DNA from: Tepidicaulis marinus
GTDB taxonomy: Bacteria > Pseudomonadota > Alphaproteobacteria > Parvibaculales > Parvibaculaceae
DNA: 64,000 nt
Direction: 5' to 3'
Assembly: GCF_000739695.1 (NCBI RefSeq)
Contig: NZ_BBIO01000011.1
Coordinates: 62,001 to 126,000 of the forward strand
Part shown: positions 1 to 64,000 of the stretch, piece after piece
Position numbering within the stretch: position 1 is the first letter of the stretch
Layout: every line of letters begins with the position of its first letter
The notes under the pieces: model-generated
What the model was told of the DNA's origin: nothing
Databases searched by the model: none
What the model saw: only the letters and a program-made list of their open reading frames with translations
Position numbers and translations under genes: made by a program

Positions 1-2
1 GG

Positions 3-218
3 CACGCCATGGACACGCTGGAAACCGCACCGGAAGAAACCTGGATGGTGGGCGACAATTACGAATGGGAAGTCGTAGCGCCCGCAGCTCTCGGCCTGAC
101 CACCATTTGGCATAACAGCCACAAGGCCGCGCCGCCCGAGGGCAAGCCCGCGCCCCACCACACGCTGGATGATTTGAGCGGTTTCTGGCCGCTTCTGGAA
201 AAGACCGGCCTTGCCTGA
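3..218 (+). CDS. HAD-family hydrolase, C-terminal fragment
   Basis: This is the last 71 codons of a gene that begins before the window. The reading frame is open from base 3, and the ATG at base 9 is internal. The segment WMVGDNYEWEVVAPAALGL matches HAD motif IV, where a GD(N)xxxD-type acidic pair binds the magnesium, followed by the usual alpha-helical tail. Family knowledge: such proteins are phosphatases or dehalogenase-like hydrolases acting on small metabolites in the cytoplasm. The substrate cannot be told from the tail alone. It is convergent with the lipid kinase that follows, with only 9 bases between the two stops. Confidence 0.75.
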   Translation, partial: HAMDTLETAPEETWMVGDNYEWEVVAPAALGLTTIWHNSHKAAPPEGKPAPHHTLDDLSGFWPLLEKTGLA

Positions 219-227
219 CAGCGTGAG

Positions 228-1118
228 CTAGCGAGAAGCAGCCGGCATGACGAGCCGCAAAAAGCGCGTGCCTTGCGTGACCGTGCGCGGCAAATGCCCG
301 CGCTCGTCCCCATCCACCTCGAGGGGCGTTCCTTCCGGCCCCAGAAAATCGATATGGCGCGCGCGGCGCACGGTCACGGATTTGAGCGCGCCGACACGGC
401 CAAGCCCGAGCGCCAGCAAATAGCCCGCAAAAGCCAGCCGCCCCGGTTTGCGGAACAAAAAGACATCGAGCCCAGGCCAGGTGATATCGGCATCCGGCGC
501 GAGCACGAATTTGCCGGCATAATGGCGCGCATTGGTGACGACCGCCCAGGCCGCTTTTTCGCGCCGCCCATCCACCACCAGATCGAGCGGGGCGCCCGGC
601 CCCCGCAGCCATTCGCATAGCCCCGCCCAGACAAAGGCGCCCTTGCCGAAGCGCCGTTTAAGACGCGGATCGATGCCATGGACGATGCGCCCGTCGAACC
701 CGGCGCCGGCCATGAGAAGAAAAAGATCGCCATCAATATCCCCGGTGCCAATCAGCTGCGCCTCCCCGAAAAGCAGCATGTCCGCCACGGCGCGCGCCTT
801 GATCTTGAGGCCGATTTCGATGGCCAGCACATTGGCGGTGCCGAGCGGAATGATGCCCATGGGCGTGCCGAAGCCAAGAAGCCCGCGCGCCACTTCGTTG
901 ATCGTGCCGTCCCCGCCCGCCGCCACCACGACATCGGCAGCCCCGCTCGAGGCGGCCCTATAGGCAAGCACGGTGGCATGGCCCGGACCGTTCGTTTCTT
1001 CCACCGTCACGGCCGCGCCGTCCTTTTTTAAAAGCGCCGTCACATATTCGAAAAGCCCGCCATGGCGCGAGCCGGCGGCAGGATTAACCACGATATGGAT
1101 GGACTTTCGCCGCGACAT
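228..1118 (-). CDS. Diacylglycerol/lipid kinase family protein (YegS/BmrU-like)
   Basis: The 296-residue protein has the N-terminal DAGK catalytic fold: the nucleotide-binding NPAAGSRHGG segment near residues 12-21, the signature GGDGTINEVARGL at residues 68-80, and GIIPLGTANVLA shortly after. The length is normal for soluble bacterial DgkB/YegS-type lipid kinases, which phosphorylate diacylglycerol or related lipids at the inner membrane face. The true lipid substrate is unknown. The gene is divergent from the LpxH-like phosphoesterase, so the pair could share a promoter region and a role in envelope lipid metabolism, but this is inference. Confidence 0.85.
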   Translation of the reverse strand: MSRRKSIHIVVNPAAGSRHGGLFEYVTALLKKDGAAVTVEETNGPGHATVLAYRAASSGAADVVVAAGGDGTINEVARGLLGFGTPMGIIPLGTANVLAIEIGLKIKARAVADMLLFGEAQLIGTGDIDGDLFLLMAGAGFDGRIVHGIDPRLKRRFGKGAFVWAGLCEWLRGPGAPLDLVVDGRREKAAWAVVTNARHYAGKFVLAPDADITWPGLDVFLFRKPGRLAFAGYLLALGLGRVGALKSVTVRRARHIDFLGPEGTPLEVDGDERGHLPRTVTQGTRFLRLVMPAASR

Positions 1119-1264
1119 GCTCCGTATCCGGATTGAAAGCTACACAAATGTCTTACGCATTCGACACAAAATGGTCATGCCCGAATCGGACCATAGGCAT
1201 ATCGAATCGGGCAGCGCCTGGCGCAGGACCCGGTCATCATATCGACTGGATATATGACGCGGCT

Positions 1265-2365
1265 ATGACACTTCTCGACACGGCTTCCTGGGGCGCGGCA
1301 TTGAAGTTCCGCCGGACATCCGGCGCAGACAAAAGACCCGCGCCGAAAACGAAAACCGTTTCCCCGCGTATCGGGCGCTCCCGCCGCCCATCGGACCCTG
1401 CCGGAAAATTGCCGGTGCCCGCAAGCCCGCCCGGCCTCCCCGCCCCTGTGGCAGACCCTGTGGCGGAACCTGCGCCGAAAAAGAAAGCCCGCGCTGCCCG
1501 CACCCGCGTGGGACGCGGCGCCATCCACGAAAAACTCTATAACAGCCCGCGCCCGAAAAAGACGAAGAAGCACCGCACGCTTTTTCTCTCCGATATTCAC
1601 CTCGGCACGCCGGGCTGCAAGGCGGACCTGCTTTACGATTTCCTGCGCAATAATGACGCTGAAACGATTTTCCTGGTCGGGGACATTATCGACGGCTGGC
1701 GGATCAAACGCTCCTGGTACTGGAACGAAAGCCACAATGCCGTGGTGCAGGAGTTGCTGAGGAAAGCGCGCAAAGGCACCAAAGTCGTTTATGTGCCCGG
1801 CAATCACGATGAAGCGCTGCGCGATTATACGGGCCTGAATTTCGGCGGCGTGGACATGGTGGGCGAGGCGCTGCATGAAACCGCGGACGGGCGCACTTTC
1901 CTGATCATTCACGGCGATCAGTTCGACAGCGTAGTGCGCTATGCAACCTGGCTCGCGCATCTGGGCGATAGAGCTTATACGGTGGCCCTCGCACTCAATA
2001 CCTGGCTGCATGATGTGCGCCGCCTCTTCGGCCTGCCTTACTGGTCGCTCTCGGCGTATCTCAAGCACAAAGTGAAAAACGCGGTCGAATATATCTCCCG
2101 CTTTGAAACGGCCGTGGCCCGCGCCGCGCGCGAGCGCGGCGTTGACGGGGTCATTTGCGGACACATTCACTTTGCCGAAATCCGCGAGATCGACGGCGTG
2201 CTTTACTGCAATGACGGGGACTGGGTGGAAAGCTGCACCGCCATGTCGGAAGACGAGACGGGCCGGCTCAGCATCATCCGCTGGCATCACTTTTCCTGGG
2301 AAATGCAGCCGGAACTGATCGAGCCGGAAACCCGCAGCGCCCCGCCTGTCCTCGATGCCGCCTGA
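1265..2365 (+). CDS. UDP-2,3-diacylglucosamine diphosphatase-like metallophosphoesterase
   Basis: The calcineurin-like core is complete: SDIHLG with metal ligands D110 and H112, then VGDIID, PGNHDE, a HGDQFD block and CGHIHFAE near the C terminus. This is the LpxH/COG2908-type arrangement that in lipid A synthesis cleaves UDP-2,3-diacylglucosamine to lipid X. A roughly 100-residue Pro/Ala/Lys-rich N-terminal extension precedes the core and looks disordered. The frame is open back to a TTG at 1133 and has another ATG at 1148; I chose the ATG at 1265 because the earlier stretch is compositionally odd, but the start is uncertain. A GT4 glycosyltransferase follows 25 bases later on the same strand, so the enzyme may serve a glycolipid pathway other than lipid A. 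Confidence 0.8.
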   Translation: MTLLDTASWGAALKFRRTSGADKRPAPKTKTVSPRIGRSRRPSDPAGKLPVPASPPGLPAPVADPVAEPAPKKKARAARTRVGRGAIHEKLYNSPRPKKTKKHRTLFLSDIHLGTPGCKADLLYDFLRNNDAETIFLVGDIIDGWRIKRSWYWNESHNAVVQELLRKARKGTKVVYVPGNHDEALRDYTGLNFGGVDMVGEALHETADGRTFLIIHGDQFDSVVRYATWLAHLGDRAYTVALALNTWLHDVRRLFGLPYWSLSAYLKHKVKNAVEYISRFETAVARAARERGVDGVICGHIHFAEIREIDGVLYCNDGDWVESCTAMSEDETGRLSIIRWHHFSWEMQPELIEPETRSAPPVLDAA

Positions 2366-2390
2366 CACTCCTCCAAAAACGGAACATCCC

Positions 2391-3578
2391 ATGGCCTCTC
2401 CCGCGCCGCGCCCCGCCAGCCCGAAAGCGGCCCCGAGCCAAAATGCGGCCCCGAGCCAAAATGCGGCCCCGAGAATGGGCGATCAGGCAGGCCGCGCCCT
2501 TCACATCGTCATCGTCACCGATGCCGCCCCGCCGCAGGTGAACGGCGTCGTGCGCACCCTGCGCCAGACGAGCGAGGAACTGGGCAAGCTCGGTCACAGG
2601 GTCGACACCATCACGCCGGAAGATTTCCGCACCGTGCCGCTGCCCAGCTACAAGGAAATCCGCATCGCGCTGCGCCCCTATCCGCGCATCGCCCGCCTCC
2701 TCGACCGGGAAAAGCCCGATGCCATCCACATCGCGACCGAAGGCCCGCTCGGCCATGCCGCCCGGCGTTATTGCCTGTCGCGCGGCGTGCCTTTCACCAC
2801 CTCCTTCCACACGCGCTTTCCCGAATATCTGCACGCGCGCACCCGCTTTCCCCAAAGTTGGTCTTACGCTTATGTGCGCCGCTTCCACGCGCCCTCAAGC
2901 TCCGTCATGGTGGCAACGCCCACCCTGCGCCAGGAACTGGCAGAGCGCGGCTTCACGAATTTGAAGCTGTGGTCGCGCGGCGTCGACACGGAGCTTTTCC
3001 GCCCCCGCCCCGAGCTGAGAGAGGGGCAGGATGAACAAAGGCGCCCGCTCTGGCTCTATGTCGGACGCGTGGCGGTGGAAAAGAACATCGATGCCTTTCT
3101 GGAAACGGACCTGCCCGGCACCAAAATGGTGGTGGGCGACGGGCCGCGGCTCGAGCATTTGAAAAAGAAATTCCGGGACGTCGAATTTACCGGCGCGCTT
3201 TTCGGCGACAAGCTGGCCGAGGCTTTCGCCCGTGCCGATTGTTTCGTCTTTCCCTCGAGGACCGACACATTCGGCCTTGTCCTTGTCGAAGCGCTGGCGA
3301 GCGGCACGCCCGTTGCCGCCTATCCGGTGCAAGGCCCCATCGACATTATCACCGACCCGGCAACGGGCTGCCTCGATGAGGATTTGCGCACCGCCTGCCT
3401 CACCGCCCTTGAAAAAGGCAGCCGCGAGGCCTGCCGCGCCCACGCGCTTTCTTATTCCTGGGAAGCCTGCACAAGGCAGTTTCTCTCCAATCTGGTGCTG
3501 ATCGACCGGGAGCGCGAAGCAGGTTCCGGCATGCTTGAAAGCGCAGCGGCACAGGCAAAGGCCCCCGTCCCCGCCTGA
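2391..3578 (+). CDS. Glycosyltransferase family 4 (GT-B fold)
   Basis: The product has a GT-B N-terminal domain starting IVIVTDAAPPQVNGVVRTLR, typical of enzymes that act on lipid-linked acceptors, and a C-terminal nucleotide-sugar domain with LYVGRVAVEKNID and FPSRTDTFGLVLVEALASG, which carries the E-x7-E retaining signature. At 395 residues it is family-sized and resembles alpha-mannosyl or glucosyl transferases placed beside LpxH-like phosphoesterases in many alphaproteobacteria. The start at 2391 has a GGAA eight bases upstream; an ATG at 2355 would overlap the previous gene and lacks a ribosome site. The N terminus contains an in-frame 18-bp tandem duplication encoding APSQNA units. Donor and acceptor are not known. 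Confidence 0.82.
   Translation: MASPAPRPASPKAAPSQNAAPSQNAAPRMGDQAGRALHIVIVTDAAPPQVNGVVRTLRQTSEELGKLGHRVDTITPEDFRTVPLPSYKEIRIALRPYPRIARLLDREKPDAIHIATEGPLGHAARRYCLSRGVPFTTSFHTRFPEYLHARTRFPQSWSYAYVRRFHAPSSSVMVATPTLRQELAERGFTNLKLWSRGVDTELFRPRPELREGQDEQRRPLWLYVGRVAVEKNIDAFLETDLPGTKMVVGDGPRLEHLKKKFRDVEFTGALFGDKLAEAFARADCFVFPSRTDTFGLVLVEALASGTPVAAYPVQGPIDIITDPATGCLDEDLRTACLTALEKGSREACRAHALSYSWEACTRQFLSNLVLIDREREAGSGMLESAAAQAKAPVPA
2427..2462 (+). repeat. 18-bp perfect tandem duplication inside the GT4 gene
   Basis: The unit GCGGCCCCGAGCCAAAAT occurs at 2427-2444 and again at 2445-2462, followed by the first 11-12 bases of a third copy. It adds six residues per copy in frame to the flexible N terminus, so it can expand or contract without breaking the gene. 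Confidence 0.9.
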
Positions 3579-3699
3579 AAGCCTTCTCTCACCGTCCCGC
3601 GCGCCTATCTATTTGAGACGCACTATCAGGAACGTGATCGCATTTGCCGGCACGGCTGATAGACTTGCGCCGTCACGCCATAACCGGGAGAGAGGAAAC

Positions 3700-4287
3700 A
3701 TGAACAGCTATCTGGCACGTATTGCGCTCACCGCAAGCCTTGGCGCGGGCCTTGCCTTCGCCGCGCCCGCCATGGCCGCCACCTACAAAATCGATTCCAG
3801 CCATGTGCATACCGCCTTCGAGGTGAACCATCTGGGCTTTTCCACCACGATGGGCCAATTCGACGATGTGACGGGTACGATCGAATTCGATGAGGAAAAC
3901 CCGCAGGCAAGCTCCGTGGAAGTCACCATTCAGACGGCCAGCGTCGATACCGGCCATGCAGAGCGTGACGAGCATCTGCGCAAGGCCGATTTCTTCGATG
4001 TGGAAAATCACCCCACCATGACCTTCAAATCGACCGCCATCGAGGTGACGGGTGAGGACACGGCGAAAATCACCGGCGATCTGACCCTTTTGGGCGTCAC
4101 CAAGCCCGTGGTGCTCGATGCCAAGCTGAACAAGAAGGGCGAGCACCCCTTCGATGCCTCGCGCTATGTGGCCGGTTTTGCCGCCACGACGACCATCGAC
4201 CGGACCGCTTTCGGCATGGATTATGCGGCGCCCGCCATCGGCAAGGAAATTAAGATTTCCATCGCAGCCGAGGCAATCCGCCAATAA
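3700..4287 (+). CDS. YceI family periplasmic protein
   Basis: The 195-residue protein begins with a Sec signal peptide (MNSYLARIALTASLGAG...AMAA, cleavage near residue 27), followed by the YceI lipocalin-like beta barrel: YKIDSSHVHTAFEVNHLGFS, the FFDVENHPTMTFKS block, and GDLTLLGVTKPVVLD. Family members bind isoprenoid or long amphiphilic molecules in the periplasm; the physiological ligand is usually unknown. The start is set by GAGAGAGGA seven bases before the ATG at 3700; the longer frame from 3535 would bury the signal peptide. It stands alone between the glycosyltransferase and typA. Confidence 0.9.
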   Translation: MNSYLARIALTASLGAGLAFAAPAMAATYKIDSSHVHTAFEVNHLGFSTTMGQFDDVTGTIEFDEENPQASSVEVTIQTASVDTGHAERDEHLRKADFFDVENHPTMTFKSTAIEVTGEDTAKITGDLTLLGVTKPVVLDAKLNKKGEHPFDASRYVAGFAATTTIDRTAFGMDYAAPAIGKEIKISIAAEAIRQ

Positions 4288-4397
4288 TTCAGGCCCCGGC
4301 TTCCCGGCCTCGCACCCGGCCCCGGCCCCTCAAAGCCCTGAGACAAATGGGCACTTGAGGCGGCAGGCCCCGGGGGATATAACGCCCGCAGCTTTCG

Positions 4398-4422
4398 CCC
4401 TCGCAAGATACTCTTGCGGGGG
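4398..4422 (+). promoter_or_regulatory. Stem-loop in the typA leader
   Basis: CGCAAGA at 4402-4408 pairs with TCTTGCG at 4412-4418 around a TAC loop, with flanking C/G runs extending the stem. It lies about 30 bases before the typA start codon, so it would sit in the 5' UTR. TypA is a cold- and stress-responsive translation factor; a regulatory role for this hairpin is inference only. Confidence 0.4.
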
Positions 4423-4452
4423 CATATTCATTCGTATGATTGGCCCGCTCTC

Positions 4453-6297
4453 ATGACTTTGCGCAATATCGCCATTATCGCTCACGTCGACCATGGCAAG
4501 ACCACTCTCGTTGACCAGCTTCTGAAGCAGGGCGGCGTGTTCCGCGAAAACCAGCATGTCGCCGACCGGGTGATGGATTCCAACGATCTGGAACGCGAGC
4601 GCGGGATCACCATTCTGGCAAAATGCACCTCCGTTGCCTGGGCCGATAACGGCGAGACGACACGCATCAACATCATCGACACGCCGGGCCACGCCGATTT
4701 CGGCGGCGAAGTGGAACGCATCTTGTCCATGGTGGACGGTGTGATCCTTCTCGTGGACGCTGCCGAAGGCCCGATGCCGCAGACGAAATTCGTGACCTCC
4801 AAAGCGCTCGCCCTCGGGCTGAAGCCGCTTGTCGTCGTCAACAAGGTCGACCGGCCGGACGCGCGTATCCATGAAGTCCATGACGAAGTTTTCGACCTCT
4901 TCGCCGCGCTCGATGCCAATGAAGAACAGCTCGACTTCCCCACCCTCTTTGCCTCGGGCAAGGAAGGCTGGGCCTGCGAGGATCTCGACGCCGCCGATGC
5001 GCGCGAACATGGCATGACGCCGCTGTTCCGGCGCATCATCGAACATATCGACCCGCCGGAAAACGCCACCGAAGAAGAAGCGGCAAAGCCCTTCCGCATG
5101 CTGGTGACCACGATCGAAAGCGATCCTTATCTCGGCCGCATCCTGACGGGCCGCATCGAAACCGGCACGGCAAAACCCAACATGGCCGTCCATGCGCTGC
5201 GCCCGGGCAAAGGCACGGTGGAAACCGGCCGCATCACCCGCGTTCTTTCCTTCCGGGGCCTCACCCGCGAGCCGGTGGAAGAAGGCAAGGCCGGCGATAT
5301 CGTCGCCATTTCGGGCCTTGAAACCGCAACCGTGGCCGACACGATCACGCTGCCGGAAATCACTAAACCGCTCGACGCGCTGCCCATCGACCCGCCGACC
5401 CTGGCCGTGACCTTCGGCATCAACACCTCCCCGCTTGCCGGGCGTGAAGGCGACAAGGTGCAGTCCCGCGTCATCCGCACACGGCTGATGCGCGAGGCGG
5501 AAGGCAATGTGGCGATCCGTATCCGCGATACGGAAGAAAAAGATGCGTTCGAAGTGGCCGGGCGCGGCGAATTACAGCTTGGCGTGCTCATCGAAACCAT
5601 GCGCCGGGAAGGTTTCGAGCTTTCGATCTCCCGCCCGCGCGTGCTTTTCAAGGAAGGGCCGAACGGCGAGAAGCTGGAGCCCATCGAGGAAGCCATCGTC
5701 GATGTGGACGATGAATATACCGGCGTCGTCATCGAAAAGCTCTCGCTGCGCAAGGCGGAAATGACCGACATGCGCCCCACGGGCGGCGGCAAGACGCGCA
5801 TCACCTTCGATGCGCCCTCGCGCGGGCTGATCGGTTATCACGGCGAGTTTCTGACCGACACGCGCGGCACGGGCGTCATGAACCGCGTCTTCAAGGCCTA
5901 TGGCCCCTACAAGGGCGAGATCGAAGGCCGGCGCAACGGCGTGCTGATTTCCAACTCCGACGGCGATGCGGTTGCCTATGCGCTCTGGAACCTGGAAGAG
6001 CGCGGCGTGCTCTTCATCGGCACGGGCGTGCCGGTTTACCGGGGCATGATCATCGGCGAAAATTCGCGGCCCGACGATCTCGACGTCAATCCGCTCAAAT
6101 CCAAGCAGCTCACCAACGTGCGCGCCTCGGGCAAGGACGATGCGATCCGCCTGACCCCGCCGCGCCCCATCGCGCTGGAACAGGCGATTGCCTATATCGA
6201 CGATGACGAGCTGGTGGAGGTCACCCCCCACTCGATCCGCCTGCGCAAACGCGCCCTCGATCCGGTGGAGCGCAAGCGCCGCGCCAAAGCCTCTTAA
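4453..6297 (+). CDS. typA: Ribosome-associated translational GTPase TypA/BipA
   Basis: The 614-residue protein starts [21 protein letters not shown] with the G1 P-loop at residues 10-18, then RGITI (G2), [14 protein letters not shown] (G3) and [11 protein letters not shown] (G4). EF-G-like domains II, III and V follow, with the TypA-specific C-terminal domain ([18 protein letters not shown]). Length and order are those of TypA. It binds the ribosome and supports 50S assembly and growth under cold or stress. The frame is open back to a TTG at 4414, but the ATG at 4453 gives the conserved N terminus. Confidence 0.96.
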
Positions 6298-6318
6298 AAG
6301 TCCCGCCCCCTCACCCAA

Positions 6319-6341
6319 CCCTCTCCCCTAAGGGGAGAGGG
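6319..6341. repeat. Palindromic REP-like element (CCCTCTCCCCT-A-AGGGGAGAGGG)
   Basis: An 11-bp perfect inverted repeat around a single A lies between typA and the hisN-type gene, followed by further CCCTCACC/CTCTCC-rich sequence to about 6430. Such C-rich palindromes occur between genes of many alphaproteobacteria. It could end typA transcription, although no clear T-run follows. Confidence 0.6.
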
Positions 6342-6446
6342 CTATGACCGGCGATCCTTCGCCCCCTTGGGGGAGAGCGAAGGCGCACGGCTTGCCCTCA
6401 CCTCTCCTTTCCCGTAATTCTTCCCCCTCACCTGCGGAGAGAGCCT

Positions 6447-7274
6447 ATGTTCAAAGCACCGCCATCACAGCTGAGCGATCTTGAGGCAGACGAGCTTTCC
6501 CGCTTTGCGCTGACCCTTGCGCAGGCTGCAGCCGGCGTCACCCTGCCGCATTTCCGAAATGGCACGAAGATCGACAACAAGCTGGCGGACGGCGCTTTCG
6601 ATCCCGTGACCGCCGCCGACCGCGACGCGGAAACGGTTATCCGCCGGGCCGTGAAAGACGCCTATCCCGATCACGGCATTTTCGGCGAGGAGCACGGCAA
6701 GGAAGAGGGGACAAGCCCGCTCACCTGGGTGATCGATCCTATCGACGGCACCCGCTCGTTCATTTCGGGCGTTCCCCTTTGGGGGACCTTGATCGCGCTG
6801 AATGACGGGACCTATCCGCGCGTCGGGCTGATGAGCCAGCCCTATCTCGATGAAATTTACCTCGGCACCGGCAGCGCGGCCCGGCTGATCCGCCACGGAC
6901 GTGAAAGTGTCTTGAGAACCCGCCCCTGCGACGGGTTGGAACACGCCATCTTGGGCGCAACGGACCCGGCGATCTTTTTCGGCGCGGGCGAGCATGATGC
7001 GTTCGAAGCGCTTTCGGCGAAGGCGCGCCTGCGCCGGTTCGGCGGGGATTGCTATTTCTACTGTCTGCTTGCCGCAGGCCAGATCGACCTTGTGGTGGAA
7101 GCCGCCCTCAATCCTTACGACATTCAGGCGCTTATCCCCGTTATCGAGGGGGCGGGCGGCATCATCACCACCTGGGCCGGCGGAGACCCGCAGGAAGGCG
7201 GGCAGATCGTGGCGGCCGGCGACAAGCGCACCCATGAACAGGCGCTTTCCATTCTCGCCAAGGCCGCCCGCTAA
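6447..7274 (+). CDS. hisN: Inositol monophosphatase family protein, probable histidinol-phosphatase
   Basis: The 275-residue protein has the lithium-sensitive IMPase fold: metal-binding EEH at residues 81-83, the WVIDPIDGTRSFISG motif with D97, D100, G101 and T102, and the C-terminal block NPYDIQALIPVIEGAGG. The wording FISGVPLWGTLIAL and the length fit the HisN branch, which releases inorganic phosphate from L-histidinol phosphate, the penultimate stage of histidine synthesis. Related IMPases and CysQ proteins share the fold, so the substrate is inferred. It follows typA after a 149-base gap carrying a palindromic repeat. Confidence 0.8.
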   Translation: MFKAPPSQLSDLEADELSRFALTLAQAAAGVTLPHFRNGTKIDNKLADGAFDPVTAADRDAETVIRRAVKDAYPDHGIFGEEHGKEEGTSPLTWVIDPIDGTRSFISGVPLWGTLIALNDGTYPRVGLMSQPYLDEIYLGTGSAARLIRHGRESVLRTRPCDGLEHAILGATDPAIFFGAGEHDAFEALSAKARLRRFGGDCYFYCLLAAGQIDLVVEAALNPYDIQALIPVIEGAGGIITTWAGGDPQEGGQIVAAGDKRTHEQALSILAKAAR

Positions 7275-8251
7275 GCGCCTTGAAGCGCCTCTTCGGTGAG
7301 CTGGTCGAACGCCTCCCAGAAGCGGGCGCGGACCGCGTCCTTTTCCATCAGGATTTCATGGCGGGCGCCCGCAATCTCGAGAAAGCGGCAATCGGGAAGC
7401 AGGTCCGCCGCGCGCTTCACTGCCGCGTTGTCCACCAGCACATCCTCGCCCGCCACCGCAATGAGAACGGGAATGGAAATGCCGCCCAGATATGCCGGCC
7501 TCGTTACTTCCTTGCAGGAGGCGAGCGCGGCCTTGAACCAGCCATAGCTCGGCGACCCCAGCTTCAAATCCGGCTCCGCCTCCAAAATTCCCATCGTGCG
7601 CAGGAAACGCCGCTCGTCATGGGTGACGATATTTTCCGCGAAGGTCGCCCCTTCCATCATGTCCGGCCCGCCGCCCGGCACATAGGATTCCGCCTTACCG
7701 AAGGCGACGGCGGCATGGGCCGCCAGCGCCGCGGCCATCCCCATCAGCGCATTGGGGAAGCGGATGCCCAGCATCGGCGCGGAAAAAGCGGCACAGGTCA
7801 AAAGGCCGGGCTCGCGCCCCAAAAGCCGCATCAAAAGATTGCCTCCCATGGAATGCCCCAGGCCGATCAACGGCCAAGGCAGGGAGGGTTTGACGATCTG
7901 TTCCAGAAAAACGCCAAGATCCCGGTCGAAAGCGGCAAAATCGTCGATATGCCCGCAATGCTGATCGCCGAGCGCGCGGTGGGAAAGCCCCTGGCCCCGC
8001 CAGTCGAGGCTGGCCACGGCAAAACCGCGCTGGATGAGCTCGCCGATCACCTCGAAATATTTCTCGATGAATTCCGTTCGGCCATTCAGGAGCAATACCG
8101 TGCCCCGGCAATTTTCGATGCCCGCCTTTTCCGGGCGCCAGATCATGGTGCGCATAGGCGCGCGCGCGCCAACGGTCAGCCAGATGACTTCACCGCCCGG
8201 CGGCATGGGGTTGGCGTCCGTTTCCACCGGCGCGGCGCGCAGATCGCTCAT
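7271..8251 (-). CDS. Alpha/beta hydrolase (monoacylglycerol lipase/lysophospholipase-like)
   Basis: The 326-residue product has a serine hydrolase fold: NGRTEFIEKYFEV resembles the HG-region of monoglyceride lipases, LDWRGQGLS lies after beta-4, and GLGHSMGGNLLMR is the nucleophile elbow with its serine. The acid lies in the VAGEDVLVDN region and the catalytic histidine in GARHEILME. Family members cleave monoacylglycerols or lysophospholipids. The ATG at 8251 overlaps the stop of the SCP2 gene (ATGA, 8248-8251), so the two are translationally coupled. The frame is open further upstream, but the overlap and the conserved region argue for this start. Its 3' end overlaps the end of the hisN-type gene by 4 bases. 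Confidence 0.83.
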   Translation of the reverse strand: MSDLRAAPVETDANPMPPGGEVIWLTVGARAPMRTMIWRPEKAGIENCRGTVLLLNGRTEFIEKYFEVIGELIQRGFAVASLDWRGQGLSHRALGDQHCGHIDDFAAFDRDLGVFLEQIVKPSLPWPLIGLGHSMGGNLLMRLLGREPGLLTCAAFSAPMLGIRFPNALMGMAAALAAHAAVAFGKAESYVPGGGPDMMEGATFAENIVTHDERRFLRTMGILEAEPDLKLGSPSYGWFKAALASCKEVTRPAYLGGISIPVLIAVAGEDVLVDNAAVKRAADLLPDCRFLEIAGARHEILMEKDAVRARFWEAFDQLTEEALQGA

Positions 8252-8595
8252 GCGCGCCGTCCGTGATAACGGGCCACAACCGGCCCGAGCCGGAGCGGAA
8301 CGATGGGATCGCCGGAAATTTTCAGCTTGCCCTGCCGGAAGGCCTGGGTCTGATCGAGCTCCATATTGAGCATTCTCCAATGATCGTCCGGCGAGAGCAC
8401 GACCGTGCAATCCGCCGCCTCGTTGCGGGTATGTACTTTAGGCGGGGCAGAGGTCCCGTCAATGAAGACGCAGCCATCCGCCCCGTAATCGAACTTCAGC
8501 CGCGCGCCGATAGTCCCGCCTTCCGCCGCAAAGGCCGCTTCCAGAAAGCCGAGAATCTGCGCCACGCGCTCCTTGCCGCTTACCTCGTCGTCCAT
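8248..8595 (-). CDS. SCP2 sterol-binding domain protein
   Basis: The 115-residue protein is a single SCP2 domain: the ending DQTQAFRQGKLKISGDPIVPLRLGPV is the typical helix and 'F.G.lKi.Gd' signature, preceded by the sheet containing ADCTVVLSPDDHW. SCP2 domains bind fatty acids, acyl-CoAs or sterols in a hydrophobic tunnel. The start at 8595 is preferred because AGGAG lies five bases upstream; an ATG at 8598 would be only two bases from it. Coupling to the lipase-like hydrolase suggests delivery of a lipid ligand or binding of the released fatty acid, which is inference. Confidence 0.85.
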   Translation of the reverse strand: MDDEVSGKERVAQILGFLEAAFAAEGGTIGARLKFDYGADGCVFIDGTSAPPKVHTRNEAADCTVVLSPDDHWRMLNMELDQTQAFRQGKLKISGDPIVPLRLGPVVARYHGRRA

Positions 8596-8822
8596 CATTG
8601 CTCCTGCCTTTTCTCCTTGCCCATCTGACCACCTTCCCCGCGCCCTCTCAAGCCTCGCGGGCGGGCATTTACACGAGTGTGACCCCCTTGCCATTTCCGC
8701 TCCCTGCCCAATCCGTAATCACGGGAAAAGTCCGCAAACGTGTGCAGAAAAGGATTTTCCGCTAGGCTCGGCGCCAATCCGCAAATAACGCAGACAATTG
8801 GACGAAAAGAACAGGAACGCCG

Positions 8823-10376
8823 ATGAGCTGGGAAAAGGAAGTCGAGGAAATTCACCTGCGCCGGAAGCTTGCCAAACAGCAAGGGGGCGCGGAGGCCGTT
8901 GCCCGCCAGCACGAAAAAGGCCGGCTGACGATCCGCGAGCGCATTGGCGAGCTTGCCGATGAAGGCTCCTTCCGGGAAGCGGGCGAAGGGGCGGGCGTGC
9001 CCGAATTTGCCGAAGATGGCAGCCTGAAGGATTTCCAGCCCGCCAACTACGTGCTCGGCCTTGCCAAAGTGGGCGGGCGGCGCGTCGTTATCGGCGGGGA
9101 GGATTTTACACTGAAAGGCGGTTCGCCCAACCCGGCGGGCCTGCGCAAAAGCGTTTATGCCGAGGACATGGCCCTTAAATACAAACTCCCGCTCGTGCGC
9201 CTGCATGAAGGGGGCGGCGGCTCGGTGGCCGGTTCCGGCGGGAAAGGGGCAAGGCCGACCGGCGATCCGGTTTTCGCCCGCGCGCGCTTTCTTTCCATCG
9301 CGCAAGTGGTCGGCACCGTGCCCGTTGCGACCGCCGCGCTCGGCCCCGTGGCGGGCATGCCGGCGGCGAGGCTCGTCGCCTCGCATTTTTCCGTCATGAC
9401 GGAGACCTCGCAGGTCATCATTGCCGGGCCTCACGTCGTCAAACGCGCCATGAACGAGGATGTAACGAAAGAAGAGCTGGGCGGGCCGCAAATCCATGCC
9501 AAATCGGGCGTCATCGACAATGTGGCGAAAGACGAAAAAGACGCGCTCGGCCAGATCGCCCGCTTCCTCTCCTATATGCCGGACAATGTCTGGGAACTGC
9601 CCCCTTCCATGGAACCGGAAGACGACCCGGAGCGCATGGAAGAAAAACTCCTTTCCATCGTGCCGAAGGAACGGCGCAAGCCTTTTCAGATGCGCCAGAT
9701 CATCAAGGCCGTGCTCGACAAGGACAGTTTTTTCGAGATGACGAAAAAATACGGCCCCTCGCTCATTACCGGCCTTGCCCGGCTGAACGGGCACAGTGTC
9801 GGCGTTATCGCCAATGACTGCATGTTCTATGCGGGCGCGATGACGGCGGATGCGGCCCAGAAGCTGCGCCGCTTCGTGGATACCTGCAACACCTTCAACC
9901 TGCCGGTCATCTCCTTCGTCGATGAGCCGGGTTTCATGATCGGCTCGGCCTCGGAAAAGGCGGGCACGATCCGCTATGGCACCTCGGCAATTGCAGCGGT
10001 GATGCAAAGCCGCGTGCCCTGGGCGAGCGTCATCGTCCATAAGGTTTTCGGCGTGGCGGGTGCGGCGCATTTTGCGCCCGACTCTTACGTTCTCTCCTGG
10101 CCCTCCGCGCAAACCGGCGCGCTGCCGGTGGAAGGCGGTGTCGCCGTCGCCTTTGCCCGCCAGCTTGCCGAAGCCGAGGACCCGGAGGCCCTGCGCCAGG
10201 AGATCGAGGAAAAGCTCGCCGCAGCGCAGTCGCCTTTCCCACGCGCCGAAGGCTTTTCCGTGCATGAACTGATCGACCCGCGCGAGACCCGCCCGCGGCT
10301 GTGCGAATGGCTGGACTGGGTAAACCCCACCCGCGACCTCGCCCTTGGGCCTTACGAAACCACGATGCGGCCTTGA
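8823..10376 (+). CDS. Acyl-CoA carboxylase carboxyltransferase (beta) subunit
   Basis: The 517-residue protein has two crotonase-like halves of a biotin-dependent carboxyltransferase. The N half includes KGRLTIRERI and GLAKVGGRRVVIGGEDFT with the glycine-rich LHEGGGGSVAGSGG. The C half includes NDCMFYAGAMTADAAQKLRRF, the VSFVDEPGFMIG-like segment ISFVDEPGFMIG, and HKVFGVAGAAHF. Length and motifs fit propionyl-, methylcrotonyl- or geranyl-CoA carboxylase beta chains. No biotin carboxylase alpha subunit is encoded nearby, so the partner must lie elsewhere and the acyl-CoA substrate is open. It is divergent from the SCP2/hydrolase pair. Confidence 0.85.
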   Translation: MSWEKEVEEIHLRRKLAKQQGGAEAVARQHEKGRLTIRERIGELADEGSFREAGEGAGVPEFAEDGSLKDFQPANYVLGLAKVGGRRVVIGGEDFTLKGGSPNPAGLRKSVYAEDMALKYKLPLVRLHEGGGGSVAGSGGKGARPTGDPVFARARFLSIAQVVGTVPVATAALGPVAGMPAARLVASHFSVMTETSQVIIAGPHVVKRAMNEDVTKEELGGPQIHAKSGVIDNVAKDEKDALGQIARFLSYMPDNVWELPPSMEPEDDPERMEEKLLSIVPKERRKPFQMRQIIKAVLDKDSFFEMTKKYGPSLITGLARLNGHSVGVIANDCMFYAGAMTADAAQKLRRFVDTCNTFNLPVISFVDEPGFMIGSASEKAGTIRYGTSAIAAVMQSRVPWASVIVHKVFGVAGAAHFAPDSYVLSWPSAQTGALPVEGGVAVAFARQLAEAEDPEALRQEIEEKLAAAQSPFPRAEGFSVHELIDPRETRPRLCEWLDWVNPTRDLALGPYETTMRP

Positions 10377-10400
10377 GGTGAGAGGACATCCCCTCACGCG

Positions 10401-10627
10401 TCACCCTCGGGCTTGACCCGAGGGTCCATAGCTAAGGTTGCGGCAAGTCATAAAGCTGCTTGGACCCCGGCATAAAGCCGGGGTGACACATAGTGTTTGA
10501 CGTCAAGCAGTCCATCGCCTTTTACAAAAGCTGTCACCCCGGGCTTGTCCCGGGGTCCATGAGAAGCAGCAACGTGTTGCACGGCCCAATGGACCCCCGG
10601 ATCAAGCCCGGGGGTGACGATCCGGGG
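10401..10627. repeat. Cluster of four REP-like palindromes
   Basis: Four stem-loops are spaced through this gap: arms ACCCTCGGG/CCCGAGGGT at 10403-10425, ACCCCGGC/GCCGGGGT at 10464-10484, ACCCCGGG/CCCGGGGT at 10536-10556 and ACCCCCGG/CCGGGGGT at 10593-10615. Each is flanked by TCA on one side and TCCA (or their complements) on the other, so they are copies of one family in both orientations. A partial fifth arm runs into the end of the PepSY-like gene. The same family recurs at 44373-44461. Confidence 0.85.
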
Positions 10628-10628
10628 G

Positions 10629-11405
10629 TCAATAATATTGCTGCCCCAGCACTTTGCCCATATAGGCGCAGACTTTCAGCTGCACGTTCCGGCCCTGCCG
10701 GTCGCGGGCGCGCACATCGTAATAATCCTCGTGAGACTTGATCTGCGTGAAGCGGGAATAATGCTGCTTCTGCAGGCCCGAGCGCCAATGGCTGAACTGA
10801 CGCCGCTCGCCCTTGGCGTATGCGGGCCCGTTATAATTGCGTGCCGGTTTTACGGCGAGAATATGCCCGTTACGCGCCGCGACTTTCACATTGACCGGAC
10901 GCCCGCGCCGGTCGAGGCCGCGCGCCAGATAGGTGCCTTGACGCTCCTGATAGACCACCCGGTCGAAGTTCCGGTACCCGTGGCGCCTCAGATCCCGCAC
11001 GATATGATCGATCGGCGTGAAACGGCCCGGGCGGTGCACATGGCCGCGCCCCCGGCTGATATCGTAAAGCGCGCCGGTGCGCGCATCCGCCTTGGCGGAA
11101 ACGGGCCTGCCCTGCCGGTCGAAGCCTTCCAGCTTGTAAAAGCGGTTATTGGGGGAAAGAACGATATCCGTCACCCGGCCCCCGGAACGGTTTTCGACAA
11201 GCTGCACCATGCGCGGCAAAGAACGCACCTGGGTCACACGCTCGTGATGGCCGTAATTGCGGTCATCGTCGCTCCAGCGCGCTTCCAAATGCGCGGCGAT
11301 CGCCTGCGCCAGAATATCGCCGAAGAGATTGTTTTGCGCCTGAGCGGCGGGTGCCGCGCCCAGAAGCATGAATGCCATGCCCGAAGCTGCCAGAATTTTT
11401 TTCAT
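10629..11405 (-). CDS. Secreted protein with three PepSY-like repeats
   Basis: The 258-residue protein opens with a Sec signal peptide (MKKILAASGMAFMLLGAAPAAQAQ; AGGCGGAGAAA precedes the ATG). Three repeats of about 50-60 residues follow, each ending in a beta hairpin of the form '(F/T)xLxGxDRxGRPVxxKxxARTGxxL': FYKLEGFDRQGRPVSAKADA, TYLARGLDRRGRPVNVKVAA and YYDVRARDRQGRNVQLKVCA. This helix plus hairpin pattern is that of PepSY domains, which are found in secreted peptidase propeptides and other extracytoplasmic proteins. The composition is very basic and Arg/Tyr/His rich. I do not recognise a specific named family and assign no function. Confidence 0.75.
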   Translation of the reverse strand: MKKILAASGMAFMLLGAAPAAQAQNNLFGDILAQAIAAHLEARWSDDDRNYGHHERVTQVRSLPRMVQLVENRSGGRVTDIVLSPNNRFYKLEGFDRQGRPVSAKADARTGALYDISRGRGHVHRPGRFTPIDHIVRDLRRHGYRNFDRVVYQERQGTYLARGLDRRGRPVNVKVAARNGHILAVKPARNYNGPAYAKGERRQFSHWRSGLQKQHYSRFTQIKSHEDYYDVRARDRQGRNVQLKVCAYMGKVLGQQYY

Positions 11406-11515
11406 GATGTTTCTCCGCCTGCTGCGTGATTGAAGACAGGCGAAGAATGATGCCGGTTTGCTGAACGCCCCCGGCACGGCGGATTTAGATGAGGTTCATG
11501 TAGCTGAATGGAAAT

Positions 11516-12367
11516 CTAGCCGCCGAGGAAAAGCCGCCCGACTTCCGGATTCTCCAGAAGTTCGCCGCCTTTGCCTGCAAGTGCCGCGCGGCCTGAGACA
11601 AGCACATAGCCGAGATCGGCAAAGCCGAGACCCTTCTTGGCATTCTGCTCGACCATGATGATGGTCTTGCCTTCGTTTTTCTGCAGGTCTTCCAAAATCT
11701 CGAACACCATGTCGATGAAACGCGGCTCAAGCCCGATTGAAGGCTCATCGACAAGCAGCACCTGCGGGTCCATGACCAGCGCGCGGCTGATTTCCAGAAG
11801 CCGCCGCTCGCCGCCCGACAGAACGCCCGCCCGCTCGCGCCGCCGTTTGGCAAGGCGCTCATACTTGCCGAAAATTTCTTCCGCCGCCGCGCGTGCCTCC
11901 GCCGGACGGGACTTCAGATAGCCGCCCATCAGAAGATTTTCCTCAACGCTCATATCGGGGAAAACGGAATTGTCCTGCAGGATATAAGCGATGCCGGCTT
12001 TCGCGAGTTTTTCCGCCGGGCTGAGCGCGGTCACATCCCTGCCCGCCATATGGATGCTGCCGCCCATGATCCGGGTGAAGCCGAAGATGGAATGAAGCAC
12101 GGTGCTTTTGCCCGCCCCATTGGGGCCCACGAGACAAAGACTCTGGCCCTTGCCCACCGCAAGATCGAGCCCGTGCAGAATTTCCATCTTCCCGTAACCG
12201 GCTTTCAAACCTTTCAGTTCAAGAAGCGGTTCACCAGCGCATAAGGAAAGCGCTTCCTCGCTTGTGATCCCGCTGCCCAGCGCCTCGGCCTCGCGCGCCA
12301 CCGCATCGACGGATAGAACCGTCTCAGTGCCGCCCTCGCCATATCCGCTGATTATATCCGCGCTCAT
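11516..12367 (-). CDS. livF: Branched-chain amino acid type ABC transporter ATPase (LivF-like)
   Basis: The 283-residue ATPase has Walker A GPNGAGKST, the LivF-typical switch region AGIAYILQDNSVFPDMSVEENLLMGG, the signature LSGGERRLLEISRAL and Walker B VLLVDEPSIGLEP, then VEQNAKKGLGFADLGYVLVSGR. It energises uptake together with the adjacent LivG/H/M/K homologues. It carries about 45 extra N-terminal residues before the normal LivF start (LLELKGLKAGYGK); AGGGGAC just before the ATG at 12367 supports this longer form. It is last in the minus-strand operon, nine bases after livG. Confidence 0.9.
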   Translation of the reverse strand: MSADIISGYGEGGTETVLSVDAVAREAEALGSGITSEEALSLCAGEPLLELKGLKAGYGKMEILHGLDLAVGKGQSLCLVGPNGAGKSTVLHSIFGFTRIMGGSIHMAGRDVTALSPAEKLAKAGIAYILQDNSVFPDMSVEENLLMGGYLKSRPAEARAAAEEIFGKYERLAKRRRERAGVLSGGERRLLEISRALVMDPQVLLVDEPSIGLEPRFIDMVFEILEDLQKNEGKTIIMVEQNAKKGLGFADLGYVLVSGRAALAGKGGELLENPEVGRLFLGG

Positions 12368-12376
12368 ATCTGTCCC

Positions 12377-13120
12377 CTATTGCGCGCCGAGATAAGCATC
12401 GAGCACGCGAGGGTCTTCGCGCACCTCATCCGGCGTGCCGGAGGCAAGCACCTGGCCATGGGCAAGACAGGTGATGCGGTCGGCGAGGTTCATGATCACG
12501 CGCATATTGTGCTCGATAACGAAAAGCGTCACGCCGAGTTCCTTGTTCGCACGTTTCAGCCTATCGATCAGCCCGTTGATGAGCGTCGGGTTGATGCCGG
12601 CCGTCGGCTCATCGAGCAGTAGCAATTTCGGCTCGCTCATCAGCGCCATGGCAAATTCTAGAAGCTTTTGCTGCCCGAAGCTCAAAGAGCCCGCCAGAAG
12701 ATCGCGCTTTTCATAAAGCCCGACGAAAGAAAGAAGATCGCGCGCGCGGGCCTCGCTTGCCCGCCCCGCCCGGCGGAAAAGCGGCAGGATGCCTTCTTTC
12801 ACATCCGGCGCGCTGATGCGCATATTGTCGATCACCGGCATCTGGCCATAGATGCGTGTTTGCTGATAGGTGCGGGTGAGCCCGCGCCGCGCGATCTCGG
12901 CAATCCGCAAAGCGGAAATATCCCGCCCTTCATAAAGGACCGCGCCTGCATCGATGGGATGCGCGCCGACGATGGAGCTGAAGAGTGTCGTCTTGCCCGA
13001 GCCATTGGGCCCGATCAGGCCCGCAATCTCACCCTCTCGCACGCTGAGCGAGACGGCATCATTCGCCACCACACCGCCGAAGCGTTTCGTCACGCCTTTC
13101 ACGTCCAATAGCAAGCTCAT
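12377..13120 (-). CDS. livG: Branched-chain amino acid type ABC transporter ATPase (LivG-like)
   Basis: The 247-residue protein has Walker A GPNGSGKTTLFSSIVG, signature LSFGQQKLLEFAMALMSEP, Walker B LLLLDEPTAGINP, and the switch histidine in LFVIEHNMRVIMNLADRI. The long insert with LTRTYQQTRIYGQMPVIDNMRI is characteristic of LivG. The ATG at 13120 overlaps the livM stop (ATGA), so translation is coupled. The frame runs further upstream inside livM but that stretch is a shadow of the permease. Confidence 0.93.
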   Translation of the reverse strand: MSLLLDVKGVTKRFGGVVANDAVSLSVREGEIAGLIGPNGSGKTTLFSSIVGAHPIDAGAVLYEGRDISALRIAEIARRGLTRTYQQTRIYGQMPVIDNMRISAPDVKEGILPLFRRAGRASEARARDLLSFVGLYEKRDLLAGSLSFGQQKLLEFAMALMSEPKLLLLDEPTAGINPTLINGLIDRLKRANKELGVTLFVIEHNMRVIMNLADRITCLAHGQVLASGTPDEVREDPRVLDAYLGAQ

Positions 13121-14085
13121 TGAACCTCCGCTTTGGAACCGAAGCGGCCGGGAAATTTTTCCCGCAGCGTGCCGAGAATGCCTTGCGGGAAGAAGACCAC
13201 GATGGCGACGATCAAAAGGCCGAGCGCCACGCGCTGCCAGCCGAGGAGATAGGTCCAGAAGATTTCCTGCGTGATGTGAAAAACCGCCGCGCCGATGACC
13301 GGCCCCCAAAGCGTGCCCTTGCCGCCAAGAATGGCCATGAGCACCATCCAAACCCCGTAAGTCGCGCCCGCAAAGGCGACATCGCGCGGATCGATAAAGC
13401 CGATGAGATTGCCCGCCAGCGCCCCGCTAATGCCGAGAAAGAACGCCGAAAGGCTCCAGGCCGCGGTTTTCAGCCGCGCCGTATAAAGCCCCATGGCTTC
13501 GGCTTTGTCTTCATCGTCGCGCACGGCATTCAGCGCCAGACCGAAGCGCGTGCCGTAAAGCCAGCGCAGAGTAAGAAACGTGGCAAGCGCCAGCGCCGCC
13601 AGCGTGAAATAGAAGAACAAGGAACGTGCAGCCAGCGCGCCGGGGAAAAGCGGCACGGTCATCCCCGAGCCCGCGCCGACATAATCCCAGCCCCCGGCAA
13701 TCTCCCCTGCCGCAATGCCGAGGCCGAGCGTGCCGATGGCAAAATAATGCCCCCTGAGGCCCAGGATGCCGAGGCCGAGAAAAGCGGCGGCGGCGGCGGC
13801 AAGGACGCCGCCCAAAGCCGCGCCGATTGCCAGCGCTTCATAATAGCCAAGCCCGCTGTCACGCTGAAACACCGCGCAGGCATAAGCGCCGATGCCGAAG
13901 AAAAGAATATTGCCGAAGGAATTATAGCCAAGCTGACCGCCCATCAAATCCCAGGTCAGCGCGAAGACGATCATCAGCCAAAGAAAAGTGAACTGCGTGA
14001 CGAAGGCGGGCGCGAGAAACGGCGCGGCAAGGACAAGCAGCCCCGCCCCGGCGACCGCGGCATATCTGGCAGCGCGTCCCTTCAT
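13117..14085 (-). CDS. livM: Branched-chain amino acid type ABC transporter permease (LivM-like)
   Basis: The 322-residue integral membrane protein has about ten hydrophobic segments and the BPD_transp_2 signatures GYNSFGNILFFGIGAYACAV and LRGHYFAIGTLGLGIAAGEI. The cytoplasmic EAA-type loop LRDDEDKAEAMG-like sequence (AVRDDEDKAEAMGLYTARLK) contacts the ATPase. It pairs with LivH to form the channel. The start at 14085 overlaps the livH stop (ATGA, 14082-14085); an ATG at 14127 inside livH is also in frame but less likely. Confidence 0.93.
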   Translation of the reverse strand: MKGRAARYAAVAGAGLLVLAAPFLAPAFVTQFTFLWLMIVFALTWDLMGGQLGYNSFGNILFFGIGAYACAVFQRDSGLGYYEALAIGAALGGVLAAAAAAFLGLGILGLRGHYFAIGTLGLGIAAGEIAGGWDYVGAGSGMTVPLFPGALAARSLFFYFTLAALALATFLTLRWLYGTRFGLALNAVRDDEDKAEAMGLYTARLKTAAWSLSAFFLGISGALAGNLIGFIDPRDVAFAGATYGVWMVLMAILGGKGTLWGPVIGAAVFHITQEIFWTYLLGWQRVALGLLIVAIVVFFPQGILGTLREKFPGRFGSKAEVQ

Positions 14086-14984
14086 TTCAGATACATCCTT
14101 TTGCGCTGCAGGCGGAGATTGCGCCAAACCAGCACGAGCACCATAAGAAGGAAGACGAGGGCGATCTGATATTCCGTGCCGAAGATGAAGCCCGCCACAT
14201 TTTCAAAGGCCCCGAGGCCAAGCCCGGCTGCCACCACCGCGCCAATATTGCCGATACCGGCAACGATCACGATGAGAAAGGAGCGCACGGTGTAGGGAAG
14301 CCCGATATAGGGATGGATCGCCCAGGCCATGACGACAAGCGCGCCCGCCGCCCCGCACAGCGCGGCATTCAGCGCATAGGTCGCGGCATAGACCCGGTCC
14401 GTATCGATACCGAGAATGGACGCGGCGCGCGGGTTTTGCGCCGTCGCGCGGATCGCCTGGCCGAGGCGGGAATATTTCAGAAAAAGCCAAAGCAAAAGCC
14501 CGAGGCCGAGCGCCAGAAAGAAGGCAAGCACCTTGATCTGCGCAAGCGCCACCGCCCCGTCGAAAAGCAAAAGCGTGCCGAGCCCGGCCTCGAGGGTGCG
14601 CACATCGGCACCGAAAAGCTCGTTGGAAAGCTGCTGCAAGACGATGGAAAGGCCGAAGGTCGCGAGCACCGAAACGAAAAGATCCCGGTCGATGACACGG
14701 AAGATCACGAGCCGGTAAAGTCCCCAGCCGAGAATGAAAAGCGCGAGCGCGGCAATGGGAATGCCGAGCAGCACGGGAAGGCCGGCCTCCGCCGCCATCA
14801 GCGCAACGAAGCCGCCCAGCATCACGAACTCACCCTGCACGATATTGATGATGTTGAGCACGCCCCAGACAAGCGCCATGCCGAAAGCTGCCAGCACGAA
14901 GACCGCGCCGATGAGCAGCCCATTGAGCGCCAGATCGGCGCTGAGCACCGGATAATCGAAAAGCAGGAGAAAATTATCGATCAT
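14082..14984 (-). CDS. livH: Branched-chain amino acid type ABC transporter permease (LivH-like)
   Basis: The 300-residue membrane protein begins with the LivH pattern LALNGLLIGAVFVLAAFGMALVWGVLNIINIVQGEFVMLGGF and has the coupling loop FLKYSRLGQAIRATAQNPRAASILGIDTDRV. It has about eight hydrophobic helices. It is the second gene of the importer operon, starting 15 bases after the binding-protein gene, and overlaps livM by four bases. Confidence 0.93.
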   Translation of the reverse strand: MIDNFLLLFDYPVLSADLALNGLLIGAVFVLAAFGMALVWGVLNIINIVQGEFVMLGGFVALMAAEAGLPVLLGIPIAALALFILGWGLYRLVIFRVIDRDLFVSVLATFGLSIVLQQLSNELFGADVRTLEAGLGTLLLFDGAVALAQIKVLAFFLALGLGLLLWLFLKYSRLGQAIRATAQNPRAASILGIDTDRVYAATYALNAALCGAAGALVVMAWAIHPYIGLPYTVRSFLIVIVAGIGNIGAVVAAGLGLGAFENVAGFIFGTEYQIALVFLLMVLVLVWRNLRLQRKRMYLK

Positions 14985-14999
14985 GGAATCCGGTCCCGC

Positions 15000-16226
15000 T
15001 CAGCGCGCATGCATTGGATAGCGCAGCTCGGCTTCGGCAGGTTCGGGCGGATAAACGACTTTGTATTCGCCGTCCTGCACCTGATAGAGCACCATGGGCT
15101 TGGCGACATTTTTGCCGCTCTCATCGAAACGGATCGGCCCGTAAAACGTCATCATATCCGTTTCGGCCAGCGCATCGCGCACGGCCTTGGGATCGAGCGT
15201 GCCGGCCCGCTCGAACGCATCGGCGAAGACCATGACGGCGGCCGCGGATTCGGCTGCCTGATAAGGCGGCGGCGCCCCATAAGTCTCTTCATAGAGCCTG
15301 GCGAAATCGGCTGCCGAACCGAAAAGCGGATCGCTATATTTCAGCGCCGGGGCCCATTGCGCCGCGCAGAGAAAGCCCTCCGCCTTCTCGCCGAACTTCT
15401 CGATGATCTGCGCGGAATCGCAGTGGGTGAGCCCCACCATCGGCAGCTCGATACGCATGTCGGAAAGCTGGCGCACCGCGAGCGCCGCCCCGCGCGCATG
15501 GCCCGAGACAAGCAGCACGTCCGGGCGCAGCGCGCGCACCTTGGCAAGCGTCGCGGACATGTCATTGAGCTCCGGCGGCAGCTTGTCCTCGATCACCATT
15601 TTCATGCTGTGCCGTTTGATGTCGGCAAGAACACCGTTCTGCACATCCTGCGAGAAAGGATCGTTCTCGAAAGCGCCTGCCACACGCACACGCGAAGGGT
15701 CATCCGCCACCTTGGCGGCAAGATCGACCACCGGCTGCAAATATTGTTCGGTCGTGGAGAGCACCGCGAAGAGATACCGGTAGCCTTCGGTAAAAAGCGA
15801 GACGGACGCCCCGTTCGCCTCGACCATGGGCACGCCGTATTTTTCCGTCACCGGCGCCATGGCTTTGGTGAGGCCGGAACTGTAAGGGCCCAGAATATAT
15901 TGCACCCCGTCCTGGGCGATCAGCCGCTCGGCAAGCTGGGCACCGCGGGCAGGGGTCGATTCATCATCGTAATAGACGATCTCGAGCGTATATTTCTTGC
16001 CCGCCACTTCCACGCCGCCGCGCTCATTGATCGCCTTGGCGGCCAGGTCATAGCCCTTCTGCGTGAAATCGCCATTCGTGGAATATTTGCCGGTCAGCGA
16101 GATGGCCGAGCCGAGACGGATGCTCTCGGCGAGCGCGGCGCCCGGCTGGAAAGCGGCCCAGATGAGCGCTGCCGTGAGCGCCGCTCGCCCTGCTTTTCCC
16201 GTCCATTTCCGCCTGGCCATGCCCAT
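15000..16226 (-). CDS. ABC transporter substrate-binding protein (LivK-like, peripl_BP_6)
   Basis: The 408-residue protein has a signal peptide (RKWTGKAGRAALTAALIWAAFQPGAALA, cleavage near residue 33), then the type I periplasmic binding fold starting IRLGSAISLTGKYSTNGDFTQKGYDLA and YYDDESTPARGAQLAERLI. The pocket region GPYSSGLTKAMAPVTEKYGVP is typical of amide and branched-chain amino acid receptors. It leads the livKHMGF-order operon. Many members of this family bind non-amino-acid ligands such as aromatic acids, amides or urea, so the cargo is not settled by sequence. Confidence 0.88.
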   Translation of the reverse strand: MGMARRKWTGKAGRAALTAALIWAAFQPGAALAESIRLGSAISLTGKYSTNGDFTQKGYDLAAKAINERGGVEVAGKKYTLEIVYYDDESTPARGAQLAERLIAQDGVQYILGPYSSGLTKAMAPVTEKYGVPMVEANGASVSLFTEGYRYLFAVLSTTEQYLQPVVDLAAKVADDPSRVRVAGAFENDPFSQDVQNGVLADIKRHSMKMVIEDKLPPELNDMSATLAKVRALRPDVLLVSGHARGAALAVRQLSDMRIELPMVGLTHCDSAQIIEKFGEKAEGFLCAAQWAPALKYSDPLFGSAADFARLYEETYGAPPPYQAAESAAAVMVFADAFERAGTLDPKAVRDALAETDMMTFYGPIRFDESGKNVAKPMVLYQVQDGEYKVVYPPEPAEAELRYPMHAR

Positions 16227-16307
16227 TTCCCCCGCCTTGTCCCCGATTTCGCCCGTTCCGGGTCTTCTGCCCGCTTTAAACGGGCCGCCATCTTACAGAC
16301 TCCCCCT

Positions 16308-16326
16308 CCCCCTGCAAGGCAGGGGG
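16308..16326. repeat. Stem-loop CCCCCTGC-AAG-GCAGGGGG
   Basis: An 8-bp perfect stem with a three-base loop lies in the divergent region between livK and hsp20, just upstream of the proposed heat-shock promoter. It resembles the short C-rich palindromes scattered between genes of alphaproteobacteria. No T-run follows, so it is not an evident terminator. Confidence 0.5.
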
Positions 16327-16330
16327 CAGG

Positions 16331-16360
16331 CTTGAAAATGGCGGAACCGATCCAAATATT
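16331..16360 (+). promoter_or_regulatory. Sigma-32 (RpoH)-like heat-shock promoter of hsp20
   Basis: CTTGAA at 16331-16336 and CCAAATATT starting at 16352 lie 17 bases apart, measured from CTTG to CC. This fits the alphaproteobacterial RpoH pattern of CTTG followed by a C-rich, AT-ending -10. Initiation a few bases later would give a leader of about 105 bases that holds the ROSE structure. The call is sequence-based and untested. Confidence 0.55.
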
Positions 16361-16365
16361 TAGAG

Positions 16366-16470
16366 GCGCGGACGCCGGAAGGGTCCGCGAGGGATGCCGT
16401 GCCCGCCGGCCCATAAGGGCGGCTCTTTAAGGCATCTCACAGGATCATCGCTTGAATGGAGGATGTTCTT
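16366..16470 (+). promoter_or_regulatory. ROSE-type RNA thermometer in the hsp20 5' UTR
   Basis: Three consecutive stem-loops can be drawn. GCGGAC (16368-16373) pairs with GTCCGC (16383-16388). GATGCC (16393-16398) pairs with GGCATC (16431-16436), enclosing GCC-g-GCCC-ATAA-GGGC-GGC. The last is CATC (16446-16449) with GATG (16462-16465), continuing into the ribosome site. The hallmark UYGCU is present as TCGCT (16448-16452), pairing with AGGA (16460-16463) while G450 of that motif (16450) is unpaired, exactly as in characterised ROSE elements. Heating would melt this weak hairpin and free the ribosome site. Confidence 0.82.
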
Positions 16471-16947
16471 ATGAACGCGTTTGATTTTTCCCCGCTTTAC
16501 CGCTCCACGGTCGGCTTCGACCAACTCGCTTCACTGCTCGATTCCGTGCTCTCGGAAGGCAATCAGCAAAGCTTTCCCCCTTACAATATCGAGCGCACCG
16601 GCGAGAACGAGTATCGTATTTCCATGGCCGTTGCCGGGTTTTCCCAGGAGGAACTGGGCATTGAAGCGCGCCAGAACCTTTTGACCATTACCGGCCGCAA
16701 GGAAGAAAAGCCCGAGAGCGAGGACGATAAGGTGCGCGTGCTCCACCGGGGCATCGCCACCCGCAGCTTCGAGCGCCGCTTCCAGCTTGCCGATCATGTG
16801 GAAGTGCGCGGCGCGAGCCTCGAAAACGGCTTGCTGCATGTCGATCTCGTCCGCGAAATCCCCGAGACGATGAAACCGCGCCAGATCGCCATTGCGCATG
16901 GCGGCGAAAGCGGCACCAAAACGATCGAAAGCCGGGCCGCCGACTGA
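16471..16947 (+). CDS. Hsp20/alpha-crystallin small heat-shock protein (IbpA-like)
   Basis: The 158-residue chaperone begins MNAFDFSPLYRSTVGFD, the IbpA-type N terminus, followed by the alpha-crystallin domain PPYNIERTGENEYRISMAVAGF...LLTITGRKEEK and ENGLLHVDLVREIPE, with an I-x-I-like tail around RQIAIA. It binds unfolding proteins as an oligomer without ATP. An in-frame ATG at 16456 lies within the ROSE hairpin; the ATG at 16471 is eight bases after GGAGGA and is the better start. Heat control is indicated by the upstream promoter and thermometer. Confidence 0.94.
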   Translation: MNAFDFSPLYRSTVGFDQLASLLDSVLSEGNQQSFPPYNIERTGENEYRISMAVAGFSQEELGIEARQNLLTITGRKEEKPESEDDKVRVLHRGIATRSFERRFQLADHVEVRGASLENGLLHVDLVREIPETMKPRQIAIAHGGESGTKTIESRAAD

Positions 16948-16985
16948 CCGCCTTCCTCCCGCGGAACGGGAGCATGTCAGCCATG

Positions 16986-17014
16986 AAAAAGGGAGCGTTT
17001 TGCGCTCCCTTTTT
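16986..17014 (+). terminator. Rho-independent terminator of hsp20
   Basis: GGGAGCG (16991-16997) pairs with CGCTCCC (17003-17009) around TTTTG, flanked by an A-run upstream and TTTTT downstream. Confidence 0.92.
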
Positions 17015-17127
17015 ACTTCTGCGCGGCCGCCCTCATGACGCGAACTTTTGAGGCTGCGGCAATAAAGCTAGTTTCTATTACAAAATACCGGCGCCTGCCC
17101 TTGCAAGATCCGGACTTTTTTAGGGTT

Positions 17128-17142
17128 TTAAGTGTCCCTTAA
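17128..17142 (+). promoter_or_regulatory. CtrA-type binding box TTAA-N7-TTAA
   Basis: TTAA at 17128-17131 and TTAA at 17139-17142 are separated by exactly seven bases (GTGTCCC), the full CtrA consensus. The box is 72 bases before the start of the hybrid histidine kinase, in a locally AT-rich stretch. CtrA is the master cell-cycle and motility regulator of alphaproteobacteria; binding here is inferred. Confidence 0.6.
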
Positions 17143-17213
17143 AATGCTTTTACTATCTTTAGAGAGCAGAAAACGTCTTTTGGGCTATGCGGTGCGCCGC
17201 CTAGAGCGCCGGG

Positions 17214-19436
17214 ATGCATATGGCACATTTCGCCAGCAAGGGAAAAATCTGGCCGAAAGCGGCAGTCTGGGATGCGGTGTTGCGCAAAGCAGGCCGCAAC
17301 GACCGGCTCTATATCGCCGCCGCGTGCGCCGGCCTTTTCGCTCTTCTTCTCATCGGTCAATTTACCTTTTACACGTTCTGGCCGGCGCCGGGCTTGCTTG
17401 CTTTCATTGCCGTTCAAAGCGCCATGGCCATTTTTACGCTCGGCCTTGCTTTCGCCCTCCTCCATTGGCGCCTCATCAAACCGCTCCAGGAGATGCTCGG
17501 CAAAGCCGCGCGCAAAAGCGCTGAGCTCGGCCTGCCTGAACCTGAGATCGGGCGGCGGCAATCGGTCGGCACGCTGCATCAGATCATCGCCCTTATCCTC
17601 CACCGGCTCGACGAGCAGGACGACCGGACCTTGCGTCTTTCCCTCGCCGCCAGCCATGCCGAATATGGCGTGATGCTGACCGACCCGGAGGGCAAGATTC
17701 TCTGGATCAACCAGGCCTTCACGCATCTGACCGATTACGAGCCGGAGGTCGTTCTCGGCCGCAAGATCGCCGAATTTGCCGAAGACCGCCTGGGCGGACC
17801 GCAAGTTTTCGATGCCGTGGCCGATGCCATGAAGTCGGGGCATGGACGGGAGATCGAAACGGTCAATTACACCCGCAATGCGCACCGCTACTGGTCCGCC
17901 ATCCACGTCAAACCGATCGAGGACGAAGGCGGGCAGGTTGAAGGCTATATCGCCTATGAGCGGGACATCACCGCAACGAAAACGACGCAGTCAGCGCTCG
18001 AGGCAAGCCGCACGCAGCTGCAACAGCGCGTGCAGGACCTGCAGACCACCCAGCATCAGCTCGAGCATGAGCAGACGAAATTGGCGCAAGCCGCCCAGGA
18101 ACTTATCCGCGCCAAGGAATCCGCGGAACAGGCGAACCGGGCAAAATCTGACTTTCTGGCCACGATCAGCCACGAATTACGCACCCCGATGAACGGCATC
18201 CTGGGCATGGCGGACCTGCTTCTGGAACAGAATCTGGAACAGGAGCAGAAGAATTACGCGCGCACGATCCGGGAATCGGGGGAAGGGCTGCTGGTCATCC
18301 TCAACGACATTCTGGATCTGTCCAAACTGGAAGCGGGCAAGCTCGAACTGGAGACGGTCCCGCTGGCACTCGAAGAAATCGTCAAAGCCGTGGTGAGGGT
18401 CATGCAGCCCAATGCCGCGGCCAAGAACCTGACCCTTCACACTCACATCGACCCTGCCCTGCCCCGCCTTATCGAAGGCGATCCGACACGGCTGAGACAA
18501 ATCCTCTTCAACCTGACCTCCAACGCCATCAAGTTTACCGAGAAAGGCCGCGTCGACATTCGCTTGGAGGCGCGCAAGAACGAGAACGGCGAGGCGCTTG
18601 CCGTCATCAGCATCGAAGATACCGGCATCGGCATTGCGCCTGAAACGCAGTCGAAACTTTTCGAACGCTTTTCCCAGCTGGATTCCTCGATCTCCCGCAC
18701 CCATGGCGGCACGGGCCTCGGCCTTGCCATTTGCCAGGAACTGACTTTCCTGATGGGCGGGGATATCGAGATGGAAAGCACGCCGGGCAAGGGCAGCCTC
18801 TTCCGCGTCTCGCTGCCCTTGAAAGTGGCGGAGGCGGCGAAAGACATGCCGGCTCCAAAGCCCCTCGATGCCAGCCAGGCGCTGGCCGCCATCCCGCCGC
18901 ATATGAATATTCTGCTTGCAGAAGATAATGACGTGAACCAAAGACTGATGCGCGCCATCATCGACAAGCTCGGCCACAATCTCACCATTGCAAAAAACGG
19001 CATCGAGGCGGTGAAACATTTGCGCCGCGAACCCTTCGATCTTGTCTTGATGGATATTCAGATGCCGGAAATGGACGGCGTCATCGCAACCAAGGTCATC
19101 CGCGCCGCCGATTCAGATTGGTCGGATATTCCCATCATCGCGCTGACCGCCCATGCGATGCAGGGTTCGAAAGAGCAATATTTGCAGGTGGGCATGGATG
19201 GGTTCGTTTCCAAACCCATTCACCTGCCGCTGCTGCTGGCAGAGATCGCCCGCGTTCTCCACGAGCGCGGACGCATCGCACTGCCTGCGGATGATGCCGT
19301 TTCCGCGCAGCCCTGCGCGGAACAGAACACCGCATCGCCCAACCACAAAGCGGAAACGAAAGACACCTTGCAGCTTCTTTTGAACAAGATGGAGCGCCAA
19401 GCGGGCGGGCACCCCCCGCGCAAGGCAACACACTGA
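17214..19436 (+). CDS. Hybrid sensor histidine kinase/response regulator (PAS-HisKA-HATPase-REC)
   Basis: The 740-residue protein has two N-terminal transmembrane helices (about residues 32-52 and 58-80), a PAS domain (about 140-260: [19 protein letters not shown], with a PAC tail ending [16 protein letters not shown]), and a coiled coil. The HisKA box is [13 protein letters not shown] with phosphoacceptor H320. The HATPase domain shows [19 protein letters not shown] and [10 protein letters not shown]. The REC domain has the phosphorylated D614 in [13 protein letters not shown] and K in VSKPIHLP. It lacks its own Hpt domain; a separate Hpt gene converges on it 27 bases away. A CtrA box precedes it. 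The signal sensed is unknown. Confidence 0.92.
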
Positions 19437-19463
19437 TCCGGAAGCGGGCCGCTGGATTTTTCG

Positions 19464-19877
19464 TCAGGCCGCTTCCTGCAAGCGTTTGAGTTTTTCGACG
19501 ACTTCGGTGCCCAGCTCACCGCCGTTCCCCTCGACGTCATGATCGACAAGCAAAGAGAGCGCATCGACATGGGCGCGCACGATCAGCACCACATCGTCGC
19601 TGAGCGCCGGCTTGGCGCGCAGAAACTCGCACAGAAGTTCGCTTATCGAGGTGATGAGGTCATAGCCGAACGTGCCCGCCTGACCTTTGACATTATGGCT
19701 TGTGACGAAAAGTTCCTGAAGCGGCGCCTCTGCATCGGTTTGCTCGCCCTCAAGCGCATGCAGGCAGGCGCGCAGCGTTTCGATGTCCTGCACAAGCTGC
19801 GCGCGGTAACCTTCTTTCAGCGCCGCAACGGCCGCATGCGCGCGCGCCAGAATTTCATCCGCATTGTCCTCGGACAC
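19464..19877 (-). CDS. Stand-alone histidine phosphotransfer (Hpt) protein
   Basis: The 137-residue all-helical protein has the Hpt signature FVTSHNVKGQAGTFGY with phosphoacceptor H61. After it comes a helix rich in L/A (DLITSISELLCEFLRAKPAL), as in four-helix Hpt bundles. It is expected to relay phosphate between the REC domain of a hybrid kinase and a downstream response regulator. The convergent hybrid kinase is the obvious partner, but no output regulator is encoded here. Confidence 0.82.
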   Translation of the reverse strand: MSEDNADEILARAHAAVAALKEGYRAQLVQDIETLRACLHALEGEQTDAEAPLQELFVTSHNVKGQAGTFGYDLITSISELLCEFLRAKPALSDDVVLIVRAHVDALSLLVDHDVEGNGGELGTEVVEKLKRLQEAA

Positions 19878-19936
19878 GAACCGTCCTCCCGTCGCCTATG
19901 AGCCGGGCGTCCCACCGCTTTCAATCAACGCACCTA

Positions 19937-19962
19937 ATTAAAGCACTTGATTAAAGCACTGG
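19937..19962. repeat. 13-bp tandem repeat upstream of the Hpt gene
   Basis: ATTAAAGCACTTG at 19937-19949 is followed directly by ATTAAAGCACTGG at 19950-19962, differing at one position near the end. It lies 60-85 bases upstream of the Hpt start codon and may be a tandem regulator site. TTAA cores are spaced 13 bases apart (nine between them), which does not match the CtrA spacing. Confidence 0.5.
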
Positions 19963-20040
19963 GCGCATACCGAGAAAACGAGTTTACATGGCAGGGCTGA
20001 ACAGAATCTGAACCCCGGCCCCGGGCCGCGAGGGGCGGAA

Positions 20041-21051
20041 TTACGTTAAATAGGTCAGGCAGCCTGTCTCGTTAAGGATTGGATCGAGACGGCCCCGGTC
20101 CGGACAAGCCGCGTAACGCTCTTTCAGCGCTTTGAGCGAGCGGGCATGGTATTTTTGGGGCTGCTGCGAAAAGACGCCGCCTTCGATCTCCACCTCGAAA
20201 CGTTCCGCCCCGCTTTCAAGCGCCGTGGCATTCGCCGTGCTCCAGGGCAAAAAGCGTGCCCCAACTTCCCGCGTAAGAAACGGAATAAGCGTCTCCTTAA
20301 GGCTCTCCCAAGCCTCAAAGCCCCCTTCCTTGCCCGCTTTGGGGTCCGGCTCCAGCATGCGGTCCGACCAGCTTAGAAGGCCGGGATGGTTTTCTTTCAG
20401 ATAAGCGCCTGCCGTCGGATCGAGGCTCATTTCATAGAACTGCGCAAAGAGCCCGAAATCGGCAAAGGAAGGCCGGCTGCCAAAGACATAAGCACGCCCG
20501 TTCAGATGCGCCTCAAGCAGCGCTGCTGCTTCTTTCATCGAGCCTTCGATAAGCGGCGCGGTTTCGGGCGAAGAGCCGACGAAATAAAGCCGCCCGGCCA
20601 TGCGCTCGCGCACCATGTCCGCCACCGCTTTCGTCTGGGCCTCATCGAGCCCCGGCGCCTGCATCGCGGCGATGCTATGGGCGGTTGCGATCTGATCGGG
20701 CTCATAGGTCCAGCGGTAATGGAACATGTGCTTATTGCCCCACTCATCCGCATATTCTTCCAAAAGCGCGGAAATGAATGCCAGCACCGGATCTTCCGGC
20801 TGGATGGCCGGTTCAGGATAACGCGCCTCCATCTTTTCAAGGATGGGCGTTGAATCCTGCAAGCCCTCGTCTTCCGGTGTCACGACCAGAGGAATGAGCG
20901 GCAGCTTGGCGTATTTCTGGAACTCGCCTTGCGTGCTCGCATCCCGCACCACCCATTCGTGCGGGATCTGCTTGTAGCGGAAATAAGAGCGCACCTTCAC
21001 CGAATAAGGGGAAAGCTCGGCCCCGAAAATTCTATATGCCGCCTCTGCCAT
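20041..21051 (-). CDS. Glutathione S-transferase family protein with C-terminal extension
   Basis: The 336-residue protein has a thioredoxin-like N domain (YRIFGAELSPYSVKVRSYFRYKQIPHEWV, cis-Pro in KLPLIPLVV, and the glutathione gamma-glutamyl site LQDSTPILEKMEARYP) and an alpha-helical GST C domain with the N-capping motif RPSFADFGLFAQF. It is about 100 residues longer than a standard GST because of a C-terminal segment (from about residue 235) that I do not recognise. The start has GGGAG upstream. It is divergent from the dicarboxylate symporter. The reaction is unknown; GSTs conjugate or isomerise electrophiles. Confidence 0.8.
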   Translation of the reverse strand: MAEAAYRIFGAELSPYSVKVRSYFRYKQIPHEWVVRDASTQGEFQKYAKLPLIPLVVTPEDEGLQDSTPILEKMEARYPEPAIQPEDPVLAFISALLEEYADEWGNKHMFHYRWTYEPDQIATAHSIAAMQAPGLDEAQTKAVADMVRERMAGRLYFVGSSPETAPLIEGSMKEAAALLEAHLNGRAYVFGSRPSFADFGLFAQFYEMSLDPTAGAYLKENHPGLLSWSDRMLEPDPKAGKEGGFEAWESLKETLIPFLTREVGARFLPWSTANATALESGAERFEVEIEGGVFSQQPQKYHARSLKALKERYAACPDRGRLDPILNETGCLTYLT

Positions 21052-21146
21052 GCCGCATCTCCCTATTGATCTGTTTCATTGATGTGTTTGAGCGTCATCT
21101 TAGTATGGAGCGGGCCGGATCGCTAACCTCCTCACACAGGCTTCAC

Positions 21147-22499
21147 ATGTCCCCAACCGCCGAAACGCCCATCAGGATTGCCAGACAGCGCTTCAAGCTG
21201 CGCATCTGGATCACCTCGCGCCTTTGGGCGCAGGTGATCGCGGGCATGGTGCTGGGCTTCGCGCTCGGGCTTTTCATGAGCCAGAACAGCGATCTTCTGG
21301 CCCCCGGAAGCATGGAAATCATCGGCCTCTGGCTCGCTCTCCCCGCCAAGATCTTCATGGCGCTGATCGCCATGGTGCTCGTGCCGCTGATTTTCTGCTC
21401 GATCGTGGCCGGTTTGATGAGCGCCGCATCGGGCACCGAGCTGCGTTCGGTGGGGCTGCGCCTCGGGACTTTCATTCTGGCGACAACGGCGGCAGCCGCG
21501 ACCGGCGGCATTCTTCTGGCAAGCTGGATAAAGCCGGGCGCCGGGCTGGGCGCGGCCAGCAGTCCCGCGCCGCCTGCTATGCCATCTGCCGCAGCAGAAG
21601 CCGCACCGGCGCTGCCGCTCGAAAAAGGCGTCGCCGCGCTGCCTGAAATGATTGCCGCCATCCTGCCCGCCAATCCCACCGCCTCCATCGTGCAAGGGGA
21701 TATGCTGGCCATCGTGGTGCTGGCGCTCCTCATCGGCATTTCCGTGATGCAGGTGGAGCGCGAGCGCGCCCAGCCCTTTCTGGCGCTGGTGGACGCGCTG
21801 CTTTCCATTTCCATGAACATCGTCAAATGGGCGATGTTTCTCACCCCTTATGCAGTGTTCGGCCTCATGGTGCAGCTGGTTATCCGTATCGGCCTTGATA
21901 CGGTGCTCGGCATTTCGGTTTATGTGGGCACGGTGCTGCTTGGCCTGGCGCTGCTGCTTACACTTTATCTTTTTATCGCCGGTATGTTCGCGCAGACCGG
22001 CCCGGCGGAATTTCTCAAAAAGGCGGGCGGCAACCTGCTTCTCGCCTTTTCCACTTCCAGCTCCTCCGCCGTCATGCCGGTCACCATCCAGACCGCGCGC
22101 CGCCTCGGCGTGCCGGGCAATATCGCCAATATCGTCATTCCCCTCGGCGCGACCATGAATATGGCCGGCACCGCCCTTTATCAGGCCATTGCGATTCTCT
22201 TTCTCGCCCAGCTTGCCGGGGTGGAACTGAGCCTCGCCCAAGTCGCCATCGTCACCGGCACGCTTATCGCCTCCTCCATTGGCGCGCCCGGCACGCCGGG
22301 GGTGAGCATCGCGATTCTCAGTTCCGTCGCCCTTTCCATGAACATTCCGGTGGAAGGCATGGTCATTATTCTGGGCGTGGACCGCCTTCTCGACATGTGC
22401 CGGACCGCGGTGAATGTGACCGGCGACCTGACCGCCGCCCTTCTCTTGCGGGATATCGGCGGGCCGGAAAGCGCGCCGGGCACGCCGGAGCGCCTCTAA
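21147..22499 (+). CDS. Dicarboxylate/amino acid:cation symporter (DAACS, GltP/DctA family)
   Basis: The 450-residue membrane protein has about eight to ten hydrophobic segments and the family motifs: LPAKIFMALIAMVLVPLIFCSIVAG, AFSTSSSSAVMPVTIQTAR (the serine-rich HP1 loop), PLGATMNMAGTALYQ (TM7 NMDGT-like motif, here NMAGT) and SSIGAPGTPGVSI (HP2). Family members take up C4-dicarboxylates, aspartate or glutamate with protons or sodium. Replacement of the usual D by A in the TM7 motif is a notable departure. The ATG at 21147 follows CAGG by six bases; the frame stays open upstream to 21036, overlapping the divergent GST gene. Confidence 0.85.
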   Translation: MSPTAETPIRIARQRFKLRIWITSRLWAQVIAGMVLGFALGLFMSQNSDLLAPGSMEIIGLWLALPAKIFMALIAMVLVPLIFCSIVAGLMSAASGTELRSVGLRLGTFILATTAAAATGGILLASWIKPGAGLGAASSPAPPAMPSAAAEAAPALPLEKGVAALPEMIAAILPANPTASIVQGDMLAIVVLALLIGISVMQVERERAQPFLALVDALLSISMNIVKWAMFLTPYAVFGLMVQLVIRIGLDTVLGISVYVGTVLLGLALLLTLYLFIAGMFAQTGPAEFLKKAGGNLLLAFSTSSSSAVMPVTIQTARRLGVPGNIANIVIPLGATMNMAGTALYQAIAILFLAQLAGVELSLAQVAIVTGTLIASSIGAPGTPGVSIAILSSVALSMNIPVEGMVIILGVDRLLDMCRTAVNVTGDLTAALLLRDIGGPESAPGTPERL

Positions 22500-22967
22500 C
22501 GCTTGGATTCCCGCCTGATTCGCTTATGGTTAATCGAGAAAACCCGGCATTTGGCCTATAGGTCAGCACCCCTGTCGTATTTGCTTGATCAAGACGGGGT
22601 ATTTCTGGCAATATCCGGCCTCCGGTGGGGAAAGGTTATCCCCGCTGGCCGGTAAGGGCTGCAAAACCGCAGCCGACAAGGCCTCGCCCGGGCTCCGGCA
22701 ACAAGTTAAGGGCGTCCAGCAGAAAAAGCCGCGGAAAACGGCACTGCAAAGGACACGTGGCAGCGCGTTGACGTTCGGCTCTGACAGCGGCGCCCCGGCG
22801 GTTCGGGATGCGCGAATTGACGCGGAGAGGCAAAAAACGGCACCCGCCGGACTTGCCATCGAACGCCAACCCGTTAGGGTGCGCCGCCCCGCATGACCGA
22901 TCGCCCTATATGGGCAAGGACGGGCGGGGGCCATTGGTGCTGACAGTTTTGGAAAGAGATTTAGGGA
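22500..22967. other. 468-base gap before gltB with stable stem-loops
   Basis: No convincing gene was found. Two strong hairpins lie at 22615-22652 (CCGGCC...GGCCGG enclosing GGGGA...TCCCC) and 22657-22674 (GGCTGC-AAAACC-GCAGCC). The remaining sequence is GC-rich and likely holds the gltBD promoter and leader. The gltB ribosome site is in TTAGGGA at 22961-22967. I match it to no known riboswitch. Confidence 0.45.
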
Positions 22968-27701
<4,734 letters not shown>

Positions 27702-27703
27702 GT

Positions 27704-29122
27704 ATGGGAAAGATTACAGGCTTTCTTGAGATCGATCGCCAGGACCGCAGCTACAAGCCGGCCAGCGACCGTATCCGCAACTATAAAGAGTTCGTCATTC
27801 CGCTCGGGGAAGAGAAAACTCGCGAGCAGGCGGCGCGCTGCATGGATTGCGGCATCCCCTACTGCCATAGCGGCTGCCCGGTGAACAACCAGATCCCCGA
27901 TTTCAACGATCTCGTCTATCACGACGATTGGAAACGGGCGTTCCATAACCTGCAGTCGACGAACAACTTCCCCGAATTCACGGGCCGCATCTGCCCTGCC
28001 CCTTGCGAGGCAAGCTGCACGCTCAACCTGATCGACAAGCCCGTGACGATCAAAACCATCGAATGCGCGATCATCGACCGCGCCTGGGAAGAAGGCTGGG
28101 TAAAGCCCGAGCCGCCCAAATTCAAGACCGGCAAGAAAGTCGCCGTCGTCGGTTCGGGCCCCGCTGGCCTTGCCGCCGCCCAGCAGCTTGCCCGCGCCGG
28201 TCACGATGTCCATCTTTACGAGAAGAACGCGAAAGCCGGCGGCCTGCTGCGCTACGGCATTCCCGACTTCAAGATGGAAAAGCACTATATCGACCGCCGC
28301 ATCGAGCAGATGAAGGCCGAAGGCGTGACCTTCCACTGCAATGTGCATATCGGTGTCGACAAGAAAGCCGAGGAGCTGACAAAGGAATATGACGCGGTCA
28401 TTCTTTCCGGCGGCTCCGAGCATCCGCGCGATCTGCCCATCGAAGGCCGGGACCTGCATGGCATTCACTTTGCCATGAACTTTCTGCCGCAGCAGAACCG
28501 CCGCGTCTCCGAGGAACCGCTCGACAATGTCGAACCGATCCTGGCAGGCGGCAAGCATGTCGTCGTGATCGGCGGCGGCGATACGGGCTCTGACTGCATC
28601 GGCACCTCGCGCCGCCAGGGCGCCCTGTCGATCACGCAGCTTGAAATCATGCCAAAGCCGCCCGTGATGGAGAACAAGCTCCTGACCTGGCCGGACTGGC
28701 CGCTGAAGCTGCGCACCTCCTCCAGCCAGCAGGAAGGGGCGGAGCGCGAATTTGCGGTGATGACGCAGAAATTCACCGGCGAAGACGGTCAGGTAAAAAA
28801 GCTGCACTGCGTGCATGTGGACGAGAATATGAAACCCATCGCGGGCACGGAATTCGAGCTGAAAGCCGACCTCGTGCTGCTTGCCATGGGTTTCGTTCAC
28901 CCCGTCCATGAAGGCATGCTGGAAGAGCTCGGCGTCGAGCTCGACCCGCGCGGCAATGTGGCGGCGGACACGATCCGCTACAAGGCCAGCCGCGAGAAGA
29001 TCTTCACCTGCGGCGACATGCGCCGCGGCCAGTCGCTGGTCGTCTGGGCCATCCGTGAGGGCCGCCAATGCGCCTGCGAGGTCGACCTCGCCCTGATGGG
29101 CAAGAGCGACCTGCCCCGCTAA
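27704..29122 (+). CDS. gltD: Glutamate synthase (NADPH) small subunit
   Basis: The 472-residue protein has the 4Fe-4S N-terminal domain with C46, C49, C54 and C58 in [14 protein letters not shown] and a second cluster region CPAPCEASC. An FAD-binding Rossmann motif [19 protein letters not shown] and an NADPH motif [20 protein letters not shown] follow. It passes electrons from NADPH to the large subunit. The gene begins two bases after gltB and ends before a strong terminator. Confidence 0.97.
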
Positions 29123-29140
29123 GGCAAGCTAAGAAACGCA

Positions 29141-29173
29141 AAAGCCCCGCTTCATCCGAAGCGGGGCTTTTTC
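29141..29173 (+). terminator. Rho-independent terminator of gltBD
   Basis: GCCCCGCTTC (29144-29153) pairs with GAAGCGGGGC (29158-29167) around ATCC, followed by TTTTTC and preceded by an A-run. Confidence 0.93.
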
Positions 29174-29194
29174 TTTGCGTAAACAGTAGGCCGT

Positions 29195-29653
29195 CTAAAC
29201 CCCGCTTTGCGTGCCGCGCAGCAATGCGCCCTCGCGTTCACCTGCAGGCAGGTCTTCTTCGACATCTTCCCAAGTCGCCGCGCGCCAGGCATCGATCTTG
29301 GCGCGCACCTCTTCGGCGAATTGGGCAAGGCCGCGCTCGTTCATCTGCTCGTGCCAGGTCTCGGACATGACGATCACCGTGTCTTCCACCGGGCCGACGG
29401 AAAGCCCGCTCACCATGGTGACGAGCCGCCCGCTATTCAAAAGCGCAAGCACGGCGGCGGCGATAATAAGCGCGCGCCAGAGGCGGCCGACCTGATAATG
29501 GGTCTCCCGTTCTTCGCGCAGGAAGCCGCGCGGCACCGCTTCCCAGCCCTGCTCGACTTCACCGTTCTGAAAAATCACCCGGTCGGTCGTCGCCAGCGCC
29601 TGGTTTTGCGGCACGATATCGCCCGGATTGGAAAGCGCTATATCCTGTCCCAT
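29195..29653 (-). CDS. Small single-pass membrane protein of the MBOAT cluster
   Basis: The 152-residue protein has one transmembrane helix near residues 60-76 (ALIIAAAVLALLNSGRLVTMV), a polar N-terminal cytoplasmic region and a C-terminal region rich in acidic and Trp residues (ETWHEQMNERGLAQFAEEV). I recognise no family. It starts 30 bases after the MBOAT gene on the same strand, with GAGGATGCAGGGG upstream of its ATG, so it is probably co-transcribed. It could be an accessory subunit of the acyltransferase, which is inference from position only. Confidence 0.65.
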   Translation of the reverse strand: MGQDIALSNPGDIVPQNQALATTDRVIFQNGEVEQGWEAVPRGFLREERETHYQVGRLWRALIIAAAVLALLNSGRLVTMVSGLSVGPVEDTVIVMSETWHEQMNERGLAQFAEEVRAKIDAWRAATWEDVEEDLPAGEREGALLRGTQSGV

Positions 29654-29683
29654 AGCCCCTGCATCCTCATGTCTCCAGCCCGC

Positions 29684-31135
29684 CTAGAACTGGAAATAGA
29701 TGAACGGCGCAACGCCTGCCGGCGCCGCAGCCCAGATAAGAAAGATACCAAGCCCGAGCACCAGTCCCAAGACGGCGGAAGGCGCATATTCAAGCGGGCG
29801 CGCCAGCCATTCGGCAAGCTTCGGCGGGGTGAACTGGAAGCAAAGCGAGCCCGCGATCAGCGCCGCAATGAAGGGCGTCACATAAAGCGAAGGCACCGAC
29901 CAGTCGGCGAGCCCCGTCACATAGGTCGACGCCAGCGTGAAATTTTCCGCCCGGAAGAAAATCCAGGCAAAACAAACGAGATGGAACGTGACGATGACGC
30001 CCAGCACCCGGTTGAGCGGGCGCGAGAGGCGGGTGATATAGCCGGGCTCCTCCCCCGCAGGCGGGGCAAGGGCGTTCAGCTTCTGGCGGGCGAAACGCTC
30101 GATCCCAAGCGCCGCGCCGTGAAACGCGCCCCAGAAAACGAAAGTCCAGGCCGCTCCATGCCAGAGCCCGCCCAGAAACATCGTCAAAAAGAGATTGCGA
30201 TAGGTGGCAAAACCCCCGCCCCGGTTCCCGCCCAGGGGAATGTAAAGATAATCCCGCAGCCAGGTGGAGAGGGAAATATGCCAGCGGCGCCAGAAATCCT
30301 GTAAGGACGAGGCGCGGTAAGGCTGATTGAAATTTTCCGAGAACTTATAGCCAAGCAGCGCCGCGACCCCGATGGCGATATCCGAATAGCCGGAAAAATC
30401 GCAATAGATCTGCACCGCATAGCCGTAAACCCCGATCAGAAGATCCGCGCCGCCGAGCACGGAAGGATCGAAAAAGACCGGGTCCACGAGCTCGCTCGCC
30501 AGGTAATTGGCGATCACCATCTTCTTGATGAGACCGGAAAGAATCAGCACCACGCCGATCGCGCCCATGGCGCGCGTCAGGCGCGGTGTCTCGTCGAGCT
30601 GCGGCAGGAAATCCGCCGCGCGCACAATGGGCCCGGCGACAAGCTGCGGGAAGAACGAGATATAGAGAAAGACATCCAGCACCGAGTGCGAGGCGCGCAC
30701 ATGCCCCCGGTAGACATCCACCACATAGGAAATGCCCTGGAAAGTGAAGAAGGAAATCCCCACCGGCAAAATGACCTGCATGAAAGGCAGATCCCGCTCC
30801 AGATTGAGCGTTTCCAGAAGCACGCGCAAACTGTCGAGGAAGAAGCCGTAATATTTGAAGAAGCCGAGAATGCTCAGATTGAGAATGACGGCGAGCGCCA
30901 CCACGGTTTTGCGCATGGAAGGCCGGCCCAGCCTGTCGAGCAGCCAGCCGGCGGAAAAATTGATGGTCGAGGACAAGACCAGAAGGCCGACAAAGCGCCA
31001 GTCCCACCAGCCATAGAAAAAGTAACTCGCGCCAACGAGAAAAAGCTTACGCCAACTCGGATCGCGGCGGAGCTCCCAGCCCACCGCGAAGACAACGAGA
31101 AAAAAAACGCCAAACTCGAAAGTTGGGAAAAGCAT
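29684..31135 (-). CDS. MBOAT family O-acyltransferase (AlgI-like)
   Basis: The 483-residue polytopic protein has the AlgI/PatA pattern: an N-terminal LFPTFEFGVFFLVV segment, SYFFYGWWDWRFVGLLVLSS, LPVGISFFTFQGISYVVDVYRG, and FNQPYRASSLQDFWRRWHISLSTWLRDYLYIPLGG. The conserved active-site histidine lies in FLGGLWHGAAWTFVFWGAFHG. Such proteins carry acyl groups across the inner membrane to SGNH partners that acetylate alginate, peptidoglycan or other glycans. Two SGNH proteins lie just upstream on the same strand. The glycan target is unknown. Confidence 0.9.
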   Translation of the reverse strand: MLFPTFEFGVFFLVVFAVGWELRRDPSWRKLFLVGASYFFYGWWDWRFVGLLVLSSTINFSAGWLLDRLGRPSMRKTVVALAVILNLSILGFFKYYGFFLDSLRVLLETLNLERDLPFMQVILPVGISFFTFQGISYVVDVYRGHVRASHSVLDVFLYISFFPQLVAGPIVRAADFLPQLDETPRLTRAMGAIGVVLILSGLIKKMVIANYLASELVDPVFFDPSVLGGADLLIGVYGYAVQIYCDFSGYSDIAIGVAALLGYKFSENFNQPYRASSLQDFWRRWHISLSTWLRDYLYIPLGGNRGGGFATYRNLFLTMFLGGLWHGAAWTFVFWGAFHGAALGIERFARQKLNALAPPAGEEPGYITRLSRPLNRVLGVIVTFHLVCFAWIFFRAENFTLASTYVTGLADWSVPSLYVTPFIAALIAGSLCFQFTPPKLAEWLARPLEYAPSAVLGLVLGLGIFLIWAAAPAGVAPFIYFQF

Positions 31136-31259
31136 CCGCCGCCTGACACATGTTACGCGCTACATTAACCGTCAGGGGGCATGACGGAGCCCAGATTGTC
31201 AGGCTTGGCGCGCCTTTTCGCAACAGGCGCGTGACATTTTGGTTAATGGCGCGGCCCGC

Positions 31260-32600
31260 TCAGAAAAGCGCGTTTCCCGCGCCCCGCGCCCGGCACTGCG
31301 CGGCCTCATAAGGCCCCATCAAGGCCTCCCAGAAACGCGCGGCCAGCCGCTCGGCGCCTGCAGGGGTCAAATGCACATGATCGGAATAGGCCAGCGGCGG
31401 TTCGGCCAGCACCCAGGTGTGGATGGCGCAGGCAGCGCCCTCCCCCGCCGCCATAGCCGTCGCCGCGTTCCAAAAGAAAGCGCCTTCCGCAGCCGCCGCC
31501 TCTTCCTGCGCGGCGCGCACCGCGCCTAAAGAAGGCGGCGCGTGCCAGCGGGCGAGCACCGGGCTTTCCTGCGCGAGGAGCGCCGGATATTTCGCTTTCT
31601 CATTCAGCGCCAGCGGCACGCAAGGATAAGTCCGCCGCTCCGCCCCGGTTTTAAGATAGGAAGGGAGCCGCGCGCCGCTGCGCGCGCCGATAACGGCAAG
31701 GGAGGCGCCCGGCGCCCACTCGCCGAGCCGGCGCAATGTCTGCCCGAGCAGGCGCTTGTACTGAACGGGCGAGAGCGCATCATCGAAGCCTTCATTCGTG
31801 CCGTAATCGAGAATGATGAGATCGGGCTTCAGCGCCTCAAGCTCGGCGCGCAAAACATCCTCGTCCCAGCGCTCCAGGATGGAAAGGCGCGCGCCCGGAA
31901 TGCCCTGTGCCTCATAGAGAACGCCGCGCGCGGCCGGCGCGCTGCCCCAGCCAAGCACCGTGACCGGCCCGTCGCCCATGGGGCGCAGTTCCGCCCGGCT
32001 GGCCATTCCGCCTTTCAGCGCAACGCGGATGAGCCCGTGGCCCTTGCTGGAAAAAATCCCCGCCTCTTCTCCATCGAGGAAAAGCTGAAAAGAGCCGCCC
32101 TCAGGTGCGCCCCAAACGTCCACGGCGAAAGAAGAAAACGCCCCTGCCCGCGCGGCAAGGCGCATAAAGTCCGCAGCCGAGCCGCTCTGCGCGCGGATAC
32201 CGGTCAGGCCGAAAGGCCCTGGCGCGTCCGGGCGCTGGCTGTTGGCAATGTGCCAGCCCTCCGAGGCCGACACCTCGTAGCCCTGGCGCGCGAAATAAGG
32301 AAAAGGCTCGGCGGGCGGAAAGTGCCCGCGCCCGCCATCGCCGAAGCGGACCTGAAAGCGCGCGGCAAGATCGCCGCTGAACCTATCGGCGGCGATATGG
32401 CTGTCGCCGAGATGCAGAATGGAAACCGCGCGGGTGCGCGTGCCGTTCTCAAGCTCACCCAATGCGCTGTAAAAGGCGGCAAGACCGGGCGCAGGCGCGG
32501 GCGCCGGGCCGCAACTTTGCGAAACGCAGGCGCTGAGCGTTAAAACGAGAAGAAGAGCGAGAGCGGCTTTAGCGCAGCGGCCAGCTCCAATCGTCGGCAC
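31260..32600 (-). CDS. SGNH/GDSL hydrolase-fold lipoprotein
   Basis: With a GTG start at 32600 the 446-residue product begins with a lipoprotein signal (RCAKAALALLLVLTLSAC; lipobox cysteine at residue 25). SGNH block I is ILHLGDSHIAAD with the nucleophile serine, block III is LDYGTNEGFDD, and the Asp-x-His dyad is YSDHVHLTPAG. A beta-rich insert lies between. No ATG suits the start; longer in-frame starts would run deep into the preceding gene, so GTG is a best guess. It would act in the periplasm, perhaps as the acetyl-transferring partner of the MBOAT protein. Confidence 0.75.
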   Translation of the reverse strand: MPTIGAGRCAKAALALLLVLTLSACVSQSCGPAPAPAPGLAAFYSALGELENGTRTRAVSILHLGDSHIAADRFSGDLAARFQVRFGDGGRGHFPPAEPFPYFARQGYEVSASEGWHIANSQRPDAPGPFGLTGIRAQSGSAADFMRLAARAGAFSSFAVDVWGAPEGGSFQLFLDGEEAGIFSSKGHGLIRVALKGGMASRAELRPMGDGPVTVLGWGSAPAARGVLYEAQGIPGARLSILERWDEDVLRAELEALKPDLIILDYGTNEGFDDALSPVQYKRLLGQTLRRLGEWAPGASLAVIGARSGARLPSYLKTGAERRTYPCVPLALNEKAKYPALLAQESPVLARWHAPPSLGAVRAAQEEAAAAEGAFFWNAATAMAAGEGAACAIHTWVLAEPPLAYSDHVHLTPAGAERLAARFWEALMGPYEAAQCRARGAGNALF

Positions 32601-33711
32601 GGCCGGGTCGCAGCTCCGGCACCTCGATTGGCGCAGCGCGGGCGCTTTGAACTTCGCTTTCAGCGCCGTGGGCCCCATCGATAGAGGCGTCTTCCTCATG
32701 TCCTTGAGCGAGCGTTTGAGGTTCGGCCGGCACACCTCCCTCAGTCTCAGCGAGAGCCGCGCTTTGCGGGGACTTCCCGGCCGGCGCATCGAGGCGCACA
32801 TAGCCCTTATCGATATCGGTTTTAATCGCATCCGCTACTATAGAGGCGAGCACCTGATAACCGGCAAGGGTGAAATGAATGCCGTCATCGGCGCGCAGCA
32901 ATTTTTCCCGCCCCCGCAAATCTGGCCCATAAGCGGTGTAGGCGCCATCGGCGCCCGCAAGCGCCTTCCAGGTAGGCACGAAAGGTACGCCCGCGCGCGC
33001 CGTTTCCTCGCGGTAGATCGAGTTGAAATATTGCATGTCGCCGCCAAACCGCGCCGAGCGCATGACCGGAATGCCGACCCAGTAAATATAGGCCCCGCGC
33101 GCCTGCAGCGAGGCGGTGAAGCGGCGGATGCGTTCGCGGTATTCCTTTTCCCAGCCCCTGGCGCGCAGCGGATAACGCTCGCCCTTGCCGTTGACGATGA
33201 CCTGCCGGTCGTTCGTGCCGATCATCACGACGGCAATATCGACCCGCTCTTCATCGAGCACCCGCTCGACATTCGCGTTCCAGTCGTAATATTCCGAGCG
33301 CACAAACCCCGAGGCGACTTTCGAGCGTTTGATCACCTCAAAGCGCTTGTCGCCTTTCAAGACGCGGTAAAGCCCCGCCCAAAGCCCGTCGCCGAGCGAA
33401 TCGCCCAGCACCACGACATTGAATTTTTTGCGGGCGCTATAATCGGGCGCGGGAAGCACTTGGCCCGCCCCGCCCGGATCGCCGGGCTCGCGGATCGGTT
33501 TGGAAAGAATGGCATCGGAAGGCGCCGGCCGGGCAAGCGGTAGATAATCGGCCACTTCCGCGCGGGTGGCGGACGCCCAGAAAAGCGCGCCGCCCAAAGC
33601 CAAGAGCGCAAATGCAGCCCGCTTGATCTTTGCCGCCCTGTCTACGCGCACGCTGTCTGCGCGCACCCTGTCCGCGCTTTTAGCGCAGGCGGCGCTTGCC
33701 CCCCTGGTCAT
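32569..33711 (-). CDS. DUF459/SGNH hydrolase-family protein
   Basis: The 380-residue protein has a membrane-spanning or signal segment (KIKRAAFALLALGGALFWASATRAEV) and the DUF459 SGNH core: VVVLGDSLGDGLWAGLYRVL, MIGTNDRQ and DGIHFTLAGYQVLA carrying the Asp-x-His pair. DUF459 proteins are common next to peptidoglycan or glycan-modifying genes in alphaproteobacteria. The C-terminal 90 residues are low complexity. The start is uncertain: the ATG at 33711 lies after ACAGG with no gap, and the frame opens to 33762. It overlaps the following SGNH gene by 32 bases, suggesting coupled expression. Confidence 0.78.
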   Translation of the reverse strand: MTRGASAACAKSADRVRADSVRVDRAAKIKRAAFALLALGGALFWASATRAEVADYLPLARPAPSDAILSKPIREPGDPGGAGQVLPAPDYSARKKFNVVVLGDSLGDGLWAGLYRVLKGDKRFEVIKRSKVASGFVRSEYYDWNANVERVLDEERVDIAVVMIGTNDRQVIVNGKGERYPLRARGWEKEYRERIRRFTASLQARGAYIYWVGIPVMRSARFGGDMQYFNSIYREETARAGVPFVPTWKALAGADGAYTAYGPDLRGREKLLRADDGIHFTLAGYQVLASIVADAIKTDIDKGYVRLDAPAGKSPQSAALAETEGGVPAEPQTLAQGHEEDASIDGAHGAESEVQSARAAPIEVPELRPGRADDWSWPLR

Positions 33712-33980
33712 CCTGTCCAGTCCCCATATCCAATGCGGGGCCCGCCTGTCCCACACCGGCACAGCGCTGCCCCTAAAGCCTTCCAGGCCCTTCCCCTTGC
33801 AGGGATCGGGCCGGAGAACCCTTCATAAGGCGGTATCGCGGATCGATGCTGAAATACCGGCAAGCGGCCCCCGCTTCGACCCGGCAGCATATCTCGCCAA
33901 GTCCCGCCCCGATCATAATCGGCACTGGCGGTCACGCCAAACGTTCCGGCAGGGGCCTGCGTAAGCGCTTGATTTGGCTC

Positions 33981-35513
33981 TTAAACTGCCGTGCGCAACA
34001 GCTCGCTCACCACCCGCTCCAGGTCTTTGAGGGAAGCGCAGGTCTGCGCCCGGTCGCAGTGGGGAGTGAAGGAGCGCATGACGCTGTCACCCGTATTCCA
34101 GAGCGATTTCGGCTCCGGGTTCAGCCAGATGACGCGCCGGGCCCGGTCATGGATTTTGTCGAGAATATCGGCGCGCGGGTTGGCGTTATTCGAGCGCCCG
34201 TCCCCCAGCATGATCACCGTCGTATGATGATCGACATCATCAAGAGCGAGATCGGCGAAATCTTCCAGCGCCATGCCGTAATCCGTCGCCCCGCCGCCAT
34301 GCACATGCATGGTCTCGGCAATCGCCTTCTCGATACCCTCCTTCTCGAAGAGGTCCGTCACTTCCCCCAGCCGGCCGGAAAAAGCAAAGGCGCGCACTTG
34401 CGGCAAAACCTCGCTGAGGCTGTAAAGGAACATCAGAAGGAAGCGCGTATATTGCGCCACCGAGCCGGAGACATCGCAGATCGCCATCACTTTCGGGCGG
34501 TCCACCTTCTCGCTTTTCCAGACGATGTCGAAAAGCAGTCCGTCATACTCAATGTTTTTACGGATGGTCTTGCGCACGTCGAGCTGGCCGCGCAGCGTGC
34601 GTTTCTTGCGCCGCGAATTGAGCGCGATGAGCTTCTTCGCCATCTTCTTCACAAGCTGGCGGATAACCTTGGCGTCCCTATGGTCGACATTGGAAAGACG
34701 CACCTGGGAGAGCACTTCCTCGCGTAGCCGCTTACCGGCATTGGCGGTATAAAGCTCAAGCTGCTGCTCGACATAATCGCGCACCTGCGCGCGCAAGCCG
34801 TCGCGCATCTCGCGGATTTCCTGCCCGCGCGCATCGCCCGCCTCCGTGCCCTCGCGCTCCGCCGTCTCAATCGCCTGATCGAGCGTTTCGAGCCCCATTT
34901 CCTCCAGAATGCGCCGCACATACATGCCGCGCTGCGTGAAAAGCCGGATGCGGTTGAGCTGCGTGCGCCGGGCCGCCTCCGCCAGCGCCATTTGCAGGGC
35001 GGCGGCATCGCCCGCCTCCAGCATTTCAAGAAGGTTCTGCCCGCCGGGGGCATTGGGGCCTGCTTGCCGTACATCTCCCTCATTGACCGGCCCGCCGCCG
35101 GGCTTGCCCCCTGATTGGGCCCCTTGCGGCGCGCCGCCATCACCGCCGGAGCTTTGGCCGGGCATGGATGGGGCCCCGCCTTCTTCGCCGCCTTCGCCAT
35201 CGCTCGGCGCGTCTTGCCCGCTCTCGCTTTTCTCGCCTTCGCCCTCCCCATCTTTCGCCTGGCCGGGGCCGTCTTCGCGCTTCGGCGGCGGCTTGAACTG
35301 ATCGAAGGCAAAGAACTTGTCGAAAGTTTCGTCGAAAGAAAGTTTTTCTTCTTCGGTTTTCGCGAGCACTTGCCCGAGCGAGTGTTTGAGCACCTGCCTG
35401 TTATCAAAGCCCACAAGCTCAACGGTGCGCCCCGCATCGATACTTTCCGATATCGACACGCGCACATCCGCCGCCCGCAACGCCCGGATAAATTCGGTCA
35501 GAACCTCGCTCAT
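33981..35513 (-). CDS. VWA domain-containing protein (CoxE-like)
   Basis: The 510-residue protein has an N-terminal helical part, an acidic Gly/Ser/Pro-rich linker (about residues 75-160), a helical middle and a C-terminal von Willebrand A domain. Its MIDAS motif DVSGS begins at D347, with later TDYGMALEDF and GDGRSNN. This is the CoxE/YeaD-type arrangement found next to MoxR ATPases, where the pair helps insert metals or mature enzyme complexes. It starts 20 bases after the MoxR gene. No carbon monoxide dehydrogenase genes are nearby, so the client is unknown. Confidence 0.85.
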   Translation of the reverse strand: MSEVLTEFIRALRAADVRVSISESIDAGRTVELVGFDNRQVLKHSLGQVLAKTEEEKLSFDETFDKFFAFDQFKPPPKREDGPGQAKDGEGEGEKSESGQDAPSDGEGGEEGGAPSMPGQSSGGDGGAPQGAQSGGKPGGGPVNEGDVRQAGPNAPGGQNLLEMLEAGDAAALQMALAEAARRTQLNRIRLFTQRGMYVRRILEEMGLETLDQAIETAEREGTEAGDARGQEIREMRDGLRAQVRDYVEQQLELYTANAGKRLREEVLSQVRLSNVDHRDAKVIRQLVKKMAKKLIALNSRRKKRTLRGQLDVRKTIRKNIEYDGLLFDIVWKSEKVDRPKVMAICDVSGSVAQYTRFLLMFLYSLSEVLPQVRAFAFSGRLGEVTDLFEKEGIEKAIAETMHVHGGGATDYGMALEDFADLALDDVDHHTTVIMLGDGRSNNANPRADILDKIHDRARRVIWLNPEPKSLWNTGDSVMRSFTPHCDRAQTCASLKDLERVVSELLRTAV

Positions 35514-35533
35514 GGTCTCGTCCCCGGCGCCGG

Positions 35534-36475
35534 CTATGCGCTCGCCTTTTGCGCCTGCGTGGTCAGAGCGTTGATTTCCCCGTCCACATTCTCGATATCG
35601 TCCTGGAACTTGAGAAGAACGTTCAGCGTATCGCGCACGAGCTCCGCATCAAGCGTTTCGGCATGAAGCAGCACCAGCGTGCGCGCCCAGTCGATCGTCT
35701 CGGAAACGGAGGGATGTTTTTTGAGCTCCAGCGTGCGCAGGCCCTGCACGAAGGCGACAAGCTGTTTGCGCAGCCCCTCTTCCACATCCGGCACCCGCGC
35801 CTTGATGATGTCGTTCTCGAGTTTGGAATCGGGGAAGGGAATATAAAGGTGCAAACAGCGCCGCTTCAGCGCATCGCCGATCTCGCGCGAATTGTTCGAG
35901 GTCAGGAACACGATGGGCGTGCTCTTGGCCTTGATCGTGCCGAGCTCGGGCACGGAAATCTGATAGTCTGACAAAAGCTCCAGCAGGAAGGCTTCGAACT
36001 CATCATCCGACTTGTCGATCTCATCGATCAAAAGCACCGCGCCCTTTTCCGACCACAGTGCTTTCAAAAGCGGGCGCGGCTCCAGAAACTCGGTGGAGAA
36101 AAACGTGTCGTCGAACTCGTGCAGGCGGTCCATGGACTGTTTCAGCCCCACGGTCCCTTCCATCAGGTCGCCGAGCTTTTCCTTCAGCACCTGGGTGTAA
36201 AGCAGCTGCTTGCCGTATTTCCATTCGTAAAGCGCCTTGGCTTCATCGACGCCTTCATAACATTGCAGGCGGATCAGCTCCTGGCCCAGATACTCCGCCG
36301 TCGCCTTGGCAAGTTCCGTCTTGCCCACACCGGGCGGGCCTTCCACGAGAATGGGCTTGCCCAGTTTCCGGGAAAGGAAAATCGACGTGGCGATCTGCTT
36401 GTCGCAAATATAGCCGCCCTTGGCGAAGCCTTCGCGGACCGCCTGAATTTCGTCCTCGGGTTTCACGTGACGCAT
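35534..36475 (-). CDS. MoxR family AAA+ ATPase
   Basis: The 313-residue ATPase has Walker A EGPPGVGKTELAKA (residues 45-58), Walker B VLLIDEIDKSDDEF, sensor 1 VFLTSNNSREIGDALKRR with the arginine finger region, and the MoxR lid. ATG at 36475 after AGGGAGC is the start; the open frame upstream is not conserved in character. MoxR ATPases act as chaperones with VWA partners, here the adjacent CoxE-like gene. Target complex not evident. Confidence 0.9.
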   Translation of the reverse strand: MRHVKPEDEIQAVREGFAKGGYICDKQIATSIFLSRKLGKPILVEGPPGVGKTELAKATAEYLGQELIRLQCYEGVDEAKALYEWKYGKQLLYTQVLKEKLGDLMEGTVGLKQSMDRLHEFDDTFFSTEFLEPRPLLKALWSEKGAVLLIDEIDKSDDEFEAFLLELLSDYQISVPELGTIKAKSTPIVFLTSNNSREIGDALKRRCLHLYIPFPDSKLENDIIKARVPDVEEGLRKQLVAFVQGLRTLELKKHPSVSETIDWARTLVLLHAETLDAELVRDTLNVLLKFQDDIENVDGEINALTTQAQKASA

Positions 36476-36590
36476 GCTCCCTGATGCTGCTTTCTTATTG
36501 GCCGGGAGACTAGCAGCCGGACGGGCGGGCCGCCAGCGGCGAGCCACGGAAAAATCGGCGGAAATCCGCGCGTTCCCAAGCGACGCAGCG

Positions 36591-37718
36591 TCACGCCCGC
36601 TCAAGCTCGCTCAAAAGCCAGCGCTGATGCTGATGGATCGCAGCTTCCAGATGGCTCAGACGGCCAGGACTGGCCGAACCGCTCGCCAGTCCTTTCTGGA
36701 CGCCCTCGCACGCAATGATGTCTTCATGGTGAACCGCGCGCGTCGCCTCAAGAAAAATTTCCTTCCGCGCCTCGGCCTCTTCCACATCAAGCGAGCGCGG
36801 ATGAACGAGAAGATAAATCGATAGCTGGAAGAACGCCTCGGTCTCGATCTTGAGCCGGTAGAAGATCACCGCATCCGCCAATACCGCAAAGAGGCAGGAT
36901 GGATAGACATTGAAAACCGAAAACGAGCGCCGCGCCTTGTCGGGAATACCGGGAAGGGGCGTGAAAAGCGTCTCGGCTTGCTCATTGCCTTTATGCGGAA
37001 TACGCAAAGCCGCAAAGGGGCCCTGGGCATCATCGACATAGGTGATAGCCGCCGGATAATGCGTCTCGAAGGTTTCCGGATGGATCGCGAAATGATGGTA
37101 GGCCTCCATGAAATTATCGACCAACACTTTCCAATTATAGGCCTGGCCGAAATCGAGCCGTCCCACGAGTTCCATTTCCTCCATACGCCAGGGCGCAAGC
37201 TCCAGCGACAATGGCGCCACTTGCTCGCGAAGCGGCGGCGCTGTGCCGTCCAGATTGACGAAAATCAGCCCGTTCCAGATTTCGCACGCAAAAGAGGGAA
37301 GCGCGCAGTTCTCTTTTGCAAAACCCTCTGCCCCTTCCATCAAAGGCGCGCCAATGAGCTTGCCGTCCAATGCGTATGTCCACTTGTGGTACGGGCAGGA
37401 AAAGGAAGCCGCCTTGCCCGCATCTTCCTTCAAAAGCATCCAGCGATGGCGGCAAACGGCTGAAAGCGCGCGCACAGTGCCGTCTGCGCCGCGCACGATA
37501 AGCAGCGGCTCGCCCGCAAGATCGAAACGGAAATATGACCCCGGCTCGGGCACCTCGCTCACATGGCCCACGGCCTGCCAATGACGGCGGAAAACGCGCT
37601 CCACTTCAAGCGCATGGACATCTTTGGAAGTGTAAAAACCGGGCGGCAGCGACGACGCCGCCGCCAAACGGGGAGGCACGGCCTTGCGCCCCCGCGCCAG
37701 CAAGTCCTGCATATTCAT
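36591..37718 (-). CDS. Rieske-type ring-hydroxylating oxygenase alpha subunit
   Basis: The 375-residue protein has a Rieske 2Fe-2S site with C89-x-H91 and C108-PY-H111, and a non-haem iron site DNFMEAYHHFAIH (residues 201-213) in which H208 and H213 are the likely histidine ligands. These enzymes hydroxylate aromatic rings or demethylate quaternary amines using electrons from a separate reductase, which is not encoded nearby. The start codon is six bases from a 42-bp palindrome, and a TetR gene lies just upstream in the same orientation, so repression by that TetR is likely. Confidence 0.87.
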   Translation of the reverse strand: MNMQDLLARGRKAVPPRLAAASSLPPGFYTSKDVHALEVERVFRRHWQAVGHVSEVPEPGSYFRFDLAGEPLLIVRGADGTVRALSAVCRHRWMLLKEDAGKAASFSCPYHKWTYALDGKLIGAPLMEGAEGFAKENCALPSFACEIWNGLIFVNLDGTAPPLREQVAPLSLELAPWRMEEMELVGRLDFGQAYNWKVLVDNFMEAYHHFAIHPETFETHYPAAITYVDDAQGPFAALRIPHKGNEQAETLFTPLPGIPDKARRSFSVFNVYPSCLFAVLADAVIFYRLKIETEAFFQLSIYLLVHPRSLDVEEAEARKEIFLEATRAVHHEDIIACEGVQKGLASGSASPGRLSHLEAAIHQHQRWLLSELERA

Positions 37719-37723
37719 TTACG

Positions 37724-37765
37724 GCTCATCTTATTTTCAACCGATCGGTCGAAAATAAGATGAGC
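37724..37765. promoter_or_regulatory. 42-bp near-perfect palindrome, candidate TetR operator
   Basis: The sequence is symmetric about 37744.5 with 20 of 21 base pairs matching; only 37739/37750 mismatch. The outer arms are GCTCATCTTATTTTC and its complement, and the core is ACCGATCGGT, like many TetR operator cores. It fills the space between the TetR stop and the Rieske start codon. It could also fold in RNA as a terminator-like hairpin. Binding by the TetR product is inferred. Confidence 0.72.
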
Positions 37766-37806
37766 GAGGCGCCGCGTCAACCGGCAATCGATAGGCGCTG
37801 AAAACC

Positions 37807-38502
37807 TTAGCTTTCCAGAGAGATACGGGTCGTTTCCGCTTCCGCTTTCACATCCGCAACCGTTTTGCCCGGGGCGAGAAGGCCGCGCAGCATGAGGCTG
37901 GCCAGTTCATCGGCTTGGCGTACGGATTTCCGTTCATTCGCCCGGTCAACCCAGGCCGAGGCGCCCTCAGTCGCCGCGAGCAAAGCCTGCGCGGCTGTGT
38001 TCACATCGAGCGGCAAGAACTCGTCTTTCGCGATCCCGCTTTTCACACGCGCGGCGAGCCAGCGAAGGAGCTTTTCCCGTTCCTGCCAATAGGCTTGCAT
38101 TTTTTCATCGCCAAGATCGCCTTGCGCGATGAGCCAGGTGCAATCGTAAGGGGCGCTGCAAAGCTGAAGAACATCGCGGCGAAGGTAGAGATAAAGGCGG
38201 GCGGCCTCTGAAAGCGCCGCCGCACTCAACCGCTTCTGCAAAGCAAGTGCCGGAACCAGCACATCTTCCGCCATCGCATGCACGATGTCCTGCTTGGAGG
38301 GGAAATAGTAGTAAAGCGAAGCCTTGCGCAGCCCCGCCTCCTGCGCGATTTCGCGCACCGACGCGCCGGCAATGCCGTGCTGGCGGAACAGCCGCGCGGC
38401 AGCGGCCAGAATATCACGGCGCGGGTCATCCGAAGGCGCGGCGGCACTTACGCGCGGGCGCCCCTTGCCGGCCTTGGTTCTCTTTTTGATCTGCGCGTCC
38501 AC
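37807..38502 (-). CDS. TetR family transcriptional regulator
   Basis: The 231-residue protein has a TetR_N helix-turn-helix: RRDILAAAARLFRQHGIAGASVREIAQEAGLRKASLYYYFPSKQDIVHAM, then a helical ligand domain. The GTG at 38502 is favoured by GGGAG eight bases upstream; the frame remains open to 38604 without a good ribosome site. It is immediately upstream of the Rieske oxygenase and of the 42-bp palindrome, and is expected to control that gene and perhaps itself. The inducer is unknown. Confidence 0.85.
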   Translation of the reverse strand: MDAQIKKRTKAGKGRPRVSAAAPSDDPRRDILAAAARLFRQHGIAGASVREIAQEAGLRKASLYYYFPSKQDIVHAMAEDVLVPALALQKRLSAAALSEAARLYLYLRRDVLQLCSAPYDCTWLIAQGDLGDEKMQAYWQEREKLLRWLAARVKSGIAKDEFLPLDVNTAAQALLAATEGASAWVDRANERKSVRQADELASLMLRGLLAPGKTVADVKAEAETTRISLES

Positions 38503-38708
38503 CGGATCACTCCCATGCGAAAACGGCTGAAATCCTATCATGGCAAGCGGAAGATTCGGGAAGGGCGCTGTCTCTGTACGCACACGCAAAGCCGGTGTGC
38601 GCAAATGAGCGACATAGAGCCCAAACGCAGGGGAAAGCAGGGCTGGCTCTCAGGCTCAAACTGGCTACAATCCCGGCAATTTCAACGACCAATAATGGGA
38701 GATGCGTC

Positions 38709-40796
38709 ATGGGCAATATCAACGACGTCGCCGACCTGTCCACGGAAGGCGAGATTGCCGTCCTTACCTTGAATTCGCCCCCCGTAAACGCGCTGTCCGC
38801 GCCGGTACGCGAGGGGATTTTCGAAGGCATCAAAAAAGCGGCCGCCGACAGCGCCGTGAAAGCCATCGTGCTGATCTGCGACGGGCGCACCTTCATCGCC
38901 GGCGCCGACATTACCGAATTCGGCAAGAAGCCGACGGGCCCCAGCCTCTTCGACGCGCAGGATATGATCGAGAACGCCTCCGTTCCCGTCATTGCCGCCA
39001 TTCACGGCACCGCGCTCGGCGGGGGCCTGGAAGTCGCGCTCACCTGCCATTACCGCGTGGCGGTTCCCTCCGCCAAATGCGGCCTGCCGGAAGTGAACCT
39101 CGGCCTTTTGCCGGGCGCCGGCGGCACGCAGCGCCTGCCCCGCATCGTCGGCCCGGAAAAGGCGCTGGAAATGGTCACGACCGGCCAGCATGTGCCCGCG
39201 AAAAAGTGCCTTGAAATGGGCCTCGTCGATGAGCTGGCCGAAGAAGGCAAGCTGCGCGAGGGCGCCATTGCTTTCGCCAAGAAAGTGGTCGCCGAAAACC
39301 GCCCGCTGAAAAAAGTCCGCGAGATGAACGGCAAGGTGGAAGCGGCGCGCGGCAAGCCGGAAATCTTCGAAAACTTCCGCAAGTCCATCGCCCGCAAGAC
39401 GCGCGGCTTCCTCGCCCCGGAATATAACATTCAGTGCATCGAAGCAGCCGTGAACAAGCCCTTCGATGAAGGCATCAAGGTCGAGCGCGAGCTTTTCACC
39501 AAACTCGTGACGGGCGAGCAGTCCGCGGCCCAGCGCCATGTCTTTTTTGCCGAGCGCCAGGTCTGGAAAGTGCCGGGCATCGACAAGGACACGAAACGCA
39601 TTCCCATTGAAAAAGTCGGCATTATCGGCGCCGGCACGATGGGCGGCGGCATTTCCATGAACTTCGCCAATGCCGGCATCCCCGTCACCATCGTCGAGCG
39701 CGATCAGGCGCCCCTCGACAAGGGCCTCGCCACGATCCGCAAGAACTACGAGAACACGGCCAAGAAAGGCCGCATCTCCATGGACGATGTGGAAAAGCGC
39801 ACGGGCCTCATCCAAGGCACGACGGACATGAAGGCGCTGGCCGATTGCGACCTCGTCATCGAAGCCGTGTTCGAGAACATGGATGTGAAGCAGGACATTT
39901 TCCGCCAGCTCGATGAAATCTGTAAGCCGGGCGCGATCCTCGCCACCAACACATCAGCGCTCGATATCGACGAGATCGCCAGCGTGACGAAGCGCCCGGA
40001 AGCGGTGATCGGCCTGCACTTCTTCTCCCCCGCCAACGTCATGCGGCTCTTGGAAGTCGTGCGCGCCGACAAGACCTCGAAAGAGGTGATCGCCACTTCC
40101 ATGGACCTTGCCAAGAAGATCGGCAAGATCGCCGCCCTTGTCGGTGTCTGCCCCGGCTTTGTCGGCAACCGCATTCTTGCTCAGCGCCAGCGCGAAGCGA
40201 ACAAGCTCATCCTGGAAGGCGCCATGCCCTGGGATGTGGACCGCGTACTTTACGATTTCGGCCTGCCCATGGGCCCCTTCGCGATGTCGGACCTTGCCGG
40301 TCTCGACCTTGGCTGGCGCAAGGAGAACTCCAAGGGCGAAACGATCCGCGACGTGCTCTGCGAAATGGACCGCCGTGGCCAGAAGACGGGCGCCGGTTTC
40401 TACGATTATGACGAGAACCGCAAGGCCACCCCGTCGAAAATCGTGGAAGACATTATCAAGGACTTCTCCGAGAAGAAACAGATCCAGCGCCGCGATATTT
40501 CCGATCAGGAAATTCTGGAACGCTGCGTCTATCCGATGATCAATGAAGGCTTCAAGATCCTGGAAGAAGGCAAGGCCATCCGCGCCTCCGACATCGATAT
40601 CGTCTGGATCAACGGCTATGGCTGGCCGGTCTACCGGGGCGGCCCGATGTATTACGGCGAAAAGATCGTCGGCCTGGATAAAGTCCTCGCCAAGATGCAG
40701 GAATTCCAGAAAGCGCACGGCGACGATTTCGAGCCGGCCGCGCTGCTGGAAAAAGCGGTCAAGGAAGGCAAGAGCCTTTCCGAGCTCGGCTACTAA
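38709..40796 (+). CDS. Multifunctional enoyl-CoA hydratase/3-hydroxyacyl-CoA dehydrogenase
   Basis: The 695-residue fusion has an N-terminal crotonase domain (GADITEFG, oxyanion loop HGTALGGGLEVAL, and PEVNLGLLPGAGGTQRLPR) and a C-terminal 3-hydroxyacyl-CoA dehydrogenase with the NAD motif VGIIGAGTMGGGISMNFANAG, then the two HCDH helical domains (GVCPGFVGNRI). This is the FadJ/FadB alpha-type enzyme of beta-oxidation. The ATG at 38709 has GGGAG eight bases upstream. No thiolase beta partner is adjacent. Two acyl-CoA dehydrogenases lie a few kilobases downstream. Confidence 0.93.
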   Translation: MGNINDVADLSTEGEIAVLTLNSPPVNALSAPVREGIFEGIKKAAADSAVKAIVLICDGRTFIAGADITEFGKKPTGPSLFDAQDMIENASVPVIAAIHGTALGGGLEVALTCHYRVAVPSAKCGLPEVNLGLLPGAGGTQRLPRIVGPEKALEMVTTGQHVPAKKCLEMGLVDELAEEGKLREGAIAFAKKVVAENRPLKKVREMNGKVEAARGKPEIFENFRKSIARKTRGFLAPEYNIQCIEAAVNKPFDEGIKVERELFTKLVTGEQSAAQRHVFFAERQVWKVPGIDKDTKRIPIEKVGIIGAGTMGGGISMNFANAGIPVTIVERDQAPLDKGLATIRKNYENTAKKGRISMDDVEKRTGLIQGTTDMKALADCDLVIEAVFENMDVKQDIFRQLDEICKPGAILATNTSALDIDEIASVTKRPEAVIGLHFFSPANVMRLLEVVRADKTSKEVIATSMDLAKKIGKIAALVGVCPGFVGNRILAQRQREANKLILEGAMPWDVDRVLYDFGLPMGPFAMSDLAGLDLGWRKENSKGETIRDVLCEMDRRGQKTGAGFYDYDENRKATPSKIVEDIIKDFSEKKQIQRRDISDQEILERCVYPMINEGFKILEEGKAIRASDIDIVWINGYGWPVYRGGPMYYGEKIVGLDKVLAKMQEFQKAHGDDFEPAALLEKAVKEGKSLSELGY

Positions 40797-40820
40797 GCCG
40801 CTGCAGCGCAAACAAAACGC

Positions 40821-40849
40821 AAAGGCCCGCCTCACCGGCGGGCCTTTTT
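40821..40849 (+). terminator. Rho-independent terminator of the beta-oxidation gene
   Basis: GGCCCGCC (40824-40831) pairs with GGCGGGCC (40837-40844) around TCACC, followed by TTTTT. Confidence 0.92.
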
Positions 40850-40963
40850 GCATCCACGCCCTTATCCCGATCCCGCAGAATTGAGCTTCCACCCCTGTAA
40901 AGCGGCGAGGGAAATGCTTAGGTTGGGCGCATCACCTTTTTCATCTTGCAGGGAGCGACCCCC

Positions 40964-41665
40964 ATGAGCATCACCCTTTATGACCTGTGCGGCCAGGATG
41001 ACCGGCGCTTCAGCCCTTTTTGCTGGCGCACGAAATACGCGCTCGCCCATAAGGGTCTGGCGTTCGAAACCGTGCCCGTCTCCTTCAGCGCCATCAAGAC
41101 GATCGGCGACGGCTCTTTCAAAACCGTGCCGGTGATCGAAGATAACGGCACCTGGGTCGGCGACAGCTGGGAGATCGCAAAATATCTCGACAAGGCCTAT
41201 CCGGACACGCCCGCGCTTTTCCCGAACCCTGAGGTGGAAGCGCTCTGCCATTTCGTCGAGACCTGGCAATTCTCGAACGTGCTGCGCCAGGCCTTCCCCG
41301 CTTACGTCCACGACATCTATCTGCATGTGAAAGAAGAAGACCGGACCTATTTCAAAGAAAGCCGGGAAAAACAGCTCGGCGGCACGAAGCTCGAAAGCCT
41401 GGTCGAAGCGCGCGAGGAAAAACTGCCCGGCCTGCGCTCCGCGCTCTTTCCCTTGCGCATGACGCTCGGCAATCAGCGCTGGCTTTCCGGCGACACGCCC
41501 GGCTATGCCGATTATCTCATTCTCGGCACCTTCCTTTGGCTGGGTTCCGTCGCCACGCTGCCGGTGCTGGAAAAAGACGATCCGCTCCTCGTCTGGCTGG
41601 AAAAAGGCCGCGACCTCTACAACGGTCTTGGCCGCACCTCTCCTTGCAATGAGATCGCCGCTTAA
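40964..41665 (+). CDS. Glutathione S-transferase family protein (beta-etherase-like)
   Basis: The 233-residue protein has a GST thioredoxin domain (ITLYDLCGQDDRRFSPFCWRTKYALAHKGL, cis-Pro in FKTVPVI, GDSWEIAKYLDKAYPD) and a helical C domain with SGDTPGYADYLILG as the N-capping box. The N-terminal wording resembles LigE/LigF-type etherases and related GSTs of degraders. The start at 40964 is set by GGGAG nine bases upstream. It converges with the nitronate monooxygenase gene across a bidirectional terminator. Confidence 0.85.
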   Translation: MSITLYDLCGQDDRRFSPFCWRTKYALAHKGLAFETVPVSFSAIKTIGDGSFKTVPVIEDNGTWVGDSWEIAKYLDKAYPDTPALFPNPEVEALCHFVETWQFSNVLRQAFPAYVHDIYLHVKEEDRTYFKESREKQLGGTKLESLVEAREEKLPGLRSALFPLRMTLGNQRWLSGDTPGYADYLILGTFLWLGSVATLPVLEKDDPLLVWLEKGRDLYNGLGRTSPCNEIAA

Positions 41666-41684
41666 GACCTACGCTCTAAGCAGC

Positions 41685-41716
41685 AAAAAACCCCGGCCTT
41701 TCGAGCCGGGGTTTTT
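41685..41716. terminator. Bidirectional terminator between GST and nitronate monooxygenase
   Basis: CCCCGGC (41691-41697) pairs with GCCGGGG (41705-41711); an A-run precedes and a T-run follows, so it can stop transcription from both converging genes. Confidence 0.92.
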
Positions 41717-41736
41717 CATGCGCAACAGGCGGTGAA

Positions 41737-42714
41737 TTACGCCGCCGCGAATTTCGACAGGCGCTGAGTGATGATCGCCTGGGCTTCGGTAACGATGCCC
41801 TCGATCAGCTCCTTGCAGGTCGGAATATCGTGGATGAGGCCGGCCACCATGCCGCAGCTCCAGGCCCCTGCATCCATTTCCCCTTCCTGCATGACCTTCG
41901 GATAAACCCCGCCGACGAGATGCGCGATATCTTCGATCGTCGTCGCCGCGCCTTTTTCACGCTCGATCTCGACGATCTTTTCCACCGCCGCGTTGGAAAG
42001 CACGCGCTCGGTATTGCGCAAGGGGCGCATCACAAGGCGCGTGTCAAGCTCGGTTGCCGCAACGAGCGCCTTTTTCACATTCTCATGCACCGGGGCTTCT
42101 TTCGTCGCAATAAAACGCGTGCCCATATTGATGCCGTCCGCACCCAGCGCCAGCGCCGCCACGAGCTGCGAAGCCGTGCCCATGCCGCCAGAGGCAACGA
42201 AGGGAATTTTCAGCTCTTCGGCCGCGCGCGGCAGAAGGATCATGTTCGGAATATCATCCTCGCCCGGATGGCCGCCGCATTCGAACCCGTCGACGCTCAC
42301 CGCGTCGCAGCCGATGCGTTCGGCTTTCAGCGAGTGGCGCACGGAGGTGCATTTATGGATGACCTTGATGCCGGCTTCTTTCAGCGCGGGCATGTAAGCT
42401 TCGGGCGAGCGGCCCGCCGTTTCCACGATCTTCACGCCGCCTTCCACGATGGCCTTGATGTAGCCGGGATAATCCGGCGCGGCAAAGCCCGGCAGGAAGG
42501 TCAGGTTCACGCCGAACGGCTTGTCCGTCATGGACTTGCACTTGGCGATTTCATTCGCCAGATCTTCCGGCGTGCGCTGGGTGAGGCCCGTGATGATGCC
42601 AAGCCCGCCCGCATTCGAAACCGCCGCCGCCATTTCGGCAAAGCCCACATAATGCATGCCGCCCTGAATGACCGGGTACTGGATGCCGAAAAGCTCGGTA
42701 ATACGCGTTTTCAT
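41737..42714 (-). CDS. Nitronate monooxygenase (2-nitropropane dioxygenase family)
   Basis: The 325-residue TIM-barrel flavoprotein starts ITELFGIQYPVIQGGMHYVG and has the FMN-binding VSNAGGLGIITG, ECGGHPGEDDI with the conserved HPG, and VASGGMGTASQLVAALALGADGINMGTRF. These are NPD family signatures. Members oxidise nitronates, but relatives include enoyl reductases and other flavoenzymes. It is flanked by a terminator and the FGE homologue; no operon is evident. Confidence 0.88.
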   Translation of the reverse strand: MKTRITELFGIQYPVIQGGMHYVGFAEMAAAVSNAGGLGIITGLTQRTPEDLANEIAKCKSMTDKPFGVNLTFLPGFAAPDYPGYIKAIVEGGVKIVETAGRSPEAYMPALKEAGIKVIHKCTSVRHSLKAERIGCDAVSVDGFECGGHPGEDDIPNMILLPRAAEELKIPFVASGGMGTASQLVAALALGADGINMGTRFIATKEAPVHENVKKALVAATELDTRLVMRPLRNTERVLSNAAVEKIVEIEREKGAATTIEDIAHLVGGVYPKVMQEGEMDAGAWSCGMVAGLIHDIPTCKELIEGIVTEAQAIITQRLSKFAAA

Positions 42715-42796
42715 GACTGTCTCCCTGCAGAGTTTTGTTTTGGGATAATCGATTGGCCGACAGAGTAGAGCAGGCGCAGGCCGGGCGCTACGCCGC

Positions 42797-43846
42797 TTAT
42801 GAACCGTCGCCGTTCAAATTTGCACCATCCATGCGCTTGACCGTACGGAAGCCGAGATGGCTCGCCCCAAGCCCGAGGTCCTGCGGATGGCGGGCGCCCG
42901 GCCGGTAGCGGCGGCAATAATTGGGCGCGCAGAGAAACGAGCCCCCCTTGATCACCCGCACCGGAATGCCCGGCTGGCGGGGATCGTGGCTCGCTTCCCG
43001 CGAAATGCCTTGCGGGTCTTTCACCCCTTCTGCCTGGCGCGGGCCGTACCAGTCGCCCGTCCATTCCCAGACATTGCCGATCATGTCGTAAAGCCCGTAA
43101 CCGTTCGGCTCATAACAGCCCACGGGGCTTGCCAGATGCGCCCCGTCTTCGCCGCCGTCATAAAGCGGAAAGACGCCCTGCCAGGTATTGGCAAGATGCT
43201 CACCCTCCGGGGTCAGCGTTTCCCCTTCCCAGGCGTAAGGGCGCCGCTCGAGCCCGCCGCGCGCGGCAAACTCCCATTCCGCTTCGCTCGGCAAGTCCCG
43301 CCCCGCCCAGCGCGCATAGGCAAGCGCGTCTTTGTACGTGATATGGACGGCGGGATAGTCCTCCCGTCCTTCGATGCTGCTCCCCGGCCCTTCCGGGTGG
43401 CGCCAATCGGCGCCCTCCACGAATTGCCACCACTGCGTGATATCCCCGCCCCGGGGAAGATCCGCCGGCATGATGAAGACGACCGAGCCCGGTTTCAGGA
43501 ACTCTGCCGGAACACCCGGAAAATCCGCCGGGTCCGGCCCCGTCTCCGCCACGCTCTTGTAGCCCGTCTCTTCCACAAAGGCGGCAAATTGCCGGTTCGT
43601 CACTTCATGGGCATCGATGGAAAAGGGACCGACCTCCACTTCCCGAAGCGGGCCTTCATCCTCATAGACCGTGCCGCCCATGGTAAAGCGCCCCCCGGCG
43701 AGCTGCACTTCGCTGCCCAGCTTTTCGGCGGGCAGACAAGAAGCACGCGCCGGACCCGCCTCCGGCCGGCTGAGGATATAAGCCCCCGCCCCCGCCAGAA
43801 GGCAGAGCGCCAGAACGCCGGAAGCCCACCAATATGCCCGTTTCAT
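42797..43846 (-). CDS. Formylglycine-generating enzyme (FGE-sulfatase/SUMF1) family protein
   Basis: The 349-residue protein has an N-terminal membrane anchor (YWWASGVLALCLLAGAGAYIL) and an FGE-sulfatase domain: FTMGG, HEVTNRQFAAFVEETGY, LPSEAEWEFAARGG, NVWEWTGDWYG and GGSFLCAPNYCRRYRPGAR. Both copper/redox cysteines of true FGE are present as C306 and C311, five apart as in characterised enzymes. FGE converts a sulfatase active-site cysteine to formylglycine. No sulfatase lies in the window, so its client, if any, is elsewhere. A divergent HTH regulator starts 67 bases away. Confidence 0.85.
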   Translation of the reverse strand: MKRAYWWASGVLALCLLAGAGAYILSRPEAGPARASCLPAEKLGSEVQLAGGRFTMGGTVYEDEGPLREVEVGPFSIDAHEVTNRQFAAFVEETGYKSVAETGPDPADFPGVPAEFLKPGSVVFIMPADLPRGGDITQWWQFVEGADWRHPEGPGSSIEGREDYPAVHITYKDALAYARWAGRDLPSEAEWEFAARGGLERRPYAWEGETLTPEGEHLANTWQGVFPLYDGGEDGAHLASPVGCYEPNGYGLYDMIGNVWEWTGDWYGPRQAEGVKDPQGISREASHDPRQPGIPVRVIKGGSFLCAPNYCRRYRPGARHPQDLGLGASHLGFRTVKRMDGANLNGDGS

Positions 43847-43879
43847 CGCCTCTCCTCAAAACGCTTCCACAAGGGTTAT

Positions 43880-43910
43880 GGCATATTGTCCGCCAATATC
43901 CCAATATGCC
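43880..43910. promoter_or_regulatory. Inverted repeat operator GGCATATTG-N13-CAATATGCC
   Basis: Nine-base perfect arms at 43880-43888 and 43902-43910 flank a third half-site, CCAATAT at 43893-43899. The repeat lies between the FGE-like gene and the divergent HTH regulator, placing it where both promoters should be. It is a likely binding site of the regulator. Confidence 0.6.
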
Positions 43911-43913
43911 GCC

Positions 43914-44336
43914 ATGACCAGCAGCAACAGCATAGACGGAAATAAAGAAGCGGGGATAAGTCTCGATCCGGCCCTTCTGGAGCGGTATCTCGCCTTTCTC
44001 GACCGGCTTTATGAAACGCGCATGCGCCTTCATGTGGGCGATGCCCAGGCCGCCGTCATGCGCATTCTCACCCGCGCCTGTACGATCGAGGGCGAGCCCG
44101 GCGTTTCCCTGCACGCCCTTGCCCGGCAAACCGGCATCCCCCGCGAGACCCTGCGCCGCAAGATCGGCACGCTCATCAACAAACGCTTCGTGGAGCAGGA
44201 TGCGGAAAAACGCTTCCGCCCGACGGGGGCTTACCGCCAGGCCTCCCGCCAGGACATGATCGAGACGGCCCGCGAAATGCTGAAGCTTGCCGAGGAACTG
44301 CGCCCCTTCATCGAAAAGCTGGACGGGAAAAAGTAG
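43914..44336 (+). CDS. Small winged-helix (MarR-like) regulator
   Basis: The 140-residue protein has a helix-turn-helix reading GVSLHALARQTGIPRETLRRKIGTLINKRFVEQDAEKRFRPT, a winged-helix pattern, between helical ends. I chose the ATG at 43914 because an upstream ATG at 43878 lies at the edge of the palindromic operator and its AAGGG is too close; the earlier start remains possible. It is divergent from the FGE homologue and probably regulates it and itself. The exact family is uncertain. Confidence 0.7.
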   Translation: MTSSNSIDGNKEAGISLDPALLERYLAFLDRLYETRMRLHVGDAQAAVMRILTRACTIEGEPGVSLHALARQTGIPRETLRRKIGTLINKRFVEQDAEKRFRPTGAYRQASRQDMIETAREMLKLAEELRPFIEKLDGKK

Positions 44337-44372
44337 CCGGCAAACACGTTCACTGGAACCGATGCTTCATGG

Positions 44373-44461
44373 ACCCCGGCCCGGAGGCCGGGGTGACGGC
44401 TTTTATGTAACGCGAGGTTCTGCCAGTTACCGAGGCTGTCATCCCGGGCTTGTCCCGGGGT
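44373..44461. repeat. Pair of REP-like palindromes
   Basis: Arms ACCCCGGCC/GGCCGGGGT at 44373-44394 and ATCCCGGG/CCCGGGGT at 44441-44461 belong to the same family as those at 10401-10627, again flanked by TGG/TGA or TCA/TCCA. The second copy shares the core CCCGGGCTTGTCCCGGGG with the copy near 10545. They fill the gap between two convergent genes and may help end transcription. Confidence 0.82.
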
Positions 44462-44499
44462 CCACACAGCCGATCCCTTTACCGCAGTACCTCAGGGTC

Positions 44500-45621
44500 T
44501 CACCCCAAAAGCGCATCGGCCAGCAGGCGGCGGTGATAGACCGCATCGCCGTGCTGATACTCGCACCAAAGCGCCCGGCGCCGGTAAAGCTGCGCATCGC
44601 ATTCATAGGTGAAACCGAAGCCGCCATGAAACTGGATCGCCCGGTCGGAAGCAAAAGAGAAAGCCTCGCTTGCCACGGACTTTGCCATGCGCGTTGCCGC
44701 CTCGCCTTCACCCTGCTGGTTGAAATTGCTGGCGGCGTTGTAAAGATGCGAACGCGCCTGCTCATAAGCGATATGGGCATCCACCACCGTGTGCTTGAGC
44801 GACTGATAAGAGCCGATCAGCTTGCCGAACTGCTTGCGCGTCGTCAGATAGTCGAGCGTGTAATCGATGGTGCTCGCCGCCCCGCCGCACATCTCAGCCG
44901 AAAGAAGCAGCGATGCCGTAAGCTCGATATGGCGTAGCGCCTGAACCGCTTTACCTTCATCGAGCAGCGCGGAGACAGGCACGGAAACCCCGTCGAGCAC
45001 GATTTGATAGGAGCGGCGCGTCTCGTCGATCACCGTTTCCCGGCGGGCTTTCAGCTTGCCGATATCCTCTTTGCCGAGCACGGCAAGAACGGGCTTGCCG
45101 CCGAGATTGAGCGAGAGGATGAGATACTCCGCGGAAGGCAAGTCGAGCACGAAAGTCTTCTTGCCGGAAAGCTTCAGCACATCACCTTCGCGGCGCGCCT
45201 CGGCCTCCACATGGGTAAGATCCCAGTCGCCATGTTCTTCCATCAGCGCGAGGCTTGCCGGCGCGCCGGCGCAAATTTCCGGTAGCAGCGCTTTCTTCTG
45301 CGCTTCCGTGCCGCCCGCCAAAATCGCCTGGGCGGCGAGCGTCGTCGGCACGAAGGGCCCGGCCATCAAATGCCGGCCCATCTGCTCGGCAACGGGCACC
45401 ACCTCGGCAAGGGAAAGGCCGATACCGCCGAATTCTTCCGGCACGGCAATGCCGAGCCAGCCGAGCTCGGCCATTTCTTTCCAGACGGCGGGATCGTAGC
45501 CTTGCTCGTCTTCCAGCAATTTACGGACTTTTTCGACCGGCGATTTTTCCCGGCAGAAGGCGGCGGCAATATCCAGAAGCTGCGCCTGCTCTTCACTGAA
45601 CCCGATGGTGCTTCTTTTCAT
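44500..45621 (-). CDS. Acyl-CoA dehydrogenase family protein (shorter partner)
   Basis: The 373-residue flavoprotein starts GFSEEQAQLLDIAAAFCREKSP and has LGWLGIAVPEEFGGIGLSLAEVVPVAEQMG, a middle beta domain and the C-terminal segment FGKLIGSYQSLKHTVVDAHIAYEQARS with AIQFHGGFGFTYECDAQLYRRRA. The beta domain is weakly conserved, as in the smaller members of paired acyl-CoA dehydrogenases (for example in steroid or bile-acid side-chain degradation), which form heteromers. It follows the next acyl-CoA dehydrogenase by 37 bases on the same strand. Confidence 0.87.
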   Translation of the reverse strand: MKRSTIGFSEEQAQLLDIAAAFCREKSPVEKVRKLLEDEQGYDPAVWKEMAELGWLGIAVPEEFGGIGLSLAEVVPVAEQMGRHLMAGPFVPTTLAAQAILAGGTEAQKKALLPEICAGAPASLALMEEHGDWDLTHVEAEARREGDVLKLSGKKTFVLDLPSAEYLILSLNLGGKPVLAVLGKEDIGKLKARRETVIDETRRSYQIVLDGVSVPVSALLDEGKAVQALRHIELTASLLLSAEMCGGAASTIDYTLDYLTTRKQFGKLIGSYQSLKHTVVDAHIAYEQARSHLYNAASNFNQQGEGEAATRMAKSVASEAFSFASDRAIQFHGGFGFTYECDAQLYRRRALWCEYQHGDAVYHRRLLADALLG

Positions 45622-45658
45622 GATTTTCTCTCTTCGGCTTTCTTAAAGACAGGACGCA

Positions 45659-46867
45659 TCAGCCCTTGGGCAGGCCAAGAACGTGCTCACCGATAATGTT
45701 GTGCTGGATTTGGCTCGTGCCGCCGCCGATCGTGGCGGAGAAGGAATTGAGATAGGCGCGCTGCCAAATCCCTTCATCATAGGCATCTTCCTCACCCACA
45801 TAATAAGCCGCCTTCGGCCCTTGCAGGGAAAGTGCGAACTCGTTGAGGCGGCGGTAAAATTCCGTCGACATCAGCTTGGAGGAAAGGGCAAGCGAGGCCG
45901 GCCGTTCCTGCGTCAAAGGCTGAATGCGGCTGCGGCTCGAGCAAAGCTGCAAGGAGCGCGCTTCGATCATCAATTGCACGAGCTTATCGCGCACCACCGG
46001 GTCTTCCATCGCAGGCTTGCCCCCGCGCGTCGCCTTACGGGCAAGATCGAGAATGGCTTCCGGGTCCGAGGCCACCATCACATGGCCGCCCGCCTGGCCG
46101 CGCCGCGCGCCGCGCTCATATTCCAGCGTGCGCATGGCCACGAGCCAGCCCTCGCCTTCCTTACCCATCAGGCAGTCGGCGGGAATGCGCGCATCGGTGA
46201 AGAAGGTTTGCGTGAACCCATATTCCCCGGTCAACTTGCGGATCGGCACCGTCTCAATGCCCGGCACCGTCATCGGCGAGAGGAAGAAGCTGAGCCCGGC
46301 ATATTTATTCGGCGCATCGGGGTTCGTGCGGGCGAGCAGGATCATGTATTTGGCGTAATTGCCCTGCGTCGTCCAAATCTTTGAGCCGTTGATCACATAC
46401 TCGTCCCCCTCACGCACCGCTTTGGTCTGCGCGTTACCGAGGTCGGAGCCGTGATCGGGCTCGGAGAAACCCTGGCACCAGATATCTTCGGCCGAGAGAA
46501 TGCCTTTGATGTAGCGCTTCTTCTGTTCTTCCGTACCGATATCGAGAATGAGCGGCCCGGCCCAGTTGAGCCCGATCGCATTCAGCATGATCGGCGTCTG
46601 CGCCTTGGCAAGTTCCTGGCTGGCAATGTCCTGAAAAGCCTGGTCGAGCCCGTGCCCGCCATATTCCTTCGGCCAGGCGGCCCCGAGATAACCCGCCTCA
46701 TAAACCTTGTTCTGCCACTCGCGCAGAAAATTGAACTGCGCGTCCGTGCCCACTTCCATGAAAGTGAGCGGCAGCATGAAAACGGGATTGGCGGGGGCGT
46801 TTTCCTTCACCCAGGCCGCAGCTTCGGCGCGGAACTCGTCGAGCTCTTTTTGGCTGATCGTGCTCAT
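45659..46867 (-). CDS. Acyl-CoA dehydrogenase family protein (larger partner)
   Basis: The 402-residue protein has LGAAWPKEYGGHGLDQAFQDI, the flavin region WCQGFSEPDHGSDLGNAQTKA and INGSKIWTTQGNYAKYMILLART, and C-terminal SATIGGGTSQIQHNIIGEHVLGLPKG. This fits the family that oxidises acyl-CoA thioesters to enoyl-CoA with FAD. With the adjacent shorter homologue it probably forms a heteromer as in FadE-type pairs. GAGAGGAAAATCC precedes its ATG. The GST gene sits 30 bases upstream. Confidence 0.9.
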   Translation of the reverse strand: MSTISQKELDEFRAEAAAWVKENAPANPVFMLPLTFMEVGTDAQFNFLREWQNKVYEAGYLGAAWPKEYGGHGLDQAFQDIASQELAKAQTPIMLNAIGLNWAGPLILDIGTEEQKKRYIKGILSAEDIWCQGFSEPDHGSDLGNAQTKAVREGDEYVINGSKIWTTQGNYAKYMILLARTNPDAPNKYAGLSFFLSPMTVPGIETVPIRKLTGEYGFTQTFFTDARIPADCLMGKEGEGWLVAMRTLEYERGARRGQAGGHVMVASDPEAILDLARKATRGGKPAMEDPVVRDKLVQLMIEARSLQLCSSRSRIQPLTQERPASLALSSKLMSTEFYRRLNEFALSLQGPKAAYYVGEEDAYDEGIWQRAYLNSFSATIGGGTSQIQHNIIGEHVLGLPKG

Positions 46868-46897
46868 GGATTTTCCTCTCGTCTCGAATGGCGGCGT

Positions 46898-47509
46898 TTA
46901 AAGCGTGATGGCTTTCTGGAATGCGGGCCGCGCCTGAAGGCGTTCGTAATAGGCCAGCGTATTGGGCTTGAACCCATCTTTGAAACCAAGCGTATCGGCA
47001 AGATAAAGCGCATAGCCGACGCAGATATCCGCCACGGTAAAGCGGTTCGCGCAAAGATAGTCTTTTCCCTCGAGCCCCTTTTCCACCGAGCGCAGGCGGG
47101 CGAAGAACCACTGCGTGTAATCGTCGGCGGCCTGTTTCAGGCGCCGCTCTTCCGGCTCAAGCTGCGTGTAGCGCAGGACGATCGTCTGCGGGAACGTCAA
47201 GGTCGCATCGGAGCGGTGGATCCAGTTGAGGTAATTGCCGTAGTCCTTGTCGCCCAGCCCGAGCGCGATATCGGTGGGCCCGTATTTCTCGGCCAGATAC
47301 TGGCTGATCCCGGCGGACTCCGTCATCTGCGCCTCGCCGTCATCCATGAAGGGCACCGTGCCCAGCGGATTGACCTTAAGATAATTCTCCTGGAAGAAGC
47401 GCGGCGGAAATTTCATCGCCACCAGCTCGTATGGCAGCCCCATTTCCTCCAGCGTCCAGAGCGGGCGCACGGAGCGCGAGCCCTGACAGTGATAGAGTTT
47501 GACCGTCAT
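46898..47509 (-). CDS. Glutathione S-transferase
   Basis: The 203-residue protein is a standard GST: VKLYHCQGSRSVRPLWTLEEMGLPYEL, cis-Pro in LGTVPFMDDGEAQMTESAGISQYLAEKYGP with the glutathione-binding E-S pair, and C-domain capping RFTVADICVGYALYLAD. It is the first gene of a run with the two acyl-CoA dehydrogenases on the minus strand. A role in CoA-ester or detoxification chemistry is inferred from this context only. Confidence 0.88.
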   Translation of the reverse strand: MTVKLYHCQGSRSVRPLWTLEEMGLPYELVAMKFPPRFFQENYLKVNPLGTVPFMDDGEAQMTESAGISQYLAEKYGPTDIALGLGDKDYGNYLNWIHRSDATLTFPQTIVLRYTQLEPEERRLKQAADDYTQWFFARLRSVEKGLEGKDYLCANRFTVADICVGYALYLADTLGFKDGFKPNTLAYYERLQARPAFQKAITL

Positions 47510-47681
47510 CCTGGATGTCCCTGTTTGTTCACCGGCGGGTTGGCCCCGCTTCGGCCCGCAGCATAGCCGATCTGACAGGTTGTCACGAGGCCGCGCGGTA
47601 AAAAACCGCTTGCCGCAGCGGCGCGCTGGCGCGGCGGCGGCGATTCATTTCTTCAGAACGGAAAACAGGAAAGCGCGGCGC

Positions 47682-47724
47682 AAAAAGAAGCGCTCCCGCC
47701 GCCGGAAAGCGGAGCGGGAGCGCT
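47682..47724 (-). terminator. Terminator of the alpha/beta hydrolase gene
   Basis: On the minus strand an 11-bp stem (AGCGCTCCCGC at 47689-47699 with GCGGGAGCGCT at 47714-47724) is followed by TCTTTTTG, a rho-independent terminator for the gene ending at 47751. Confidence 0.85.
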
Positions 47725-47750
47725 GGTCCGCTTGGAGGGTATGGGGGAAT

Positions 47751-48635
47751 TTAACCCCTGGCGGCGGACGGTATGGAGGCGGCACCGTTCCAATGACGGC
47801 GCAACAAGGCAACGAACTCATCCGGACGCTCGCGCGGGAAAAAGAGTTTGGCGCCGGGAATTTCAGCGACAGGTCCGGCCCCCGGAATGGTGTCCTGCAG
47901 CCATTGCGCGCAGTCGAGCCCGAAAAACACATCTCCCGTTCCCCAGGCAATGAGCGTGGGCGCGGTAAGTTTGCGCAATCCGTCCTGCGCGGCCACCGTA
48001 TCGGCCGGGTTCATGGAGGCAAAAAAGCGGGTCATCAGCTCTGCCCGGGCGGGCGAGGCGACAAGCGGGCGGAGATAGGCTTTGAATTCATCCGGAGAAA
48101 GAGCGCCCACATCCTCAAACCCCACCGCAAAGACCTCCCGCGCGGCTTCCACGTCTTCGGCCAAATCTCCCGCGACGGCGGCAAACCCCAATTCCGCAAT
48201 CGCTTGCTTGGTCGGCTTGATGGCTTCAGGCGGCCACATGTCGTGGACATCGCAATTCGTCAGCACCAGGCTCTCGATCCGCGCGGGATGATTGGCCGCA
48301 AAAATCTGGGCAATCCCGCCGCCGCTATCATTGGCAACGAGATGGCAGCGCGCAATACCAAGTGCCGCGCAGAACTCCTCCAGCATCCGGGCATTGCCCG
48401 CAAAGGAAACATCTTGATCCGCGGGCGTTTCCGTCGCCCCGTGGCAAAGAATGTCTAGGGCGATGCACCGGTACTCCCCCGCCAGTTCCTCCATGACAGG
48501 GCGCCAGAGCAATCCATTCAGAAAAACCCCATGGACGAAGAGAACCACCGGCCCTTCCCCCATTTCCACATAGGCAATTCGCCCCGAGGGGGTTTCTACA
48601 TATCTGCGGCGTTCGAGAAATGTGGCAACATTCAT
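47751..48635 (-). CDS. Alpha/beta hydrolase (haloalkane dehalogenase/epoxide hydrolase-like)
   Basis: The 294-residue protein has VVLFVHGVFLNGLLW (oxyanion HG), ALDILCHGATET, and LVANDSGGGIAQIFAANHP, in which the nucleophile position is D in NDSGGG, typical of haloalkane dehalogenases and epoxide hydrolases rather than serine esterases. A late acid region is IAWGTGDVFFG. The nucleophile type suggests hydrolysis of C-halogen bonds or epoxides, but the substrate is unknown. It is divergent from a TetR gene with a 39-bp palindrome between. Confidence 0.82.
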   Translation of the reverse strand: MNVATFLERRRYVETPSGRIAYVEMGEGPVVLFVHGVFLNGLLWRPVMEELAGEYRCIALDILCHGATETPADQDVSFAGNARMLEEFCAALGIARCHLVANDSGGGIAQIFAANHPARIESLVLTNCDVHDMWPPEAIKPTKQAIAELGFAAVAGDLAEDVEAAREVFAVGFEDVGALSPDEFKAYLRPLVASPARAELMTRFFASMNPADTVAAQDGLRKLTAPTLIAWGTGDVFFGLDCAQWLQDTIPGAGPVAEIPGAKLFFPRERPDEFVALLRRHWNGAASIPSAARG

Positions 48636-48685
48636 TTCGATTCTCCCTGCCCGGCGCTGCCTTCAAGCGGCGGGAATATTTATTT

Positions 48686-48724
48686 ACCGACTAATGGTCT
48701 GTAACTTACAGACCAACGGTCGGT
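48686..48724. promoter_or_regulatory. 39-bp palindromic operator between hydrolase and TetR
   Basis: Symmetric about C48705. Inner arms TGGTCTGTAA (48695-48704) and TTACAGACCA (48706-48715) are perfect; outer arms ACCGAC (48686-48691) and GTCGGT (48719-48724) are also perfect, with a three-base mismatch step between. It lies in the divergent promoter region and is likely bound by the TetR product. Confidence 0.75.
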
Positions 48725-48739
48725 CACGCAAGAGGTTTC

Positions 48740-49333
48740 ATGCCAGCGGAAAAAACCACGCAAAAAGCCCGCAGCGACAGCGCCCGCGCCGCCTTGCTCA
48801 AGGCGGGCCGGAAGCTGTTCGGCAAAAACGGTTTTCTCTCAACCTCCGTGAACGATGTCGCGGCGGCGGCGGGCATGTCGAAAAGCGGGTTGCTGCATCA
48901 CTTTTCTTCCAAGGCTGCCTTATTCGAGGCGGTGTTCGAGGAAGAAGAAAAACGGCTGGTCGCGCAGGTGGCCGCCGATGCCGCCGAAGCCCCCGGCGCC
49001 GAGGCGCGGATGAAGCGCGGCGCAAGGGCACTGCTCGATGCGCTCAACGATCCGGTCTCCCGCCAGATCACGCTGATCGACGGGCCCGCCGTGCTCGGCT
49101 GGACGAAGTGGCGGAAGATCGAGGCGGAACACGGCATCGCCCTCATTCAGGCGACACTGGAAGAAGCACGGAGCGAGGGAAGCCTTTCCAGCCTGCCCGG
49201 CGCCGCCTTCTCGCGCATGTTTCTCAGCGCCCTTCACGAAGGCGCATTCAGCATCATTGAAGATAAATCCCAGCGCCCGGCCGTCGAGGCGATGCTGGAT
49301 CAGATGATCGGCGGCTTGTTTGAACAAGGCTGA
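48740..49333 (+). CDS. TetR family transcriptional regulator
   Basis: The 197-residue protein has the TetR helix-turn-helix RAALLKAGRKLFGKNGFLSTSVNDVAAAAGMSKSGLLHHFSSKAALFEAV and a helical effector domain. ATG at 48740 follows AGAGG by four bases. It is divergent from the alpha/beta hydrolase and close to the 39-bp palindrome, so it probably represses the hydrolase and itself. Inducer unknown, presumably a substrate of the hydrolase. Confidence 0.9.
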   Translation: MPAEKTTQKARSDSARAALLKAGRKLFGKNGFLSTSVNDVAAAAGMSKSGLLHHFSSKAALFEAVFEEEEKRLVAQVAADAAEAPGAEARMKRGARALLDALNDPVSRQITLIDGPAVLGWTKWRKIEAEHGIALIQATLEEARSEGSLSSLPGAAFSRMFLSALHEGAFSIIEDKSQRPAVEAMLDQMIGGLFEQG

Positions 49334-49352
49334 CCGGCTTCCCGGCCCCGCC

Positions 49353-50594
49353 TCACGCCCCGCGCAAAGCTGCCAAAATGTCGGCGGTCGGGTGGCCGTC
49401 CGCCGGCAGGCCCTTGGCCCGCTGCCAGGCACGCAGCGCATCGCGCGTATTGGCGCCCAGAATGCCGTCCACCCCTTGCGTGTCATAGCCTTTGGCGGTG
49501 AGAAGACGCTGCAGCTCCTCACGCTCGGCACGGGCAAGTGGGCGCTGGGCCCGCGGCCAATCCGCCGCAATCGTGCCCTTATCCTGAAAGCGCTCGGAAA
49601 GCAGCGAAACGGCCAGCGCATAAGAGGTGGAATTATTGTAGCGCAGGATGGCGCGGAAATTCTGGCCTACCAGAAAAGCCGGCCCCTCATGGCCCGCCGG
49701 TAAAACAAGCGAGGCGGCGTCCGCCTGCCAATCGAAATTGCTTCCCTTTGCCGGCTTCACGCCAAGCTCTTTCCAGGTGGCGAGAGGTTTGCGCACCGAG
49801 GGGTCCGCCAGCGCATAATCGAACCCGTCCGGCAGCGTGATTTCGAGCCCCCAGCGCCGCCCGCTCTGCCAGCCCGAAGCGCTGAGATAATGCGCGGTCG
49901 AGCCCAGCGCATCGGCGACGCTGTTCCAGATGTCCCGGCGCCCGTCGCCATCCGCATCCACCGCATAAGCGTTATAGGTGGTGGGAATAAACTGCGTATG
50001 GCCCATGGCGCCCGCCCAGGAACCCGTCATTTCGGCAACGGGAATATCGCCGCGCTGGAGAATTTTCAGCGCCGCCAGCAATTGCTGATTGCCGAAATCC
50101 TGCCGCCGCCCGTCATAAGCCAGCGTCGCGAGCGCGCGCGGCACATTATGCGTGCCCTTGAAACGGCCATAACCGCTCTCAAGTCCCCAGATGGCAACGA
50201 TGACATGGCGGTCCACGCCGTATTTTTTTTCCAGTCCCTTGAGCGTGCGCGCATAAGAGCGCAGCTTCTCCTTGCCGTCCGCAACACGCGTGTCGGAAAG
50301 CGCGGAATCGAGATACTCCCAAACCGCGCGGGTAAATTCGGGCTGGTTGAGATTGGCCTCGATAACTTTCGGGTCGGGTGAGGCGCCGCGCAGCGCCTGA
50401 TCGAAAATGCGCGGGGAAATGCCCGCCTGCATGGCCTTTTGCCGGAAACCCGTCAGCCAGGCCGCGAAAACCTCGTCCTGAAAGGCAGGCGGTGCCAAGG
50501 GCCTGCGTTCACCGGCGGCCCCTGCCGCCTCAGCCGAGCCGATGGCGGCAAGTCCCGCCAAACCAACCACCGCACATTTTACGAAGAAACGCAT
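49353..50594 (-). CDS. Lytic murein transglycosylase (MltB family) with peptidoglycan-binding domain
   Basis: The 413-residue protein has a signal peptide (MRFFVKCAVVGLAGLAAIGSAEA) and the MltB-type domain: IVAIWGLESGYGRFKGTHNVPRALATLAYDGRR with the catalytic Glu in GLESGYG, and GAMGHTQFIPTTYNAYAVDADGDGRRDIWNS. A C-terminal PG_binding_1 domain (LLTAKGYDTQGVDGILGANTRDALRAWQ) follows. It cleaves the glycan strand to 1,6-anhydro-muropeptides in the periplasm. ATG at 50594 suits the signal peptide and has GGGGAGCGG upstream; an earlier ATG at 50618 is possible. Confidence 0.92.
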   Translation of the reverse strand: MRFFVKCAVVGLAGLAAIGSAEAAGAAGERRPLAPPAFQDEVFAAWLTGFRQKAMQAGISPRIFDQALRGASPDPKVIEANLNQPEFTRAVWEYLDSALSDTRVADGKEKLRSYARTLKGLEKKYGVDRHVIVAIWGLESGYGRFKGTHNVPRALATLAYDGRRQDFGNQQLLAALKILQRGDIPVAEMTGSWAGAMGHTQFIPTTYNAYAVDADGDGRRDIWNSVADALGSTAHYLSASGWQSGRRWGLEITLPDGFDYALADPSVRKPLATWKELGVKPAKGSNFDWQADAASLVLPAGHEGPAFLVGQNFRAILRYNNSTSYALAVSLLSERFQDKGTIAADWPRAQRPLARAEREELQRLLTAKGYDTQGVDGILGANTRDALRAWQRAKGLPADGHPTADILAALRGA

Positions 50595-50730
50595 TCCGCT
50601 CCCCATACTCATCTTCAAGCAGCGTATTGCCGCTGCAGCCCGCCTTTTCTGTCAGCGCATCATGGCCGAATTGCGCCCAAAACCCAACCGGCCAAAATGC
50701 CGCCACGTCAAAGCGGGCGACAGGCCAAAA

Positions 50731-50764
50731 GAAACCCCGCCTGCGGCAACCGCAGGCGGGGTTC
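50731..50764 (-). terminator. Terminator of the Cache-MCP operon
   Basis: On the minus strand, AACCCCGCCTGCGG pairs with CCGCAGGCGGGGTT (50734-50764) around a three-base loop, followed by TCTTTTGG. Confidence 0.9.
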
Positions 50765-50787
50765 AACGTTGCTTATGAAACCCGGGC

Positions 50788-52470
50788 TTAGCTGGCTTTG
50801 ATACCGCTGAGGAAATCATGCACCCGGGACTTCATGTTTTCAGCCTGGCGGGAAAGGTCCTCTGCCGTGGTCAGCACGTCGGCGGAGGCAGAGCCCGTCT
50901 GCTCGGCCGCTTCCTTGACGCCGTGCATGTTCTCGCTCACGCGAGCCGTGGCCGAAGAGACCTGCTCGGCATTGCGGGAAATTTCACGCGTCGCCGCTTC
51001 CTGTTCTTCCACGGCGGCGGCAACTTGCGTCACCACGCTTTCGATTTCGCCGATCCGGCCCGTGATCTTCTCGATCGCATCCACCGCCATGCTGGTGCGG
51101 TCCTGCACCTGCTGGATCTGGGCGGCGATCTCCTCGGTGGCCGAAGTCGTCTGTTCGGCCAGCGCTTTGACTTCCTGGGCAACGACCGCAAAGCCCTTGC
51201 CCGCTTCCCCGGCGCGCGCGGACTCGATCGTCGCGTTGAGCGCCAGAAGGTTCGTCTGGGCGGCGATATCGCGGATCAGCGTGACAACCTCGCCGATACG
51301 GCCGGCGGCTTCTGCCAGATCCTGCACGGAAGCATTGGTCGAGTTCGCATCGTCCTTGGTTTCCTTGGCCAGGTTCGAGGACATCGTGACCTGACGGGAG
51401 ATTTCGCTGATCGAACCGGAAAGCTGAGTGCTCGCGGTTGCAACGGCGCCGACATTGTTCGTGGTCTCCATGGAGGTTTCCACCACTTCGGAAACGCGGG
51501 TGGAGGAATCCTTCGCCATACCGGCCAGCGAGTTCGCCGTGCTCTGCAGTTCCGTGGACGCGGAAGACAGGATCGTGGTCAGCTCCGTGATCTCGCCTTC
51601 GAAGCCGTGGATCAGGCCTTCCAGACGCCGGGCCCGGTCGACTTCCGCCTGCTGGCGTTCGGCGGCGGCTTCCTGAAGTTTCTGGTTCTCGATCAGGCTG
51701 CCTTTGAAAATGTCGACGGCATCGGCCATCTCGCCGATTTCGTCATGCCGGCCGCGCGCCGGCACGTCGACGGCATAATCCTGCTGCGTCAGCCGGCGCA
51801 TCACATCGGTCAGCGCCATGATCGGTTTGGAAAGGCTCTGCGTCAAAAGCCAGCCGGCCCCCACCGCAATGGCCAGGGACAGCGCGCCGCCCAGAATGGC
51901 AACGAAGGTCGTCGTGGAGAAAGCGGAAAACGCATCTTCACGCGCAGCCCCCACGGCAGCTTCTTCGGCTTTCAGAATTTCGACGAAAACCTTGTTGAAT
52001 TCATTCTGGAACGCATCGCTGCCGCCGATCGCCTCCATCACCTTGGCTTCATCCGCAGTCATGGGCTGGCGCATAAGCTGGATCTGGCGTGCGGCCACAT
52101 CGGCGCGCCAGGTCTCCACAATGTTTTTCAGCTTCTCAAGGCTCGCACGGCGCACATCGCTCGTCACACTGGCCAGCAGCGCCGCATGGGTTTTGTCGAA
52201 GGCCGCGCCTGCCGTCTCATAAAGATCGAGATTGGCCCGGTCACCCGTCAGCAGCAGCCCGCGTACCGCCGTCGATTGCTCGAACGCCGCCTCGCGCAGA
52301 TCGCCCACGTCCTGAAGCATGGAGAAGGTGTAAGCCATATTCTCCACTTCGCCTTCGGCACGGGAGATATTCGTCACCGTCACCAGGCCGGAAAGCAGAA
52401 TAAGCACCACAAGCACGCCGTAAGACAGCACCAGCTTGTTGGATACTTTCAATGAATCGAGCCAGTTCAT
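50788..52470 (-). CDS. Methyl-accepting chemotaxis protein
   Basis: The 560-residue receptor has an N-terminal transmembrane helix ([24 protein letters not shown]), a four-helix-bundle type periplasmic region (about residues 36-185), a second TM helix, a HAMP domain ([21 protein letters not shown]) and a C-terminal signalling domain. The hairpin tip reads [38 protein letters not shown], which contacts CheA/CheW. The start at 52470 has AAGGGG six bases upstream. A secreted Cache protein is encoded 26 bases upstream, probably a partner. Confidence 0.92.
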
Positions 52471-52496
52471 CGTCATCCCCTTAAGATTATGGCCCA

Positions 52497-53324
52497 TCAG
52501 ATTCCGGCCTTGCTGCGGCGGGCAAGCTCGGTGAGATTGACCTCGATCGTCGCCGCCCCGATGCGGTCTCCCCCGTCATCGGTCAAGGTCACATTGACCT
52601 GCGCACGCCACGTATCCGTTGCCTCGTGATATTCGGCCTCGTCGATAAAGACGGCAGAAGGGCCGGCATCGTAGGTTTTCTGGAATTTCGCTTCATCGCC
52701 CTGCCAATAGTCGGAGGTGACGGAACTCTGACCCGCATTCAGCCCCTTGGCATCGATCACGAAAATTTCCGAATAAAGCCCGAGCTGACCTGCCTGCACA
52801 CGCAGCAGATAGGTGGAAAGCGGGCTGTTCAGCACGGCGGTGATCAGCGGCTGATCATCGCTCTGCGTTTCAGCGCGCCACTGTTTATCAAGCGCATCGA
52901 TATCGCTCTGGCCGAGAGAGGCATTCGCCTCATTGCGGCTTTCCAGCGTCAGGCGCACGACCGGCACATCGAGCCAGGTCTTCAAATTGTCGACAAAAGC
53001 GGTGTCGAGAAGATCGGTGGAAGGCACTTCTTCTTGAACCGAAGCCACGGGCGGGCACTGCGCGGGCGCCGCGCCAAACACATCGCCGCCTTCCTCATCC
53101 AGCAGCTCATCCGCCAGCATCCCGTCTGCCAGCGTGTCTTCGGCATCGGTCTCACTACCGGCTGCTGCTTCTTCGGCGGCACCTTCTGCAGGCTGAAGCG
53201 CTTGGGCAAGCCCCTCTTCCGCCTGGTCTTCGGCAAGCGCCGCGGCACCGGCCATGGGAACCAGCACGGCCGCAACGGCTGCGGCATGCTTCAATGCGTC
53301 TTTAATTCGGTTAATCTCGGACAT
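52497..53324 (-). CDS. Secreted stand-alone Cache/PDC sensor-domain protein
   Basis: The 275-residue protein has a signal peptide ([31 protein letters not shown]), an acidic Ala/Glu-rich linker (about residues 32-100), then a single PDC/Cache-like domain: [68 protein letters not shown] and [15 protein letters not shown]. The domain normally lies inside chemoreceptors or kinases, but here no transmembrane helix follows. It precedes an MCP on the same strand by 26 bases. It would be periplasmic and could be a soluble ligand-binding subunit for that MCP, which is inference. Confidence 0.8.
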
Positions 53325-53339
53325 CCCCGCCAACCCTAC

Positions 53340-53378
53340 CTTGTGGCCAAATCTTGCGGCCAATTCTTGTGGCCAGAT
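53340..53378. repeat. Three exact-length 13-bp tandem repeats before the Cache gene
   Basis: CTTGTGGCCAAAT, CTTGCGGCCAATT and CTTGTGGCCAGAT run head to tail at 53340-53352, 53353-53365 and 53366-53378. They share CTTG-GGCCA and lie 16-54 bases upstream of the Cache start codon, in the position of an operator or activator site. An in-frame ATG at 53363 would make them coding, but that is less likely. Confidence 0.7.
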
Positions 53379-53442
53379 TTGCAGTTAGCCACGGCACGAA
53401 TGAAGACGAGGTTAAAGTCAGATCATCCGAGCAAGGAGGATT

Positions 53443-53670
53443 ATGGACATCCGCCAATTTTGGAATGCGTTTAAAAAGCGAGAAAGGCTTGCAATCGCTA
53501 ACTTTGAGAAACGACCTCGAGTACCGCCAGAAACGAGGCCCGCCATTTGGCGACATCCGTTTCCTCGTTCACCCGCATCAAATCGCGGTGCCGCTCCACT
53601 CTTTCGTCCTGCGACATTTGCAGCGCCGTCTGCAAAGCGTTCGCCATTTCTTCCTCGTTATAAGGATTGA
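53443..53670 (+). CDS. Possible small protein gene antisense to otsA 3' end
   Basis: A 75-codon frame begins at an ATG preceded by AAGGAGGATT, a near-perfect ribosome site of a kind rare in this window. The first 18 codons (MDIRQFWNAFKKRERLAI) are outside other genes; the rest is antisense to otsA and looks like shadow sequence (Arg/Pro-rich). I recognise no family. It may be a real micro-protein, a truncated gene start, or chance. Confidence 0.2.
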   Translation: MDIRQFWNAFKKRERLAIANFEKRPRVPPETRPAIWRHPFPRSPASNRGAAPLFRPATFAAPSAKRSPFLPRYKD

Positions 53671-54880
53671 CGAGCAAGGCTGAAGTCATCATTTCAGCGG
53701 CACCGGCAAAGCGGGAGAGAATAAGCACGCCGGGGTCTTCCGGGTCCTGAGCGGCGACATATTCCTTGGCGACGAGGTTCATGCCGTCGCGCAGCGGCGT
53801 GACGAGACCGATGCGGCTGGCCGCGAAAAGCGCGGCGAGTGTGCTGCGCGGTACCGAGCGGTGAATGGAGCGGATCGGCGTCCATTCGAAATCCCCGAAG
53901 GCCCCGTTGATCGCCCCGGAAAGCCATTCCAGTTCCTGGCGCAGGTCCGAATAGGCTTCCACCGCCTCCCGCGTGGGCTGGGCGATCTGCATCAGCACCA
54001 CCCGGCCCTGGGTTTCGGGATATTGCTCGAGCAGTTTCTGAAAGGCGCGGTAGCGCTCCGGCAGACCCTTGGAATAATCCAGCCGGTCGACGCCGATGAT
54101 CTGCGCCCGGCCGAGATTGCGCTGGCGCATGCGCCTTATGGTGCGCCGCGCTTCCGCCGTCCGCGTCATCTCACGGAAGGCCCCGACATCGATGCCGATG
54201 GGAAAGGCGCGCACCTCAAGCTCGCGCCCGAAGGCTTTCACCCGGCTGTCCCCCACCATCTCGCCGCCCGCCTGCTCCAGCACATAGTGAAGGAAATTCA
54301 TGCAGTCGCCTTGCGTCTGAAACCCCAGAAGATCATAGGAAAAAAGCGAGCGCACGAGCCATTGATGATCCGGCACCACCATCAGCGTGTCGGGCGGGGG
54401 AAAGGGCACATGCAGGAAGAAGCCCATGCGCAGCCCTTCAAGACGCTGAGCGCGCAGCTCGGCGCCCAGCGGCATGAGATGATAATCATGCACCCAGACG
54501 AGATCGCCCTCCTTCAGCCGGGGGCCGAGCTGATGGGCAAAGCGCCGGTTCACCCGGCGGTACTCGTCCACATAATCCCGGCGGAAGGAGACATGGTCGA
54601 GCCGGTGATGGCAAACGGGCCAGAGCACGGAATTGGAAAAGCCGAGATAATAATTTTCATATTCCTGGCGCGTCAGCGCGCCGGCAATGATCTCGACATT
54701 TTCTTCATGGGTAATATCGGGCTCGCCGGCACTTGCCCCTTCCTCCGCGATCTGCCCGTTCCAGCCGAACCAGATGCCGCCGCGCTGGCGCAACGCCGCG
54801 CTCACGGCCACCGCAAGCCCGCCCGACGGCGCCTTTGTGGTGCCGGTTCGGTTTGAAACGCATATCAGGCGGCCGTTCAT
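53498..54880 (-). CDS. otsA: Alpha,alpha-trehalose-phosphate synthase (GT20)
   Basis: The 460-residue enzyme starts LICVSNRTGTTKAPSGGLAVAV and has the GT20 landmarks: WVHDYHLMPLGAELRAQ, FFLHVPFPPPDTLMVVPD, VDRLDYSKGLPERYRAFQKLL, and the UDP-glucose-binding C domain with PLRDGMNLVAKEYVAAQ and VLILSRFAGAAEMMTSALLVNPYN. It joins UDP-glucose and glucose-6-phosphate to trehalose-6-phosphate. AGGAGAGGCAG precedes the ATG. It is third in an operon with otsB and a GH15 enzyme; this trehalose set likely gives osmotic or desiccation protection. Confidence 0.96.
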   Translation of the reverse strand: MNGRLICVSNRTGTTKAPSGGLAVAVSAALRQRGGIWFGWNGQIAEEGASAGEPDITHEENVEIIAGALTRQEYENYYLGFSNSVLWPVCHHRLDHVSFRRDYVDEYRRVNRRFAHQLGPRLKEGDLVWVHDYHLMPLGAELRAQRLEGLRMGFFLHVPFPPPDTLMVVPDHQWLVRSLFSYDLLGFQTQGDCMNFLHYVLEQAGGEMVGDSRVKAFGRELEVRAFPIGIDVGAFREMTRTAEARRTIRRMRQRNLGRAQIIGVDRLDYSKGLPERYRAFQKLLEQYPETQGRVVLMQIAQPTREAVEAYSDLRQELEWLSGAINGAFGDFEWTPIRSIHRSVPRSTLAALFAASRIGLVTPLRDGMNLVAKEYVAAQDPEDPGVLILSRFAGAAEMMTSALLVNPYNEEEMANALQTALQMSQDERVERHRDLMRVNEETDVAKWRASFLAVLEVVSQS

Positions 54881-54898
54881 CTGCCTCTCCTTCCCTCT

Positions 54899-56689
54899 CT
54901 AAACACTTTGCGTCCAGGAAGCGCTGAGGCGCCTTGCAGCATTGATAATGCCGACCAGCGAATAGGTTTGCGGGAAATTGCCCCAAAGCTCGCCCGTCTT
55001 GGTCGACAGGTCTTCCGACAGAAGGCCCAGATGATTGCGGCAAGCGAGAATTTCCTCGAACACCGCCCGCGCTTCATCCACCCGCCCGATCTGAGCCAGC
55101 GCATCGATGCGCCAGAAGGTGCAGATATTGAAGGCGGTCTCCGGCTCACCGAAATCGTCCGGCGCTTCATAGCGGCGCATATGGGGCCCGTCGCCGAGCC
55201 GCGCCTCGATCTTTTCCACCGTGGCGACAAAACGCGGGTCCATCGGGTCGATCAGCCCGATCTCGCCCATCAAAAGCACGCTGGCATCGAGATGCGCGCC
55301 GCCGAAGCTCTCCACGAAACAGCCCAGCTCCTCATTCCAGGCTTCTTTGAGGATCACCGCGCGGATTTCATCCGCCCGCCCGCGCCAGTACGCCGCGCGC
55401 CCTTCCATCCCCAAATGATGGCCGATCTTGGCGAGCCGGTCGCACGCCGCCCAGCACATCAGCGAGGAGGAGGTGTGCACCCGCGCCCTGGTGCGCAGCT
55501 CCCACATGCCGGCATCGGGCACATTGTGGAGCTGATAGGCACGCTCGCCGATCGCCTCCAGCCAGCGGAATTCCTCCACCCCGCAAGGCCGGAACAGCCG
55601 CTTGTCGAAAAACGCCTGGGCGATGGCAAGGACGACATTGCCGTAAACATCGTGCTGGAAATGCTCATAGGCCTGATTGCCCCGGCGCACCGGCCCCATG
55701 CCTCTATAGCCTTTAAGGTCGGGGACGATTTCCTCGGTCAGCGTCTTTTCCAGCCCCACCCCGTAAACGGGCTGCAAATGGCCGTCCGAGGCCCCTTCCA
55801 CGAAATCGCCCGCGACGTTGGAGATCCAGCGGAAATAATGTTCCATCGTGCCCACCGCGCCCAGACTGTTGAGCGCGCGCAGCACGAAAAACGCATCCCT
55901 GATCCAGCAATAGCGGTAATCCCAATTGCGCTCGCTCCCCGGCGCTTCGGGAATGGAGGTGGTGAGCGCGGCGATGATCGCGCCCGTCGGCTCATAGACG
56001 CAGAGCTTCAGCGTGATGGCCGCGCGGATCACCGCATCCTGCCATTCGAATGGCAGCGCCAGGCGGCGCACCCAGTCCCGCCAATAGCGCTCGGTCTCTT
56101 CCTCGAAATTGCGCGCCACGGTTTCAGGCGATTCCGTCAGCGTTTCATCGGGCCCGAGCACGAAGTTGAGCGAGCGGTCGAGATGAAAGGGGGTTTCCCC
56201 GGCCACGAAATCCACCGGCGCATCCGTCGTCAGCCGCAAGGTCAGCCCGTCGCTTGTATAACGGATGTGATTGGAGCCGCGCGTCGTGGCAGGCGTCACC
56301 GCATTCCACTCGAAACGCGGGCGCAGGAGAACGCGCACCCTTGGCCGCCCGCTTAAGGGGCGCACCCGGCGGATGATCGTATTGGGGCGGAAGACGCGCC
56401 CGCGCGAGGGAAAGCGGGGCGCGAAATCCACGATCTCCAGCGCCTGGCCTTTCGTGTCGTAAAGCCGCGTTTCCAGAATGGCGGTGTTCTGGCGGTAGAC
56501 CTGCTCGGCATGGGAGAAGTTCTCAAGCTCGATCTCGAACACCCCTTCCCCGCTGAGGAGCCCGTTGAAAACCGGATCGCCGTCGAAACGGGGCAGGCAG
56601 CACCAGACGATCCGCCCGAGCTTGTCCACCAGCGCGCCGAAAGAGCAATTGCCGATGACGCCGAGATCAAGGGAGGATTGAGGGGTCAT
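54899..56689 (-). CDS. Glycoside hydrolase family 15 protein (glucoamylase/trehalase-like)
   Basis: The 596-residue cytoplasmic protein has a beta-sandwich N domain (LDLGVIGNCSFGALVDKLGRIVWCCLPRFDGDPVF) and an (alpha/alpha)6 barrel with GSERNWDYRYCWIRDAFFVLRAL. The catalytic acids probably lie in the EHFQHDVYGNVV and later FNICTFWRIDAL regions. It resembles the bacterial GH15 branch that includes trehalases and glucoamylases. Lying between otsB and otsA with a 4-base overlap of otsB, it may hydrolyse trehalose or a related glucan to recycle it, but the substrate is inferred. Confidence 0.88.
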   Translation of the reverse strand: MTPQSSLDLGVIGNCSFGALVDKLGRIVWCCLPRFDGDPVFNGLLSGEGVFEIELENFSHAEQVYRQNTAILETRLYDTKGQALEIVDFAPRFPSRGRVFRPNTIIRRVRPLSGRPRVRVLLRPRFEWNAVTPATTRGSNHIRYTSDGLTLRLTTDAPVDFVAGETPFHLDRSLNFVLGPDETLTESPETVARNFEEETERYWRDWVRRLALPFEWQDAVIRAAITLKLCVYEPTGAIIAALTTSIPEAPGSERNWDYRYCWIRDAFFVLRALNSLGAVGTMEHYFRWISNVAGDFVEGASDGHLQPVYGVGLEKTLTEEIVPDLKGYRGMGPVRRGNQAYEHFQHDVYGNVVLAIAQAFFDKRLFRPCGVEEFRWLEAIGERAYQLHNVPDAGMWELRTRARVHTSSSLMCWAACDRLAKIGHHLGMEGRAAYWRGRADEIRAVILKEAWNEELGCFVESFGGAHLDASVLLMGEIGLIDPMDPRFVATVEKIEARLGDGPHMRRYEAPDDFGEPETAFNICTFWRIDALAQIGRVDEARAVFEEILACRNHLGLLSEDLSTKTGELWGNFPQTYSLVGIINAARRLSASWTQSV

Positions 56690-57426
56690 CGTGCCTCCGC
56701 TTTTTCAAGCCCGTCCGCACTTTGCGCGAGCCAGCGGCGGAGCGCGGCAATATCGTCAAGCCGCCAGGCGGCCGCCGTCTTTCCGCTGCCAATCTTTAGG
56801 CCCGCGCCGCCTAATTCCTGTGCAGCCTTAAAGCCGTCTTCATCGGTCACATCGTCCCCCGCAAAGACCGGAATACGCCCCGCGAAAGGGGAAAGCGCCA
56901 TGAAGGCGTGCACCGCCGCGCCTTTTGTTGCCGCTTGCGGTTTGACTTCCATCACCATTTTCCCCTTCATCAAAGTTAGCCCGGCATAAGGCGCCGCCGC
57001 CTCTTCCATGGCTTTATGCACAATCGATTCCAGCTCGGGGCGGGCGCGGAAATGAAGGCAGAGCGCATGGGCTTTCTTTTCAAGAAGAACCCCCTCATGC
57101 CTATCGGCAAAACGTTGAAGGGCGCGCTCGATATCGCCGAGCCCTTCGGGGACGGGAAGCGCTTCCGTCGTGCCGCCCGCGCGCCGCTCCGCCCCGTGCA
57201 CACCGGCGGCGGGCAGATGCAAAGGCGCCAGCATGGCATCGATCTGACTGATAGGCCGGCCGGATACGATGGCCAGCGCCCCGTCCAATGCGCCGTGGAG
57301 GCGGGCGACTTCGTGTTTCATCTCCCCCTCGACCCGCGCCAGTTCCGGGCGGGCGGCAATCTGCGCCAATGTCCCGTCAAGATCGAGAAAGAGACAATGG
57401 CGTTTGCTCAACAAAGGCGGCAGCAC
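56686..57426 (-). CDS. otsB: Trehalose-6-phosphate phosphatase
   Basis: The 246-residue HAD phosphatase has motif I LFLDLDGTLA with D15 and D17, a cap domain starting near residue 100, and motif IV FAGDDVTDEDGF. It removes phosphate from trehalose-6-phosphate. The start is a GTG at 57426 with GGGAGCGGGG upstream. It overlaps the GH15 gene by four bases (ATGA) and begins the operon otsB-GH15-otsA. Confidence 0.94.
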   Translation of the reverse strand: MLPPLLSKRHCLFLDLDGTLAQIAARPELARVEGEMKHEVARLHGALDGALAIVSGRPISQIDAMLAPLHLPAAGVHGAERRAGGTTEALPVPEGLGDIERALQRFADRHEGVLLEKKAHALCLHFRARPELESIVHKAMEEAAAPYAGLTLMKGKMVMEVKPQAATKGAAVHAFMALSPFAGRIPVFAGDDVTDEDGFKAAQELGGAGLKIGSGKTAAAWRLDDIAALRRWLAQSADGLEKAEAR

Positions 57427-57552
57427 GTCAGCCCCGCTCCCTCAGGCCCATGAAACTCATCCGGCAAGTCTAGGCGATAGAGGTTGCCTCTACCAGTGCG
57501 CGCCCGCTAAGAAAAAGAGAACCGGCTTGCGCCGCTCAGGGGATGAGAAACG

Positions 57553-58107
57553 ATGACGGACGATCTGCCTCCAAATTTGCGGCTCTTTTTGGATTGCTAT
57601 CAGACCGCGCGGAAAAAACACGGGCTCAAAGGCGCCCCCCGGCAGAAAGACCTGCCGCTGCGGGAAATGGCCCCCGTGCTGCCGGAACTCGATATTGTGG
57701 AACGCACGGCAGAGGGCGAGCTTGTTTTCCGGCTGATCGGCACCGAGGTCGAGAAGCGTTTCGGCCCCGGCTATACCAAGCGGCCTTTCCGGGAGCTTGG
57801 CGGCAAAGGCAATCAATCGCTCGCCCTGCAAGGGCTGGAACTCATCGCGCCGCTGCCCTGCGGTGTTCTTTGGACCTCGGCAAACAGATTCAAATCGGGC
57901 ATAGAGCTTAACGTGGCAATCTTGTCGCTGCCGCTCACCATTCAGGAAGGCGAAGCGGTGCCCTCGGGCTTTGCCAGTTGCCACGCCCCGCTCGATGCCA
58001 TACCGCCCTTCCGGGAAGATGACGATATCTTCGTCTATTTCAAACCGCTAGAATTCCAATATGTCGATTTGGGCAATGGAGTGCCGGACATGCCTTTCGG
58101 CACGTAA
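57553..58107 (+). CDS. PAS_5 family sensor-like protein
   Basis: The 184-residue protein has the PAS_5 pattern common in alphaproteobacteria: a conserved helical start (LRLFLDCYQTARKKHG), LREMAPVLPELDIVERTAEGELVFRLIGTEVEKRFG, then GYTKRPFREL and a sheet containing ILSLPLTIQEGEAVPSGFASC. PAS domains bind small ligands or partners. No output domain is present. The VanZ-like gene follows 10 bases after its stop. The partner is unknown. Confidence 0.75.
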   Translation: MTDDLPPNLRLFLDCYQTARKKHGLKGAPRQKDLPLREMAPVLPELDIVERTAEGELVFRLIGTEVEKRFGPGYTKRPFRELGGKGNQSLALQGLELIAPLPCGVLWTSANRFKSGIELNVAILSLPLTIQEGEAVPSGFASCHAPLDAIPPFREDDDIFVYFKPLEFQYVDLGNGVPDMPFGT

Positions 58108-58117
58108 GGCAAAGGAT

Positions 58118-58531
58118 ATGGCAAGAGCAGGCACGGCCAGGCCAGAACACAAATACGGCCGGCGCTTCCTCTGGCTGGCGCTGATCGCCGCGGGCCTTCT
58201 CGCCGGCGGCTCGCTTTGGCCCGACGCATTGCTCCCCTCCGAAGGCGGGCTCGACAAATGGGCCCATGGGGCAGCCTATGCCGCCCTTGCCTTCTGCCTG
58301 CCGTTTCTTCTGCCCGATTTGCGCCGCGCTCTGCTGGCCGGCCTTGCGCTCTTTGCACTCGGCCTACTGATGGAAGCCGCACAGCTTTTCCTTCCCGGCC
58401 GCTGGGCCTCGCTGGAAGATGCCGCGGCGAACGGCGCCGGCATTCTCCTTGGCTGGGCCTTGGGCTGGGCTTTGGGATGGGGCATCAGCCGGCTTGCCGC
58501 GCGCCGCCGGGCCGCAGCAGAACGGCCGTAA
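58118..58531 (+). CDS. VanZ-like small membrane protein
   Basis: The 137-residue protein has four hydrophobic helices and the VanZ features LDKWAHGAAYAALAFCLPFLL (the K-x-x-H motif) and EAAQLFLPGRWASLEDAAANGAGILLGW (E..Q......R..s..D...N..G). VanZ-like proteins are membrane proteins of mostly unknown role. ATG at 58118 has AAAGGAT upstream. It starts 10 bases after the PAS_5 gene and its 3' end overlaps the convergent membrane gene by 47 bases. Confidence 0.82.
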   Translation: MARAGTARPEHKYGRRFLWLALIAAGLLAGGSLWPDALLPSEGGLDKWAHGAAYAALAFCLPFLLPDLRRALLAGLALFALGLLMEAAQLFLPGRWASLEDAAANGAGILLGWALGWALGWGISRLAARRRAAAERP

Positions 58532-58889
58532 GCGCTAGAGCCACGATCACGGTAATCCCGAAGGCCGGATTGACCCCCAGCACGTTAAGCTCTGTGCCGT
58601 CGGCATATTTCATATCTCCCCCATAAGCCCCGGCAATCGCATAAGCGAAAACGAAACCGCCCGTCACGATGAGCAGGATCGCCGCGCCGAGCCGCACCTG
58701 CCCCCGCACCCAGCCAATCCAGAGCGCGAGAAGCGCAAGGGCGAAATGCACGGCCAGCTGCCAGACCTCATGCATGCGCGCATGGCCCGGCCAGTCCGGA
58801 TTGAAGACATGCGTGTCGCTGATTTCCATGAAGGGCAGCACGGCGAGATAAAGCAGCGCGGAAAGGGACAGGATGATTTTGGCGGGCAT
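58485..58889 (-). CDS. Small four-helix membrane protein of unknown function
   Basis: The 134-residue protein has four transmembrane segments (KIILSLSALLYLAVLPFM, WQLAVHFALALLALWIGWV, AAILLIVTGGFVFAYAIAGAYG, GITVIVALALTAVLLRPGG) with the extracytoplasmic-looking motif FNPDWPGHARMHEVWQL, a pattern seen in a conserved but unnamed family. GGAGAGCC precedes the ATG at 58889. It is divergent from a TetR gene across two identical operators, so its expression is probably induced by some signal. Confidence 0.75.
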   Translation of the reverse strand: MPAKIILSLSALLYLAVLPFMEISDTHVFNPDWPGHARMHEVWQLAVHFALALLALWIGWVRGQVRLGAAILLIVTGGFVFAYAIAGAYGGDMKYADGTELNVLGVNPAFGITVIVALALTAVLLRPGGARQAG

Positions 58890-58905
58890 GGCGGCTCTCC
58901 GTTTA

Positions 58906-58946
58906 ATTGACGCTGTCAATTTACAGACATTATTGACACTGTCAAT
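58906..58946. promoter_or_regulatory. Two TTGACrCTGTCAA operators between membrane gene and TetR
   Basis: ATTGACGCTGTCAAT at 58906-58920 and ATTGACACTGTCAAT at 58932-58946 are 15-bp palindromes differing at the centre only, with centres 26 bases apart. They lie in the 65-base region between divergent start codons and are the likely sites of the TetR product. Confidence 0.78.
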
Positions 58947-58954
58947 ATACATGT

Positions 58955-59605
58955 ATGACAAATCCCGCCCCCTCTCCGCCGCCTCAAAAACCTGCCAGAA
59001 AAGGCGCCCTGCGCCCCGCGCTTCTGGCCGCCGCCCGCACCCTGCTCGACCGGGACGGGGCGGATGCCGTGACGATCCGCGCCGTCGCGCGGGCCTGCGG
59101 CGTTTCCCATGCAGCTCCCGCCAACCATTTTGCCGACCGGCGCAGCCTGCTGACGGCGCTGGCGGCGGAGCTTTTCGCGGACCTGGCGGAGGCCATGGAA
59201 AACGCACTGGCAGGCGCGCCCCAAAACCCGGCCAATAAGGGTTCCGGCACTGCCCGGCTCACCGCCTTTGCCGAAGCGCTTGTCGCTTACGGCCTGGCTC
59301 ATCCCGAGCGCTACCGGCTCTTATGGCGGCGCGATCTTCTGGACGGCGAAGACGCGGCGCTGCAGGGGACAATGGACCGGCTTTATGCGCGGCTGCTTGA
59401 GGAACTGAGCGCCCTTCCCCTTCCCGCCGGCAAGGACCCGGAAACGGCGGCGGTCGGCCTTTGGTCGCTCTGCCACGGCTATGTCTCGATGCGCCTTGAC
59501 GGCAATTTCATCGCAAGGCGCGACAAGGAAAGCCGCGCCCCGCGGCACAGCGCCATGATTGCGAACTACCTCGCCGCTCTTGCGCCCCCGGCCCATCCGG
59601 CTTAG
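58955..59605 (+). CDS. TetR family transcriptional regulator
   Basis: The 216-residue protein has the TetR N-terminal domain RPALLAAARTLLDRDGADAVTIRAVARACGVSHAAPANHFADRRSLLTAL; the recognition helix segment SHAAPANHFADR is of the group that also has a WHG-type C-terminal domain (MDRLYARLLEELSAL). It is divergent from the four-helix membrane gene, with two copies of an operator-like palindrome between. It likely regulates both genes. The start ATG lies nine bases after the second operator. Confidence 0.88.
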   Translation: MTNPAPSPPPQKPARKGALRPALLAAARTLLDRDGADAVTIRAVARACGVSHAAPANHFADRRSLLTALAAELFADLAEAMENALAGAPQNPANKGSGTARLTAFAEALVAYGLAHPERYRLLWRRDLLDGEDAALQGTMDRLYARLLEELSALPLPAGKDPETAAVGLWSLCHGYVSMRLDGNFIARRDKESRAPRHSAMIANYLAALAPPAHPA

Positions 59606-59649
59606 GCCAGAGACACCGGCATAATCAAAACCAAGAAAAGGGGAGCAAG

Positions 59650-60387
59650 ATGCAGGACACGGATTTTACTGGAAAACGCATTCTGGTCGTCGGTGGCTCG
59701 AGCGGCATCGGCAATGGCATGGCCCAGGCCTTCCGCGCGCGCGGCGGCGAGGTGCATGTCTGGGGCACGCGCGCGAAAGCGGAGGATTACAAAAAAGAAG
59801 ACGGCTCGGACATGACCGGCCTGCACTATCACCAGATGGATGTCTCCGATTTCGCCGCCATCGAAGCCCATGATCCGGGCTTCGACGGGCTCGACGTGCT
59901 CGTGCTTTGCCAGGGCACGGTGATTTACGGGCGCGGCGAGTTCGAGATGGAGGGCTTTCAGAAAGTCATGGATGTGAACCTCAACAGCCTGATGGCCTGC
60001 GCCATGAAGTTCCATCCCATGCTTGCAGCTTCCAAAGGCGCGCTCATTACCGTTAGTTCCACCGCCGCTTTCCATGCGACGCGCGGCAACCCGGCTTACA
60101 ATGCCTCCAAGACCGGCGCCGTCGGCCTCACCCGCACGCTGGCCGAAGCCTGGGCGAAAGACGGCATCCGCGTGAACGGCATCGCCCCCGGCCTTGTGGA
60201 CACGAAACTGACGAAAGTGACGACGGAAAATCCGGACCGTCTTTCCGCGTCGCTCAAAGGCATTCCCATGCGCCGTCTCGGCACGCCGGAAGATATGGCA
60301 GGGGTTGCGCTTTTCCTTGCCTCGCCCCTTGCCTCTTACGTTCTGGGGCAGACCATTCCGGTGGATGGCGGGCTTATCCTCTCTTAA
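59650..60387 (+). CDS. Short-chain dehydrogenase/reductase
   Basis: The 245-residue SDR has the cofactor motif VVGGSSGIGNGMAQAFRARG, a catalytic serine in TVSSTAAFHAT, and the Y-x-x-x-K pair in AYNASKTGAVGLTRTLAEAW, with a C-terminal LGQTIPVDGGLILS. It reduces or oxidises a carbonyl/hydroxyl with NAD(P). The substrate is unknown. AAGGGGAGCAAG precedes the ATG. It converges with the flavin monooxygenase and shares a terminator. Confidence 0.88.
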   Translation: MQDTDFTGKRILVVGGSSGIGNGMAQAFRARGGEVHVWGTRAKAEDYKKEDGSDMTGLHYHQMDVSDFAAIEAHDPGFDGLDVLVLCQGTVIYGRGEFEMEGFQKVMDVNLNSLMACAMKFHPMLAASKGALITVSSTAAFHATRGNPAYNASKTGAVGLTRTLAEAWAKDGIRVNGIAPGLVDTKLTKVTTENPDRLSASLKGIPMRRLGTPEDMAGVALFLASPLASYVLGQTIPVDGGLILS

Positions 60388-60390
60388 CAA

Positions 60391-60421
60391 AAAACCGGCC
60401 CCTGCAATGCGGGGGCCGGTT
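60391..60421. terminator. Bidirectional terminator between SDR and flavin monooxygenase
   Basis: AACCGGCCCC (60393-60402) pairs with GGGGCCGGTT (60412-60421); the A-run on its left gives a T-run for the minus-strand gene and TTCCTT follows on the plus strand. Confidence 0.88.
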
Positions 60422-60445
60422 CCTTATCGCGCAAAATGAGCGCGC

Positions 60446-61960
60446 TTACTGATAGACGAAGGCGGCATCGTCGAGATCGATTTCCGGCAGCTCGTCTTTT
60501 TCCTTCCAGTAATCCTGCGTGTGCTGCCATTCAGGCTTGTCGCCGCGCTTGGGCAGAAGATGCATGCCGCGCATCAGATAACCGGGATTGAAATTCTCCG
60601 GATCGATCCAGGGTTTGAGTTCCATATCCTCATCGTCCGGGCGCAGTTGCACGCAAACCTTCTTCGCCTGCTTGTCCTTCATATGATTGAGCAGGCGGCA
60701 AACGAAATCGCCCAGAAGATCGACGCGCAATGTCCAGCTCGCGCGGAAATAGCCGAAGACCCAGACCATGTTCGGCACGCCCGTGAACATCATGCCGCGA
60801 TAGGTAACGGTCTTGGAAAAATCGAGCGGCTTGCCGTCGATGGAAAAATCGATATCGCCGAGCACGGAGAGATTGAACCCCGTCGCCGTGATGATGATGT
60901 CGGCTTCCAGCTCCTCGCCCGATTTCAGGAGAATGCCTTTTTCCGTAAAGCGGTCGATCTCATCCGTGACGATCGAAGCCTTGCCTGCGGCGAGACCCTG
61001 GAAAATATCACCGTCCGGCACGAAGGCGATGCGCTGACGCCAGGGACGGTATGTCGGCGTGAAATGTTTTTCGATATCGAAATCCGGCCCGAGGAAAGCG
61101 CGCACACCTTCCAGCAATTCTTCTTTCACCGCTTCCGGCTCTTCAAAAGATCGGCGCGTGAAATCGGCCTGATCGTGCAGGATCTTGCGGCGGGTGATCT
61201 CGTGAATCCATTCCTCATCCACCTGCAATTCACGCAGCTGATCGGCCAGCTCGTTTTCATTGCGCCCCGGAATGAAATAGGTCGGCGAGCGCTGCAGCAT
61301 GGTGACATGCGCGCAGTCGCCGGCAATGGCAGGCACCAATGTCGCTGCCGTGGCGCCCGAGCCGATGACGATCACCTTCTTGCCTTTGTAATCGAGATCT
61401 TCCGGCCAGGTTTGCGGGTGAACGATCTGGCCTTTGAAATCGCTCATACCTTCCCAGTCCGGCGTATAGCCTTCCGAATGGCGGTAATAGCCCTGACACA
61501 TCCAAAGGAAGTTGGCGGTAAAACGCACCGGCTCGCCGGTATCCCCGCGCGTGGCTTCGATGGTCCAGACACTGTCCTTTTCCGACCAATTGGCTTTCTT
61601 GATCTTGTGATTGTAGCGAATATGGCGGTCCAGATCGTTTTCCTCGATCACCTCGCCCATATAGGTACGGATTTCTTCCGCCGTCGCGATCGGCGCGCCG
61701 GTCCAGGGCTTGAAGCGATACCCGAATGTATAAAGATCGCTGTCGGAGCGGATACCCGGATAGCGGTGCATCAGCCAGGTACCGCCGAAACTTTCCAGCC
61801 CTTCCAGAACCACAAAACTCTTGTCTGGGCACTGATGCGTCAGGTGATAGGCCGCGCCGATGCCGGAAATGCCCGCACCGACCACCAGCACATCGAAATG
61901 CTCTGCTTCGCCTGCATTCTTCGCCGCGCCGGGCCGTTCAAGTGTATCCGTTTCCGTCAT
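60446..61960 (-). CDS. FAD-dependent monooxygenase, Baeyer-Villiger type
   Basis: The 504-residue protein has an FAD motif VVGAGISGIGAAYHL, the Baeyer-Villiger fingerprint FxGxxxHxxxW as FKGQIVHPQTWPED, and an NADPH motif VIGSGATAATLVPAI. Family members insert oxygen next to ketones or oxygenate N/S atoms. It lies beside an SDR, and such pairs often convert an alcohol to ketone to ester, but here they are convergent. Substrate unknown. GGAGAGCG precedes the ATG. Confidence 0.9.
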   Translation of the reverse strand: MTETDTLERPGAAKNAGEAEHFDVLVVGAGISGIGAAYHLTHQCPDKSFVVLEGLESFGGTWLMHRYPGIRSDSDLYTFGYRFKPWTGAPIATAEEIRTYMGEVIEENDLDRHIRYNHKIKKANWSEKDSVWTIEATRGDTGEPVRFTANFLWMCQGYYRHSEGYTPDWEGMSDFKGQIVHPQTWPEDLDYKGKKVIVIGSGATAATLVPAIAGDCAHVTMLQRSPTYFIPGRNENELADQLRELQVDEEWIHEITRRKILHDQADFTRRSFEEPEAVKEELLEGVRAFLGPDFDIEKHFTPTYRPWRQRIAFVPDGDIFQGLAAGKASIVTDEIDRFTEKGILLKSGEELEADIIITATGFNLSVLGDIDFSIDGKPLDFSKTVTYRGMMFTGVPNMVWVFGYFRASWTLRVDLLGDFVCRLLNHMKDKQAKKVCVQLRPDDEDMELKPWIDPENFNPGYLMRGMHLLPKRGDKPEWQHTQDYWKEKDELPEIDLDDAAFVYQ

Positions 61961-62084
61961 CTATCGCTCTCCCTTTCAGGTTTCTTTTTATTTTCCGTGA
62001 CTTGGAGGTATTGCCCATTCTCCTTGCTATCAAGGTGGGGCGCGCGCGGACATTTGAAAATGAGCTATGTCAAATTGCCAGCAT

Positions 62085-62114
62085 AAAAGAAACGCACCCT
62101 AATTAGGGTGCGTT
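62085..62114 (-). terminator. Terminator of manC
   Basis: AACGCACCCTAA and TTAGGGTGCGTT form a 24-base perfect palindrome at 62091-62114; on the minus strand it is followed by TCTTTTATG, so it should end manC transcription. Confidence 0.8.
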
Positions 62115-62153
62115 CCAAACCGGCCAGAGCGCTCTTGGCGGCGTTGCCGAGGC

Positions 62154-63596
62154 CTATTCGGCGGCCTTGTTCTCTTCCGTGCGCCCGTAAACATCGTCAA
62201 AGCGCACAATGTCGTCTTCACCCAGATAAGAGCCCGATTGCACTTCGATAATGCTGAGCGGCTCCTCGAACGGGTTTTCCAGCCGGTGCTTTGTGTTGAC
62301 CGGAATGTAAGTCGATTGATTGGCCTCGAGCGTGGAGGTCGTATCGCCCACCGTGACGCGGGCCTTGCCGTTCACCACCACCCAGTGCTCGGCGCGGTGA
62401 TGGTGAAGCTGGAGCGACAGCGCACCGCCCGGATAGACCATCAGATGCTTGACCTGGTGCCGGTCGCCCTGGGTCAGGCTTTCATAATAGCCCCAGGGCC
62501 GGTAAACGCGGTTATGGGCTTCGTGCTCGCTGCGCCCTTCTTCGGCAAGGCGCTGAACGATTTTCTTCACGTCCTGCACCCGGTCGCGGGCCGCTACCAT
62601 GACGACATCGCCGGTTTCCACCACCACAAGATCTTCGACGCCGAGCGTTGCGACCAGCCCCTTTTCGGCGCGTACATAGGTGTTGCGGCTGTCGACATTG
62701 ATGACATCGCCGAGATGCACATTGCCATCTTCGTCTTTCTCGCCGATTTCCCACAGCGCCGACCAGCTGCCGATATCGTTCCATTTCATATCGACGGGCA
62801 CGACGGCGGCATGGCGGGTATGTTCCATCACCGCATAGTCGATGGAATCGGACGGGCAGGCTTCGAAGGCCGCCTTGTCGAGGCGGATGAAATCGAGATC
62901 GCGCTGGCTGACGCCGAGCGCCGCGCGCGCCTTCTCGCAAATGTCGGGGCAGAAGGTTTCCATCTCTTCCAAGATGCGGTCGGCGCGGAACATGAAGATG
63001 CCTGCATTCCAGTAATAGCCGCCATCGGCAAGATAAGAGGCCGCCGTTGCGCTGTCCGGCTTTTCGACGAAAGCCTCGACCTTATAGCCCCCTTCTTCAT
63101 CGGCGCTTTCGCCCCGGCGGATATAGCCATAACCGGTTTCAGGCGCCGCCGGCACGATGCCGAACGTGACGAGATGGCCCTCGCCCGCAAGCCGCGCTCC
63201 GTGATGGACGGCGCGCCGGAAGGCATCCAGATCGCCGATGTGATGATCGGCGGGCAGCACGAGCAAAATCGCCTCGCCGCCTTCCTCCTGGCGGATGAAT
63301 TCGGCGGCAACGGCGGCGGCCGGCGCCGTGTTGCGGCCCAGAGGTTCGAGAATATGCGCCATGGGCTCGATGCCCACATCCTGCATCTGCGCGGCGATGA
63401 CGAAGCGGTGCTCGTCATTGGACACGATCAGCGGCGGCAGAAAGGTGTCGCCATCCGCCACCCGCAGCGCCGTTTCCTGCAACATGCCATTGGCGGAGAC
63501 AAGCGGCAGCAACTGCTTGGGATAGAGCGCGCGCGATGTGGGCCACAAACGCGACCCGACCCCGCCGGACAACACGACCGGAACGATCTTACTCAT
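62154..63596 (-). CDS. manC: Mannose-1-phosphate guanylyltransferase/mannose-6-phosphate isomerase
   Basis: The 480-residue bifunctional enzyme has the GDP-mannose pyrophosphorylase start VVLSGGVGSRLWPTSRALYPKQLLPL, FVEKPDSATAASYLADGGYYWNAGIFMFRA, and a C-terminal type II isomerase cupin (YRPWGYYESLTQGDRHQVKHLMVYPGGALSLQLHHHRAEHW). It makes GDP-mannose for glycans. ATG at 63596 follows GGAAGGG by eight bases; an upstream in-frame start at 63626 is less likely. gmd lies 53 bases upstream on the same strand. Confidence 0.95.
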   Translation of the reverse strand: MSKIVPVVLSGGVGSRLWPTSRALYPKQLLPLVSANGMLQETALRVADGDTFLPPLIVSNDEHRFVIAAQMQDVGIEPMAHILEPLGRNTAPAAAVAAEFIRQEEGGEAILLVLPADHHIGDLDAFRRAVHHGARLAGEGHLVTFGIVPAAPETGYGYIRRGESADEEGGYKVEAFVEKPDSATAASYLADGGYYWNAGIFMFRADRILEEMETFCPDICEKARAALGVSQRDLDFIRLDKAAFEACPSDSIDYAVMEHTRHAAVVPVDMKWNDIGSWSALWEIGEKDEDGNVHLGDVINVDSRNTYVRAEKGLVATLGVEDLVVVETGDVVMVAARDRVQDVKKIVQRLAEEGRSEHEAHNRVYRPWGYYESLTQGDRHQVKHLMVYPGGALSLQLHHHRAEHWVVVNGKARVTVGDTTSTLEANQSTYIPVNTKHRLENPFEEPLSIIEVQSGSYLGEDDIVRFDDVYGRTEENKAAE

Positions 63597-63649
63597 GACT
63601 GCGCCCTTCCCACGCTCATCCCCCAAGGCCGGTTCGCAGGAGCCTTTGG

Positions 63650-64000
63650 CTACCCGGCCGATAACGCGCCGCTCGCGGCGATTTTCATATCCGCTTCTAC
63701 CATTTCCGCGACCAGCTGGTCGAATGTCGTGCGGTGCACCCAGCCCAGTTCGTCGCGCGCCTTGGCCGGATTGCCGACAAGCGAATTGACCTCCGCCGGG
63801 CGGTAGAACCGGGGATCGATCTCGATCAATGCCTTGCCGGACTTCTTATCGAGGCCTTTTTCATCGAGCCCGCTCCCCGCCCATTCGATGGGTGTGCCGA
63901 CCATCTCGAAGGCAAGTTCGGCAAACTCGCGCACCGAATGCTGCTCGCCCGTCGCCAGCACATAATCGCCCGGCTCTTCCTGCTGCAGCATGCGCCACAT
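63650..64000 (-). CDS. gmd: GDP-mannose 4,6-dehydratase, C-terminal part
   Basis: The last 116 codons of a gene that continues past the window end. The segment GDYVLATGEQHSVREFAELAFEMVG and DPRFYRPAEVNSLVGNPAKARDELGWVHRTTFDQLVAEMV are typical of GMD, which turns GDP-mannose into GDP-4-keto-6-deoxymannose, a precursor of fucose, rhamnose or perosamine. It lies upstream of manC on the same strand, so both probably serve a surface glycan locus extending beyond the window. Confidence 0.92.
   Translation of the reverse strand: MWRMLQQEEPGDYVLATGEQHSVREFAELAFEMVGTPIEWAGSGLDEKGLDKKSGKALIEIDPRFYRPAEVNSLVGNPAKARDELGWVHRTTFDQLVAEMVEADMKIAASGALSAG

Follow-up and report, generated by a model that had tools for sequence, protein, structure and literature searches.

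We identified a 42-bp near-perfect palindrome that is very probably the operator of the adjacent TetR-family protein, with a single target, a Rieske oxygenase operon that the TetR protein would repress. The palindrome lies within a stretch of 64,000 nucleotides from Tepidicaulis marinus (the window). Comparison with its relatives gives good support to this reading, in which the palindrome is a new instance of the ordinary TetR operator, with an unusually long and lineage-specific extension. An operator, a promoter, and a target can thus be predicted for what is apparently an undescribed TetR-Rieske pair of Parvibaculum-related bacteria, and the pair adjoins genes for the oxidation of alkanes and fatty acids.

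The palindrome (GCTCATCTTATTTTCAACCGA/TCGGTCGAAAATAAGATGAGC) is at 37724-37765, with 20 of 21 pairs matching and zero spacer between the arms; an earlier note on this DNA had reported the same coordinates and the same pairing. The palindrome is real and far beyond chance. It ranks first in the window, where the next-best 42-bp palindrome has 17/21 pairs, and in 100 simulated windows (first-order Markov), the maximum was 14-17 of 21 pairs in each. The earlier note's description of AT-rich arms in GC-rich surroundings also agrees with the composition, as the GC content is 40% in the palindrome (36% in its outer 22 bases) versus 61% in the window. It is longer than most TetR operators, as had been claimed: the TetR operators compared in PMC4150764 are 15-32 bp and are bound by one or two dimers. 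The lone mismatch would become a G-U pair in a minus-strand transcript. The window also contains further long imperfect palindromes, centred at about 29155 and 48797 (17/21 and 16/21 pairs), which are near the chance maximum.

The palindrome follows the TetR stop (37807) and touches the start region of the Rieske gene (ATG at 37718), both on the minus strand, just as the earlier note had placed it. Read along that strand, the order is the tetR stop, 41 nt, the palindrome, 5 nt, and the Rieske ATG. The predicted target (36591..37718, minus strand) encodes a Rieske non-haem iron oxygenase alpha-subunit-like protein (Pfam PF00355 and PF00848), whose nearest solved structures are of carnitine monooxygenase. 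The predicted repressor is a TetR-family regulator (37807..38505, minus strand; the start is uncertain and the open reading frame opens at 38604) that matches PF00440 with E = 3e-18. Its AlphaFold model has a pLDDT of 80.5, and the closest fold is AmtR (Z 19.6, rmsd 3.2 over 197 residues). Beside tetR, and divergent from it, is a gene for a fatty-acid oxidation alpha subunit (FadJ/FadB-like; 38709..40796, plus strand). The Rieske gene is followed by two genes whose synteny is conserved: an AAA ATPase (MadB-like) gene (35534..36469, minus strand), which probably belongs to the Rieske operon, and a VWA/CoxE-like gene (33981..35513, minus strand).

A promoter for the Rieske gene, TTGACG-N17-TATTTT, can be predicted by consensus only. 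The -35 element (TTGACG) is at 37775..37780 on the minus strand, and its TTGAC is invariant in 13 loci. After the 17-bp spacer, the -10 element (TATTTT) is at 37752..37757 on the minus strand, within the upstream arm of the palindrome. The predicted promoter overlaps the palindrome, as TetR-family operators do; for instance, the sites of the TetR repressor MbdR span the start and the -10 (PMC4424350). Counting 7 nt from the -10 places the predicted start of transcription at about 37745, which is the dyad centre. In all 13 of the aligned orthologous loci, there is a TTGAC and a -10-like hexamer inside or overlapping the palindrome.

From these features we infer how the operator would work. A TetR dimer would bind the 20-bp core (TTTCGACCGnnCGGTCGAAA), and possibly two dimers would bind, because 20-32 bp of symmetry is usual in the clade. 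The core covers the -10 and the predicted start, and bound TetR would block RNA polymerase at the Rieske promoter. The Rieske-AAA-VWA operon would then be silent until a ligand frees the repressor. The ligand is probably a lipid or an acyl-CoA related to the substrate of the oxygenase, because a fatty-acid oxidation gene adjoins and, in relatives, so does a CYP153-type P450.

The earlier note had proposed a search of related genomes for the palindrome. In Parvibaculum relatives, whose orthologous Rieske proteins are 61-67% identical, we found the innermost 20 bp (TTTCGACCGnnCGGTCGAAA) in an unchanged position ahead of the Rieske gene, and the outer arms were lineage-specific. In the window, this core (TTTCAACCGATCGGTCGAAA) is at 37735..37754, and another 12 orthologous loci carry it in the corresponding position. 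The Rieske loci of the relatives carry TTTC(G/A)ACCGWWCGGTCGAAA, with 22-26 nt from the dyad centre to the ATG. When we searched the relatives for the whole 30-bp motif, it was present in the genome of the window only, so only the core is conserved. A regulon search of that genome found no second core site at up to 2 mismatches. Across 84,980 species there were 29 exact matches to the core, of which 12 were at a TetR-Rieske locus with TetR. The other 17 appear to be chance matches, as none of those genomes has a homologue of the locus.

A lone long palindrome within GC-rich DNA might instead be the remnant of a mobile element, a recombination site, or an accident, unrelated to the TetR protein. 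But there is one copy per genome, in a fixed position, co-occurring with TetR, and its probability by chance is negligible. We consider an unrelated palindrome to be extremely improbable; the conservation refutes a mobile-element or chance origin.

The core tracks the TetR protein. Among 40 genomes of the family, the core was present in 13 of the 14 with an orthologue of TetR and in 0/26 without (Fisher p about 1e-9, which ignores the kinship of the genomes; because the 40 genomes are related, these counts are not independent events). In 3 genomes, the presence of TetR was taken from the sequence of the locus itself, and we left G031 uncounted: it has a one-mismatch match to the core with the inner symmetry broken. 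In G024 and G026, the Rieske gene is kept and TetR and the palindrome are both absent. (The assembly of G026 is fragmented and its contig stops inside the P450; a genome-wide search for TetR there was also negative.) In these two genomes (L090:7619-10140 and L099:7066-8971, respectively), the Rieske gene lies close behind the P450, as if it had left a repressible promoter and joined the P450 operon. G022 (L089:5664-7912) kept TetR and the P450 and has neither the Rieske gene nor the palindrome, so in that genome TetR may be a relic or serve some other role. Among the orthologues, the helix-turn-helix of TetR (AGASVREIA..AGL.KASLYYYF) is nearly invariant.

Outside of the family, orthologues of TetR turned up in two genomes, both from one other genus, when we searched 385 alphaproteobacterial genomes with a profile. 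In these distant loci, the TetR proteins are 45-47% identical and the Rieske proteins are 47-49% identical, and the Rieske gene is directly downstream of tetR. Each locus has three core-like sites. Two tandem sites, spaced 24 bp apart, lie over the Rieske promoter (L137:2203-2246 and L138:6871-6914), and the third is just upstream of tetR (L137:3094-3113 and L138:7663-7682). The tandem sites cover TTGAC(A/T)-N17-(AATTAT or AAATAT). Three sites arose in 0/200 shuffles. Thus the 20-bp core and the overlap with the promoter persist in the distant loci, but the 42-bp symmetry does not.

The site before tetR suggests that the gene is autoregulated in the distant loci and not in the lineage of the window. 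We found no operator upstream of tetR or fadB (the tetR/fadB gap) in the window or in eight related loci, which argues against autoregulation in the window or in Parvibaculum, unlike in many TetR systems. Self-regulation of tetR is common among these systems, but it is neither universal nor defining.

By analogy, a close experimental precedent is the pair Rv3160c (TetR) and Rv3161c (a putative oxygenase) from M. tuberculosis, where nested palindromes overlap the -10 and binding by TetR was shown (PMC7810876). These nested inverted repeats would become a single 21-bp inverted repeat if two mismatched bases were changed (PMC7810876). As in the window, a TetR gene is beside an oxygenase gene and the palindromes lie over the -10, which is a likeness of arrangement. 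The difference is that their site is upstream of a tetR-oxygenase operon, with tetR co-regulated, while here the site is between tetR and the oxygenase gene. Bm3R1 and FatR are TetR repressors of CYP102 that are displaced by fatty acids, and FatR has an 18-bp palindrome with a single genomic site (PMC3814354). They resemble our system in having a short palindrome around the start of a monooxygenase operon, in a fatty-acid context. However, the target here is a Rieske oxygenase, and the CYP153-type P450 of Parvibaculum is upstream of the operator. AmtR (from Corynebacterium and Mycobacterium) is the nearest solved TetR fold both by sequence and by model, but it is only about 26% identical and has another biological context. 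The operators of QacR, CgmR, and CprB, which are bound by dimers of dimers (22-32 bp; PMC4150764), are comparable to the 30-32 bp of symmetry in many of our loci, but here the symmetry reaches up to 42 bp in two lineages. In the open-access literature, we found no match for the operator sequence or for the Parvibaculum TetR-Rieske system.

A plain operator leaves the outer arms unexplained, and 42 bp exceeds the 15-32 bp of the TetR operators in PMC4150764. Beyond position 10, three groups have different arm sequences (the window; P. sedimenti with isolate clean1030; and all others), but the pairing is kept, and positions 11, 12, 14, and 16 have changed on both sides. The window and P. sedimenti are paired as far as position 21 (P. 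sedimenti with 21/21 pairs), clean1030 as far as position 17, and six others as far as positions 15-16. The outer-arm register is lost in four orthologous loci and the outer stem is absent from the two distant loci, and all six kept the core. Only the core is universal, so the extension (bases 11-21) is not essential to the conserved function. On the upstream side, where positions 11-13 overlap the -10, they are A or T in every locus. Three explanations for the outer arms remain: extra contacts with the repressor, an RNA hairpin over the start region, or mutation by template switching. On a small scale, these long lineage-specific arms could serve to test whether extended symmetry around a repressor site is selected or is a mutational by-product.

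There is a sizeable chance, if somewhat below even, that the outer-arm symmetry is such a by-product: template switching within a functional palindrome of 20-30 bp would copy one arm onto the other and so make the palindrome longer, with no function for the added length itself. A single template switch can make perfect stems and multibase compensatory changes (PMC8794818). The length and sequence of the arms are lineage-specific and the core is invariant, as this would predict. On the other hand, three deep lineages are too few to separate it from selection, and it accounts for the extension alone, not for the core.

The earlier note had proposed that the palindrome may act both as an operator and as an RNA hairpin that insulates the two genes. 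The operator half is supported by the conservation in orthologues, the overlap with the promoter, and the tracking of TetR; the hairpin half is weakly supported, and we reject termination. An intrinsic terminator or insulator would account for a strong hairpin between both genes. But no T-run follows either arm, a terminator scan did not report the element, and the element contains the -10 of the gene that follows, whose ATG is 5 nt away. As the U-tract is lacking, we rejected an intrinsic terminator, and we think that termination or insulation is very unlikely.

A dual element is a different possibility, and an unlikely one: besides acting as the operator in DNA, the long arms might form a hairpin in tetR read-through mRNA and hide the ribosome-binding region of the Rieske gene. 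An mRNA that begins at the dyad centre would lack the 5' arm and be freely translated, so that the enzyme would come from the derepressed promoter only. Fold-back protection is known from the transposase of Tn10/IS10 and is similar to what we have in mind. If this were true, one palindrome would act at two levels, as a DNA operator and as an RNA silencer of read-through translation. The hairpin is predicted to fold at -36.5 kcal/mol (z -5.5). The start region is predicted to be less accessible in the read-through mRNA than in the mRNA from the gene's own promoter in 13/13 loci, and also less accessible than with a scrambled 5' arm (13/13 loci, although barely in DS1). Also, the arms of the three lineages differ but stay paired, with changes on both sides, and the longest palindromes (42 bp; the window and P. 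sedimenti) occur where tetR and the Rieske gene are immediate neighbours. Against this, any long palindrome yields a hairpin, and the pairing of the arms is modestly above that in permutations of whole arms (p = 0.018, for related sequences). The four orthologous loci without the outer register and the two distant loci without the stem, in which the core persists, also argue against a dual role.

The operator, in our preferred reading, sits within a gene order that is kept in most loci: the fadB-like gene (divergent), TetR, the CYP153-type P450 (in some), the palindrome, the Rieske gene, the AAA ATPase, and the VWA gene. The P450 is absent from the locus in the window, in P. sedimenti, and in clean1030. 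In G021 and G023, the AAA gene is several kilobases farther off. Near codon 31, the reading frame of the Rieske orthologue in clean1030 is interrupted by a stop (L110, about 3070, minus strand), which points to either a pseudogene or an assembly error. Finally, the AAA ATPase and VWA/CoxE-like pair (33981-36469 in the window) resembles MadB/MadC but scores below the curated cut-offs.
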